Shown: one piece after another, positions 1 to 40,276 of the stretch | How the letters are laid out: each line of letters starts with the position of its first letter | How positions within the stretch are numbered: position 1 is the first letter of the stretch | Origin: a virus | Reading direction: 5' to 3' (one strand) | Virus record (IMG/VR): IMGVR_UViG_3300042387_000260 | Coordinates: 1-40,276 of that record | Length of the DNA: 40,276 bases | Made by a program: the position numbers and the translations under genes | Notes under the pieces: model-generated | What the model was told of the DNA's origin: nothing | Databases searched by the model: none | Seen by the model: only the letters and a program-made list of their open reading frames with translations

Positions 1-1
1 A

Positions 2-127
2 ACTATAATTAGATATTCTAAAGAAGGAAATCCACAAGGCATTAAACCTATTGTAAATATGTTAATTGCCAGTAAAATTTCTGATCTTTTGGCTGTTAAA
101 CGAGAACAAATTACAAAAGAGTTATAA
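2..127 (+). CDS. C-terminal end of an unidentified protein (partial)
   Basis: The window opens inside a reading frame that ends at TAA 125-127; only the last 41 residues are visible (ending KREQITKEL). They are rich in Ile, Lys and Glu, with no motif I recognise. In T4 the gene before the gp67/68/21/22/23 block is the portal gene 20, so position suggests portal, but the residues themselves do not prove it. An AAGGAG ribosome binding site for the next gene follows the stop at once, so the two are probably co-transcribed. Confidence 0.5.
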   Translation, partial: TIIRYSKEGNPQGIKPIVNMLIASKISDLLAVKREQITKEL

Positions 128-136
128 GGAGAACGT

Positions 137-577
137 ATGAACCTAGAAAATTTCAGAAAAGATTATCTCAAGGTAATCACAGAATCAACAGACGATTCAG
201 ATCTAAGAAACTATATCAGAACAATTGTCGAAGAAGTTTTGGTTGAAGAAAATGAAATATCCATAACCAAAAGAAAATATCCAAAATTGCATGCTGCTAT
301 TAAAGATCTTGATCCTGGATATAGACGCTTTCCAATTATTACTAGTTATGCCACCGAAGCAGAACTAGATAAATTTGAGAAGTTATTAAGCACCAAAGAC
401 GGATTACAAAATGCAGAACTTAAAAAATTCATGAAGCGATTCGAACCAAAACCATATTTTCGTGGATCTGGAACCAAATCCGATTATCCACGAAATCCAT
501 TAGCTTTTGATGAATTTGGTTATCCAGATACCTTCAAATCGCTAGATCCATTTGGTTATTCAAGAGGAGAGGAATAA
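137..577 (+). CDS. putative prohead core / internal head protein with capsid-targeting N-terminus
   Basis: A 146-residue protein with an AAGGAG site 8 nt before the ATG. Residues 1-16 (MNLENFRKDYLKVITE) closely match the first residues of the gene at 5503 and end in I-T-E, the kind of site cut by T4 prohead protease gp21, so I infer a capsid-targeting peptide. The C-terminal part is rich in Tyr, Pro, Phe and Gly (FDEFGYP, DPFGYSR). A block around residues 47-60 (KYPKLHAAIKD) is repeated in the same frame just after the TAA stop, so the gene looks like the surviving half of a two-repeat protein. Its place before gp21 matches T4 core genes 67/68, but sequence alone does not show it is either. 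Confidence 0.7.
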   Translation: MNLENFRKDYLKVITESTDDSDLRNYIRTIVEEVLVEENEISITKRKYPKLHAAIKDLDPGYRRFPIITSYATEAELDKFEKLLSTKDGLQNAELKKFMKRFEPKPYFRGSGTKSDYPRNPLAFDEFGYPDTFKSLDPFGYSRGEE

Positions 578-936
578 CTTATTGGAGAAGCTGAAGGCCG
601 CATTGTAATATCCAAAAAGTTTTATCCAAAATTGCATGCTGCTATCAGAGATGTTCAAGAGCCGTTTCACCAGCAATATCCAATATATAATCGGTATGAT
701 GATACAGAACATGACGAAGCTAGCTTCCGTGCAGAACATGATAGACTTGAGAAGATATTAGGTAAACCAGCTAAAACAAATGCAGAAATTAAAGCTTTCT
801 TAAAGGGATACGATACTAAACCTATAATATGCCTTCTGGGAATCGTCCAGGTGAGGGTTTTGATAAAGACGGGTATCCAAATAGTCGGGACGCTGACAAA
901 CTATATAACAATAACCCCGACAGATACAAAGATTGA
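578..936 (+). pseudogene. decayed second repeat of the preceding gene (stop plus frameshift)
   Basis: Directly after the TAA at 575-577 the same frame stays open and encodes a diverged copy of the preceding repeat: KFYPKLHAAIRD here against KYPKLHAAIKD upstream, then AEIKAFLKGYDTKP against AELKKFMKRFEPKP. Near position 826 similarity jumps frame: the sequence after KP makes sense only as YNMPSGNRPGEGFDKDGYP, which needs one extra base, and then ends at TGA 934-936. So this copy has both an upstream in-frame stop and a 1-nt deletion. It is either a decaying tandem duplication or a two-repeat gene broken by real or sequencing mutations. A TTG at 632 could start a short product, without a convincing ribosome site. 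Confidence 0.6.
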
Positions 937-1080
937 TAACGGAAGCTTCAAAGACCATTTGTAGCTAAATTGAACAGATAGTTTAGGAGGTGTGGGATCA
1001 TACCTCTTAAAAACAAAATTATTGAGAAGATTATTTCTCTATCGAAAGATAGTAAACCAAATTCTATTAAGGTATAATAA

Positions 1081-1500
1081 ATGGCAACTACTACTATTTT
1101 AAGACAAGACGAAAATTCGGCAGTTGTTACTATTTCCGGGGCGGGGATAGAGACTCTTGCGTTTGTTTTACACCCAGGCGGCGCAACAGGTCCGATCGGA
1201 GCCACTGGTTTTGCTGGATCAACCGGAGTTGCTATTGTATCTGTAGACAAACTTGACTGGTCTATTACAGGAACTAATAAGATCTCATTACATTTTAATG
1301 GATCTACAGATCAATTAATTGGTCACTATAGTGGAAATGGTGGAATCAATTATAGTAAAGATTATCAATCTAAGATTACTAATGTTGCTGCTGGGGCAGA
1401 TTCGACTATCCTATTAACTTCTACAACAACTGATCCGTACACTCTTGTTATGAAATTAGAAAAAACATCCGGATTCGTTAAAGTCGGACAATATAGCTAA
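1081..1500 (+). CDS. small structural protein with collagen-like segment
   Basis: A 139-residue protein. Residues about 33-49 are a Gly-x-x collagen-like stretch (GGATGPIGATGFAGSTG), followed by a beta-rich, Thr/Ser/Gly-rich C-terminus with few charges (ADSTILLTSTTTDPYTL). This build is common in phage virion decoration and fibre proteins, so a surface-exposed head or fibre-like role is likely but not proven. The ribosome site is a modest AAGG 8 nt before the ATG. Its TAA shares a base with the ATG of the next gene (TAATG), implying coupled translation within the head operon. Confidence 0.75.
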   Translation: MATTTILRQDENSAVVTISGAGIETLAFVLHPGGATGPIGATGFAGSTGVAIVSVDKLDWSITGTNKISLHFNGSTDQLIGHYSGNGGINYSKDYQSKITNVAAGADSTILLTSTTTDPYTLVMKLEKTSGFVKVGQYS

Positions 1501-1769
1501 TGCTTACTGAAAAGAAGACTAAGATCGGCCAAAAAATCCGCTACGATAGGGTTCGTGGTGGAAAGATTCAACGCAAGAAGATTAAATCTGCGAAGGCTGG
1601 TTATAGGGTTTCTGGTAAGAAGTTAGTAAGAATGGCTCCAGCAGAGAAGAGAAAGAGATCGATATCTGCTAGAAAAGCTTCAAGAAAGAGAGCAGCAAAA
1701 TTATCATCAATTCTCAAGAAAAGAAAGATCTCAATTAAAAAAGGTAAAAGAGCAGGAATATACAAATGA
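1500..1769 (+). CDS. highly basic prohead core protein (gp68-like position)
   Basis: An 89-residue protein of which over a third is Lys or Arg, with runs such as KRKRSISARKASRKRAAK and no hydrophobic core. It starts MLTE-KK, where L-T-E is a gp21-type cleavage site, so the mature form may begin at residue 5. In T4 the slot before gene 21 holds basic prohead core protein gp68; position, size and charge agree, but no residue pattern proves orthology. It may bind DNA or the acidic scaffold. Start and stop overlap both neighbours (TAATG upstream; ATGA with gp21 downstream), so it is translated as part of the head operon. Confidence 0.75.
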   Translation: MLTEKKTKIGQKIRYDRVRGGKIQRKKIKSAKAGYRVSGKKLVRMAPAEKRKRSISARKASRKRAAKLSSILKKRKISIKKGKRAGIYK

Positions 1770-2407
1770 AACTATTAACAGAAGTAAATGAAGTTATTAA
1801 AATTGTTTCAGAATCTGCTGAAGGTAAGCCGAAAGATTATTTCATTGAAGGTATTTTTATTCAGTGTGAAGAACCTAATAGAAATTCAAGAAAATATATG
1901 ATGAAGTATATGCAGCCAGAAGTAGAACGTTATGTTGAAGAATATGTTAATAAAAATCGAGCGTTCGGAGAATTAGGTCATCCAGAAAATCCTACTATTA
2001 ATCTCGATAGAGTATCTCACCTTATAACAACTTTAGAACAAAAAGGCACTAATTATAATGGTAAAGCGAAGATCTTGGATACTCCTAATGGGAAAATTGT
2101 CAAGGCATTTATCGATGGCGGATGTATGTTAGGTGTTTCCACTAGAGGATTAGGTTCTTTGAAACAAGAAGGCCAATACTCAATCGTTCAACCAGATTAC
2201 AAGATTATGACTGCAGCAGATATCGTTGCTGATCCATCTGCTCATGAAGCATTCGTAGAAGCTGTTATGGAATCTAAAGAATGGGTTTGGAATAATGGTA
2301 TTGTGAAAGAAGTGACAATTGATTCTTATAAAAAGAGATTAGATACATCTAAAGGGTTACAAGAAGAAAAGATTGCGATTTTCAAAGACTTTCTTTCGAG
2401 ATTGTAA
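1766..2407 (+). CDS. 21: prohead maturation protease gp21
   Basis: A 213-residue serine protease of the T4 gp21 family (T4 gp21 is 212 residues), which cleaves scaffold, core and capsid proteins inside the prohead. The family histidine lies in FGELGHPENPTINLDRVSH (about residue 74) and the serine in MLGVSTRGLGSL (about residue 125). The N-terminus MKLLTEVNEVIKIVSESAEG holds L-T-E and V-S-E, possible self-cleavage sites. It overlaps the previous gene by 4 nt and is followed by a late promoter for gp22. Its specificity for (L/I)-x-E is the basis for calling capsid-targeting peptides elsewhere in this window. Confidence 0.93.
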   Translation: MKLLTEVNEVIKIVSESAEGKPKDYFIEGIFIQCEEPNRNSRKYMMKYMQPEVERYVEEYVNKNRAFGELGHPENPTINLDRVSHLITTLEQKGTNYNGKAKILDTPNGKIVKAFIDGGCMLGVSTRGLGSLKQEGQYSIVQPDYKIMTAADIVADPSAHEAFVEAVMESKEWVWNNGIVKEVTIDSYKKRLDTSKGLQEEKIAIFKDFLSRL

Positions 2408-2411
2408 AAAT

Positions 2412-2419
2412 TATAAATA
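2412..2419 (+). promoter_or_regulatory. late promoter TATAAATA before gp22
   Basis: An exact match to the T4 late promoter box TATAAATA, in the 33-nt gap between gp21 and gp22. Late promoters of this type are read by gp55-containing RNA polymerase, and a gp55 gene is present at 27.4 kb. Confidence 0.8.
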
Positions 2420-2440
2420 AGAGTATAGGAGAAGTAATTG

Positions 2441-3706
2441 ATGGAAAATAATCAAGATCCATTTGATTCAATCTTCGAAGGCATAGATCTTCCGGAAGAT
2501 TTTGCTGCTAAGTTGAAGACAGCATTCGATGAAGCAGTCAATCAAAAAGTACAAGAAGCAACTAAGTTAGGACCAGTCGACACTCCACCAGAAGCTTATG
2601 CTGTTGGTATGGCTTCTGCAATGAAGACAAGTGGCGACAAACCGCCACTAAAGAAAAGTACTATCAAGAAGGCTCATGATATTGCAAAGGGTGTTATGAA
2701 AACAGCAGGAATCGAAGAAGAGGACGAGGAAATCGTTCGTTTAGAATCTGAAGGTGAGATGGAAGACGAAGAAGAAGTAATGGAACAAGAAGCGAAAGAT
2801 TTTACTCCTGAAGACATCAGAGCACTATTAACTGATATTGATATTGTCAGATTACTACAAGCTACAGACTCTGAAAGAACAAAATTATTAAATTCTATGC
2901 GTGCTGCTATTACAGATTTATCTGGTAATAGTATGGCAGAACCTTTCTTGTCACTAGTAATGGGTGTTATGCAAGTTATCGCAGACGATCCTAGAATTTC
3001 TACTATGGTTGCAAGAGAACTTAAGAGTATGGAACAAGCGCCAGAACCAGAACCTGAAGTTGCTGCTGAAGAAGAGAATATCGAAGTTTACGAAAATGTA
3101 ATCGAATCAGTAGATAAGTATCTAACTTATGTTGCCGAATCCTGGTTGGAAGAGAATGCATTGGCTGTTGAACAAGGTCTAAAGATTGAGATTATGGAAT
3201 CTTTCTGGACTGGTTTAAAGACAATGTTCGTCGAGCATAATATTGTTATCCCTGAGGAAACTAATGTTGTTGAAGATCTAAAATCTAAGATTTCCGATCT
3301 AGAATCAACAATTTCTGAAGAGAAGCAAGCATTTGTTGAAGAACTCAATAAACAAAAACAACAATTCGAAGAGAAGTTGAATGAAGAGATGAACAGATCT
3401 ATTCTCTATAAGAATAAAGCTGAAGTCTCTACAAAGAAAGCTGTCTTCGAATCAGTTTCCAAAGATCTATCACTCGCACAAAAAGAAAGATTCGCAAAGT
3501 TAGTTGAATCTGTAACCTACGAATCTAAGTCTTCATATGAAGAAAAGTTAAAAGATATTGCCAAGAATGCATTCGACACTTCTAAATCAAAGAAGAAGTT
3601 AACCGAAGAATCAATGGTAGAGATCTCTGATGATAACACAATTATTACTGATGATCCTATCATGAATCTTTATTCAAACGCAATTTCTAAGAATCTCAAG
3701 TTTTAA
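2441..3706 (+). CDS. 22: prohead scaffolding core protein gp22
   Basis: A 421-residue acidic, helical protein in the gp22 slot between protease and capsid genes. It forms the internal scaffold and is degraded by gp21 during maturation. Long Glu-rich stretches (about residues 90-130) and a predicted coiled coil at about 275-345 (DLKSKISDLESTISEEKQAF) fit a core protein. Several L/I-x-E sites could serve as cleavage points. It is much longer than T4 gp22 (269 residues). I chose ATG 2441, not the preceding TTG, because the AGGAG site is 9 nt before it. The C-terminus (NLYSNAISKNLKF) resembles the capsid-contacting tail of gp22 proteins. Confidence 0.88.
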   Translation: MENNQDPFDSIFEGIDLPEDFAAKLKTAFDEAVNQKVQEATKLGPVDTPPEAYAVGMASAMKTSGDKPPLKKSTIKKAHDIAKGVMKTAGIEEEDEEIVRLESEGEMEDEEEVMEQEAKDFTPEDIRALLTDIDIVRLLQATDSERTKLLNSMRAAITDLSGNSMAEPFLSLVMGVMQVIADDPRISTMVARELKSMEQAPEPEPEVAAEEENIEVYENVIESVDKYLTYVAESWLEENALAVEQGLKIEIMESFWTGLKTMFVEHNIVIPEETNVVEDLKSKISDLESTISEEKQAFVEELNKQKQQFEEKLNEEMNRSILYKNKAEVSTKKAVFESVSKDLSLAQKERFAKLVESVTYESKSSYEEKLKDIAKNAFDTSKSKKKLTEESMVEISDDNTIITDDPIMNLYSNAISKNLKF

Positions 3707-3711
3707 TTTTT

Positions 3712-3719
3712 TATAAATA
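3712..3719 (+). promoter_or_regulatory. late promoter TATAAATA before gp23
   Basis: An exact TATAAATA box in the 43-nt gap after the gp22 stop, 31 nt before the gp23 start. It gives the major capsid gene its own late transcript, as in T4. Confidence 0.85.
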
Positions 3720-3749
3720 CTAATATAAATTTATTTCTTAAGGAGAAAT

Positions 3750-5009
3750 ATGTCTAATCTACAGAACAAATGGAAGGCTATTCTGGAGCACCCAGAAGTC
3801 GCCCCAATCAAAGACGCTTACAAGAAGCAAGTTACTGCGGTTCTATTAGAGAACCAAGAAAAGGCTCAAGCTGAATCAAGAAAGCTAATCACCGAATCTG
3901 GTGTTCCTGCTAACGTTGCTGGCAACGTTGATAAGTTTGACCCAATTCTAATTGCTCTAGTCCGTAGATCCATGCCAAACCTAATGGCTTATGATATCTG
4001 TGGTGTTCAGCCAATGAACATGCCAACAGGTCTAATCTTCGCCATGAAGTCAAAGTATGGTTCTGGCGCAACTGGTCCTCTATCTTCAACCGAAGCACTA
4101 TTCAACGAAGCCGATACCGACTTCGCAGGAACTGGTACTCACCAAGATAATATCTTCAGAACCGCTTCTGATACATTATCTACATTCGGTACTGGTATGA
4201 CCACAGCATCAGGCGAAGGTTTCTCCCCACTAAACATGGGCTTCTCTATCGAGAAGGTAACCGTAACAGCCCAAACTCGTGCGTTAAAGGCAGAATACTC
4301 TCTAGAATTGGCACAAGACCTAAAGGCTATGCACAATCTAGATGCAGAATCTGAGCTCTCAAACATTCTTTCAACCGAAATTATGGCTGAAATTAACCGT
4401 GAAGTTATCAGAACCCTATACAAGATTGCGAAGTCTGGTGCAAGCTCTGGTACAACAACAGCTGGTTACTTCGACCTAGATACCGACTCTGACGGTCGTT
4501 GGTCAGTTGAGCGCTTCAAGGGTCTAATGTTCCATGCTGAAAGAGAAGCGAACCAAATTGCGAGAGCAACACGTAGAGGAAAGGGTAATATCATTATCTG
4601 CTCTTCAGACGTTGCTTCTGCTCTAGCAATGGCTGGCAAGCTAGATTATACTCCTGCTCTATCAACCGACCTAAACGTTGACGACACTGGTAATACATTT
4701 GCTGGTATTCTAAACGGTAAGTACAAGGTCTATGTTGATCCATACTTCTCGGTTGGCGCTGGCGTAACATTCTCTGACGTTATGGTTGTTGGATACAAGG
4801 GATCCAATGCTTATGACGCAGGTCTATTCTATTGCCCATACGTACCACTACAAATGGTTCGTGCAACTGATCCAGATACATTCCAGCCAAAAATAGGTTT
4901 CAAGACCCGCTACGGTATGGTCGCAAACCCACTATCTGGCGACGGAATCACTCTAGGTGCAGCATCCAACGATTATTATAGACTCGTAAAGATTAAGAAC
5001 ATCTTATAG
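3750..5009 (+). CDS. 23: major capsid protein gp23
   Basis: A 419-residue HK97-fold capsid protein. FDPILIALVRRSMPNLMAYD followed by GVQPMNMPTGLIFAMKSKYG is the hallmark region of T4-type gp23. The gp21 cleavage site is probably LITE-SGVPAN, after Glu49, which would remove a helical N-terminal propeptide (T4 gp23 is cut after residue 65). It is about 100 residues shorter than T4 gp23. AAGGAG lies 6 nt before ATG. Base use differs from the neighbours: Leu is mostly CTA, and Asn, Asp and Phe favour C-ending codons, as expected for a very highly expressed gene. A strong terminator follows. Confidence 0.96.
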   Translation: MSNLQNKWKAILEHPEVAPIKDAYKKQVTAVLLENQEKAQAESRKLITESGVPANVAGNVDKFDPILIALVRRSMPNLMAYDICGVQPMNMPTGLIFAMKSKYGSGATGPLSSTEALFNEADTDFAGTGTHQDNIFRTASDTLSTFGTGMTTASGEGFSPLNMGFSIEKVTVTAQTRALKAEYSLELAQDLKAMHNLDAESELSNILSTEIMAEINREVIRTLYKIAKSGASSGTTTAGYFDLDTDSDGRWSVERFKGLMFHAEREANQIARATRRGKGNIIICSSDVASALAMAGKLDYTPALSTDLNVDDTGNTFAGILNGKYKVYVDPYFSVGAGVTFSDVMVVGYKGSNAYDAGLFYCPYVPLQMVRATDPDTFQPKIGFKTRYGMVANPLSGDGITLGAASNDYYRLVKIKNIL

Positions 5010-5030
5010 GATTGTTTTTAACAATAATTT

Positions 5031-5057
5031 AAGGGAACCTTCGGGTTCCCTTTTTTT
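5031..5057 (+). terminator. rho-independent terminator after gp23
   Basis: A 9-bp stem (AAGGGAACC / GGTTCCCTT) with a TTCG tetraloop, running into seven T residues. It closes the capsid transcript. Confidence 0.9.
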
Positions 5058-5060
5058 GTT

Positions 5061-5068
5061 TATAAATC
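5061..5068 (+). promoter_or_regulatory. late-promoter-like TATAAATC
   Basis: Seven of eight matches to the late box, right after the gp23 terminator and 93 nt before the GIY-YIG remnant. It may drive the 5.1-5.8 kb genes. Confidence 0.4.
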
Positions 5069-5097
5069 TAGAAAATCGTTTTTAGCTAAATAAGAAT

Positions 5098-5132
5098 GAG
5101 GATACTAGATGCAACGAACATCTAATACCCTC
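5098..5132 (+). other. hairpin upstream of the GIY-YIG remnant
   Basis: TAGATG (5106-5111) pairs with CATCTA (5119-5124), and GAGG (5098-5101) with CCTC (5129-5132), separated by a symmetric ATAC/ATAC internal loop; the apical loop is CAACGAA. It lies in the leader of the endonuclease remnant. Hairpins that restrain expression are known ahead of phage homing endonuclease genes; that role here is inference. Confidence 0.45.
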
Positions 5133-5160
5133 TAATCAAAAAACTAAGGATAGTTAGCTC

Positions 5161-5439
5161 ATGACTAACAATATTTATTGCACTTACCTAACAGTCTATT
5201 CAGGCAACAAACTCCCTCCATTTTATATTGGTTCAACTTCTGTTAATAAGATTAACAAAGGTTATCATGGATCAGTCTGTTCAATCAAATATAAAGATAT
5301 CTATAGACAAGAATTAATAGATAACCCTCATCTATTCAAAACAAAAATACTTACAACGCATGAAACTAGAGAAGAAGCTTATGAGAAAGAATTGTTCTTT
5401 CAGAACTACACTAGAAACTATCAGATGTATTCCAAATGA
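5161..5439 (+). CDS. GIY-YIG endonuclease domain, truncated (homing endonuclease remnant)
   Basis: A 92-residue product matching the GIY-YIG nuclease fold as found in phage Seg-type homing endonucleases: YLTVYSGNKLPPFYIGST carries the two strand motifs, followed by GYHGSVCSIKY and the helix with the acidic residue (EAYEKELFFQ). The DNA-binding C-terminus is missing. The frame stops at TGA 5437-5439, and the +1 frame continues to 5488 with protein-like sequence (IRCIPNDAPIGFIPGRIPK), suggesting a frameshift or an unrelated remnant. It probably inserted downstream of gp23 as a selfish element and is decaying. The ribosome site is weak (AAGGATAG, 12 nt away). Confidence 0.65.
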   Translation: MTNNIYCTYLTVYSGNKLPPFYIGSTSVNKINKGYHGSVCSIKYKDIYRQELIDNPHLFKTKILTTHETREEAYEKELFFQNYTRNYQMYSK

Positions 5440-5502
5440 TGCTCCTATTGGTTTTATTCCTGGTAGAATTCCTAAAATAACTAAATAGTAATAGGAGTTT
5501 AC

Positions 5503-5769
5503 ATGAACCTAGAGAATTTTAAACAAGCATATCTAACAGTAATTAACGAAGAAATCGAAGAGTCTGAAGTAGTCGAAACAGAATTATCTGATGTTGAGGA
5601 AGAGATCTCTGATAACGAAGAGACTGCTGCAGAACACTTCAAGATGGGCATTATGGCTTTGATGGGTAAATCCAAACCATCAGATGCTTCTATGGAAGAA
5701 GACGAAATGATCAACGATTTGGTCTCTTCTATTATCTCAGATCTCAAAGATTCGATGTCTGGCGAATAA
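5503..5769 (+). CDS. acidic internal head/core-type protein with capsid-targeting N-terminus
   Basis: An 88-residue, strongly acidic protein (ELSDVEEEISDNEET). Its first 16 residues, MNLENFKQAYLTVINE, are a near copy of the N-terminus of the gene at 137 and end in I-N-E, a likely gp21 cleavage site. Small, acidic and next to gp23, it recalls the T4 core peptides gp67 and gp22 fragments; I infer a prohead core component. AGGAG lies 7 nt before ATG. The gene ends at a bidirectional terminator shared with the opposite-strand protease gene. Confidence 0.7.
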   Translation: MNLENFKQAYLTVINEEIEESEVVETELSDVEEEISDNEETAAEHFKMGIMALMGKSKPSDASMEEDEMINDLVSSIISDLKDSMSGE

Positions 5770-5793
5770 AACAAAACATATCTTCAAAACTAT

Positions 5794-5827
5794 TGATGGG
5801 CGAATAAATAAAACTCTTCGCCCATCA
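5794..5827. terminator. bidirectional terminator between convergent genes
   Basis: An 11-bp stem, TGATGGGCGAA pairing with TTCGCCCATCA, with a 12-nt A-rich loop and A/T-rich flanks on both sides. It separates the plus-strand gene ending at 5769 from the minus-strand gene ending at 5830. Confidence 0.75.
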
Positions 5828-5829
5828 TT

Positions 5830-6408
5830 TTATTGCCACTCTACAATCTTGTCAGCAATTCCATACTTTACGGCTTCTTCTGCTGACAACCACACATCTT
5901 GAGGCGGCAAAAGAATTTCCTTAATCTTCTTCTCATTTAACCCAGTGAACTTCTTGTAATGTGCAAGCATTCTCTGAGTAGTTAATTCGAATTCTTTATT
6001 TCTTGCATACAATTCATGTTCCTTTCCCCATGATCCCCAAGAGAATTGATGAGAAAGAATAGAAGTATTCTGAGTGATGTATCTCTTTCCTTTCTTTCCA
6101 GCCATGAAAATAGCAAGTCCTGCAGAAGCGATAGTTCCAAGACCAAAAGTTGCGACATCGATTTCTGAAGATCGCATAATATCAATCAGGGCGAATCCAG
6201 AACAGAGATCGCCACCAATAGAATTAATCATCATTCTAATTTCAGTAGATTCTCTTTGTTCATGGAAATTTAAATTTCTTTCTACGATATACTTAATCGC
6301 ATCAGAAGTGTTTTCGTTATCAATCTCTCCTGAGAGCAGATAATATCCTGCTCCTTCGAACGAAATATACATCTTAGGAATTTCAGTATTCGAATTGATC
6401 TTTTCCAT
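5830..6408 (-). CDS. ClpP-like serine protease
   Basis: A 192-residue protein of ClpP family length (E. coli ClpP about 193 mature residues). The catalytic triad is intact: Ser95 in GTIASAGLAIFMAG, His120 in SILSHQFSWG and Asp171 in PPQDVWLSAEEAVKYGIAD, at the canonical ClpP spacing. SIGGDLCSGFALID (residues 63-76) is the usual oxyanion-region glycine loop. ClpP forms double heptamers that degrade substrates fed by a Clp ATPase; a matching ATPase with an IGF loop is encoded at 30.7 kb. It is the last gene of a tight operon behind an SPFH lipoprotein and a 54-residue gene. GAGG lies 6 nt before ATG. A membrane-linked partner role with the SPFH protein is another possibility. Confidence 0.9.
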   Translation of the reverse strand: MEKINSNTEIPKMYISFEGAGYYLLSGEIDNENTSDAIKYIVERNLNFHEQRESTEIRMMINSIGGDLCSGFALIDIMRSSEIDVATFGLGTIASAGLAIFMAGKKGKRYITQNTSILSHQFSWGSWGKEHELYARNKEFELTTQRMLAHYKKFTGLNEKKIKEILLPPQDVWLSAEEAVKYGIADKIVEWQ

Positions 6409-6416
6409 TTAGTTCC

Positions 6417-6581
6417 TCATTTAGGTTGTGGGATAGAACTCCAACGGAAATATTTATCCGAAGAATAAAGGGATTCAACAATCCTGGATGCATCGAAGGG
6501 ACTGGAGGCCTGAACCTCGTAGTCCCTCATGAATACCGATCTATCCATACCACAATAGAAAGAGCATTTATATTTGTTCAT
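6417..6581 (-). CDS. small conserved-context protein of unknown function
   Basis: A 54-residue reading frame (starts MNKYKCSFYCGMDRS, ends WSSIPQPK) that fills the gap between the SPFH gene and the ClpP gene. Its ATG begins one base after the SPFH TAA, and its TGA carries the GAGG ribosome site of ClpP, so all three are translationally linked. Two Cys near the N-terminus (KCSFYC) could bind metal or form a disulfide. I do not recognise the family. Normal codon use and tight packing argue that it is real. Confidence 0.65.
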   Translation of the reverse strand: MNKYKCSFYCGMDRSVFMRDYEVQASSPFDASRIVESLYSSDKYFRWSSIPQPK

Positions 6582-6582
6582 G

Positions 6583-7374
6583 TTACTTCACATTAACCAT
6601 AGGAACGGCATTACTACCCATAATCATAGTGCAATTTGATTTAGAGCAGGCTTCAATCTGAAGCATCTTAAGATATTGATCAGGAGTCAAACCACGTGCT
6701 TCCTGATATGCTCGATCCGCTTCTGCTCGCTTAATCTCTGCAGCTTTGCGAGACTCTTCTGCATTAGCACGTTGCGCTTCTGTCTTTGCTCTCTGCTGTT
6801 GTACACCAGTTTCGTTATAAGCCGAGATAATTTCTTTCTGAGGAGAAATCTTACCAAGAGAAACGTCTAAGATCTTAACAGGAATCTTGAAACGATCTAC
6901 ATATTCTTGTAGTTCTTTTTCCAATTCACGCTCAACTTTCTCGACTACTTCTTGTTGTAGAGCTAATTCTGGCATTGAGTACTGTCTTACTTGATTACGA
7001 TTCATAGTCTGGAAAGCACGTTGAATATTATTCTTGTAGTAATCTGTTCCAAACTTACTCAACAAACCAACAGAATCAGTAATCTGTAACCGAACAGAGG
7101 CATGATAATCTACTGGATTATTGTCCTTCGGCATAATATCGTCGAAAGGTTCATCGAACTTAATCGGTCTCATGTCTAATTCATATGAATCTGTAGATAA
7201 TGCGACAAAGATAGAACCTGGCTTGACAGGTTCCTTCTCAACACCACCATGACCGAAAAACCATGGCTTGTAGATTAAGACTGCTTCATGTCCAAGATCT
7301 ACATTAACCCTGGAACAAGAAGTTCCAAAGACCAAAATAATCATCATCAAAATCATCGAACTAAGCTTATACAT
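6583..7374 (-). CDS. SPFH/prohibitin-domain lipoprotein
   Basis: A 263-residue protein of the SPFH (stomatin/prohibitin/HflK-C) superfamily. Residues 1-20 form a hydrophobic signal with a lipobox-like end (LVFGTSC), so it may be lipid-anchored at Cys20. An SPFH domain follows (about 25-190, with DVSLGKISPQKEIISAYNE at its end), then a typical Ala/Glu/Arg coiled coil (QQQRAKTEAQRANAEESRKA). SPFH proteins form membrane rings that scaffold or restrain proteases. Here it heads an operon ending in a ClpP-like protease, echoing cellular stomatin genes paired with ClpP-class membrane proteases. AGGAG lies 6 nt before ATG. Confidence 0.85.
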   Translation of the reverse strand: MYKLSSMILMMIILVFGTSCSRVNVDLGHEAVLIYKPWFFGHGGVEKEPVKPGSIFVALSTDSYELDMRPIKFDEPFDDIMPKDNNPVDYHASVRLQITDSVGLLSKFGTDYYKNNIQRAFQTMNRNQVRQYSMPELALQQEVVEKVERELEKELQEYVDRFKIPVKILDVSLGKISPQKEIISAYNETGVQQQRAKTEAQRANAEESRKAAEIKRAEADRAYQEARGLTPDQYLKMLQIEACSKSNCTMIMGSNAVPMVNVK

Positions 7375-7382
7375 ATTTTCTC

Positions 7383-7547
7383 CTATTCAAACCGAATCTT
7401 GCGTGGCCGCTTCTTTTCTTTCGTCTGATCTACATCTAGGAATAGAGTCAGAATCTCATCGAAATTCTTCTCATTAGTCTTAATTCGAACGGAAGCATTA
7501 TCCTTAGTGTAGATCGAAAAATAATTCTTAGAATATGTCACTAACAT
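7383..7547 (-). CDS. small hypothetical protein
   Basis: A 54-residue frame (starts MLVTYSKNYFSIYTKD, ends KKRPRKIRFE) with a very basic tail. Its ATG lies inside the end of the upstream UV endonuclease gene (7-nt overlap), and the SPFH gene follows after 8 nt. The tight fit on both sides, a mixed alpha/beta composition and a basic C-terminus support a real gene, but I do not recognise it. A nucleic acid-binding role is only suggested by the charge. Confidence 0.6.
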   Translation of the reverse strand: MLVTYSKNYFSIYTKDNASVRIKTNEKNFDEILTLFLDVDQTKEKKRPRKIRFE

Positions 7548-8452
7548 TGTACTTTCTCCTGTAGAATCTTAATAATCGCCAAATCTTTCGCTTTTGCTTC
7601 GATATCTAGATAGATGTCCTTTCCATAATCGGAAGGCAATGAATTGATATAATCTGAGTGTGCAGTCTCATTACAATCAATTCCTTCATGTAATGCTTTC
7701 GATTCAGAATAATGGAATAGAGGAATTGTATCCCAAGTCGAATAAGCCATCTCAAAAGCTTCTTCTTCAGTTAACTCCCATTCATTACCATTATATAACG
7801 AATGGTGGAAATAGTCAAATGTGATAGGAATTCCGATCTTCGAATGGATATCCAAGAATAGATGAGAAGTCGAATATGACGATGCTTTGTCGTCATTCTC
7901 CACAACCAGTCTCTTTTTCATTGTATCGGATAATCTCAGAAAAGAAGCACAGAATCTGTCAGAGACTTCTTCAGAATAAGACATCCCGACATGGATATTA
8001 ATTGGATAATAAGAACTTGCTTCAAGACCCATATGATTCATGATATTGTTATGGATCTCTAATTCTTTTATCGAATTATCAACAACAGCTTCTTTCGCTG
8101 ATCCTAATTTCACAAAAGGACCAGGATGGAAAGATAATCGCATGTCATATTCTTTCGCAAGAGATCCTGTTTCTTGCAAGATTCCTTTAATCTTAGACCA
8201 TTTAGGAAGATCTTCGAGAGTGTATTCTGAAGCCCATGGAAACATATTAGAAGACATTCTGAAATTCTTGATTTTGTTCTGACCGTTCCAATCAACAATC
8301 CTTAGCAGATCAGAGACATTCTCGAGAATAAGATCAGATGCATATCCGATGCCTTTCTGTAAGAAAGTATCACGACGCATAGTTCTATTAGAAGTGATCC
8401 CTAAAGATTTTTGAAGTGTCAGATTTATGCAACAATATCCCGCATGGATCAT
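7541..8452 (-). CDS. UV damage endonuclease (UvdE/UvsE family)
   Basis: A 303-residue TIM-barrel DNA repair nuclease that nicks 5' of UV photoproducts. Family motifs in order: HAGYCCINLTL at the N-terminus, NLLRI-like VSDLLRIVDWN, FRMSSNMFPWAS, RLSFHPGPFVKLGS (metal-binding His), NIHVGMSYSEE, KRLVVENDDKASSYS (Glu/Asp metal ligands) and ITFDYFHHSLYNG. A longer form starting at 8467 exists, but a near-perfect GGAGGTGAT lies just before the second ATG, so I chose 8452. That start shares a base with the stop of the deaminase gene (TGATG). A phage copy would repair its own DNA after light exposure. Confidence 0.92.
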   Translation of the reverse strand: MIHAGYCCINLTLQKSLGITSNRTMRRDTFLQKGIGYASDLILENVSDLLRIVDWNGQNKIKNFRMSSNMFPWASEYTLEDLPKWSKIKGILQETGSLAKEYDMRLSFHPGPFVKLGSAKEAVVDNSIKELEIHNNIMNHMGLEASSYYPINIHVGMSYSEEVSDRFCASFLRLSDTMKKRLVVENDDKASSYSTSHLFLDIHSKIGIPITFDYFHHSLYNGNEWELTEEEAFEMAYSTWDTIPLFHYSESKALHEGIDCNETAHSDYINSLPSDYGKDIYLDIEAKAKDLAIIKILQEKVQC

Positions 8453-8871
8453 CAGATCACCTCCCATCCAGAATCATCAAGTGTATAGATTGCACGCTTA
8501 ATTCCGAATTCTGCTATTGCACGTTGGCAACCAGGACAAGGTTTTGACATTCCGAATGTCATTTTATTAGTCAGGATATCTGTTTTTGCTCGACAAATAA
8601 ACAGAGTAGTTTTAGGGAAATCTTCTACATCCAATTGACGTAGCGCATTCTTAATTGCTGCAATTTCAGCATGAAGGAAAATAGATAGATCTTTATTAGC
8701 TGCATATTTGGCCTGTAGTGGCGAGGATTTCATGGAATTCACGCCGATCGAAATAATTCTATTTTTGTAGACGATAGCTGCTGATACTTTCGCACCAGCA
8801 ACTTTTGGGGTGGCAATAGCCACCTCTTTCAGAATTGAGAAGATCCGAGAGATCTTCAGGTCACTTTCCAT
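8452..8871 (-). CDS. cytidine/dCMP deaminase-family protein
   Basis: A 139-residue zinc deaminase. The HAE motif (FLHAEIAAIKNAL, about residues 66-78) supplies the zinc-binding His and catalytic Glu, and PCPGCQRAIAEFGI (about 112-125) the two zinc-binding Cys. The Pro-Cys-x-x-Cys spacing fits the CMP/dCMP deaminase superfamily, which feeds dUMP to thymidylate synthesis in T4-like phages; a tRNA- or free-cytidine-type enzyme cannot be excluded. A near-consensus sigma-70 promoter lies just upstream, so this is the first gene of the minus-strand operon running through the UV endonuclease to ClpP. Confidence 0.85.
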   Translation of the reverse strand: MESDLKISRIFSILKEVAIATPKVAGAKVSAAIVYKNRIISIGVNSMKSSPLQAKYAANKDLSIFLHAEIAAIKNALRQLDVEDFPKTTLFICRAKTDILTNKMTFGMSKPCPGCQRAIAEFGIKRAIYTLDDSGWEVI

Positions 8872-8879
8872 ATATAACT

Positions 8880-8908
8880 ATTATACTATAGTGGGGTTGG
8901 AATGTCAA
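8880..8908 (-). promoter_or_regulatory. sigma-70-type promoter for the deaminase-UvdE-SPFH-ClpP operon
   Basis: On the minus strand, TTGACA (8908-8903) and TATAAT (8885-8880) are separated by exactly 17 nt. The start codon lies 8 nt after the -10 box, at or just after the predicted transcription start. Confidence 0.85.
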
Positions 8909-8911
8909 GCA

Positions 8912-9136
8912 TTAGAAACTAAATTTTCCAGAAAAAGATGCTCTCGTCGTCATCGATCCAGAAAATGATCCGCATCTTGCAAGATGGAATGTTCCTGAAA
9001 AACAAGCAATTTTATTCGAGAAAGAAGAAGAAGTATTTCTGAAACCACTATAGGATTTGCCATAGAAAGAGTAGTTTGATAGGAAATTTCCTGATGCCTG
9101 ATGTCTAACTCTATTATATTTTGTAGGTCTAATCAT
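8912..9136 (-). CDS. small basic Ser/Gly/Phe-rich protein
   Basis: A 74-residue protein starting MIRPTKYNRVRHQ, with a tail of short S-G-x-F repeats (SFSGSM, FSGTF, FSGKF). The basic start followed by a Ser/Gly/aromatic low-complexity tail is shared by the genes at 12118, 12311 and 13044, which I treat as one family. There is no clear ribosome site. It sits after rIIB, separated by a strong hairpin. Function unknown; the composition suggests a flexible or self-associating nucleic acid-binding protein. Confidence 0.55.
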   Translation of the reverse strand: MIRPTKYNRVRHQASGNFLSNYSFYGKSYSGFRNTSSSFSNKIACFSGTFHLARCGSFSGSMTTRASFSGKFSF

Positions 9137-9145
9137 AGTTATAAT

Positions 9146-9171
9146 TTGGAGGGATATTTCTATCCCTCCAA
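9146..9171 (-). other. strong hairpin with GAAA loop between rIIB and the next small gene
   Basis: An 11-bp perfect stem (TTGGAGGGATA / TATCCCTCCAA) with a GAAA tetraloop as read on the minus strand. No T-run follows, so it is more likely an RNA-stabilising or processing hairpin than a classical terminator. A similar GAAA hairpin precedes the related small gene at 13044-13259. Confidence 0.65.
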
Positions 9172-9177
9172 TCCTCT

Positions 9178-9978
9178 CTAATCACCATACTCTGGTTGAT
9201 CCCAATATTCATCGTAAGAAAGATCTTCGTCTACTTCCTCATCGATATTATCTTGTACTGGTTTTGTGAATACAGTACCAGGCTTCTGTGATCCTGTCAA
9301 TTCACCAATAACTTCATATCGGCAGCAACGTCCCTTTGTATCGTTGTAGTCTGATGGAACAGAAACAACGTCACGTGGATTAATCTTGAGAATCATAATC
9401 CGCTCACCACCAAAGTGGGAAAGATAATCTTGAGAACAGAAATGTAAACCTGAACTACAAGTTCGATCCTTATCATCATCTACCTTATTGCGTTCCATTT
9501 CAACAATTTGTCCTACACTATTGTCGATAGTTCCACTATGGACGTCCTTATAATCAGCTCGAACTTTCTTATAAGCCAAGAAACAGCCGTCTGAAGTAAT
9601 CGGAAGATTTCCACGCTCTAAGAATCGATAAAGTTCCTTAACAGAACGATGTGAAGGATTTGACATCAGATTTTCCATGAAAGCGATCATCGGATCAATC
9701 GGAAAGCCTTCACGATACATCTCAATAATCTTATCAGAAAGAGCGTTTGCGAAAACTTCTCCTCTCCAATATAATTCACCACCTTCGATCTTGATGTTGT
9801 TCAGACCATAATCTACTAGAGACTTAGTTGGTTCGATTAATTCTTTAACGGATTCCCAATCACTGGCCTTGATCGCATCGACGATCTTTTGATAAGAGAT
9901 GTGTTGCTTGTTGATTGTGTGAGAATTGTTATCGATAACAATAACAATGTTATTTCCTTGAATTAGATATGGGTACAT
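9178..9978 (-). CDS. rIIB: rIIB-like protein
   Basis: A 266-residue homologue of T4 rIIB (312 residues). Conserved core: DGCFLAYKKVRADYKDVHSG (about 130-150), VEMERNKVDDDKDRTCSSGLHFCS (about 165-188) and INPRDVVSVPSDYNDTKGRC (about 200-220). rIIA/rIIB act at the membrane in rapid lysis control and resistance to superinfection exclusion by lambda Rex; the biochemistry is poorly known. The C-terminus is very acidic. It overlaps rIIA by 16 nt, so translation is coupled, and a GAAA hairpin follows the stop. Confidence 0.92.
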   Translation of the reverse strand: MYPYLIQGNNIVIVIDNNSHTINKQHISYQKIVDAIKASDWESVKELIEPTKSLVDYGLNNIKIEGGELYWRGEVFANALSDKIIEMYREGFPIDPMIAFMENLMSNPSHRSVKELYRFLERGNLPITSDGCFLAYKKVRADYKDVHSGTIDNSVGQIVEMERNKVDDDKDRTCSSGLHFCSQDYLSHFGGERIMILKINPRDVVSVPSDYNDTKGRCCRYEVIGELTGSQKPGTVFTKPVQDNIDEEVDEDLSYDEYWDQPEYGD

Positions 9979-12110
9979 AATGTCTTCCTCTGTTCTTCTG
10001 TCTTGTCAATTAAGTTGATATAATCCGCAATAATCTTCTCAGAACTATCAATCTGATATTCTTGTAAAATCTGCAGCATTGGATACTTAGTGTTTAAGGT
10101 TTTCACACTATTTTTGGCAACTGTTCGATAGTTATTATATTCTACTAAAAAATCGGGATCGAAGTCAAGTAGAATTTTCTCTAAATTATACATCGAATAT
10201 CGAATCTTCGGATTCATTAATTCTGATGTAACCTTAAACAAGGATCCTTCGGACAATGCCGACATCAATCTTTTGTTGCTGAACGCAATCTCATAGATCT
10301 TGTCAATTGTAACACTGCTGCGAAGAAGATCTTCTTTATTCTTTTGGATTAACGAATCGATATAATCTTCAACATTAATCCAATTATTCATAGTCTTTAC
10401 TCGTTCGATATCTGCTTTGCGAACACCATAAACCACAATATTAGGATCCAATCCCGAAGATTTAATTCTCCGAATCGCATCTTTGAAATCTAATGAAAGG
10501 ATCTTAGTTGTTACTGGGGTGAATCCATTTAGTGGAATGTAATAGAATTCTTTATTCGGATCATCGATAATATCAAGATTAGATTCTTCACGCCAGATTA
10601 GATCTGTGAAAGATCTATTTCGACTACGATCCTCAACCAATCTGACAATTCGAACGTCAGTCTTCCTCTTTGTTGTGTTGAGATTCTGTAATTCAGAAAC
10701 TTTGCGAATTAAAGATTTTGGAGGATTGTGAATCAGATTGAAATATTCATCAATCTGCATATCCTTAGTCTTATCGATCTTCTCGATAACAACATAATAA
10801 TTTCCAAAAACAGATGTGTTGTTCAACAATTCAGATTTTACACGTTCTACGGCACCTTTATTAGTATCGTTTATGAAGAAAATGTAATCGGTAATAGCAT
10901 AATTGAATTTGATATCTTGATCTTTATATGTTCTGGCTGTTTTCTTGGATAAACGATATAGTAATGTAACTTTAATATTCAACTCTTGCAGCTTGCTTTC
11001 TGAAACAGAAATTTCTCTAACATAGAGATGTTGTCCGAAATGATCAAGATTATACAGATCTGAGGGATTATCCTTTGCATATCGAAGTGCAGAAGACTTC
11101 CAAAATTTATCAGAAGATAGTAACCATCTTGTGAACACCCATTTATTCTGATCAATCTTACTGGCTCGCTCTAAAAACAGAGAATACAACTTAGAACTCA
11201 ACAATTCTAATTTACTTTTAATAGCATCGATAGTTTGTTGATTATATGATAAACCTTCTCGAGAAGCCTGGAAATCTAATTCGCCGATCTCAAAATTCAT
11301 AACCAGACCATATTCCAACAGATTCTTCAGATTTCCGAGATTCGTTTCTGCATTCGGAATATCGATAGGATACGAGATATTACCCATTACTGCATAAGAC
11401 CTGGCTGCATAAGCTTTATCGAATCGATGTACACCAGGAATAATATCCATTTCCAGGAACTTAATCTCGGCATATTTCATATTATCTTGGAAAACAGAAG
11501 ATCCAGTAACCTTCGGTTTTGTCTTGAACCAGACGTAAACATTAACAGCTTCAGAAAGAAATTTATGAATATCATCAGAATTTGTGACAGTCATCTTAAC
11601 TTCAACACCAGTTAATTCTTCGGTGGAAGATTCCGACATAAGAGCAATACTGGGAACACCAAATTCATTAATGAATGCAGAATAGATTCCTTTCCGTCCA
11701 TTCTTGATAGCAGTCACAGTGAAATTATCTGTGTAGCTGAATGGTGATTTAGAACCAAGACCTAATGCACCAACAAATTCATTAGAAGAAGTCTTTGTAG
11801 ATTCGAAATAAGTTGTATAGATATTAACCACATCATCATGTGATAGACCAACACCATAATCTCGAATCGAGAACCAAGTCTCTAGTTTATTCGGAAGATG
11901 AACTTCGAATGGAAGATTCGCTTTACCTGCGGCAACATGCGAATCATAGGCATTACAAGATAATTCACGGATAATTGCCTTGATCTTGTTTGCATATAAT
12001 CCAGAACTTAGAATTTGGAACGATTTAGCTGTTGCTTTGATAGAGAACGAATTCACTTCAGCAACATTAGAGAGAACAGCAACATTTTCAGGAGAGTTAT
12101 TCAGTATCAT
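9963..12110 (-). CDS. rIIA: rIIA-like protein (GHKL ATPase domain)
   Basis: A 715-residue homologue of T4 rIIA (725 residues). The N-terminal 200 residues carry the GHKL ATP-binding fold: AIIRELSCNAYDSHVAAGK (N box), FSIRDYGVGLSHDDV (G1) and GALGLGSKSPFSY (G2). The remainder is a long helical region without motifs I recognise. It works with rIIB, which follows with a 16-nt overlap. No good ribosome site precedes its ATG; translation may depend on coupling to the small gene ending 7 nt upstream. Confidence 0.93.
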   Translation of the reverse strand: MILNNSPENVAVLSNVAEVNSFSIKATAKSFQILSSGLYANKIKAIIRELSCNAYDSHVAAGKANLPFEVHLPNKLETWFSIRDYGVGLSHDDVVNIYTTYFESTKTSSNEFVGALGLGSKSPFSYTDNFTVTAIKNGRKGIYSAFINEFGVPSIALMSESSTEELTGVEVKMTVTNSDDIHKFLSEAVNVYVWFKTKPKVTGSSVFQDNMKYAEIKFLEMDIIPGVHRFDKAYAARSYAVMGNISYPIDIPNAETNLGNLKNLLEYGLVMNFEIGELDFQASREGLSYNQQTIDAIKSKLELLSSKLYSLFLERASKIDQNKWVFTRWLLSSDKFWKSSALRYAKDNPSDLYNLDHFGQHLYVREISVSESKLQELNIKVTLLYRLSKKTARTYKDQDIKFNYAITDYIFFINDTNKGAVERVKSELLNNTSVFGNYYVVIEKIDKTKDMQIDEYFNLIHNPPKSLIRKVSELQNLNTTKRKTDVRIVRLVEDRSRNRSFTDLIWREESNLDIIDDPNKEFYYIPLNGFTPVTTKILSLDFKDAIRRIKSSGLDPNIVVYGVRKADIERVKTMNNWINVEDYIDSLIQKNKEDLLRSSVTIDKIYEIAFSNKRLMSALSEGSLFKVTSELMNPKIRYSMYNLEKILLDFDPDFLVEYNNYRTVAKNSVKTLNTKYPMLQILQEYQIDSSEKIIADYINLIDKTEEQRKTLCTHI

Positions 12111-12117
12111 AATAAAA

Positions 12118-12318
12118 TTAGAAAGTCTTGTTAAATCTATTGAAAGGTATCGAGCGATCCAAAGAATTAAAACCAGAACGTGAGTACCATAGGCATGGAG
12201 TTACTGACCAACAATATGTTCTACTCCTACACCAAGTCAAGAGTAGAGATCTATTTCCAGACCAAGAACCCGATCTTGAAGAATACATTTTGTTTTTTCC
12301 AACATGACGTTTAAACAT
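12118..12318 (-). CDS. small basic Ser/Gly/Trp-rich protein
   Basis: A 66-residue protein beginning MFKRHVGKNKMYSSRSGSWS, followed by an Arg/Ser/Trp/Cys-rich tail. The start ATG overlaps the stop of the preceding small gene (ATGTTTAA), typical of coupled genes, so I prefer it to a longer frame from 12387 that merely overlaps the neighbour. The basic start and Ser/Gly-aromatic tail link it to the genes at 8912, 12311 and 13044. It lies directly before rIIA. Function unknown. Confidence 0.55.
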   Translation of the reverse strand: MFKRHVGKNKMYSSRSGSWSGNRSLLLTWCRSRTYCWSVTPCLWYSRSGFNSLDRSIPFNRFNKTF

Positions 12319-12517
12319 AGAAACGAACTTCGGAAACTGAAGAATTAGAAGAACCAGAAGAGGAAGAAATTCTTCCACTTCCACCACAATATGAAGTCAC
12401 CACAGTAGTGGTAGTTCCATATTCATTAAACAATTTTGTAATCTTAGATCCAGATTGTTTGTTAGAAACAGATCGATAATACATCGTGAATCTTTTATAT
12501 TTCGTTTTTCTGAGCAT
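12311..12517 (-). CDS. small basic Ser/Gly-rich protein
   Basis: A 68-residue protein starting MLRKTKYKRFTMYYRSVS, with a polar tail containing GGSGRISSSSGSSNSS. It shares the M-(I/L)-(R/K)-x-x-x-Y-(K/N)-R start with the genes at 8912 and 13044. AGGGA lies 6 nt upstream, and it follows the deoxyribosyltransferase-like gene by 9 nt. The low-complexity tail makes homology searching hard; function unknown. Confidence 0.6.
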   Translation of the reverse strand: MLRKTKYKRFTMYYRSVSNKQSGSKITKLFNEYGTTTTVVTSYCGGSGRISSSSGSSNSSVSEVRFYV

Positions 12518-12526
12518 ATTCCCTAC

Positions 12527-13015
12527 TCAACTATTATAATACCTTTCGGTCTCGAAGATCAAGGATTTTAATGCGTGAAGAAATTTATCATAATCTTCGA
12601 ACATTGGAATGCCCATTCTAGAACAGAAGATTGAGACGTTTCCCCATCTCCAGAATTTGGGAGTGCAATAGACGATACAATTATTCAATTTTCCGAATGT
12701 TCCTAACTCTAGAAGAGTAATTGGAGACATCGTCTCATCTGCAAAATAATAGACATTGATGTCAGAAAAATCTTGAGCATCTAATTCCCAATTAACTTGT
12801 TCAGCAAAAACTGGATTGTTTGGAGATTGGATCCAAGTAGAATCCCAATCATCACGACGTGGATTCAGAATAGTCAAATCTGTATCCTGAAATTCTTTGG
12901 TGATCTTTTCTTGCCAATTTTCTGCTCTACCCATCTCAATAGAGCCACCAAGAAAGATTGTAATATTTTCTAGATCTTCTGGTAGAATTTTAGTTGGAGG
13001 TTTGATGATTTTCAT
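12527..13015 (-). CDS. nucleoside 2-deoxyribosyltransferase-like protein
   Basis: A 162-residue protein matching the nucleoside deoxyribosyltransferase-like fold: TIFLGGSIEMGRAENWQEK (nucleotide-binding start), LNPRRDDWDSTW, and FADETMSPITLLELGTFG with the family Glu near residue 108. Such enzymes exchange or hydrolyse bases of deoxynucleosides; in phages they may aid salvage or modification. The frame is open upstream for another 72 codons as a Leu-Gly repeat, but that is the off-frame reading of the tandem repeat of the preceding gene, so I start at ATG 13015. No clear ribosome site is present. Confidence 0.8.
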   Translation of the reverse strand: MKIIKPPTKILPEDLENITIFLGGSIEMGRAENWQEKITKEFQDTDLTILNPRRDDWDSTWIQSPNNPVFAEQVNWELDAQDFSDINVYYFADETMSPITLLELGTFGKLNNCIVYCTPKFWRWGNVSIFCSRMGIPMFEDYDKFLHALKSLIFETERYYNS

Positions 13016-13043
13016 AATATCTTTATGAGATAGACCTATAATT

Positions 13044-13259
13044 TCAAGAACCAGACCCAGACCTAGACTCAGACCTAGACCCAGACCAAGACCCAGTCCA
13101 AGACATATACCCAGACCCAGAACAAGACCCAGACCTAGACTCAGACCTAGACCCAGACCAAGACCCAGTCCAAGACATATACCCAGACCCAGACCAAGAC
13201 CAAGACCTAGACTCAGTCCTGGACCATACATTTCTTTTGTAGATAGATTTCTTAATCAT
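13044..13259 (-). CDS. small protein with 24-residue Ser/Gly/Trp/Arg tandem repeats
   Basis: A 71-residue protein: basic start MIKKSIYKRNVWSRTESRSW, then two copies of a 24-residue repeat (with SESRSGS, GYMSWTGSWSGSR) encoded by a 72-bp DNA repeat. The start resembles those of the genes at 8912 and 12311, which is why I prefer this frame to the Leu-Gly frame on the same strand. Trp, Tyr, Ser, Gly and Arg dominate, a composition seen in phase-separating or RNA-binding tails; that role is inference. It heads a run of five genes into rIIA and rIIB. Confidence 0.6.
   Translation of the reverse strand: MIKKSIYKRNVWSRTESRSWSWSGSGYMSWTGSWSGSRSESRSGSCSGSGYMSWTGSWSGSRSESRSGSGS
13061..13204. repeat. 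two tandem 72-bp repeats
   Basis: Unit 13061-13132 recurs at 13133-13204; the first 60 nt are identical and differences cluster at the end. Each unit is itself built of hexamer-like steps (AGACCC / AGACCT). The period of 72 nt keeps frame (24 codons), and the array should be prone to copy-number change. Confidence 0.9.
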
Positions 13260-13267
13260 AAGAAAGC

Positions 13268-13283
13268 GGGGAATTTCTTCCCC
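13268..13283 (-). other. short hairpin with GAAA loop
   Basis: Stem GGGGAA / TTCCCC around a GAAA loop on the minus strand, between the gene ending at 13289 and the repeat gene starting at 13259. It parallels the larger GAAA hairpin upstream of the related small gene at 9136. Confidence 0.5.
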
Positions 13284-13288
13284 ATCTC

Positions 13289-13555
13289 CTATCCCTTCTT
13301 ACCGATGCCGAAGGACTCAATCGCAGACATCTGCACATACCAATTCTTGGTAGGAAGAGCCTGAGCATCCTTGTACTTCGGATCGGTGAATGCACCAGTT
13401 TCATAAACGATCTTAGCATCGTCTAGAAGAACGCAGGTATCATTAACACCTGTCAGAGTCCCACAATAGATGTAGTTCGCACAGAACAACATCACATGTT
13501 CACCCAATAGAGCCAAAAATCCTTCACCTTGAACTTCAGTCACAATCTTCTTCAT
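13289..13555 (-). CDS. conserved phage protein, unknown function
   Basis: An 88-residue protein containing GEHVMLFCANYIYCGTLTGVNDTCVLLDDAKIVYETG-type sequence, split here as LFCANYIYCGTLTGV and DDAKIVYETGAFTD, a pattern I know from many myophage genomes without an assigned role. The beta-rich, small-barrel-like composition would suit an Sm-like or RNA-binding fold, but that is a guess. I chose the second ATG (MKKIVTEVQG) because AAGGAG is 9 nt before it; the first ATG is too close. Confidence 0.75.
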   Translation of the reverse strand: MKKIVTEVQGEGFLALLGEHVMLFCANYIYCGTLTGVNDTCVLLDDAKIVYETGAFTDPKYKDAQALPTKNWYVQMSAIESFGIGKKG

Positions 13556-13587
13556 AATCATTTCTCCTTATTTCAAATCGCTTTACT

Positions 13588-13616
13588 AGTTTAATACTTC
13601 TTTTCTATTTCGTCAA
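13588..13616 (-). promoter_or_regulatory. possible sigma-70 promoter
   Basis: Minus-strand TTGACG (13616-13611), 17 nt, then TAAACT (13593-13588). The -35 is strong and the -10 weak. It would drive the 13555-to-rIIB gene run. Confidence 0.4.
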
Positions 13617-13621
13617 CTACA

Positions 13622-13909
13622 TCAAACTCGATCGATCGTTTCGTCTAAAATCGGAACACCAGATAACGGATGTTCATCGAACTGTACATAACCTAAAATC
13701 CACTTCATAACCAAGATTCTTTGTTGTAGTGCTAAAATTTTATTGTAGAGATTTCTATCTCTTGGGAAGACCGATCCATTATAAATCTCAGATAGTTTTG
13801 TCATGTACTCACAATAACGATTATGAAGTACAAGAATTTGTTCTGTTGAGCGAGTCTTTTCCGGACTAGTCAATTCGAATTGAGTGTTCAGGCGAACAAA
13901 ATCTTTCAC
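13622..13909 (-). CDS. hypothetical protein
   Basis: A 95-residue, mostly helical protein (HNRYCEYMTKLSEIYNGSV, ILALQQRILVMKWILGY). I do not recognise it. Its ATG overlaps the stop of the gene at 13906-14133 by 4 nt, so both are read from the promoter at 14140-14168. The helix pattern with spaced hydrophobics suggests a small globular or dimeric helical protein. Confidence 0.65.
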   Translation of the reverse strand: MKDFVRLNTQFELTSPEKTRSTEQILVLHNRYCEYMTKLSEIYNGSVFPRDRNLYNKILALQQRILVMKWILGYVQFDEHPLSGVPILDETIDRV

Positions 13910-14133
13910 TTCGAACCTCCATAATAATAACGGCGAGTATCATCAGGTTGGTCAGCGTAAGTACAGACGACCCCATCTTTAATGTAATTGAATCCTCGAT
14001 AATTTCCAGTATCGTGAAGAACACTTTCCAATACTGCTATCATCCCACAACGAGTTTCTTGTGAACAGGTTGAGATAGCCAACATGTGATTAATCTTAAC
14101 AATCAGATCTACAACTCGAAAAGTTTTCTTCAT
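13906..14133 (-). CDS. conserved small phage protein, unknown function
   Basis: A 75-residue protein. The segment RCGMIAVLESVLHDTGNYRGF (first 20 residues considered) and a DDTRRYYYG end match a small family widespread in myophages, with no known function. A near-consensus sigma-70 promoter is placed so that its -10 box ends 6 nt before the ATG, so the mRNA is predicted to be leaderless. It is the first gene of a two-gene early unit. Confidence 0.75.
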   Translation of the reverse strand: MKKTFRVVDLIVKINHMLAISTCSQETRCGMIAVLESVLHDTGNYRGFNYIKDGVVCTYADQPDDTRRYYYGGSK

Positions 14134-14139
14134 ATAACC

Positions 14140-14168
14140 ATTATACCTTTTCTGAGATCGGATGTCAA
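14140..14168 (-). promoter_or_regulatory. sigma-70 promoter giving a predicted leaderless mRNA
   Basis: TTGACA (14168-14163), 17 nt, TATAAT (14145-14140), then GGTTAT and the ATG at 14133. With 6 nt between -10 and ATG, the start codon should be at or next to +1. Confidence 0.85.
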
Positions 14169-14187
14169 GGAATTCTTGAAAATTATT

Positions 14188-14358
14188 TTACAGCTCACCA
14201 AAGATCTTTACAGCCTGTTCCCAAGAGGTGTCGTAGAGTCGACGACTGGTCTCTTTCGAGGAAGCATTCCAGATCTCATATTGGTAGTTTCCGGTCTGAA
14301 ACAGCACCATCTTCGTTCCTTCGACTACTTTGCTCTGGATAAAAGTGATCATTTCCAT
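14188..14358 (-). CDS. hypothetical protein
   Basis: A 56-residue protein starting MEMITFIQSKVVEGTK. A longer frame from 14376 runs back through the -10 box, so I start at 14358, 6 nt after TATACT. It ends KIFGEL. No family recognised. It lies on one side of a divergent promoter region containing a long inverted repeat; the gene at 14580 on the other side starts with the same MEM and the same promoter spacing. Confidence 0.6.
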   Translation of the reverse strand: MEMITFIQSKVVEGTKMVLFQTGNYQYEIWNASSKETSRRLYDTSWEQAVKIFGEL

Positions 14359-14364
14359 ACATTC

Positions 14365-14393
14365 AGTATACCTCATCCTAATCTATATAGCAA
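14365..14393 (-). promoter_or_regulatory. sigma-70-like promoter (leaderless spacing)
   Basis: TTGCTA (14393-14388), 17 nt, TATACT (14370-14365), 6 nt, then ATG 14358. Confidence 0.6.
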
Positions 14394-14408
14394 AGATTTC
14401 TGGATCTT

Positions 14409-14529
14409 TATCTCGTTTATTTTCAATGGTTTACTGCAAGTGATTGATTCTAAAGAGAATATATTTTTCGAAAGAATATTCCATTTGTTTTGTTATAGAT
14501 AGGATCGACTGTTGAAAACAAAGGAGATA
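14409..14529. repeat. long interrupted inverted repeat at a divergent promoter region
   Basis: Left arm 14409-14426 (TATCTC, TTT, TTTTCAA) pairs with right arm 14512-14529 (TTGAAAA, AAA, GAGATA). Between them is AATGGTTTACTGCAAG, related to the AATGGTTTAGCGCAAG core of the hairpins at 35.3 kb, plus a CGAAAGAATATTCC block also present there. The interior is 85 nt rather than about 17. It lies between genes transcribed away from each other. Confidence 0.65.
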
Positions 14530-14544
14530 TTCTTTAGAAAAAAT

Positions 14545-14573
14545 TAGGTTTCGAAGAGAATTCGAGGTATACT
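14545..14573 (+). promoter_or_regulatory. -10 element with leaderless spacing before 14580
   Basis: TATACT (14568-14573) is followed by 6 nt and the ATG at 14580. The -35 region (TAGGTT, 14545-14550) is poor, so activity may depend on the preceding GAGG-type extension or an activator. Confidence 0.45.
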
Positions 14574-14579
14574 TAGAGT

Positions 14580-14771
14580 ATGGAAATGAGAACTGCCTTC
14601 GTCTTGATTAAAGAAACGAAGACGCCACACACTAAACTTCTAGTTAACAAAGAAGTTCTTTCTGTGCACATCACCTTAGAGAGTGCAGAAGAGAGGATGC
14701 TCCAGATGTACAAGAACGAGACAGATGCTAGCATCAGGTATTCCATTATTGAACAAGAATTCTTTTATTGA
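14580..14771 (+). CDS. hypothetical protein
   Basis: A 63-residue protein starting MEMRTAFVLIKETKTPHTK and ending in an aromatic EQEFFY. No ribosome site precedes the ATG, which lies 6 nt after a TATACT box, as for several other early genes here. A 20-bp palindrome (CTTTTATTG/CAATAAAAG) overlaps its stop and may end the transcript before the stronger promoter of the next gene. Family not recognised. Confidence 0.6.
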   Translation: MEMRTAFVLIKETKTPHTKLLVNKEVLSVHITLESAEERMLQMYKNETDASIRYSIIEQEFFY

Positions 14772-14783
14772 TCAATAAAAGAC

Positions 14784-14812
14784 TTGACTACCTTGACTAA
14801 AAGGGTTATAAT
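14784..14812 (+). promoter_or_regulatory. consensus sigma-70 promoter for 14842-17706
   Basis: TTGACT (14784-14789), 17 nt, TATAAT (14807-14812). Unlike the leaderless set, it leaves about 22 nt of leader with an AAAGGA ribosome site before ATG 14842. It should drive the small genes, NAMPT and Prs as one early/middle operon ending at the terminator at 17728. Confidence 0.85.
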
Positions 14813-14841
14813 GGGTATGTACCGATTTAAAGGAAACCTAT

Positions 14842-15183
14842 ATGGATACTGTTAAGGAACTGATCGATAATTCTTTCCGTGAGTTTAATGTTGTTAGTTC
14901 TCTATATAAAGATTGCGACAGATTCTTCCAGAAGAGAATCAGAGACACTGATAGCGGTAAAACGAAATATTTCATCAATGCATATGTCTACGATTTCAAG
15001 AAATATGACATTCGTAATGGACAGATAAGGACTACTGTTGAAGTCGATTTCTACACTGATAAAGATCAAAATATCCGGATCTCTATTGGCGCAGAAGATT
15101 TCAATTCCATTATTGATCTCGAAAACTATATCGAAACTCTCTTCATCAGAAACGGTTTCGTAAACGATATCCATAACAACTAA
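14842..15183 (+). CDS. hypothetical protein
   Basis: A 113-residue protein with a mixed alpha/beta pattern (KYFINAYVYDFKKYDIRNGQ, TTVEVDFYTDKDQNIRI). No motif recognised. It is the first gene after the strong promoter at 14784, with AAAGGA 8 nt before ATG, and ends 4 nt before the small membrane protein gene. Its position before the NAD-related genes gives no clear hint of function. Confidence 0.7.
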   Translation: MDTVKELIDNSFREFNVVSSLYKDCDRFFQKRIRDTDSGKTKYFINAYVYDFKKYDIRNGQIRTTVEVDFYTDKDQNIRISIGAEDFNSIIDLENYIETLFIRNGFVNDIHNN

Positions 15184-15187
15184 TAAT

Positions 15188-15373
15188 ATGATTACAAACA
15201 ATTCAAAACCGTTCCCATTTGTTCAGATTCTGACACTGACACTAGTAGTTGCAAAAATTGCTGGTTGGGTACAATTCTCTTGGTGGATTGTATTCTCTCC
15301 AATTTTGGTTACTTTTGTACTTCTAATGTTGTTAGAATGGTTAATCATCTTCATAATTAAGAAAGGACTATAA
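15188..15373 (+). CDS. small two-helix membrane protein
   Basis: A 61-residue protein that is almost all membrane segment: helix 1 at about residues 10-28 and helix 2 at about 34-57, joined by WVQFSWWIVFSP, a Trp-rich turn seen in small phage membrane proteins. A short polar N-terminus and KKGL end frame it. It could be a holin-like or inner-membrane accessory protein, but nothing here shows lysis function. It sits 1 nt before the NAMPT gene. Confidence 0.7.
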   Translation: MITNNSKPFPFVQILTLTLVVAKIAGWVQFSWWIVFSPILVTFVLLMLLEWLIIFIIKKGL

Positions 15374-15374
15374 C

Positions 15375-16895
15375 ATGAATTCCTCATTCACTATCCCAGT
15401 ACTACTGGCTGATTTTTACAAGATTGATCACGTTCGACAATATCCTGCTGGAATTACAAAGGTGTTCTCGAACTGGACACCCAGGAAATCTCGCATTCCT
15501 GGTATTGATAAAGTTGTTGTTTTCGGACACCAATATTTTATCATGGAATATCTATTTGAAAAGTTTAATCAAGAATTCTTTGATGCTCCTTGGGGATCTG
15601 TAGAACAAGAATACAAGAGAGTTATTCGGAATACTCTTGGGATTCAAGAACCTAATATCGATCACATCAAGAAGCTTCATGATACTGGGTTTCTTCCTCT
15701 TGCTATTCTAGGAATCCCAGAAGGATACTCTGTTAATATTGGTATTCCGTCATTGGTGATCTATAACACCCAAGATCATGCAGCATGGTTGCCTAATTTC
15801 CTCGAGACTCTGTTATCTTTGTCTATCTGGAAACCCTATACATCGGCGACGACTGCTCTTTCTTATCGAAAGATTGGCAAGAGAGTGGCAAAAGAAAATG
15901 GTGAAACAGATTTCGGATTCTTGGATTATCAATTCCATGATTTCTCGATGCGTGGAATGTCCGGTCTAGAAGATGCTGTTATTTCTGGTATGGGTCATCT
16001 TCTTTCGTTTAATGGAACAGACACTATTCCAGCTATCCTAGCGGCAGAGCATTATTATTTTGCTGATATCTCGAAAACTGGTTCTTCTGTTCCTGCTACA
16101 GAACACTCTGTTATGTGTGCTGGTGGCATTGATGGTGAGTTTGAAACTTTCCGTCGATTAATCCAGGATATCTATCCTACTGGTATCGTTTCGATCGTTT
16201 CTGACACCTGGGATCTTTGGCAAGTTTTAACTGACTTTATTCCACGGCTGAAGGAATCTATTTTAGAACGTAATGGTAAAGTAGTTATTCGACCGGATTC
16301 TGGTGATCCTGTAGAGATTGTTGTTGGCAAGAAGATTCTTTGGGATCTGGATAATCCGGGAAAAGACGGCAATCCTTACTTGGACGAAACCGTTCCTGCA
16401 AATCTTGGTGTTATCCGATTACTCGCAAAGGTTTTGGGTGTAGATCCTAATACTGGGTTAATCAACAATGCTGCTTGTATTTACGGAGATTCTATTACAA
16501 CAGATCGTGCAGAGAAGATCCTGGCTGGTATTCGTTTAATGGGTCTTTCTACATACAATATGATCTTTGGTATCGGGTCTTATACATATGAGTATGTAAC
16601 AAGAGACACTTATGGATTCGCAATGAAAGCCACTGCAATCGAAAAGGGTGGTGAGATTATTCCAATCTTCAAGGATCCTAAGACTGACTCTGGTATGAAG
16701 AAGTCTAGGAAAGGCATTCTTGCAGTCTACAAGGCAGAAAACTGGACTCCTGAAAATAATAACTGGGTCTGTAAAGAAGAAGCCACAATCGAAGAACTAA
16801 ACAATTGTGATATGGTTCTATTATTTAAAGACGGGATCATTTACAAGACAGAGACTTTCGAAACTATCAAGGAGCGAGTTCGTGTCCAAAGCTAA
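15375..16895 (+). CDS. nadV: nicotinamide phosphoribosyltransferase (NAMPT/NadV family)
   Basis: A 506-residue enzyme (human NAMPT 491) joining nicotinamide to PRPP to give NMN. Conserved sites: DFYKIDHVRQYPAG (substrate Asp13/Tyr15), FHDFSMRGMSGLEDA, GTDTIPAI, SVPATEHSVM, SIVSDTWDLW, VVIRPDSGDP (the Arg-x-Asp pair), IYGDSITTD and IFKDPKTDSGMKKSRKG. AAAGGA precedes ATG. Its last bases hold the ribosome site and GTG start of the PRPP synthetase gene. Such a pair can be simple NAD+ salvage or the phage NARP1 route, in which a NAMPT-like enzyme uses ADP-ribose pyrophosphate to counter NAD+-depleting defences; sequence reading cannot separate them. Confidence 0.93.
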   Translation: MNSSFTIPVLLADFYKIDHVRQYPAGITKVFSNWTPRKSRIPGIDKVVVFGHQYFIMEYLFEKFNQEFFDAPWGSVEQEYKRVIRNTLGIQEPNIDHIKKLHDTGFLPLAILGIPEGYSVNIGIPSLVIYNTQDHAAWLPNFLETLLSLSIWKPYTSATTALSYRKIGKRVAKENGETDFGFLDYQFHDFSMRGMSGLEDAVISGMGHLLSFNGTDTIPAILAAEHYYFADISKTGSSVPATEHSVMCAGGIDGEFETFRRLIQDIYPTGIVSIVSDTWDLWQVLTDFIPRLKESILERNGKVVIRPDSGDPVEIVVGKKILWDLDNPGKDGNPYLDETVPANLGVIRLLAKVLGVDPNTGLINNAACIYGDSITTDRAEKILAGIRLMGLSTYNMIFGIGSYTYEYVTRDTYGFAMKATAIEKGGEIIPIFKDPKTDSGMKKSRKGILAVYKAENWTPENNNWVCKEEATIEELNNCDMVLLFKDGIIYKTETFETIKERVRVQS

Positions 16896-17706
16896 TTATA
16901 TTATTGTGACTGAAGATTCTTTCGAATCTTTTAAATATCCTGGAGGCGAAATTCAAGTTCGCCTCCTTCCTGAGACTATCGAACAATTGAAGTCTGCTGG
17001 GGAAGTAGATATTCTGTTCAGGATTAAATCTTCTGATGATGTGATGAAGTTGATGTTATTGGAAGATGCTATCGATTCTTGTACTCCGCATATTGGCAGT
17101 CTGAGCAAAGGAGTAATTCTTCCTTATCTACCATATTCTAGAGCAGATCGTCGATTTGTTGAAGGTGATTGTCTAGGGAAATCTGTATTCTTACAGGTTA
17201 TTGGAAGTGGTTGGAAGAATATCATTACTCTAGATTGTCATTCGGATAAGAATTCTTATGGGATTCAGGATATTTCTGTAGATAATTTAGTCCGTGATTT
17301 GCTAGCTACTATCGAAACAGAAACTGGTGAAGAGATTAATATTCTATTTCCAGATGAAGGTGCCAAGAATCGATATTCTAAGATTGGTGAAGGATACTCT
17401 GTACACTTCTGTCAAAAGAAGAGAGATCCTGTTACTGGTAAGTTTCTTGGTTTCGAAGTTCCCGAATTCGATAAGACTAAGACGACTATTATTGTAGATG
17501 ATATTTGTGATGGTGGTGGTACATTTTTAGGAATCGCACAGCTGCTGTCTGCTCCTAAACTTCGGTTATATGTAACACATGGAATTTTCTCTAAGGGATT
17601 TGATGAATTATCGAAATACTTTGAGAAGATCTATACGACAAATTCGTTCTCTGAACATTACGACAATCCTATTGTAGAATGTTTAGATATTATGCGAAGA
17701 TTTTAG
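16882..17706 (+). CDS. ribose-phosphate pyrophosphokinase-family protein (Prs/Adps)
   Basis: A 274-residue member of the PRPP synthetase family (usual length about 310). Motifs: LPYLPYSRADRRFVEGDCLG (ATP and ribose-phosphate binding), TLDCHSDKN, LFPDEGAKNRYSKIG and the PRPP loop TIIVDDICDGGGTF, then THGIFS. I start at GTG 16882: AAGGAG lies 7 nt upstream, and it overlaps the NAMPT stop by 14 nt; a longer ATG frame has no ribosome site and lies wholly inside NAMPT. It may supply PRPP to NAMPT, or, as in NARP1, pyrophosphorylate ADP-ribose. It is shorter at the N-terminus than bacterial Prs. Confidence 0.9.
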   Translation: MSKANYIIVTEDSFESFKYPGGEIQVRLLPETIEQLKSAGEVDILFRIKSSDDVMKLMLLEDAIDSCTPHIGSLSKGVILPYLPYSRADRRFVEGDCLGKSVFLQVIGSGWKNIITLDCHSDKNSYGIQDISVDNLVRDLLATIETETGEEINILFPDEGAKNRYSKIGEGYSVHFCQKKRDPVTGKFLGFEVPEFDKTKTTIIVDDICDGGGTFLGIAQLLSAPKLRLYVTHGIFSKGFDELSKYFEKIYTTNSFSEHYDNPIVECLDIMRRF

Positions 17707-17727
17707 TATTAGGTGAAATAGAAAATA

Positions 17728-17750
17728 AAGGGGACTTCGGTCCCCTTTTT
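17728..17750 (+). terminator. rho-independent terminator after Prs
   Basis: An 8-bp stem (AAGGGGAC / GTCCCCTT) with a TTCG loop, then a T-run. It ends the 14.8-17.7 kb operon. Confidence 0.9.
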
Positions 17751-17757
17751 CTTTTTT

Positions 17758-17765
17758 TATAAATA
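17758..17765 (+). promoter_or_regulatory. late promoter TATAAATA for the cargo block
   Basis: An exact late box immediately after the terminator and 19 nt before the ATG at 17784. It places the 17.8-27.3 kb genes under late control with the head genes. Confidence 0.85.
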
Positions 17766-17783
17766 CTGTTGGAGATAATTTAA

Positions 17784-17990
17784 ATGGCAATAAAGATTGA
17801 TCAATACACGGATCCAAAACAAGCTGAAAAAATTCTGGATGATTTGTTGGAAAGTATTAAGCTGAAAGATACAGATAAAAGAAATCTCAAAAGACAAATC
17901 GAAAATATAATTAGAGATGCCAAGAAATCTAAGGTATTCGAAATTGATCTTTCTCAACAACTTAAATTGAACTCAAAGGAACAAAGATGA
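17784..17990 (+). CDS. small charged helical protein
   Basis: A 68-residue protein, almost all helix and charge (LDDLLESIKLKDTDKRNLKR), probably a short coiled coil. GGAG lies 10 nt before ATG. Its TGA overlaps the next gene's ATG by 4 nt, so it is co-translated with the 940-residue protein and could be a partner or assembly factor. Family not recognised. Confidence 0.7.
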   Translation: MAIKIDQYTDPKQAEKILDDLLESIKLKDTDKRNLKRQIENIIRDAKKSKVFEIDLSQQLKLNSKEQR

Positions 17991-20809
17991 TTTCGCCATT
18001 CAATTCTTCTCTATTACAAGAAGGTGGTGCAGGGGGCCACGTTTTACACCCCTTCGAAATTGCTGATAATGGTAAAGAATTCTTAGATCTATTTGATGAA
18101 GTAGTTGATTATGTAGAGCAAGGTTCTGCAGGTAAACCCGGATCTGCTTGGGTTAAATTAGATGGAATTAATCTATCTGTTAGAATTGTCAAGAATGCCT
18201 CCGGACAATATGAATTTGCTCTAGATCGTGGAACTCAAGATCCACTAGATGTTGAAGGAATCACAGTTGATAAACTAGAAGCCAGAGGAATGAATCCTGG
18301 TTTAACGCAGAAAGCAAAGATTCTTCTAGATTTATTGAATCCAACAATTGGTTCAACAATGAATCATCTAAAGAAATTAGGTTTGATCCAAAATTCAAAT
18401 CTTATTCTGAATGTTGAGTATGTTGATAATTATCAAGTTAATCTTGTTAAGTATGATATCAAGAATTTTATTGCTATTCATGGACTCAGATTAATCACAG
18501 TTAAAGATGAAATTGTAAAGAAAACTGGTCTTAAAAAGAGAGAGATTTCAGATTACCCATACAATGTAGATGATATCAATGCCTATGCTAAGGCTCTAAC
18601 TAAGATCTTACAAAAGAAAGAATTCGTTGTATTAGGTAATCCCGAAGTTAAGAAGAGTGTTGATATTAACTTGGAACCAGTTCTGGCACGTACTCTAACA
18701 CTTAATGGTGTAACTAAATCTCTTAAGAACTGGATTTTGGGTATCGAAGATATACCAAAGAAGAACGGTAGAGCAATTATCTTCACAAAGAAAGAATATA
18801 AAGAAGTTGATGCAGGCGATAAAACTGGGTTAACTGAATCACAAATTAGAGATTATATACTCTATTATGCGACAATCTATCTTGGTGATGTTATCATGAA
18901 CTCTGTTAGATCTGAATTAGGAAAAGGATCTGATCAAGAAGGATTGATGATTAAACGAAAGAATGGCCAGATACTGAAAATAACTGGTAGATTTATCTTA
19001 TCTGGTATGGAAGGTTTAATCGCAAAACAGAAATCTGTGGAAGAAGCAGCAGAATCTTTTACTGTTGGTATCATGTTCGGTAGATTTAATCCTCCACATA
19101 AAGGGCATATTGCTGCTTGGGATCAAATGAACGAAGATTCTGATCTAGATGCTTGGTATGTTGGAACTAATGAAAGTACAATCGGTAAGAAAGATCCACT
19201 TCCATCTGATGTTAAAGAGATTATTATCAAAACTCTGTATCCAGCCATAAAGGATCATTTTGTTTTCGAACAAACTTGGTTAACTCTAGCAGCATATGTT
19301 TACAAAAAATACAAAAAATACAAGAAAAAGATGACACTTATCTGTTATACAGATGAGGGATATGTATTAGATCTATTGAAAGATTACAATGGCAAAGAAT
19401 TGAGAGATGGTAAGAACTATCTATTCTCTAGCATCATTCTAAGACCAACAGAAAGAATATCTTCTGCATCAGCTTTGCGAGCTGCTGTTAAAAATGATGA
19501 TAAAAGATCTTTCTCAGAAGCTGCTGGAATTTCAGCAGATACAGAGATCACTGTTGGTAGTAAGAAGATTGCATATTTTGATTTAGTTAAGACTTACCTC
19601 CAGAAATATATCGAAGAAGCTGCTCAACCGAAGAAGTATTTTGCAAGATTATCTGATTCTACTGCGAAGAAGAGAAAAACTTTTTGGAAAGAATTGGGAC
19701 AGTATCCTTTTACTAAGTCTGAATATGAGAGAGCGGATGAAGTTCCTGGAGACTCGAAAGAAACTAGACCATCAAAGTATAATAAAAAGTACAAGATGAT
19801 GTTTGGTGAAGAAAAGAAAAGATCTGTTACAGCTCTAAAAAAGAAAGCCAAAGCTTCTGGTGTTCCATATTCTGTACTAAAACAAGTCTATAATCGTGGT
19901 ATGGCTGCTTGGGTTACTGGTCATAGACCTGGTGCTACTCAATCTGCTTGGGCATTTGCAAGAGTAAATTCGTTCTTGACTAAAGGAAAGACTTGGTATG
20001 GAGCAGACGCCGATCTTGCGAAGAAAGCAAGAAAGTATCTTAAAGAAGCACACATGTTCGGATACACAGACTGGGGATGGATTACTCCAGAAGGGATATC
20101 TGTAAGACCTATCGAATCTGATAAAACCCACACTTCAATACTCAGAAGATTGGGAGAACAATCTAAATACAATCTATCAAAAAATGAAACAGAATTTTCT
20201 GTAACTAAGAAAGGATGGATCCGTTGGTTATTGGATAAAAACGAATTGAGATTCAACACAAGCAAATGGAATGGATCTATTAATGTACAAAAAACCATTA
20301 ATAGTATTGTCAACAAGTATCTTAATGCGAAAGAATATTCTTTTGAATGGCTAGGGAATTCTGGAGAATATCAACGTATAGAAGTAGAAGATCCAGGAGC
20401 TTTTATGTTAAAACTAAGTGTTGAAAGAAGAAAAGGACTTATGACTGAAGACCAAGATAACGAAATTGAGATGATATCAGGGCAATTGAAAAAGATTATT
20501 GATCTATCTACAGATACCCTTAATGTTATCCAGAATGGATCAGAAATTCCTGCATGGATTCAAGATAAGATCTCAGTTTCTACTCATAATGCAGAAGCGA
20601 TTTTCGATTATTATCATTATTCGGAATCGAAAGATATCCAAGAATCCGTAGAAATTATCTCAGAAACTATCAGATGCAGTAAAAAGACTGGTAAGAAAGT
20701 TTGTTTCGTTCTCTCTAAGAAAGGTAAGAAATTAGGTGGACCATATTCTGAGACAAAAGCGAAGAAGAGACTAAGACAGATAGAATTCTTCAAACATCTC
20801 AATAAATAA
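17987..20809 (+). CDS. 940-residue multidomain nucleotidyltransferase, probable capsid cargo
   Basis: Domains in order: residues 1-12 end in L-L-Q-E followed by GG, a gp21-type cleavage site; about 50-345 resemble a covalent nucleotidyltransferase/ligase, with motif I as WVKLDG (Lys57) and motif IV as EGLMIK (318-323); about 360-540 form a HIGH-superfamily nucleotidyltransferase, with GRFNPPHKGH (365-374) and a late RISSASALR motif; about 590-690 hold a basic domain with VLKQVYNRGMAAWVTGHRPG, known from other phage proteins; the C-terminus is basic (CSKKTGKKVCFVLSKKGKK). Similar large proteins occur in T4-like phages without known function. Late expression and the LQE site suggest it is packaged and injected. 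RNA or NAD-type nucleotide chemistry is plausible. Confidence 0.8.
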   Translation: MISPFNSSLLQEGGAGGHVLHPFEIADNGKEFLDLFDEVVDYVEQGSAGKPGSAWVKLDGINLSVRIVKNASGQYEFALDRGTQDPLDVEGITVDKLEARGMNPGLTQKAKILLDLLNPTIGSTMNHLKKLGLIQNSNLILNVEYVDNYQVNLVKYDIKNFIAIHGLRLITVKDEIVKKTGLKKREISDYPYNVDDINAYAKALTKILQKKEFVVLGNPEVKKSVDINLEPVLARTLTLNGVTKSLKNWILGIEDIPKKNGRAIIFTKKEYKEVDAGDKTGLTESQIRDYILYYATIYLGDVIMNSVRSELGKGSDQEGLMIKRKNGQILKITGRFILSGMEGLIAKQKSVEEAAESFTVGIMFGRFNPPHKGHIAAWDQMNEDSDLDAWYVGTNESTIGKKDPLPSDVKEIIIKTLYPAIKDHFVFEQTWLTLAAYVYKKYKKYKKKMTLICYTDEGYVLDLLKDYNGKELRDGKNYLFSSIILRPTERISSASALRAAVKNDDKRSFSEAAGISADTEITVGSKKIAYFDLVKTYLQKYIEEAAQPKKYFARLSDSTAKKRKTFWKELGQYPFTKSEYERADEVPGDSKETRPSKYNKKYKMMFGEEKKRSVTALKKKAKASGVPYSVLKQVYNRGMAAWVTGHRPGATQSAWAFARVNSFLTKGKTWYGADADLAKKARKYLKEAHMFGYTDWGWITPEGISVRPIESDKTHTSILRRLGEQSKYNLSKNETEFSVTKKGWIRWLLDKNELRFNTSKWNGSINVQKTINSIVNKYLNAKEYSFEWLGNSGEYQRIEVEDPGAFMLKLSVERRKGLMTEDQDNEIEMISGQLKKIIDLSTDTLNVIQNGSEIPAWIQDKISVSTHNAEAIFDYYHYSESKDIQESVEIISETIRCSKKTGKKVCFVLSKKGKKLGGPYSETKAKKRLRQIEFFKHLNK

Positions 20810-20824
20810 AATAAAGGGTAAAAG

Positions 20825-23083
20825 ATGAAAACATTTTCACAAATAAGAACTGAAGTAGATAAACAAAATAAGAGTTTATTGACCGAAGAATTTCAAAATT
20901 TCGGATTAGATGAATCTAAGTTAATTGAGTCCATCGATATCTTATCTAAGAATTTAATCTTGGCTACTCTACTGAAAGAGCAAATTACCGATTCTGACAT
21001 TGATCAAATCGTGAATCAGATTCCTCTAGATGTGGGTGGTTTAGAAGATTATGTTATTCAAACAAAGAATAATATTGTGATTATTAATTGGGATGGTACT
21101 AAAGCAACTGTTGAAGTTGATGGTGAAGAAATAGATGTTTCTGGTGATGTTGTGGATCCAGAAGCTCTACGTGGTGCTGTGAAAACCATCCTTCAAGATT
21201 ATCCCATGACTGAAGAATTATCGTATTCTGAGATCGAAGAAGTTGTAAAACAAATTCCTCTTGACAAGGAACAGTTAGAAGAACCTATTGAGTTTAAAAT
21301 TGATGGTAAAACTATTGTTGTTAATTGGGATGGTTTAGTCGCTTCTGTAGAAGTTGATGGGAAAGAATTTGTTGTTCGTAATGTAAAGGATCCAGAAGCC
21401 CTCCGTGGTGCTGTGAAAACAATCCTTCAAGATTATCCTATGACTGAAGAATTAACTCAAGACGAGATTTCAGATACTCTATTTAAGTTGCCTGCAGATA
21501 CAAAGGAATTGGTTGGAAAGGAATTTGATATCGATGGAGACAAATTATCTATTGATTGGAATTCTGAGACCGGATCTGTTAAAGCTTCTTTGAACGGAAA
21601 TCCTATCGAGATTAATGATAAGGTTTATGATCTAGAAACTTTAACACAAACATTAATTACAGCAATCGGAATTGACTCTTCTAAAGAGAATGCTGACACT
21701 GACAAAGAAGAACCAGTAACCGATCCTGAGATTAAAAAGAAATTAGCTGTTTTGGATAATATCATCAAACCAAAATTAATATTCAAATATGCTGATACAA
21801 ATTCGGATAGAAATAGAGTAATTGCAGCCCTAACGGATTATATTAAATCTGGATCCGATGAAACTAAAACAACACAAGATTTAGATCAAAGAGCACTAGT
21901 TGATTTTTTATTCGATCTAATCGACGTCCTGACAACGAACAGAAATCTAGCAACTCTAGTTACTAAAAATGCAACGGCATCATCTGTTTCTGAATCAGTA
22001 ATCTTAGAAGCAAAGAAGAAATCTAAGAGGAAAACTTCTGAAGAAACTGTTGATGTTAAGTTAGATATGCTCTTGAAACTAGGTCTTGTTGATCAAAAAA
22101 TCTATAACAGAGCAAAGAAGGCATTAACCAATAAGAAAGCTGCAGGAACAGTTCCTTATCTAAGAAATCTTCTATTCGATTTACTAGATAGATTAATCTC
22201 ATACATTAAGAAAGATCCTACTCTATATAACAGAATCAGAATTAATGTCATGAAAGAGATGAAGGGAATCTTACCTACAAAGAAAGAACTAGAAGAAGCC
22301 TCTTGTGCAGGTAGAAAGGCGGCAGAATCTGGTAAGATGAAAGAAGTTCCTGAGACATATTCTAACCATTATTTCACCAAAGAAGCCTGGATGCAAGGTT
22401 ATGAATCTTGGGATGGTGTTGAAACTGTATCGAATGAAGAAGAGGAAGATATGAAGACATTTAGCGAATTTAATGAATCGGTGAAGTTATCTGAGATCAA
22501 TGTTATCAATGGTGTTATTATTGGGTTGTCAGTTCTATCTACATCACCATTCAATACTGTAGAAGAAGCTGAATCAGAGATCAAAGATCTACTTTCAACA
22601 ATCGGTCTAACATTTGATAAATTGGAAGATGGTGAGATTCCTCTTGTTTCTGTTGAAGGTGATAGTGCTATCCTTTCTGTATTTTCTGCAGATGAGACTG
22701 CGGAAGATGAACTAGAAGGAGATATGGTTCTTAAGTGCAATATTTCTGAAGTCGAAGGTGGTGTAACTATTTCTTCTGAGATTATGGTTTACTTCGAAGA
22801 CGGTGAGGCTGTTGCCTTAACAGATGTCGAATTTGAAGTAGACAAAGACGAAGAAGAAATGGACGACATGGACGACATGGATGATATGGAAGAGATCGAA
22901 GAAGAATTTGAGACAGGTAAGGTCTTTAATGTTATCCTATTCAAGCCAGGAACTAGACGTTATCTATCTTCAATTATTCATGCAGATTCTATTGAAGATG
23001 TAGAAAAGATTGTTGCAGACGAAATGCCTATGTATGTTGTTCACTCAATTAATCCAATTGAGGTAACAGATACAACTAAGTAG
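20825..23083 (+). CDS. large repeat-containing internal protein, fusion of two capsid-targeted parts
   Basis: A 752-residue acidic protein. It begins MKTFSQIRTEVDKQNKSLLT-E, a capsid-targeting type start. Three repeats of about 78 residues span 52-280; DPEALRGAVKTILQDYPMTE occurs identically in repeats 1 and 2, with V-x-W-D-G-x-x-x-x-VEVDG in each. A middle part at about 400-530 is Lys-rich. At residue 543 an internal ATG (22451), preceded by AGAGGA, starts a second targeting-like peptide, MKTFSEFNESVKLSE, followed by a 210-residue acidic domain. So this looks like two internal-protein genes fused in frame, perhaps also read separately. No enzymatic motif seen. Confidence 0.75.
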   Translation: MKTFSQIRTEVDKQNKSLLTEEFQNFGLDESKLIESIDILSKNLILATLLKEQITDSDIDQIVNQIPLDVGGLEDYVIQTKNNIVIINWDGTKATVEVDGEEIDVSGDVVDPEALRGAVKTILQDYPMTEELSYSEIEEVVKQIPLDKEQLEEPIEFKIDGKTIVVNWDGLVASVEVDGKEFVVRNVKDPEALRGAVKTILQDYPMTEELTQDEISDTLFKLPADTKELVGKEFDIDGDKLSIDWNSETGSVKASLNGNPIEINDKVYDLETLTQTLITAIGIDSSKENADTDKEEPVTDPEIKKKLAVLDNIIKPKLIFKYADTNSDRNRVIAALTDYIKSGSDETKTTQDLDQRALVDFLFDLIDVLTTNRNLATLVTKNATASSVSESVILEAKKKSKRKTSEETVDVKLDMLLKLGLVDQKIYNRAKKALTNKKAAGTVPYLRNLLFDLLDRLISYIKKDPTLYNRIRINVMKEMKGILPTKKELEEASCAGRKAAESGKMKEVPETYSNHYFTKEAWMQGYESWDGVETVSNEEEEDMKTFSEFNESVKLSEINVINGVIIGLSVLSTSPFNTVEEAESEIKDLLSTIGLTFDKLEDGEIPLVSVEGDSAILSVFSADETAEDELEGDMVLKCNISEVEGGVTISSEIMVYFEDGEAVALTDVEFEVDKDEEEMDDMDDMDDMEEIEEEFETGKVFNVILFKPGTRRYLSSIIHADSIEDVEKIVADEMPMYVVHSINPIEVTDTTK

Positions 23084-23085
23084 TA

Positions 23086-23472
23086 ATGGTTAATCTAACT
23101 AAAGATAACATTAAATTATATGCAGCCAGTGTTTACCAAAATCCTGGCTGCGCTTCTTTTTTAGAATTCGAAGAAGATTATCTGAGGATTAAATACCTAA
23201 AGACACTTTTATATAAATACTTAAATAACAAGAAAATTAATGTTCGTATTATGATCAACCACATAATATGCATTAACAATGTTTTTCCTGGAGAAGCTAC
23301 TGCTAAGATATTATTCGCTGAATTTTCTGAAACTTCTTGGAATGCTTTGGCCACTATATTATTGTATCTATCATTAATGCCTCACGAAATTAAAGGGATA
23401 GATGGTAAAACTATTACTCTATCTTCCATATCCATAGATAATAATCTATTAGAAAAATTAAGGGAACTGTAA
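23086..23472 (+). CDS. conserved T4-superfamily protein, unknown function
   Basis: A 128-residue protein whose pattern (NPGCASFLEFEEDYLRIKYL, INHIICINNVFPGEATAKIL, LMPHEIKG) I know from many T4-like and cyanophage genomes as an uncharacterised late protein. It starts 2 nt after the previous stop and its TAA shares bases with the next ATG (TAATG). A TATAAATA box lies within it and could feed the genes downstream. Confidence 0.8.
   Translation: MVNLTKDNIKLYAASVYQNPGCASFLEFEEDYLRIKYLKTLLYKYLNNKKINVRIMINHIICINNVFPGEATAKILFAEFSETSWNALATILLYLSLMPHEIKGIDGKTITLSSISIDNNLLEKLREL
23212..23219 (+). promoter_or_regulatory. late-promoter box inside a coding region
   Basis: An exact TATAAATA within the preceding gene, about 250 nt before the Acb1-like gene. 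It could be an internal late promoter or chance in AT-rich sequence. Confidence 0.4.
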
Positions 23473-24008
23473 TGTTACTAGAAGGTGTTTACGGAAGTTT
23501 TAAATTAAGTCAAGAATCCTCTAAAAAGTTAGCCCAGTGGATTAAAGATTCTGAAATTGTTGATCCAGTTGATGTTGAAAGGTTGCACATCACAACAACA
23601 TATTCGAAAGTAGATCCTGAAGTTGACATTCTTCCTTCTGACAAGACGAATGTTAGGTTAGATCATAAAGAATTTGAAATCGCAACATACGGACGTGCTC
23701 TAGTTATTGAAGTAGAATCGCAAGATTTAGAAGATATACATAATTCTGCTATAGATGCTGGTGCTTCTTACGATTATGAAACTTACAAACCACATATAAC
23801 TATATCATATAATGCTGAAGCAAATGAAAATATCCTACCATTATTAGTCCCACCAGATTTTGATATTATCCTATCACATGAAGAAGTAGAACCACTCAAA
23901 GAAGATGATGTTACAGAAGATCTTCCTGCCAACTCAACAGCAAATATTGCAATTTATGCTAAACCAATAACATTTAAAATGTTCAAAAGAAGAAATGGAT
24001 TGAAGTAG
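23472..24008 (+). CDS. acb1: 2H phosphoesterase, Acb1-like anti-CBASS nuclease
   Basis: A 178-residue protein with both H-x-T motifs of the 2H family: LHITTTYS (His39, Thr41) and KPHITISYN (His108, Thr110). The 69-residue gap equals that of T4 Acb1 (gene 57B; His44 and His113), and flanking text (SEIVDPVDVERLHITTTYSK) is Acb1-like. Acb1 cleaves the cyclic oligonucleotide signals of CBASS immunity. Unusually it begins M-L-L-E-G, a gp21-type site, and sits among capsid-targeted proteins under late control, so it may be packaged and injected. A 2H RNA-repair enzyme is the alternative. Confidence 0.82.
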   Translation: MLLEGVYGSFKLSQESSKKLAQWIKDSEIVDPVDVERLHITTTYSKVDPEVDILPSDKTNVRLDHKEFEIATYGRALVIEVESQDLEDIHNSAIDAGASYDYETYKPHITISYNAEANENILPLLVPPDFDIILSHEEVEPLKEDDVTEDLPANSTANIAIYAKPITFKMFKRRNGLK

Positions 24009-24015
24009 GTGTATC

Positions 24016-24387
24016 ATGGACAAAGGTCTAGAACAAATGGAAAAAGATGTCCAAGAAATAAAAGTTCAAGTTGAACTAGTAAAGAAAGATATACAACAAT
24101 TCCAGAAAATAGTAGATAAATTGGATACAACTAACGATAAGATCCAAGAACTAATCAACAATATAACACAGATCACCACACAACATCAACAAAAAATCAC
24201 AGATTCAGAAACAACTTTTAAATATGTTTGGGAAGAAATCGGCGAAGTTAAGTCTAAGATGGAAGCAGAAAAAAAGATATATGAGACGAGAATAACTGAA
24301 TTAGAAAAATCTAAGTGGATGATTATTGGTGGATTATCTTTCTTAACTCTAATGATGAATCTATTCACAACGTTCATGAAAAATTAA
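24016..24387 (+). CDS. coiled-coil protein with C-terminal membrane anchor
   Basis: A 123-residue protein: a long coiled coil (about residues 5-98, with QVELVKKDIQQFQKIVDKLD), then one C-terminal membrane helix (WMIIGGLSFLTLMMNLFTTF). This build resembles XhlA-type haemolysin/holin accessory proteins and phage spanin-like parts. The weak TAGGTG ribosome site is 5 nt before ATG. It may help lysis or anchor cargo at the host membrane after injection; neither is shown. Confidence 0.7.
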   Translation: MDKGLEQMEKDVQEIKVQVELVKKDIQQFQKIVDKLDTTNDKIQELINNITQITTQHQQKITDSETTFKYVWEEIGEVKSKMEAEKKIYETRITELEKSKWMIIGGLSFLTLMMNLFTTFMKN

Positions 24388-24393
24388 GGATAT

Positions 24394-24981
24394 ATGAAAT
24401 CTTTCAAAACAATATATATAGAAACTATTATTGAGAAATTTGAAATTGGACGATGGGAAGTGTTAATATCTGATGATGAGAAACAACAACACGCAGACAA
24501 TCTAATAGATCTCGTTAAAACGGCATACAATAATACTCCAATGGGGTCTTTCATACAAACTGTAAATGATCTTTTACCATCAGACTGGCAAGTAATTAAT
24601 TTAGATTCTGATCCTGAAATTGAGTCATCTGTTTTCTATAGGAAAAATAGACCTAATGAAACTTGGGTTGGAAATAAAATACAAGGTATTGGACACGATG
24701 GTAAAATTTATAATGGCGTTAAATCTTCAAAATATGCTGTAGATAAAATTGTCGAATTAGTGAATGAACCTGGTTGGTGGATAGAAGTTTCAGATGCTCT
24801 AAGATCTGTTCTATTGAATCGTTATAAGGATAGAATTAATATTATTAAAGACGTTGAATTGTTAAAGAAATTATATAAAGATCCAAATCTTACAATGTTA
24901 GATGATTACACATATAGAAGAACATTATCAAATAATGATCAAGTTATAGAAACAACTGTTGGATATCCGATTCTGAAATAG
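24394..24981 (+). CDS. capsid-targeted protein, paralogue of the gene at 26738
   Basis: A 195-residue protein with start MKSFKTIYIETIIEKFE (two possible I-x-E cleavage sites). The body parallels the gene at 26738: W(Q/L)-(V/I)-type start, GGH/GHDG-like KIQGIGHDGK, a K-(S/Y)-x-x-V-K/D-x-x-x-x-x-L/V run, then (W/Y)-(I/A)EVSDA(L/I) and a closing glycine turn. The shared EVSDA block and equal order show an old duplication. I know this family from phage genomes only as unknown. It may be an injected internal protein like T4 IPI-IPIII. Confidence 0.7.
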   Translation: MKSFKTIYIETIIEKFEIGRWEVLISDDEKQQHADNLIDLVKTAYNNTPMGSFIQTVNDLLPSDWQVINLDSDPEIESSVFYRKNRPNETWVGNKIQGIGHDGKIYNGVKSSKYAVDKIVELVNEPGWWIEVSDALRSVLLNRYKDRINIIKDVELLKKLYKDPNLTMLDDYTYRRTLSNNDQVIETTVGYPILK

Positions 24982-25013
24982 ATAACATGAATGTTCAACA
25001 AAAATAAGAATAT

Positions 25014-25901
25014 ATGAAATCTTTCAAAACTTACATTACAGAAATACTAGATAATCCATTCGATTATGCAGTTGTTTCTTCTGGATACAACAAATTCAGA
25101 GCATTATTCATCACAGAAAAGACTAAAGTTCCATATAAAGTAGCTATCGATTTAGAAGAAATTACAGAAGGATCAGAGAACGAAAAATATTTTGCGCTTA
25201 TCTCTTTCTCGAAACTTATTAATTCCGATGTAGAAGATCTAGAATCTCTCAAGGCTAACTGGAGAACTCTGAAGACTGATATTAAAATCGATCCAAATGT
25301 TAAAGATTCAGAAGTTGCAAGAATATTTGCAACTGTTATCCAAATAACAAAAAACTTTGCAACTAATGCTGAGAAGATTTATGATATCGAATATTATGTA
25401 TTCGAAGCTTCTAAGTCTGAACCGAGTAGAGTTAAGTTGTACGATCGATTATCTAATAGATTATCTAAAGAATTGAATCTTTCATTAAACAGAGTAGATG
25501 GAGAAGAATTCGTAAGATTTGAATTAAGAAGAAATATCTCAGAAGATTTCATCGACGAATCTTTACAAGATTGGTTGAGAAATATTGTGTTGGCTGCTGG
25601 ATTGTTCTCTGCAAATGACTTAGAAGCAGAGAAATTGTCTCCAATACCTGTTGAAAGAACGACCAAAACTAAGAAGATTATCTCTAATCCAAGATCAACT
25701 TTAATGACTGTTAAAGCAGATACACCAGAAGAAAGACTCGCATTATTGAAAAAAATGGCAATATCTTCTGGATTGAAAGGTGCTGAGTTAAATCATTTCT
25801 TATCACAAGCCCAACATGAAACTCTAGGATATTCTAAACTAGAAGAAATAGGTTCTGTATCTAAATTCGAGAAGAAGTATGGATTCGATACAAGAAAATG
25901 A
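25014..25901 (+). CDS. capsid-targeted protein with N-terminal part of a GH19 lysozyme/chitinase domain (stopped by TGA)
   Basis: A 295-residue frame starting MKSFKTYITEILDN, with I-T-E as likely gp21 site. After about 230 residues of unknown sequence comes the start of a GH19-type domain: FLSQAQHETLGYSKLEE carries the catalytic HET motif. The frame then meets TGA at 25899-25901 after FEKKYGFDTRK, exactly where GH19 proteins continue into a GN-x-PGDG loop; the same frame resumes beyond the stop. GH19 phage enzymes cut peptidoglycan. As it stands the product lacks half of the catalytic fold unless the UGA is read through. Confidence 0.72.
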   Translation: MKSFKTYITEILDNPFDYAVVSSGYNKFRALFITEKTKVPYKVAIDLEEITEGSENEKYFALISFSKLINSDVEDLESLKANWRTLKTDIKIDPNVKDSEVARIFATVIQITKNFATNAEKIYDIEYYVFEASKSEPSRVKLYDRLSNRLSKELNLSLNRVDGEEFVRFELRRNISEDFIDESLQDWLRNIVLAAGLFSANDLEAEKLSPIPVERTTKTKKIISNPRSTLMTVKADTPEERLALLKKMAISSGLKGAELNHFLSQAQHETLGYSKLEEIGSVSKFEKKYGFDTRK

Positions 25902-26219
25902 AAGATTTTAGGAAATGTATCTCCTGGTGATGGTGCGAAATTTCTTGGTAGAGGATTCTTACAATTAACAGGTAAGTATAATTATGATAAGATTGGTAAG
26001 ATATTGAATCTGGATCTTGTCTCTAATCCAAGTATGGTTTCAAGATATCCTGGTATTGCTGCTGCAACAGCAATTGCATATTGGAAATGGAGAGTAGCTC
26101 CAAGAGTTAAATCCTTTACCAGTAAAGATGCTGTAGAAAGAGTAACAAAGCAAATTGCAGGTTCAGGAAAAGAAAAGCATCTAGATAGAAGAAAGAGATT
26201 GTTAAGGAAAGACAGATGA
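25902..26219 (+). pseudogene. C-terminal half of the GH19 domain, cut off by an in-frame TGA
   Basis: In the same frame as the gene at 25014, directly after its TGA, the sequence reads KILGNVSPGDGAKFLGRGFL then QLTGKYNYDK, the core GH19 substrate-binding loop, and NPSMVSRYPGIAAATAIAYW, the family's C-terminal helix. No start with a ribosome site precedes it; an internal ATG at 26004 falls past the core loop. So this is a single nonsense change in an otherwise intact domain, a site of UGA readthrough, or a sequencing error. TGA serves as a normal stop in neighbouring genes. Confidence 0.75.
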
Positions 26220-26722
26220 AATCATTCAACAGTTTCATAAATGAAGATAGGAATTTAGATCTACTCAAAGAATTTTGGAACACTCACGAAGACCGTTTAG
26301 ATGTTTATTTCGAAAGAGGTGGATGCGGTATTGCTGCTAAAGATCTATCCGATTTCTTATATAGTAAACGGATTAATAATGAAATAGTAAAAACTGGATT
26401 CATAGATAGAAATGGTGCCAAGAAACAAGGTTGGTTTGAGATTGACGAGCCAGAATACAATTATGATGCTCTAACACAATCAGATATCTCTAAAATGAAA
26501 GGGATGAGATTGAATCCAAAATCTAAATTAGATATCAAAACATATGCAGAAAAATCTGGATTAGTTGAAGACTTCAAATTAATCCCACATAGTTGGGTAG
26601 AAGTTAATGGAATTATCTTAGATCCTAGTGGTTTTTATCTTGATGGTGAAAGTGGACAATTCGACAAACTAGTTGATAACAAGAGTTACAAAAATCTTAA
26701 AGATAGATATAAGTATTTTTGA
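26216..26722 (+). CDS. capsid-targeted protein with papain/transglutaminase-like Cys-His-Asp pattern
   Basis: A 168-residue protein with targeting-type start MKSFNSFINE (I-N-E). A conserved-looking cysteine in ERGGCGIAAKDLSDFL (about residue 37), a histidine in IPHSWVEVNG (about 124) and an aspartate in IILDPSGF (about 133) follow the order of papain/transglutaminase-like enzymes, where H-x-W-V-x-x-x-G-x-x-x-D is typical. I infer a cysteine protease, amidase or toxin-like activity delivered with DNA. The start overlaps the previous stop by 4 nt. Confidence 0.65.
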   Translation: MKSFNSFINEDRNLDLLKEFWNTHEDRLDVYFERGGCGIAAKDLSDFLYSKRINNEIVKTGFIDRNGAKKQGWFEIDEPEYNYDALTQSDISKMKGMRLNPKSKLDIKTYAEKSGLVEDFKLIPHSWVEVNGIILDPSGFYLDGESGQFDKLVDNKSYKNLKDRYKYF

Positions 26723-26737
26723 AATCGGAGTTAAGAA

Positions 26738-27346
26738 ATGAAAACATTCAAACAATTCATATTCGAGAAAACATTCTCAGATCTAAACCCAAAGAAAGGT
26801 GATTGGCTACAAATACCAAACAACGAATTCGATCCAGAATTATCTGCAGAATTATTCGATTTGATAGATAAGTCTTATAGTTACGTTGGCGGCCACGTAA
26901 ATTACAGAAAACCAGAAGATATTCCTTTAGGTAAGGATAAAGACGATCCTGGGACTATCGTTTGGTATGGTTTAGATTTCGACGAAGATCCAGAAGCAGA
27001 TGTTGTTAACATTAGCAAAAAAACTAAGTTTGGCTTGAAGTCGGTTGGTGGTGCGACTGATGGATCGAAAGAATCTAAATCTCAATATGTTAAAAATCTT
27101 GTTGATAAACTCGACACTCCAGGAAATTATGCAGAAGTTTCTGATGCTATTATGCATATTCTTCTGACTAGATATGGTGTGGAATCTATAGATAATCAAG
27201 AAGATGTTGAGAAGATTTTAGGCAAGAAAGTAAAGTGGGTTGGAAAACATCCAATTGGTAATTATCCGGGTCACGAAGGGTTCTATATCAGAACCATTGG
27301 TGGAGAAGAACATATGAAAATTATGTTGGGGAAACCTCTATTATAA
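26738..27346 (+). CDS. capsid-targeted protein, paralogue of the gene at 24394
   Basis: A 202-residue protein with start MKTFKQFIFE (I-F-E site). Blocks: ELFDLIDKSYSYVGGHVNYR, DFDEDPEADVVNISKKTKFG, VGGATDGSK, YAEVSDAIMHILLTRYG, and HEGFYIRTIGGEEHMKIMLG. The paralogue at 24394 keeps the same order with lower similarity. The family occurs in other large myophages as uncharacterised. It is the last gene of the late cargo block; GGAG lies 7 nt before ATG. No catalytic motif is evident to me. Confidence 0.7.
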   Translation: MKTFKQFIFEKTFSDLNPKKGDWLQIPNNEFDPELSAELFDLIDKSYSYVGGHVNYRKPEDIPLGKDKDDPGTIVWYGLDFDEDPEADVVNISKKTKFGLKSVGGATDGSKESKSQYVKNLVDKLDTPGNYAEVSDAIMHILLTRYGVESIDNQEDVEKILGKKVKWVGKHPIGNYPGHEGFYIRTIGGEEHMKIMLGKPLL

Positions 27347-27366
27347 TTCTTGTTAAGAACTAACTA

Positions 27367-27395
27367 TTGCTTTATCTTATCCATTAAGGTATAAT
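27367..27395 (+). promoter_or_regulatory. sigma-70 promoter for gp55-gp47-gp46
   Basis: TTGCTT (27367-27372), 17 nt, TATAAT (27390-27395). Host-type promoter placed before the late sigma gene, so gp55 can be made before late transcription begins. Confidence 0.75.
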
Positions 27396-27427
27396 ATAAT
27401 TATATCATATGCTATATTAGTAGTGAG

Positions 27428-27970
27428 GTGAATTTGCCCAGAGAGTATGTAAATAATGCAGAGTTCTTGCAAGCACTCATTGACTACAAACAGTCAATCA
27501 AAGCATCAGAATTTTCTGGTTTGCCGAAACCAAGAGTACCAGAGTATATTGGTGAGTGTCTTCTAAAGATCACAGAGAATATTGCAAAGAGACCGAATTT
27601 TTCAGGTTACACATTTAAAGAAGATATGATAGGTGATGCAATCCAGAATTGTCTTCTCTATCTTCATAACTTTAATGAGGATTCTTCGAAGAATCCATTC
27701 GGTTATTTTTCTAAGATTATTTGGTATGCCTTCTTGCGAAGGATCGATCACGAGTCTACTGAAACCTATGTTAAGTTTAAGTCTCTTGAAGCTTCCCCGC
27801 TATTCACAGATCATAAGATGGAATCTAAGAAATTCGTTAATCTGAACAAATCTGTCTTAAATGAGAATACTCATCATATTATCGAAAAATATGAAGATAA
27901 GTTATTGAGGAAGAAGAAGACTAAAGATATTGATGTGATCCTCACTAAATTAGAGGAGTTTATGGAATAA
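27428..27970 (+). CDS. 55: late transcription sigma factor gp55
   Basis: A 180-residue homologue of T4 gp55 (185 residues), the diverged sigma factor that recognises TATAAATA. Matches: YVNNAEFLQALIDYK (T4 YVNNKELLQAIIDWK), IAKRPNFSGYT and a DMIGDAIQNCLLYLHNFNED region equal to T4's EMIADGIEASIKGLHNFDE. The start could be GTG 27428 or TTG 27434; GTGAGG is better spaced for the TTG, giving a start MPREYVNN. A weak non-ATG start may limit its level. It overlaps gp47 by one base (TAATG). Confidence 0.92.
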   Translation: MNLPREYVNNAEFLQALIDYKQSIKASEFSGLPKPRVPEYIGECLLKITENIAKRPNFSGYTFKEDMIGDAIQNCLLYLHNFNEDSSKNPFGYFSKIIWYAFLRRIDHESTETYVKFKSLEASPLFTDHKMESKKFVNLNKSVLNENTHHIIEKYEDKLLRKKKTKDIDVILTKLEEFME

Positions 27971-29028
27971 TGAAAGTTGCTCTTATAAGCGATACACATT
28001 TCGGTATCAAAAACGATTCTCCTCTTTTTTACGAATACTTCGATAAGTTTTTGGATAATGTGTTCTTTCCTACACTAGAACAGAGAGGAATTGATAAGAT
28101 TATCCATTTAGGTGATGTATTCGATAAAAGAAAGTTTGTTAATTTTAATACACTTACATGGGCGAGATCTTCTTTCTTTGATAGGATCGCAGATATTGCC
28201 ACTATGGATATTATCGTTGGTAATCACGATACATATTTCAAGAATACTAATGAGATTAATTCACCAAATCTCCTATTAGGTGATTATGACAATATTCGAA
28301 TTTTCGAAGATATATATGAAGAAGATAATCTAATCTATGTTCCTTGGATTACAGATGACAAGAAGAAAGAAGTTCTAGAGTGTATCTCTAAATCAAAAGC
28401 AAATATCCTTCTTGGTCATCTTGAAGTCAAAGGATATACTATGTTCAAGGGAGCTATTTGTGATCATGGATTATCTTCAGATATCTTCTATAATTATGAT
28501 CTAGTTCTATCTGGTCATTTCCATACGAAAAATGATTCTTCGAATATCTATTATCTTGGATGTCCTTGGGATTTAATGTTCAATGATGTTGATGATGTTA
28601 AAGGATTCCATATCTTAGATACAGAAACAACCGAATTAACTTTCATCGAAAATCCTTACAAGTTATTCCATAAATTATTCTATGATGATTCTTCAGCAAA
28701 GAAGATTCAGGATGTTCTCTACACTGATAATAAGTATAAGTCTCTAGAGAAGACATTCGTAAAGGTTTTCATTAAATCTAAAACTAATCCTCTATTCTTC
28801 GATAGATATTGTGATAGATTAACAGAAGCTAATCCACAATCTGTTATCTATGCTGAACAATATCTAGAGATTGAATCGTCTGAAGAAGTTGCAGATCTAA
28901 ATGAAGATACACTTACTCTGTTGAAAAATTCCATTCCAGATTATTCAGATCTAATTCCTGATGAAAACAAAATCACAGAATTAGAATTATTGTTATCCGA
29001 TCTATATATTGAGGCCTCTAAATTATGA
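27970..29028 (+). CDS. 47: recombination endonuclease subunit gp47 (Mre11/SbcD type)
   Basis: A 352-residue metallophosphoesterase (T4 gp47 339). Metal-binding motifs in order: ISDTHFG (residues 6-12), HLGDVFDKR, IVGNHDTY, LLGHLEVKG and LSGHFHTK. With gp46 it forms the Mre11-Rad50-like nuclease that resects DNA ends for recombination-dependent replication. It overlaps gp46 by 4 nt (ATGA). Confidence 0.95.
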   Translation: MKVALISDTHFGIKNDSPLFYEYFDKFLDNVFFPTLEQRGIDKIIHLGDVFDKRKFVNFNTLTWARSSFFDRIADIATMDIIVGNHDTYFKNTNEINSPNLLLGDYDNIRIFEDIYEEDNLIYVPWITDDKKKEVLECISKSKANILLGHLEVKGYTMFKGAICDHGLSSDIFYNYDLVLSGHFHTKNDSSNIYYLGCPWDLMFNDVDDVKGFHILDTETTELTFIENPYKLFHKLFYDDSSAKKIQDVLYTDNKYKSLEKTFVKVFIKSKTNPLFFDRYCDRLTEANPQSVIYAEQYLEIESSEEVADLNEDTLTLLKNSIPDYSDLIPDENKITELELLLSDLYIEASKL

Positions 29029-30746
29029 TTATCTTTGAGAAGATTAAATACAAGAATCTATTATCTACAGGCAATAAATTCAATGAGATCGTTCTGAATG
29101 CGGCGAAAACAAACCTCTGCGTGGGAATTAACGCTCAGGGTAAATCAACTTTTCTAGACGCAATAACTTTCGTTCTTTATGGTAAACCATTCAGAAAAGT
29201 CAATAAACCACAATTAATTAACACAACGAATAATTCGGATCTTCTCGTTGAGATCACATTCACTATTAATTCGGATTCATATCTAGTAAGACGTGGTATG
29301 AAACCTAATGTTTTCGAAATCTACGAAAATCAGAAACTCTTAAATCAAGATGCTCTCACAAAAGATTATCAAGAGTTCCTTGAAACTAATATTTTGAAGA
29401 TGAATTATAAGTCATTCACACAAATTGTTGTGATTGGGAATGCAACTTATATGCCATTCATGAAGTTGTCACCAGTGGATAGACGAAATATCGTAGAGAA
29501 TCTATTAGATATAGATATCTTTTCTAAGATGAATGTTTTACTTAAATCTAAAGTTTCCAAAACAAAAGAAGATCTGACGAATACATCGTATAAACTAGAT
29601 CTAACGAAAGAGAAGATTAAGATTCATTCGAATATACTATCTGATTCTTCATCAAATCTAGACGCTCAAATCTCAGAAATTGAGAAAGAGATTCAGAGAA
29701 ATACACTACAACTGATTACAAAAGAAGTCACTGTCAAATCTATTCAAAATGAGATTCAAGACATCATTGTCAATGATTCTAAATTATCTAATCTGAATAC
29801 TAAGTTGTCTCAACTAACTCAATATTCGGCGACGTTCAAAGAGAAGACTAAGACTCTTACAAAAGAGATTAAGTTCTTTGACACTAATGATTCTTGTCCA
29901 ACATGCACACAATCTATTCCAGAATCATTCAAAACACAAACAATTGAAGACAGAAACAAAGATCTTAAGAAATACACAACAGCTTTAGATTCTTGTTCAA
30001 CAGAGATAACTAATATTTCGAAAGAGATTGATGTTATCAATGTGAGTCTCGATATTATTAAATCTAGAAAGAGTGAGATCACACAGAAAGAATTTGAGAT
30101 AGATTCTATTCAGAAATATCTATCTAAATTGTCGAAACAAGTTACCGATCTCCATAGCAAGAAACAAGAAGATCTAAGAAAGATCCAAGAAGATTCTACT
30201 CAGATTAAGAAAGAATTAGATTCCTACAATAAAGAGAGAGATGATCTCTTGAATAGACAACATCTCCAATCTATTGCTTCGATCCTATTGAAAGATGATG
30301 GAATCAAGACTAAGATTATTCGTCACTATCTTCCTATGATGAATAAGATCATTAACAAGTATCTTCAATTAATGGACTTTTATGTAAACTTCACACTAGA
30401 TGAAAACTTCGATGAAGTCATCAAGAATAAATCAAAAGAGTCGTTTACCTATCACTCTTTTTCTGAAGGCGAGAAACTAAGAATCGATCTTGCTATTCTG
30501 TTCACTTGGAGAGAAATAGCCAAGATGAAGAATGCAGCGAATACGAATCTATTAATATTAGATGAAATCTTAGATTCATCACTAGATGCGCTTGGTATCG
30601 ATGAATTCTTAAAAATCTTGGCTTCCGATAAAGATAAAACTAACACTTTCGTTATTTCTCACAAGACTGAGTTCTTAGCAGATAAGTTTGAACGAGTATT
30701 GAGATTCGTGAAAGTAAATGGATTCACTAAGATTAATGTCGATTAG
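29025..30746 (+). CDS. 46: recombination endonuclease subunit gp46 (Rad50/SbcC type)
   Basis: A 573-residue SMC-like ATPase (T4 gp46 560). Walker A GINAQGKST (about 34-42), two coiled-coil arms around the zinc hook CPTC (DSCPTCTQSIP, about residue 290), ABC signature SFSEGEKLRIDLAILF and Walker B LLILDEILDSSLD. It partners gp47. Its stop overlaps by 4 nt the end of the opposite-strand Clp ATPase gene, with no terminator hairpin between them, so convergent transcripts may run through each other. Confidence 0.95.
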   Translation: MIIFEKIKYKNLLSTGNKFNEIVLNAAKTNLCVGINAQGKSTFLDAITFVLYGKPFRKVNKPQLINTTNNSDLLVEITFTINSDSYLVRRGMKPNVFEIYENQKLLNQDALTKDYQEFLETNILKMNYKSFTQIVVIGNATYMPFMKLSPVDRRNIVENLLDIDIFSKMNVLLKSKVSKTKEDLTNTSYKLDLTKEKIKIHSNILSDSSSNLDAQISEIEKEIQRNTLQLITKEVTVKSIQNEIQDIIVNDSKLSNLNTKLSQLTQYSATFKEKTKTLTKEIKFFDTNDSCPTCTQSIPESFKTQTIEDRNKDLKKYTTALDSCSTEITNISKEIDVINVSLDIIKSRKSEITQKEFEIDSIQKYLSKLSKQVTDLHSKKQEDLRKIQEDSTQIKKELDSYNKERDDLLNRQHLQSIASILLKDDGIKTKIIRHYLPMMNKIINKYLQLMDFYVNFTLDENFDEVIKNKSKESFTYHSFSEGEKLRIDLAILFTWREIAKMKNAANTNLLILDEILDSSLDALGIDEFLKILASDKDKTNTFVISHKTEFLADKFERVLRFVKVNGFTKINVD

Positions 30747-31762
30747 ATATCTAGTGTAAGTGTCTTAGTTTTCGCTCTTTTGATCTTCGCCTTTTCGAAG
30801 ATCAAATCTTCTTCGCCAACTGCAGTCTTAATTTCGATAATATCACCAGATTCTAATCTATCGTCCGCAAGCACACATGAGAGAGGGATTTCTATCTTTT
30901 TAGAAATAACTCTCTTTAAATTTCTCGCCCCATATTCTTCTGAAAAACCTTCTTCAATCAGTTTAGTCTTAGTATCATCAGACATCACGAAAAAGACTTT
31001 CTTCTTATTCAGTTTAGAAGACATAATTCTATATTGAATTTGAGATAATTCTAATTCCAGAATTTTCTTCATGTTATCTGTGTTGAGTGTGTTGAACTTT
31101 ATAACAGATTCAATTCTATTCATGAATTCTGGGCGAAACTTAGCCTTCATGGATTTATTCAATAGATCGATCTCGTCGGTATCATTTATCTTGTCTTCTA
31201 CGAAACCAATTGATTTCGATCTTTTTGCAACTTCTTCAACACCAATATTCGAAGTAAAAATAATGAAACAATTTCTGAAATTCACCACATCATTGTTACC
31301 TAACTTAATCTCACCCTTATCTAGAATAGACAATAGCAGATGGAATAGAGAATCAGTTGCCTTCTCCACTTCATCAAATAAAATTATGTTCGGAACAGTT
31401 TCTTCTACATCCTTCTTGTTGAAGAAAGCTTTTGTTTCTGAGTGACCGATATATCCTGGAGGAGAACCAATTAACTTAGAGATCTCGTGTGATTGTTGAA
31501 ATTCTCCACAATTAACCTTCAAGAATTTCTCAACACCGAAAAATTTAGCTAACTCTTCTGCGGCTTTCGTTTTTCCACAACCAGTCTTTCCTGCAAAGAA
31601 AAGTGATGTGATAGGTCTTTTTGGATCAGATAGACCATTGAAGAATTTCTGAGTTGTTATGGCTAATTCTTTAATAGCTTCTTCTTGACCGATAACAACT
31701 GCATTCAATTTATCTTCTAGTTCTTTCGCTTTTCCGGAAAGGCTTTTAGAGTTTAAGATCAT
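30743..31762 (-). CDS. single-ring Clp AAA+ unfoldase (ClpA-D2-like) with ClpP-docking IGF loop
   Basis: A 339-residue ATPase equal to the second ring of ClpA/ClpB, without N-domain or first ring. Walker A GKTGCGKT (58-65), pore loop PPGYIGH (101-107), Walker B IILFDE (126-131), sensor 1 FTSN (169-172), arginine finger in PEFMNRI (Arg216) and sensor 2 GAR (278-280). Between sensor 1 and the finger is SKSIGFVED with Ile-Gly-Phe at 185-187; this aligns with the ClpA KSIGLI loop that docks on ClpP, so it should feed a protease, plausibly the phage ClpP at 5.8 kb. AGGAGG is 9 nt before ATG. It lies directly downstream of the tmRNA, same strand. Confidence 0.93.
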   Translation of the reverse strand: MILNSKSLSGKAKELEDKLNAVVIGQEEAIKELAITTQKFFNGLSDPKRPITSLFFAGKTGCGKTKAAEELAKFFGVEKFLKVNCGEFQQSHEISKLIGSPPGYIGHSETKAFFNKKDVEETVPNIILFDEVEKATDSLFHLLLSILDKGEIKLGNNDVVNFRNCFIIFTSNIGVEEVAKRSKSIGFVEDKINDTDEIDLLNKSMKAKFRPEFMNRIESVIKFNTLNTDNMKKILELELSQIQYRIMSSKLNKKKVFFVMSDDTKTKLIEEGFSEEYGARNLKRVISKKIEIPLSCVLADDRLESGDIIEIKTAVGEEDLIFEKAKIKRAKTKTLTLDI

Positions 31763-31800
31763 CAGTATGATCCTCCTGGATCTATTTATTGATATGCGTG

Positions 31801-31824
31801 AAAAAACCTCACTTGCGTGAGGTT
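31801..31824 (-). terminator. rho-independent terminator of the tmRNA
   Basis: On the minus strand, an 8-bp stem (AACCTCAC / GTGAGGTT) with a GCAA loop, followed by TTTTTT. It ends the tmRNA transcript just before the Clp ATPase gene. Confidence 0.88.
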
Positions 31825-31879
31825 ATGAGATTTTATTCTGTTTCCAGGAGAAATCTCGAAAAACCCAGTCTACCTATTT

Positions 31880-31912
31880 CTAGGCAGACATGGACATTGC
31901 TTTTGCATTGCC
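31880..31912 (-). other. predicted tmRNA tag reading frame
   Basis: In the tmRNA, ATAAAC precedes GGC much as ATAGTC precedes the resume codon in E. coli. Starting at GGC (31912) the frame encodes GNAKAMSMSA and stops at TAG (31882-31880), ten codons as in E. coli. With the charged Ala, the predicted tag is A-GNAKAMSMSA. It ends in Ser-Ala rather than Ala-Ala. The exact resume codon is inferred. Confidence 0.55.
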
Positions 31913-32096
31913 GTTTATAGTTTATGCTGTTACGGGAGTCATCTTCCGACTGAGTTCCCTGTTCCTAGTTCATCCTGTCGAATCTGTTTCACCCCCATCA
32001 AAAAAACACTCTTAACGAATGTACTTTTGGTGGAGGTGGTGGGCTCTGCCTCCCACGTCCAAGAAGCTTTCAGTCTAGATCATCACTCAATATCGA

Positions 32097-32104
32097 TATT
32101 TATA
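32097..32104 (-). promoter_or_regulatory. late promoter TATAAATA before the tmRNA
   Basis: Exact late box on the minus strand (TATTTATA on the plus strand), placed so that transcription would start about 30 nt before the T-arm of the acceptor piece. It suggests late expression of the tmRNA. Confidence 0.65.
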
Positions 32105-32108
32105 GTGA

Positions 32109-32371
32109 GTATACGGTTGAATCCAAAATCGTGGCTTGCGATTTCTAGGATATTTTTATTGTGGACCTTATCCCACACAATTAGCCGGAGAAACAACCAT
32201 ATACCCACTATTCTTCTCTATGTCGGATTTCACCTGCACTTGGATTTTCGAAGTCCTTGCGTCCGCTCATATGCTGCCTGTTATTAAATTTCGCCTGCGC
32301 AAGCTACTATTTTCTGGGCTTTCGACGGTGCTATGTTCCTACCCAATAAGGTAGTCTATCGTGCATAGAGA
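32109..32371 (-). ncRNA. candidate structured RNA of unknown class upstream of the tmRNA
   Basis: No convincing protein is encoded here, and base composition is richer in G+C than the flanks. On the minus strand, two domains are closed by long-range helices. Domain 1: TCTCTATG (32371-32364) pairs with CATAGAGA (32222-32215), enclosing CTACC/GGTAG, CACC/GGTG (32330-32327 with 32234-32231) and CTTGCG/CGCAAG (32303-32298 with 32261-32256). Domain 2: GTATATGGTTG (32204-32194) pairs over 11 bp, one G-U, with CAACCGTATAC (32119-32109), enclosing ATTGTG/CACAAT and AAATCG/CGATTT hairpins. It might be a separate RNA or a leader of the tmRNA precursor. I could not match it to RNase P, a group I intron or a known riboswitch. 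Confidence 0.5.
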
Positions 32372-32384
32372 TAACTGTTACTAT

Positions 32385-32585
32385 TTATTGTTGATTTGAT
32401 TCTCGCAATGCAGAAATCAGTTCTTTCATCGCAGTCATTCTATTTTCCATAAGACGATCGTATCGATCACAATCTACAATCAAACCAGTTAGTGTGTCTG
32501 TTACTCGAACACCGACAGGGCATTCATTAACACCCTGTCTTGGAGTTCTATAATATTGAATTTTAAATTGAGAATTATCCATCAT
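32385..32585 (-). CDS. release-factor-like small protein lacking GGQ
   Basis: A 66-residue protein whose centre, GVRVTDTLTGLIVDCDRYDR then NRMTAMKELISAL, follows the class I release factor domain 3 (RF2: [33 protein letters not shown]). The GGQ loop that would lie before it is replaced by TPRQGVNECP, so peptidyl-tRNA hydrolysis by the normal route is not expected. Small phage proteins of this kind are known but uncharacterised. It starts 11 nt after the previous gene, without a clear ribosome site, and lies immediately upstream of the structured RNA and tmRNA, which makes a ribosome-related role attractive but unproven. Confidence 0.72.
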   Translation of the reverse strand: MMDNSQFKIQYYRTPRQGVNECPVGVRVTDTLTGLIVDCDRYDRLMENRMTAMKELISALRESNQQ

Positions 32586-32596
32586 ACTATCTGAGA

Positions 32597-33061
32597 CTAA
32601 TCGTGATCGTAGTCTTCAATGAGAATATTTCCGTCTCGTTTCACGACAATCTCTACGTGATCACCAAACATCTCTTCAAGATCTTCATCTTCAAAGATAC
32701 TCATTAATTCATTGATATCATTATATGCAGCTCGCAATTGATCCAAAGTCTCGAAACCATAATCAGATAGATCGATCTGTTGACTATATTTTTCGTTATT
32801 TAGAGTCCAATCATCGACAGTTTCTTCGGATCCATTAATGGTATAGTAATCTCGATTAACTGAGAATCTACAAGTTTCACCATCATTGAAATAAGGAGTA
32901 TATTGAGACCACGCAAATGATTCTAATCCAGGATTCTTTTCGAAAATACTTTTAGAAATATCACTGAAAACGTTCTTTGCGTTCTCACTCATCATCCTCT
33001 TGTGTTCTGATTGGATATATTTGAATTCTTTAATCTTATCTAGAAATTGGTTCTTGTCCAT
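32597..33061 (-). CDS. hypothetical phage protein
   Basis: A 154-residue acidic protein. The stretch SFAWSQYTPYFNDGETCRFS is characteristic of a protein family I have seen only in phages, with no assigned role. The C-terminus is very acidic (IFEDEDLEEMFGDHVEI). I start at ATG 33061, with GAGG 10 nt upstream, one base after the preceding stop; a TTG at 33070 is too close to that site. Translation is probably coupled to the upstream gene. Confidence 0.72.
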   Translation of the reverse strand: MDKNQFLDKIKEFKYIQSEHKRMMSENAKNVFSDISKSIFEKNPGLESFAWSQYTPYFNDGETCRFSVNRDYYTINGSEETVDDWTLNNEKYSQQIDLSDYGFETLDQLRAAYNDINELMSIFEDEDLEEMFGDHVEIVVKRDGNILIEDYDHD

Positions 33062-33062
33062 G

Positions 33063-33458
33063 TTAATCAATCCTCATTGTTCTATTTACTGTTTTAGAGA
33101 TTTTCTTGTGAGAAGAAGGAATAGTGTCTCTGCCTGCATTCATCCAAGACTTGTATTCCATTTCTTCCAAATAATCAGATGCGGTCGGAATATAACGATT
33201 ACCGAAATCTTCAAGAATATGTTGTTCGCCGATATCCCGAACTGAGACATCACGACCATCAGAATTCTTGATATTTACTCCAAAGATTCTCTCTAAGATA
33301 GTTGAGAGAAACCAAGAGTTATGAGTTAAGGCACGATGTCGATTATCTGGCATCGCACCTTTAGAAGAATCCATTAGATTATGGATTTCGAAATAATCTT
33401 CAGGAACACCACCAAATTTTTTAGCAGAAGATACTGAGTGAATCCAAGGTTTAGACAT
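33063..33458 (-). CDS. conserved phage/bacterial protein (DUF6915-like)
   Basis: A 131-residue protein with SAKKFGGVPEDYFEIHNLMD, RHRALTHNSWFLSTILERIFG and VRDIGEQHILEDFGNRYIPT, a His-rich pattern I associate with the uncharacterised DUF6915 group. Conserved His residues (IH, RHRALTHN, EQH) could bind metal. GGTGAT lies 3-4 nt before ATG. It is part of the tight minus-strand run from 35230 down to 32385. Function unknown. Confidence 0.78.
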   Translation of the reverse strand: MSKPWIHSVSSAKKFGGVPEDYFEIHNLMDSSKGAMPDNRHRALTHNSWFLSTILERIFGVNIKNSDGRDVSVRDIGEQHILEDFGNRYIPTASDYLEEMEYKSWMNAGRDTIPSSHKKISKTVNRTMRID

Positions 33459-33490
33459 TTATCACCAATTCCATAATTAATCTCATTTCA

Positions 33491-33586
33491 TTATTTCCAA
33501 GGCCAACGACCAGTTAGGAATACACCAATTACAAATGCCCAGAAAATCAGTGTTACCGAATTGTTCACAACTTCAGGCCAAGACAT
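33491..33586 (-). CDS. 31-residue single-helix membrane protein
   Basis: A short frame starting MSWPEVVNNSVTLIFWAFVI and ending GRWPWK: a polar N-terminus, one hydrophobic helix (about residues 10-26) and a Trp/Arg/Lys end consistent with membrane interface and inside-positive anchoring. Such mini membrane proteins are common in myophages. It fills the 130-nt gap between two genes on the same strand. The ATG comes 3 nt after the preceding stop; no strong ribosome site. Confidence 0.6.
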   Translation of the reverse strand: MSWPEVVNNSVTLIFWAFVIGVFLTGRWPWK

Positions 33587-33589
33587 AAT

Positions 33590-34030
33590 CTAATTATTCT
33601 CCAAAGCATTCAATGATTTGGCAACAAAATTTCCAATTTCTGCATCCTCAGATTGAAGACACCAGAAATAATCGCCTTCCCAATCATGTTCTTTGAGATA
33701 TTTGACGATCTCTTCTTTTGTAGTCCAATTAATCGAATCACGAAGCGAAGTATACAATTCAGAAAGGTCTTTAAGATTTTCACAACCTTCTAGTGCATCG
33801 CAACCAGAACAAGATCCCCATCCGAATTGCAGCAAACCATAAAGATCATCGTTCTTGAGAAGAACGATTGTATCGCCCTGGTATGACCCAAGATCTAAAC
33901 GTTCGATAATCTCACCGAACGAATTAATCATAGGATCATAATTATGGACCCAGAGCATCTCTTCGCTATCGTCGATAGCATAAAGATCTTTCACCAAATT
34001 CTCTGTCATTGTATTCATATTAACATCCAA
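33590..34030 (-). CDS. conserved phage protein, unknown function
   Basis: A 146-residue acidic protein with LLQFGWGSCSGCDALEGCEN, a Cys-rich block that recurs in a phage family known to me only as uncharacterised. Aromatic residues and Cys (DYFWCLQSED) continue to the end. The start is uncertain: ATG 34030 overlaps the preceding gene by 11 nt, while ATG 34018 has only a weak GGA site. Metal binding through C-x-x-C is possible. Confidence 0.72.
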   Translation of the reverse strand: MDVNMNTMTENLVKDLYAIDDSEEMLWVHNYDPMINSFGEIIERLDLGSYQGDTIVLLKNDDLYGLLQFGWGSCSGCDALEGCENLKDLSELYTSLRDSINWTTKEEIVKYLKEHDWEGDYFWCLQSEDAEIGNFVAKSLNALENN

Positions 34031-34469
34031 AAAAAGTTTTCAACAGGTTTAGAGTATTCATGTCTATATAAGGAGAAGTATAATTCATTAATTCTACCTT
34101 ATCGTATTCTGATAGAGCAAATTCTTTGATCTCTTCAAAATTTTTTGGAATTAGATATTCAGGTAAACTCATGAGAGAAGCATCCCAGGCATCCATCTCA
34201 GTGTGGTCATTCCCTACTTGTTCGTAACAGAGAATATGACCCATTTCATGGATTAGACAAGCAATCACAGTCTCTATATTATTAGAGATGTCATTCACAT
34301 AAAGGTCAATGTGATGTTTTAGATCTTCATTCAGATAAACCACAGCGTCTACAGGAAATCCGGTGTATTCTTCTTCGTTTACCAGAGGAAGAATTGATAT
34401 TTCAGTATCTAATTCTTTTTTGATAAAATCAACCAGATCTTCGAAGATCTCTGTTTTGTTTGTAGTCAT
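34020..34469 (-). CDS. putative zinc metallopeptidase (HExxH)
   Basis: A 149-residue protein with the gluzincin-like motif HEMGH (residues 85-89, in IACLIHEMGHILCYEQ) and a downstream acidic candidate ligand in HTEMDAWDAS (about 99-108). Size and layout resemble ImmA/IrrE- or SprT-type small metalloproteases. Substrate unknown; a role in clearing a host or phage regulator would be typical of such enzymes. Start and stop touch both neighbours (1-nt overlap with 34469), so it is part of the operon. Confidence 0.78.
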   Translation of the reverse strand: MTTNKTEIFEDLVDFIKKELDTEISILPLVNEEEYTGFPVDAVVYLNEDLKHHIDLYVNDISNNIETVIACLIHEMGHILCYEQVGNDHTEMDAWDASLMSLPEYLIPKNFEEIKEFALSEYDKVELMNYTSPYIDMNTLNLLKTFFGC

Positions 34470-35230
34470 TACCGATTCGCCTCAGGATTAATTCGATTCA
34501 AATATTCGATGGCATCGTCCACAGAATTGAATACCGGACGACCATAGGGATCAATCTGACACTTTCCGAGAATGAATTTCGGTCCATAGACATCAAGTGT
34601 CAGATCACAAGATCCATTCTTGAAATGCATCCGAACGAATTCTTTTCCAGAACCTGAAACTTTGTTGGTCGTCGTAATCAACTCAACCTTTCCCGGCTTG
34701 TTCTGGATAATTTCCTCGACGACTTCATCACGTGTCATCACCTGTCGCATCTCTTTCGGATATCCACCATCCGTGCGATAAGTCGAAACCCAAGCAGAAC
34801 CAGAGAGTCCATATCCACGACCGTCGATCTTAGCATAAGCCGGAGCAATCTCAGTCTTCTGAATGAAACCAAGCTGCTTCTGCTTTCGGGATTTCTCACC
34901 AACCGGAAGGAAAACACCAGTGAATTTGTCGGTCTTCGGATCTACAATCGCCCATAGTGCCTTCAGAGCACCATTGTAAGAGAATCGATCTTTGACATAG
35001 ATAATCTTTGCAGGAACACGCTCGCCAGTCTTGGCATTGAAAAGACCAGGAAACTCAGAAACCCATCCAGCTTCGGCTAAGTTGGCCAGAGTTTGGTAAA
35101 GGGAAGAGTGGAGACCAGAAGCCCATTGCGAAAGGAACCCATCGGTATCACACCGATCGAACGAATCGTTACGCTCCTGAGCGTGACCACGAGCCATTTG
35201 GCGATATTCAACAGCAGTAAGCTTTTCCAT
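34469..35230 (-). CDS. hypothetical protein
   Basis: A 253-residue protein starting MEKLTAVEYRQMARGHAQER. A longer frame from 35254 runs through the promoter -10 box, so I start at 35230, 6 nt after TATAAT. The middle (RFSYNGALKALWAIVDPKTD, FTGVFLPVGEKSRKQKQLGF) suggests a globular alpha/beta protein; no motif recognised. Base composition is GC-richer than the neighbours. It is the first gene of the 35.2-32.4 kb early operon. Confidence 0.72.
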   Translation of the reverse strand: MEKLTAVEYRQMARGHAQERNDSFDRCDTDGFLSQWASGLHSSLYQTLANLAEAGWVSEFPGLFNAKTGERVPAKIIYVKDRFSYNGALKALWAIVDPKTDKFTGVFLPVGEKSRKQKQLGFIQKTEIAPAYAKIDGRGYGLSGSAWVSTYRTDGGYPKEMRQVMTRDEVVEEIIQNKPGKVELITTTNKVSGSGKEFVRMHFKNGSCDLTLDVYGPKFILGKCQIDPYGRPVFNSVDDAIEYLNRINPEANR

Positions 35231-35236
35231 ATAACC

Positions 35237-35265
35237 ATTATAGCGTACCCACATTTCAGAAGCAA
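35237..35265 (-). promoter_or_regulatory. sigma-70 promoter with leaderless spacing
   Basis: TTGCTT (35265-35260), 17 nt, TATAAT (35242-35237), GGTTAT, then ATG 35230. The -10 and following 6 nt are identical to those before 14133 and 35451. Confidence 0.8.
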
Positions 35266-35280
35266 ATTTTTATGAAAGAA

Positions 35281-35333
35281 TATCTCGTGTGTTTTCAATG
35301 GTTTAGCGCAAGTTGTTGAAAACAAACGAGATA
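35281..35333. repeat. intergenic hairpin element, copy 1
   Basis: TATCTCGT pairs with ACGAGATA (8 bp), then a 2x2 internal loop, then GTTTTCAA with TTGAAAAC (8 bp). The 17-nt loop contains TGGTTTAGCGCAAGTTG, repeated in copy 2. It lies between divergent promoters. Confidence 0.8.
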
Positions 35334-35347
35334 AAGATTCGAAAGAA

Positions 35348-35400
35348 TATTCCCTTTAGAATCAATAGTTTAGCGCAAGTTGTTGAAAACAAAGGGAATA
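35348..35400. repeat. intergenic hairpin element, copy 2
   Basis: TATTCCCTTT pairs perfectly with AAAGGGAATA (10 bp). The inside repeats copy 1 as CAATAGTTTAGCGCAAGTTG then TTGAAAAC, with one change. The arms differ in sequence from copy 1 but keep complementarity, so structure rather than arm sequence seems conserved. Confidence 0.8.
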
Positions 35401-35416
35401 AATATTCAGAAAATCT

Positions 35417-35444
35417 TTGATCTTTCTGGTTTTCGAGGTATAAT
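35417..35444 (+). promoter_or_regulatory. sigma-70 promoter with leaderless spacing
   Basis: TTGATC (35417-35422), 16 nt, TATAAT (35439-35444), GGTTAT, then ATG 35451. Confidence 0.75.
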
Positions 35445-35450
35445 GGTTAT

Positions 35451-35843
35451 ATGAAGAAGAGTGAACGAAACGAAAAATTGAGAATAGAACAGGAAGAGAG
35501 GGATCGTCTACATTGGGAGACCTTCAAGAAAGATTACCATTTCAATTTGTTGAATCTCGTCTTCGAACATTTCAATAACGGACATGATCTTCGGGTCGAA
35601 CGTTCCGAAGAGACCCAGGAATTCCGTTTTTCCACCTTAGAAGAAAGACACCAAGACGTTGTCAGTCTTCCATTTCATCTTCCTGAATCCAGGTCAGAAG
35701 AAGTTGTTGATTCATTCGAAAGAGTCTCTTCGAGATTAGAATGGTATTTGATGCGTCGTAGACAGGCAGAAGAAGTATTCAGGAAGAAATCTGCCGCACT
35801 CTCGAAGTTAACTGATGAAGAGCGAGATCTATTAGGATTATAA
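35451..35843 (+). CDS. hypothetical charged helical protein
   Basis: A 130-residue protein, highly charged and helical at both ends (KLRIEQEERDRLHWETFKKD; RRRQAEEVFRKKSAALSKLT), with a less regular middle. No family recognised. Its ATG lies 6 nt after the -10 box and has no ribosome site. It starts the plus-strand unit that runs through RNA ligase to 37473. Confidence 0.68.
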   Translation: MKKSERNEKLRIEQEERDRLHWETFKKDYHFNLLNLVFEHFNNGHDLRVERSEETQEFRFSTLEERHQDVVSLPFHLPESRSEEVVDSFERVSSRLEWYLMRRRQAEEVFRKKSAALSKLTDEERDLLGL

Positions 35844-35844
35844 C

Positions 35845-36063
35845 ATGAAAATCACCGTTAAATGGGCAGTGTATATTTGTTCATCTTCAGAAACTGGTTG
35901 GGTTTCTGTTGTTGACACTCAGTATTTTGATACTGAGGAAGAAGCACTTGCCTTCAGTTCGGAATCCCTCCGAGTAGATTGTTTTGCTGGAAAGCCAGAG
36001 ATGGTTCTAGTTGATTCAGAATCTATTATCTGGAAGAAGTCTCTAGAGGTTTATGGATCTTAG
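35845..36063 (+). CDS. hypothetical small protein
   Basis: A 72-residue protein with a beta-rich start (KITVKWAVYICSSSETGWVS) and a helix (TEEEALAFSSESL). It looks like a small alpha/beta domain. It begins 1 nt after the previous stop and ends 2 nt before RNA ligase, so it is co-translated with both. Family not recognised. Confidence 0.68.
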   Translation: MKITVKWAVYICSSSETGWVSVVDTQYFDTEEEALAFSSESLRVDCFAGKPEMVLVDSESIIWKKSLEVYGS

Positions 36064-36065
36064 TT

Positions 36066-37184
36066 ATGTTGAAGCTACAAAAATACTTAATCGAGAATAA
36101 CGGAGATCGAACTGCTTTAGCTGTAGAGTATGGGATCTTTTCGCAGCAGCATCGTGATTATCCAGATCTCTATCAATTCACTTATGATCAGATCGAGGCA
36201 TCAAAGATTAAAGATCATCCGATGGTTCGGGAATCACGTGGAATTATCCTAGATCGTGCGAATGGTTGGGAAGTTGTTGCTCGTCCATTCGATCGATTCT
36301 TTAATTGGGGCGAAAACATCGACGAAGATATCTTTGATTGGTCTTCGTTTGTAGCACAAGAGAAGATCGATGGATCTTTGATGATCGTCTACTATTATAG
36401 TGGAAAGTGGAATGTTGCGACAAAAGGATCGCCAGATGCTGGTGGGTCGGTTGGGAAAGAATCATTCACTTTTGCCCAGTTATTCTGGGAGACATTCTAT
36501 GGTCAGAATCTGAGTACCCTGGATCTTGATCGTCGAAACACTTATATGTTCGAGTTGACTTCCAAGTACAATCGTGTTGTGACTTCACAGATCGATAATG
36601 AGGGGACCTTGACTCTTATTGGTATTCGTGATAACCAGACCGGAATTGAGTTCTGGCCGCAATTATATTCCGATCTATTTCCTGTTGTCAGATCTTTCGG
36701 GATGGAAACTATCGATGAGATTTTATCGTCTTCTAAACAATTAGATCCGTCCAAACAGGAAGGATTTGTTCTAGTAGATAAAGATTTCAATCGAATCAAG
36801 GTTAAGTCTGAGAAGTATGTTTTAATACATCATCTAAAAGACGCAATCAACGACAAGCGAATTGTCGAGTTAATCCGCACTGGTGAAGACTCTGAGGTCT
36901 TTGCTTACTTCCCTGATCTTAAGATTCGTTTCGATGAGATTAAGAGTAGTGTTGATAGAACTGTTGCTTATTTAGATGATATTTGGGAGACTTATATTGT
37001 AGAGGATGGGATGTTAACTTGGACTCAGAAAGACTTTGCTCTGTTAGTTCAGAGAGAGTTCAATCCAAAGGTTCATTCTTATTTCTATATGCGGAGATCT
37101 GGAAAGATCAAGAATGCGACTGAGTGGTTGGCTGCGCTTCAGCCAGAAAAAGTATTGGATGTGACTATTAATCTCAGGAGTTAA
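36066..37184 (+). CDS. rnlA: RNA ligase 1 (T4 Rnl1 family)
   Basis: A 372-residue ATP-dependent RNA ligase (T4 Rnl1 374). Motif I is QEKIDGSL with nucleophile Lys100 (T4 Lys99); ESRGIILD precedes it; TYMFELTSKYNRVV is motif III/IIIa; QEGFVLVD motif IV; RIKVKSEKY motif V. The C-terminal helical domain typical of Rnl1 follows. In T4 it reseals tRNA cut by host anticodon nuclease PrrC, with polynucleotide kinase, which is not in this window. No ribosome site is evident 2 nt after the previous gene. Confidence 0.95.
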   Translation: MLKLQKYLIENNGDRTALAVEYGIFSQQHRDYPDLYQFTYDQIEASKIKDHPMVRESRGIILDRANGWEVVARPFDRFFNWGENIDEDIFDWSSFVAQEKIDGSLMIVYYYSGKWNVATKGSPDAGGSVGKESFTFAQLFWETFYGQNLSTLDLDRRNTYMFELTSKYNRVVTSQIDNEGTLTLIGIRDNQTGIEFWPQLYSDLFPVVRSFGMETIDEILSSSKQLDPSKQEGFVLVDKDFNRIKVKSEKYVLIHHLKDAINDKRIVELIRTGEDSEVFAYFPDLKIRFDEIKSSVDRTVAYLDDIWETYIVEDGMLTWTQKDFALLVQREFNPKVHSYFYMRRSGKIKNATEWLAALQPEKVLDVTINLRS

Positions 37185-37185
37185 T

Positions 37186-37473
37186 ATGGTATTTTGTAAA
37201 GACTGCAAGCATTTTAATTATAACAGATTCAGTCATCTAGATCTTAAGATTCCAAATATTGATGATCTAGATTGTAACCATCCGTCCCTCTATCAGATTA
37301 GAGAACATCCAGTTAAAGGAAAACACAGAATTAGAACACAGGATTCTTATGGAAATCCTTGGTGGAAGGTTAAGAATGTCAATCTAGATTGTTCTCATTT
37401 TGAACAAAAGTCTCGACTGAAAACTATCCTAATGTATATTAGGAATGTATTTCGAATTCCAAATTGTTGGTGA
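37186..37473 (+). CDS. small Cys/His-rich protein, probable zinc binding
   Basis: A 95-residue protein with CKDCKHFNY at the N-terminus, DCNHPS at about residue 31 and LDCSHFEQ at about 66. The CxxC, CxH and CxH grouping suggests a zinc-ribbon-like fold. Similar short phage proteins exist without known function. It starts 1 nt after the RNA ligase stop (GGAG 4-8 nt upstream) and ends at a bidirectional terminator. Confidence 0.72.
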   Translation: MVFCKDCKHFNYNRFSHLDLKIPNIDDLDCNHPSLYQIREHPVKGKHRIRTQDSYGNPWWKVKNVNLDCSHFEQKSRLKTILMYIRNVFRIPNCW

Positions 37474-37479
37474 ATTGTT

Positions 37480-37505
37480 AAAGGGAACCTTTTCGGGTTC
37501 CCTTT
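37480..37505. terminator. bidirectional terminator between convergent operons
   Basis: A 10-bp stem (AAAGGGAACC / GGTTCCCTTT) with loop TTTTCG, close kin of the terminator after gp23. It separates the RNA ligase unit from the helicase gene. Confidence 0.85.
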
Positions 37506-37510
37506 ATCTT

Positions 37511-38911
37511 TTAGAACTTAAAGTTATCGAAGTTCTTCTTGTATGAAGATCCTCCACCAAATGGAGATTTATTTCCATATGACCGATCCTGATATGGATC
37601 GTGTAATCCACTATCTCCATCAATCTGAACATCACCAATATCAAATAACCGCATTTTAGATCTGTCAACACCAACCAAGAATTTCTTATTCTTAGTCACA
37701 TCATTATATCTATTCTTCAACTGTTTAATCATTAATTGACCGAGAGTTTCTAACTCTTCAGTGTTGATTAGAGCAATTGCCAGATCAGCAGTTGCAGCCA
37801 CACCGAAACTTTCGGCGATATCAGACATATCAGCATCAGAATCAGACGCCCCTGATCTCGTAAATTGTGTTGCAGATACTATAGGCAAATTCGCTTCAAC
37901 AGCCAATCCACGAACTTCTTCTGCAATTGACTTAACTAAAGTATAAGAATTTGCTTGTCCATTATTCTTGATTCTTGACGAAGAGCAGATATTCAAATAA
38001 TCAATATAGATGATATCAGGAACGAAATTCTTCTTCAAAGCTAACTCATGAAGAAGATATCTGAAATGCGAGACATTAGCAGAACCAGTAGGATATTCTT
38101 TAATAACTAATTTACCAGTAGTCTTGTTTTGTAGATTATCAATTAATGACATAAATTGTTTCTTTGAAACTTGTCTCAGTGTATCTAGTGTTAGATCTAA
38201 TAGATTAGCATCAATTCTTTCTGCAATCCTTTCTTCTGCCATCTCACATGTGATATACAAAACATTTTTGCCATCAAGTACATTTGCTGAAGCCATATGA
38301 CACATTGCTAGAGATTTACCAACATTAACTCCAGCTATGATCAAATTCAATGTTTTCTTAGGAATTCCTCCACCTGTGATCATATTTAAATTCTGAATAT
38401 CAAATCTGATCCTCTCTTCTTTCTTATGATAGAATTCGTATCTACATTCGGCGTCGATAACAAAATCGTGTCCAACTGAAGGATCAAATGTAATAGCAAG
38501 TGCTTCTTTTAAGATCTCAGGAATAGTTCCTTTATCTCTTGTGTCTTTCTCGTCAGAGATAATCTTGATAGAATCTAAGATTGCATTATGCAGAGCCTTT
38601 TCTTTACAAAATGTTTCAGTCTGTTTAATCAGAAATGATAGATCTGTTGATTCAGATTTTCCCCAAGTGTCTAATAGATTGGAGATTACTTCAGCATCTT
38701 CAATCTTGATCTTTTTAGACTCAGAAGCCATAATCTTGATGGCTTCCGGAGTAGCTTGTTTATTGTATTCATTAACGAAAGATTTAATGAACTTGAATAC
38801 AGATCGATCGTTGATATCTGAAAAATATTCAGGTTTGATGAAAGGTAAAACTGATCTAACATACTCTTCATTATGAAGTAAATTCTTTAAGATAAGATGT
38901 TCAATATTCAT
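37511..38911 (-). CDS. 41: replicative DNA helicase gp41 (DnaB family)
   Basis: A 466-residue helicase (T4 gp41 475) that unwinds DNA at the fork and recruits primase. A helical N-domain (to about residue 150) is followed by a RecA fold: Walker A IIAGVNVGKS (about 185-194), LYITCEMAEERIAERIDANL, Walker B DIIYIDYLNIC, PIVSATQFTRSG, KNRYNDVTKNKKFLVG and arginine finger VDRSKMRLFD. The Gly/Ser-rich tail (SPFGGGSSYKKN) may contact partners. A TATAAT box lies 9 nt before ATG. Confidence 0.95.
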   Translation of the reverse strand: MNIEHLILKNLLHNEEYVRSVLPFIKPEYFSDINDRSVFKFIKSFVNEYNKQATPEAIKIMASESKKIKIEDAEVISNLLDTWGKSESTDLSFLIKQTETFCKEKALHNAILDSIKIISDEKDTRDKGTIPEILKEALAITFDPSVGHDFVIDAECRYEFYHKKEERIRFDIQNLNMITGGGIPKKTLNLIIAGVNVGKSLAMCHMASANVLDGKNVLYITCEMAEERIAERIDANLLDLTLDTLRQVSKKQFMSLIDNLQNKTTGKLVIKEYPTGSANVSHFRYLLHELALKKNFVPDIIYIDYLNICSSSRIKNNGQANSYTLVKSIAEEVRGLAVEANLPIVSATQFTRSGASDSDADMSDIAESFGVAATADLAIALINTEELETLGQLMIKQLKNRYNDVTKNKKFLVGVDRSKMRLFDIGDVQIDGDSGLHDPYQDRSYGNKSPFGGGSSYKKNFDNFKF

Positions 38912-38920
38912 TATAACTAT

Positions 38921-38948
38921 ATTATACCTTATTGTTAGATATTTACAA
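38921..38948 (-). promoter_or_regulatory. possible sigma-70 promoter for gp41
   Basis: TTGTAA (38948-38943), 16 nt, TATAAT (38926-38921), 9 nt, ATG 38911. It overlaps the end of the upstream gene. Confidence 0.5.
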
Positions 38949-39282
38949 AATTAGATGTTTCATCAGCCATAGCAGTTCTTAGTGTTGATTGGATAATCCG
39001 TTTAACTGCCTTTTTTACAATCTTTTCAATTTCCTTATCATTAGTTTGGATATCATCAGGAACATGGATAATACTCATATCAAATGATAGAATAGGTTTA
39101 GATTCGTCTTCAAATCGGAAATCTTTAATTTCTAAAATAGTTCCTTCGTGATATCCATCATCTAATCTGAGAACAATCTTATCTTCATTCTTCTCACCAC
39201 TAGTAATGAAGAATGATACTTGTAGATCACCGAACGGAGTGAATACATCTTCTGGATTTTGTTTTGTCTTTTTCTTAGGCAT
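38935..39282 (-). CDS. hypothetical protein between uvsX and gp41
   Basis: A 115-residue protein starting MPKKKTKQNPEDVFTPFGDL, with a beta-rich middle (FFITSGEKNEDKIVLRLDDG) and a basic helix near the end (EIEKIVKKAVKRIIQSTLRT). In T4 the slot between uvsX and 41 holds gene 40, a small head-assembly stimulator, but I see no clear sequence match. GAGGAG 9-14 nt upstream, within the uvsX stop region, serves as ribosome site. A replication accessory role is guessed from the neighbours. Confidence 0.7.
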   Translation of the reverse strand: MPKKKTKQNPEDVFTPFGDLQVSFFITSGEKNEDKIVLRLDDGYHEGTILEIKDFRFEDESKPILSFDMSIIHVPDDIQTNDKEIEKIVKKAVKRIIQSTLRTAMADETSNFVNI

Positions 39283-39287
39283 TTCGA

Positions 39288-40276
39288 TTACTCCTCAACC
39301 TCGAATTCTTCTTCAACGAGAATCTTATTTGTTAACTTGAATTTATAGATAACAAAATTCTGGAATGATTCGTCTTCAAGAATAGAAGACCAGAATTCTT
39401 CTGTATTAGTTTTATCTAATCTATAATTTTTTTCTTCACCTACTTTCTGATACCATCCAACCTTAGGTTTAGTAACATGACCAGATTCTAAGGCAATATC
39501 CATCAACCCAGAATATTTGTTAATTCCCTCATCAAATTTAACATTAAACATTAACTTGCTCTTTTCTTTGACGAATCTAGATTTCTCGATATTGATTGTG
39601 AAATTATAACCAACAAGATCAGTCCCATCTTTCTCTTGTGAACGTGTAACAATGAAGATTTGATTTGCAGAATATGTCACAGAAGTACCACCACCGACGA
39701 CGGCTTTAGAGTACATTTCCATTGTATTGTACACGTGATTAATTGCAAGACAAGGAATATCTTTCATCGTGAGATGCGGTGTGATGATTCTTAGTAGTGA
39801 TCTGATAGACTTAGCACGAGTCATATCTGCAACAGATTTCTCATCAACAGCATCGTCTACTTCTTTCTTTGAAGATAGAGAACCAATCGAATCGATCATG
39901 ATGAATACTTTATCGCCACGTACAATTTCAGTTAATCTCTTAACAATATCGAATTTCAATTGTTCGATATGTTCAATAGGAATATGGATGATTCTAGAAG
40001 CATCAATTCCATACATCTCAAGATATTCCGGAGTGATACCAAACTCCGAATCGTATAATAGAGCTACTGAATCTGGATACTTGTTGAAGTATGCTTTCAT
40101 ACAATACAATGAAAGAAGTGTTTTGTATGATTTAGATTGTCCTGCGATAACTGTCAGACCAGGAACTAGTCCACCATTAACTTCTCCAGAGAATGCAATA
40201 TTCAGAATAGGAAGTTCGGTACTAATACAATCTTTAACATTAAAGAAAGAAGATTCAGAGAGAATCTCTGCGTGTT
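39288..40276 (-). CDS. uvsX: UvsX recombinase (RecA family), N-terminus beyond window
   Basis: At least 329 residues are visible; the frame runs off the window end. Walker A is AGQSKSYKT (T4 UvsX has AGPSKSFKS), preceded by NGGLVPGLTVIAG. Walker B region VFIMIDSIGSLSSKKEVDDA, then MTRAKSIRSLLRIITPHLTM, CLAINHVYNTMEMY and a GGTSVTYSANQIFIVTRSQE-type L2 region follow. UvsX drives strand exchange for recombination-dependent replication with gp46/47 and gp41. An internal ATG at 40109 is not the true start, since Walker A lies upstream of it. Confidence 0.95.
   Translation of the reverse strand, partial: HAEILSESSFFNVKDCISTELPILNIAFSGEVNGGLVPGLTVIAGQSKSYKTLLSLYCMKAYFNKYPDSVALLYDSEFGITPEYLEMYGIDASRIIHIPIEHIEQLKFDIVKRLTEIVRGDKVFIMIDSIGSLSSKKEVDDAVDEKSVADMTRAKSIRSLLRIITPHLTMKDIPCLAINHVYNTMEMYSKAVVGGGTSVTYSANQIFIVTRSQEKDGTDLVGYNFTINIEKSRFVKEKSKLMFNVKFDEGINKYSGLMDIALESGHVTKPKVGWYQKVGEEKNYRLDKTNTEEFWSSILEDESFQNFVIYKFKLTNKILVEEEFEVEE

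Follow-up and report, generated by a model that had tools for sequence, protein, structure and literature searches.

RNAC (139 nt) and RNAD (119 nt) of phage T4, the species 1 and 2 small stable RNAs, adjoin tRNA-Arg and segB, a homing endonuclease gene of the cluster, in the T4 genome. Both belong to the late class and have no known function (PMC9697503, PMC3014915), and no Rfam match was found for either. In a related phage, Methylophilales phage Melnitz, a structured RNA, the glutamine (glnA) riboswitch, lies beside a permuted tmRNA (PMC9004378); its RF01739 match (52.8 bits) is located 3' of the tmRNA. The promoter early stem-loops (PeSLs) of T4-type phages, as described in PMC4503421 on the basis of the original papers, are modules of a stem and a promoter that are said to mediate the shuffling of neighbouring genes.

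The window analysed here is the 40,276-bp virus record IMGVR_UViG_3300042387_000260, which is a fragment of a T4-like phage. T4-type genes for the scaffold, a gp23-like major head protein, RIIA, UvsX and a DnaB-like helicase are present, together with gp46/gp47-type genes coding for SMC-like and metallophosphoesterase proteins. By gp23, Pelagibacter phage HTVC008M (62%) is the closest named phage, followed by the Methylophilales Melnitz phages (60%). Immediately upstream of a permuted tmRNA, an RNA of ribosome rescue, the minus strand holds a real small structured RNA of about 110 nt, previously unlisted, which we call unit B.

Unit B resembles RNAC and RNAD in being a small structured RNA of a T4-like phage positioned beside a translation RNA. 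It differs from them in that its neighbour is a tmRNA, not tRNAs, and in that its expression is putative. A BLAST search at word size 7 with unit B against T4 rnaC and rnaD gave chance-level matches only (best E 0.26), and the covariance model of unit B, R1, found nothing in the T4 genome. As unit B shares setting and size with RNAC and RNAD and has no sequence or model match with them, it could at most work like them and is not a member of their group; it is best read as analogous in setting, not homologous. The Melnitz riboswitch is a different element in a different place, and RF01739 was absent from this region of the window even at E 10. The PeSL promoters are early, whereas unit B is associated with a late-type promoter and has a branched structure of about 110 nt whose inner hairpins are kept.

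The tmRNA locus and its late-type promoter

On the minus strand, the order was small genes, a 66-aa ORF, the stretch under study, TATAAATA, the permuted tmRNA, a terminator-like hairpin and a ClpA-like AAA+ gene (Table 1). The tmRNA, genuine in this phage, is the immediate neighbour of unit B, with 10 nt between the end of unit B and the tmRNA match. Unit B lies outside the tmRNA, the promoter of the latter standing in between; the beta_tmRNA model merely extends 38 nt into the end of unit B.

Table 1. Positions of the features at the tmRNA locus, in window coordinates.
Feature	Position	Strand	Remarks
Terminator-like hairpin and U-run after the tmRNA, AACCTCACGCAAGTGAGGTTTTTT	31801..31824	minus	Strongest fold of the window (z -7.7), in a window-wide folding scan at lower resolution
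Permuted two-piece tmRNA	31880..32091	minus	RF04321, 89.2 bits
TATAAATA, plausible T4-type late promoter of the tmRNA	32097..32104	minus	Octamer also found ahead of the scaffold and gp23-like genes
Unit B, structured RNA of about 110 nt	32102..32211	minus	Model R1, 132 bits
Unit B closing helix, 3' arm, 18 nt	32102..32119	minus	TATAAATA begins with its last three bases
Unit B hairpin 2, AAATCG (32144-32139) with CGATTT (32131-32126), 7-nt loop	32126..32144	minus	6/6 pairs in all copies; A-U to G-U
Unit B hairpin 1, TGGGATA (32175-32169) with TATCCTA (32152-32146), 16-nt loop	32146..32175	minus	7/7 pairs in all copies; G-U to A-U in L001
GGC, potential partner of GCC (32135-32133) in the hairpin 2 loop, which would make a pseudoknot	32184..32186	minus	Invariant
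Unit B closing helix, 5' arm, 18 nt	32194..32211	minus	Pairs uninterrupted with 32119-32102
Unit A, stretch closed by TCTCTATG/CATAGAGA	32215..32371	minus	Structure unsupported; 8-bp helix at chance level
AATAAATA, putative late-promoter-like variant before unit A	32382..32389	minus	Shares bases with the 66-aa ORF stop codon

A late promoter of the tmRNA had been placed downstream of this stretch in an earlier, sequence-only reading of the window, and our analysis agrees. The octamer TATAAATA (32104-32097) is plausibly a T4-type late promoter because it recurs unchanged before the scaffold and gp23-like major head genes. As TATAAATA begins within the 3' end of the unit B helix, it would serve the tmRNA and could not drive unit B, which must therefore derive from upstream transcription. 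The variant AATAAATA, in front of unit A, is perhaps a promoter for unit B, but octamers of this type were no commoner in the window than expected by chance. Neither strand of unit A or unit B contains a sigma-70-type site, and such sites were as numerous in the region as in shuffled sequences.

Several other observations were made along the window. The predicted tmRNA tag (31912-31880, minus strand) is GNAKAMSMSA, without the usual AA end, and the relative L005 reads ANTNVLVMSAAA. The spacer between the two tmRNA pieces was far shorter in the window than in the relatives L001 and L002, the mature parts being nearly identical. The 66-aa ORF upstream of the tmRNA (32385-32585, minus strand) showed a weak RF-1 domain match, below the Pfam cut-off and without the GGQ motif, and its relatives in L005 and L006 retain the RF-1 domain. 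The presence of a release-factor-like protein near the tmRNA and the ClpA-like gene suggests a ribosome-rescue cluster. A 72-nt tandem repeat (12-nt subrepeat, 2.5 copies, 95% matches) was located at 13047-13225 within a 234-aa minus-strand ORF. At 35274-35407, between divergent genes, two tandem units of 67 nt were 81% identical; they were also found in L002 (approximately 1162-1229, minus strand). The outer stems of these units differ and are nonetheless self-complementary (TCTCGT/ACGAGA and TTCCCT/AGGGAA), and they enclose the conserved core TTTAGCGCAAGTTGTTGAAAACAAA, with one outer-stem mismatch in the L002 copy of the second unit and no Rfam match above chance. They make a second candidate structured element.

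Structure and maintenance of unit B

The sequence-only reading had described the stretch as one candidate new structured RNA of about 260 nt, free of any convincing gene, closed by an 8-bp and an 11-bp helix and much richer in complementarity than the neighbouring DNA. Both helices are present on the minus strand: TCTCTATG (32371-32364) pairs with CATAGAGA (32222-32215), and GTATATGGTTG (32204-32194) pairs with CAACCGTATAC (32119-32109) with one G-U pair. The length of the second was understated, the 11 pairs being the core of an 18-pair helix. The stretch is not a single closed RNA; it consists of two separable units, A and B. Its folding z-score as a whole was -1.4 on the plus strand and -2.6 on the minus strand. 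The excess of complementarity belongs to unit B (-4.3 on the minus strand, -3.1 on the plus strand), and was not found in unit A (-0.9). The small ORFs of both strands lose their frame or length in relatives, as the first reading would have it, and coding on either strand was rejected.

The 18-pair stem is the longest of the window on either strand. Stems of at least 18 pairs were obtained in none of 1000 dinucleotide shuffles of a 293-nt stretch, and in 64 of 200 shuffles of the whole 40 kb at the same composition. Because such a stem is not rare across 40 kb, we relied on homologues to decide. Among the relatives, retrieved via the ClpA-like protein, only L001 and L002 carry unit B (ClpA 99-100% identical). 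Their copies are approximately 82-86% identical to that of the window, whereas the L002 flanks are 97-98% identical, and the pairing has therefore been kept through a real divergence of 14-18%.

Over the three copies, two of which are close so that they amount in effect to one or two independent comparisons, all 100 scorable cells remained paired on the minus strand in a hand-set alignment (N for missing bases). Eight pairs varied: two changed on both sides, six on one side and none was broken. The doubly changed pairs (G-C to U-A at 32208/32105, and G-C to A-U at 32204/32109) both belong to the 18-pair helix that includes GTATATGGTTG and CAACCGTATAC, and the other changes in this helix pair via G-U. 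When the partner was slid by one to three columns, 29-42% of the cells stayed paired. The column-shuffle control was weak (55 of 500). With random substitutions in the arms, all closing-helix pairs would survive with a probability of approximately 1e-3 to 2e-4; favouring transitions raises this to 1e-2 to 4e-3. Local folding z-scores of the three copies were -4.3, -3.0 and -4.7. Each copy contains three or four G-U pairs, and reading the opposite strand breaks two closing-helix pairs per copy; the G-U pairs fit the minus strand only and point to an RNA of that strand. For the inner part, TGTGG/CCACA was considered as an alternative hairpin and rejected, one of its pairs being broken in L001 when TGGGATA/TATCCTA is kept in all copies.

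The distribution of unit B appeared to be narrow. Model R1 gave one match per carrier record and found no copy in any other phage record examined, among them those of HTVC008M, Melnitz and T4. Searches against Rfam 15 (4227 families), at the gathering score and, with 751 bases, up to E 10, returned the tmRNA only, neither A nor B having a match of its own. Among 50,697 phage records, DNA searches with the whole region, unit A, unit B or unit C (the latter described below) found no real relative; the matches in Providencia phages, which lay within a holin gene in PR1 and at a comparable place in PSTCR5, were attributed to chance. Pattern scans of viral contigs for A, B and C returned the L001 and L002 contigs only. 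In prokaryote contigs, the unit A pattern was not found and a 20-nt unit B pattern gave four matches, near the chance expectation; the best R1 score there, in L042 (E 0.07), is probably also chance. No homologue of unit B outside this clade was thus found in the phage, viral-contig and prokaryote-contig sets.

Exchangeable modules in front of the tmRNA

The sequences upstream of the tmRNA differed between relatives. In L002, an extra unit of 165 nt, unit C (4426-4590), lies between unit B and the tmRNA; it has an 11-bp closing helix, several hairpins and a folding z-score of -5.25, and was seen in this relative only. In the more distant relatives L003-L007 the tmRNA is present without unit B. 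The tmRNA promoter directly follows a gene in L003 and L004, and in L005 an HNH-type gene (3988-4647; weak Pfam match), of which L006 and L007 keep a 3' remnant as the sole trace upstream of the tmRNA. From these differing contents, the slot is a hot spot of turnover for exchangeable cassettes. The A-B module, unit C and the HNH-type gene each end beside a TAAATA-type sequence, which suggests that the promoter sequence may act as the joint between modules; over the window as a whole, however, the frequency of such octamers did not exceed chance. Modules ending in this way could be swapped without removing the tmRNA promoter.

Interpretation of the locus

We propose, with a probability of roughly 0.6, that unit B, which occupies a modular slot ahead of the tmRNA promoter, is expressed from the minus strand as a small, stable and late-acting non-coding RNA of some 110 nt. 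In this model, the 18-bp helix closes a junction of two hairpins, perhaps with a loop contact. Unit B would be made as part of the minus-strand operon transcript, or start at the weak late-like site preceding unit A, and would then be cut out as a stable RNA. The presence in L002 of unit C, a further strongly folded module in this slot, favours such a reading. It may act late in infection, possibly in trans, like the late RNAC and RNAD of T4 beside the tRNA genes.

Alternatively, unit B could be a cis element that folds only in read-through RNA from the upstream genes, as an RNase III or RNase E processing site or an insulating site protecting the tmRNA, with no separate RNA being made. The upstream genes share its orientation, and in all three copies the end of unit B coincides with the tmRNA promoter. 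RNase III can in principle use a helix of 18 bp, and the length of the closing helix would be sufficient. However, the inner hairpins and internal sequences such as GATAAGGTCCACA and GCCACGATTTTGGA are conserved beyond the needs of a cleavage helix, and the tmRNA does without unit B in L003-L007. The lack of a U-run in unit B also led us to reject an intrinsic terminator. We regard the cis element as an unlikely explanation.

A lower likelihood still is assigned to an element acting as DNA, in which the dyad by the late promoter would be a recombination joint or a mobile cassette of promoter and stem, similar to a PeSL, the RNA having no function. Unit B does border both a module swap and the unit C insertion, with TAAATA at the joints, and PeSLs are reported in T4-like phages (PMC4503421). 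The G-U pairs of every copy, with one strand pairing better than the other, point instead to RNA; the inner hairpins are kept, and the promoter is of the late and not the early type.

That A and B together make one structured RNA of about 260 nt is very improbable, even though the two helices exist side by side. Unit A is at chance level: Watson-Crick stems of at least eight pairs occurred in 35% of the shuffles of the stretch, and the window contains 242 of them. The pairing of TCTCTATG with CATAGAGA is invariant in L002, where the whole of unit A is identical; this identity is uninformative, as many flanking stretches are also 100% identical. L001 goes against the pairing, having lost the 5' arm and all of unit A except its last 20 nt. 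It retains unit B, which therefore does not need unit A, and for this reason the single RNA was rejected. In addition, between the window and L002 the alleles of A and B switch at the A/B border. Of the structured RNA first proposed beside the tmRNA, unit B stands, by its compensatory changes, the retention of all its minus-strand pairs and the lack of an Rfam match; the structure of unit A is unsupported. About half of the stretch (approximately 110 bases) is an evolutionarily maintained RNA structure, and the remaining half has the appearance of chance pairing.

That the helices of A and B alike are accidental, a product of AT-rich intergenic DNA, is hardly credible: homologues are few and, over 40 kb, a stem of 18 pairs is not exceptional, but 18 pairs were never reached in local shuffles and the divergent copies have no broken pair.

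More speculatively, and in our view improbably, the slot in front of the tmRNA would be a rapidly exchanged array of structured RNAs (B, C and perhaps A) linked by late-promoter-like sequence. Such an accessory RNA island of T4-like phages would supply RNAs acting in trans late in infection, for example on ribosome rescue or against host defences.

The small stable RNAs of T4-like phages have been known chiefly from RNAC and RNAD of T4, whose function is still open. Unit B adds to them another RNA, unrelated in sequence and backed by covariation, from a comparable setting. The close relatives, which differ by a swap (B), an insertion (C) and a loss (A), provide natural variants for asking what role such an RNA plays. 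These results suggest that phage tmRNA loci are perhaps worth scanning for RNAs absent from Rfam.
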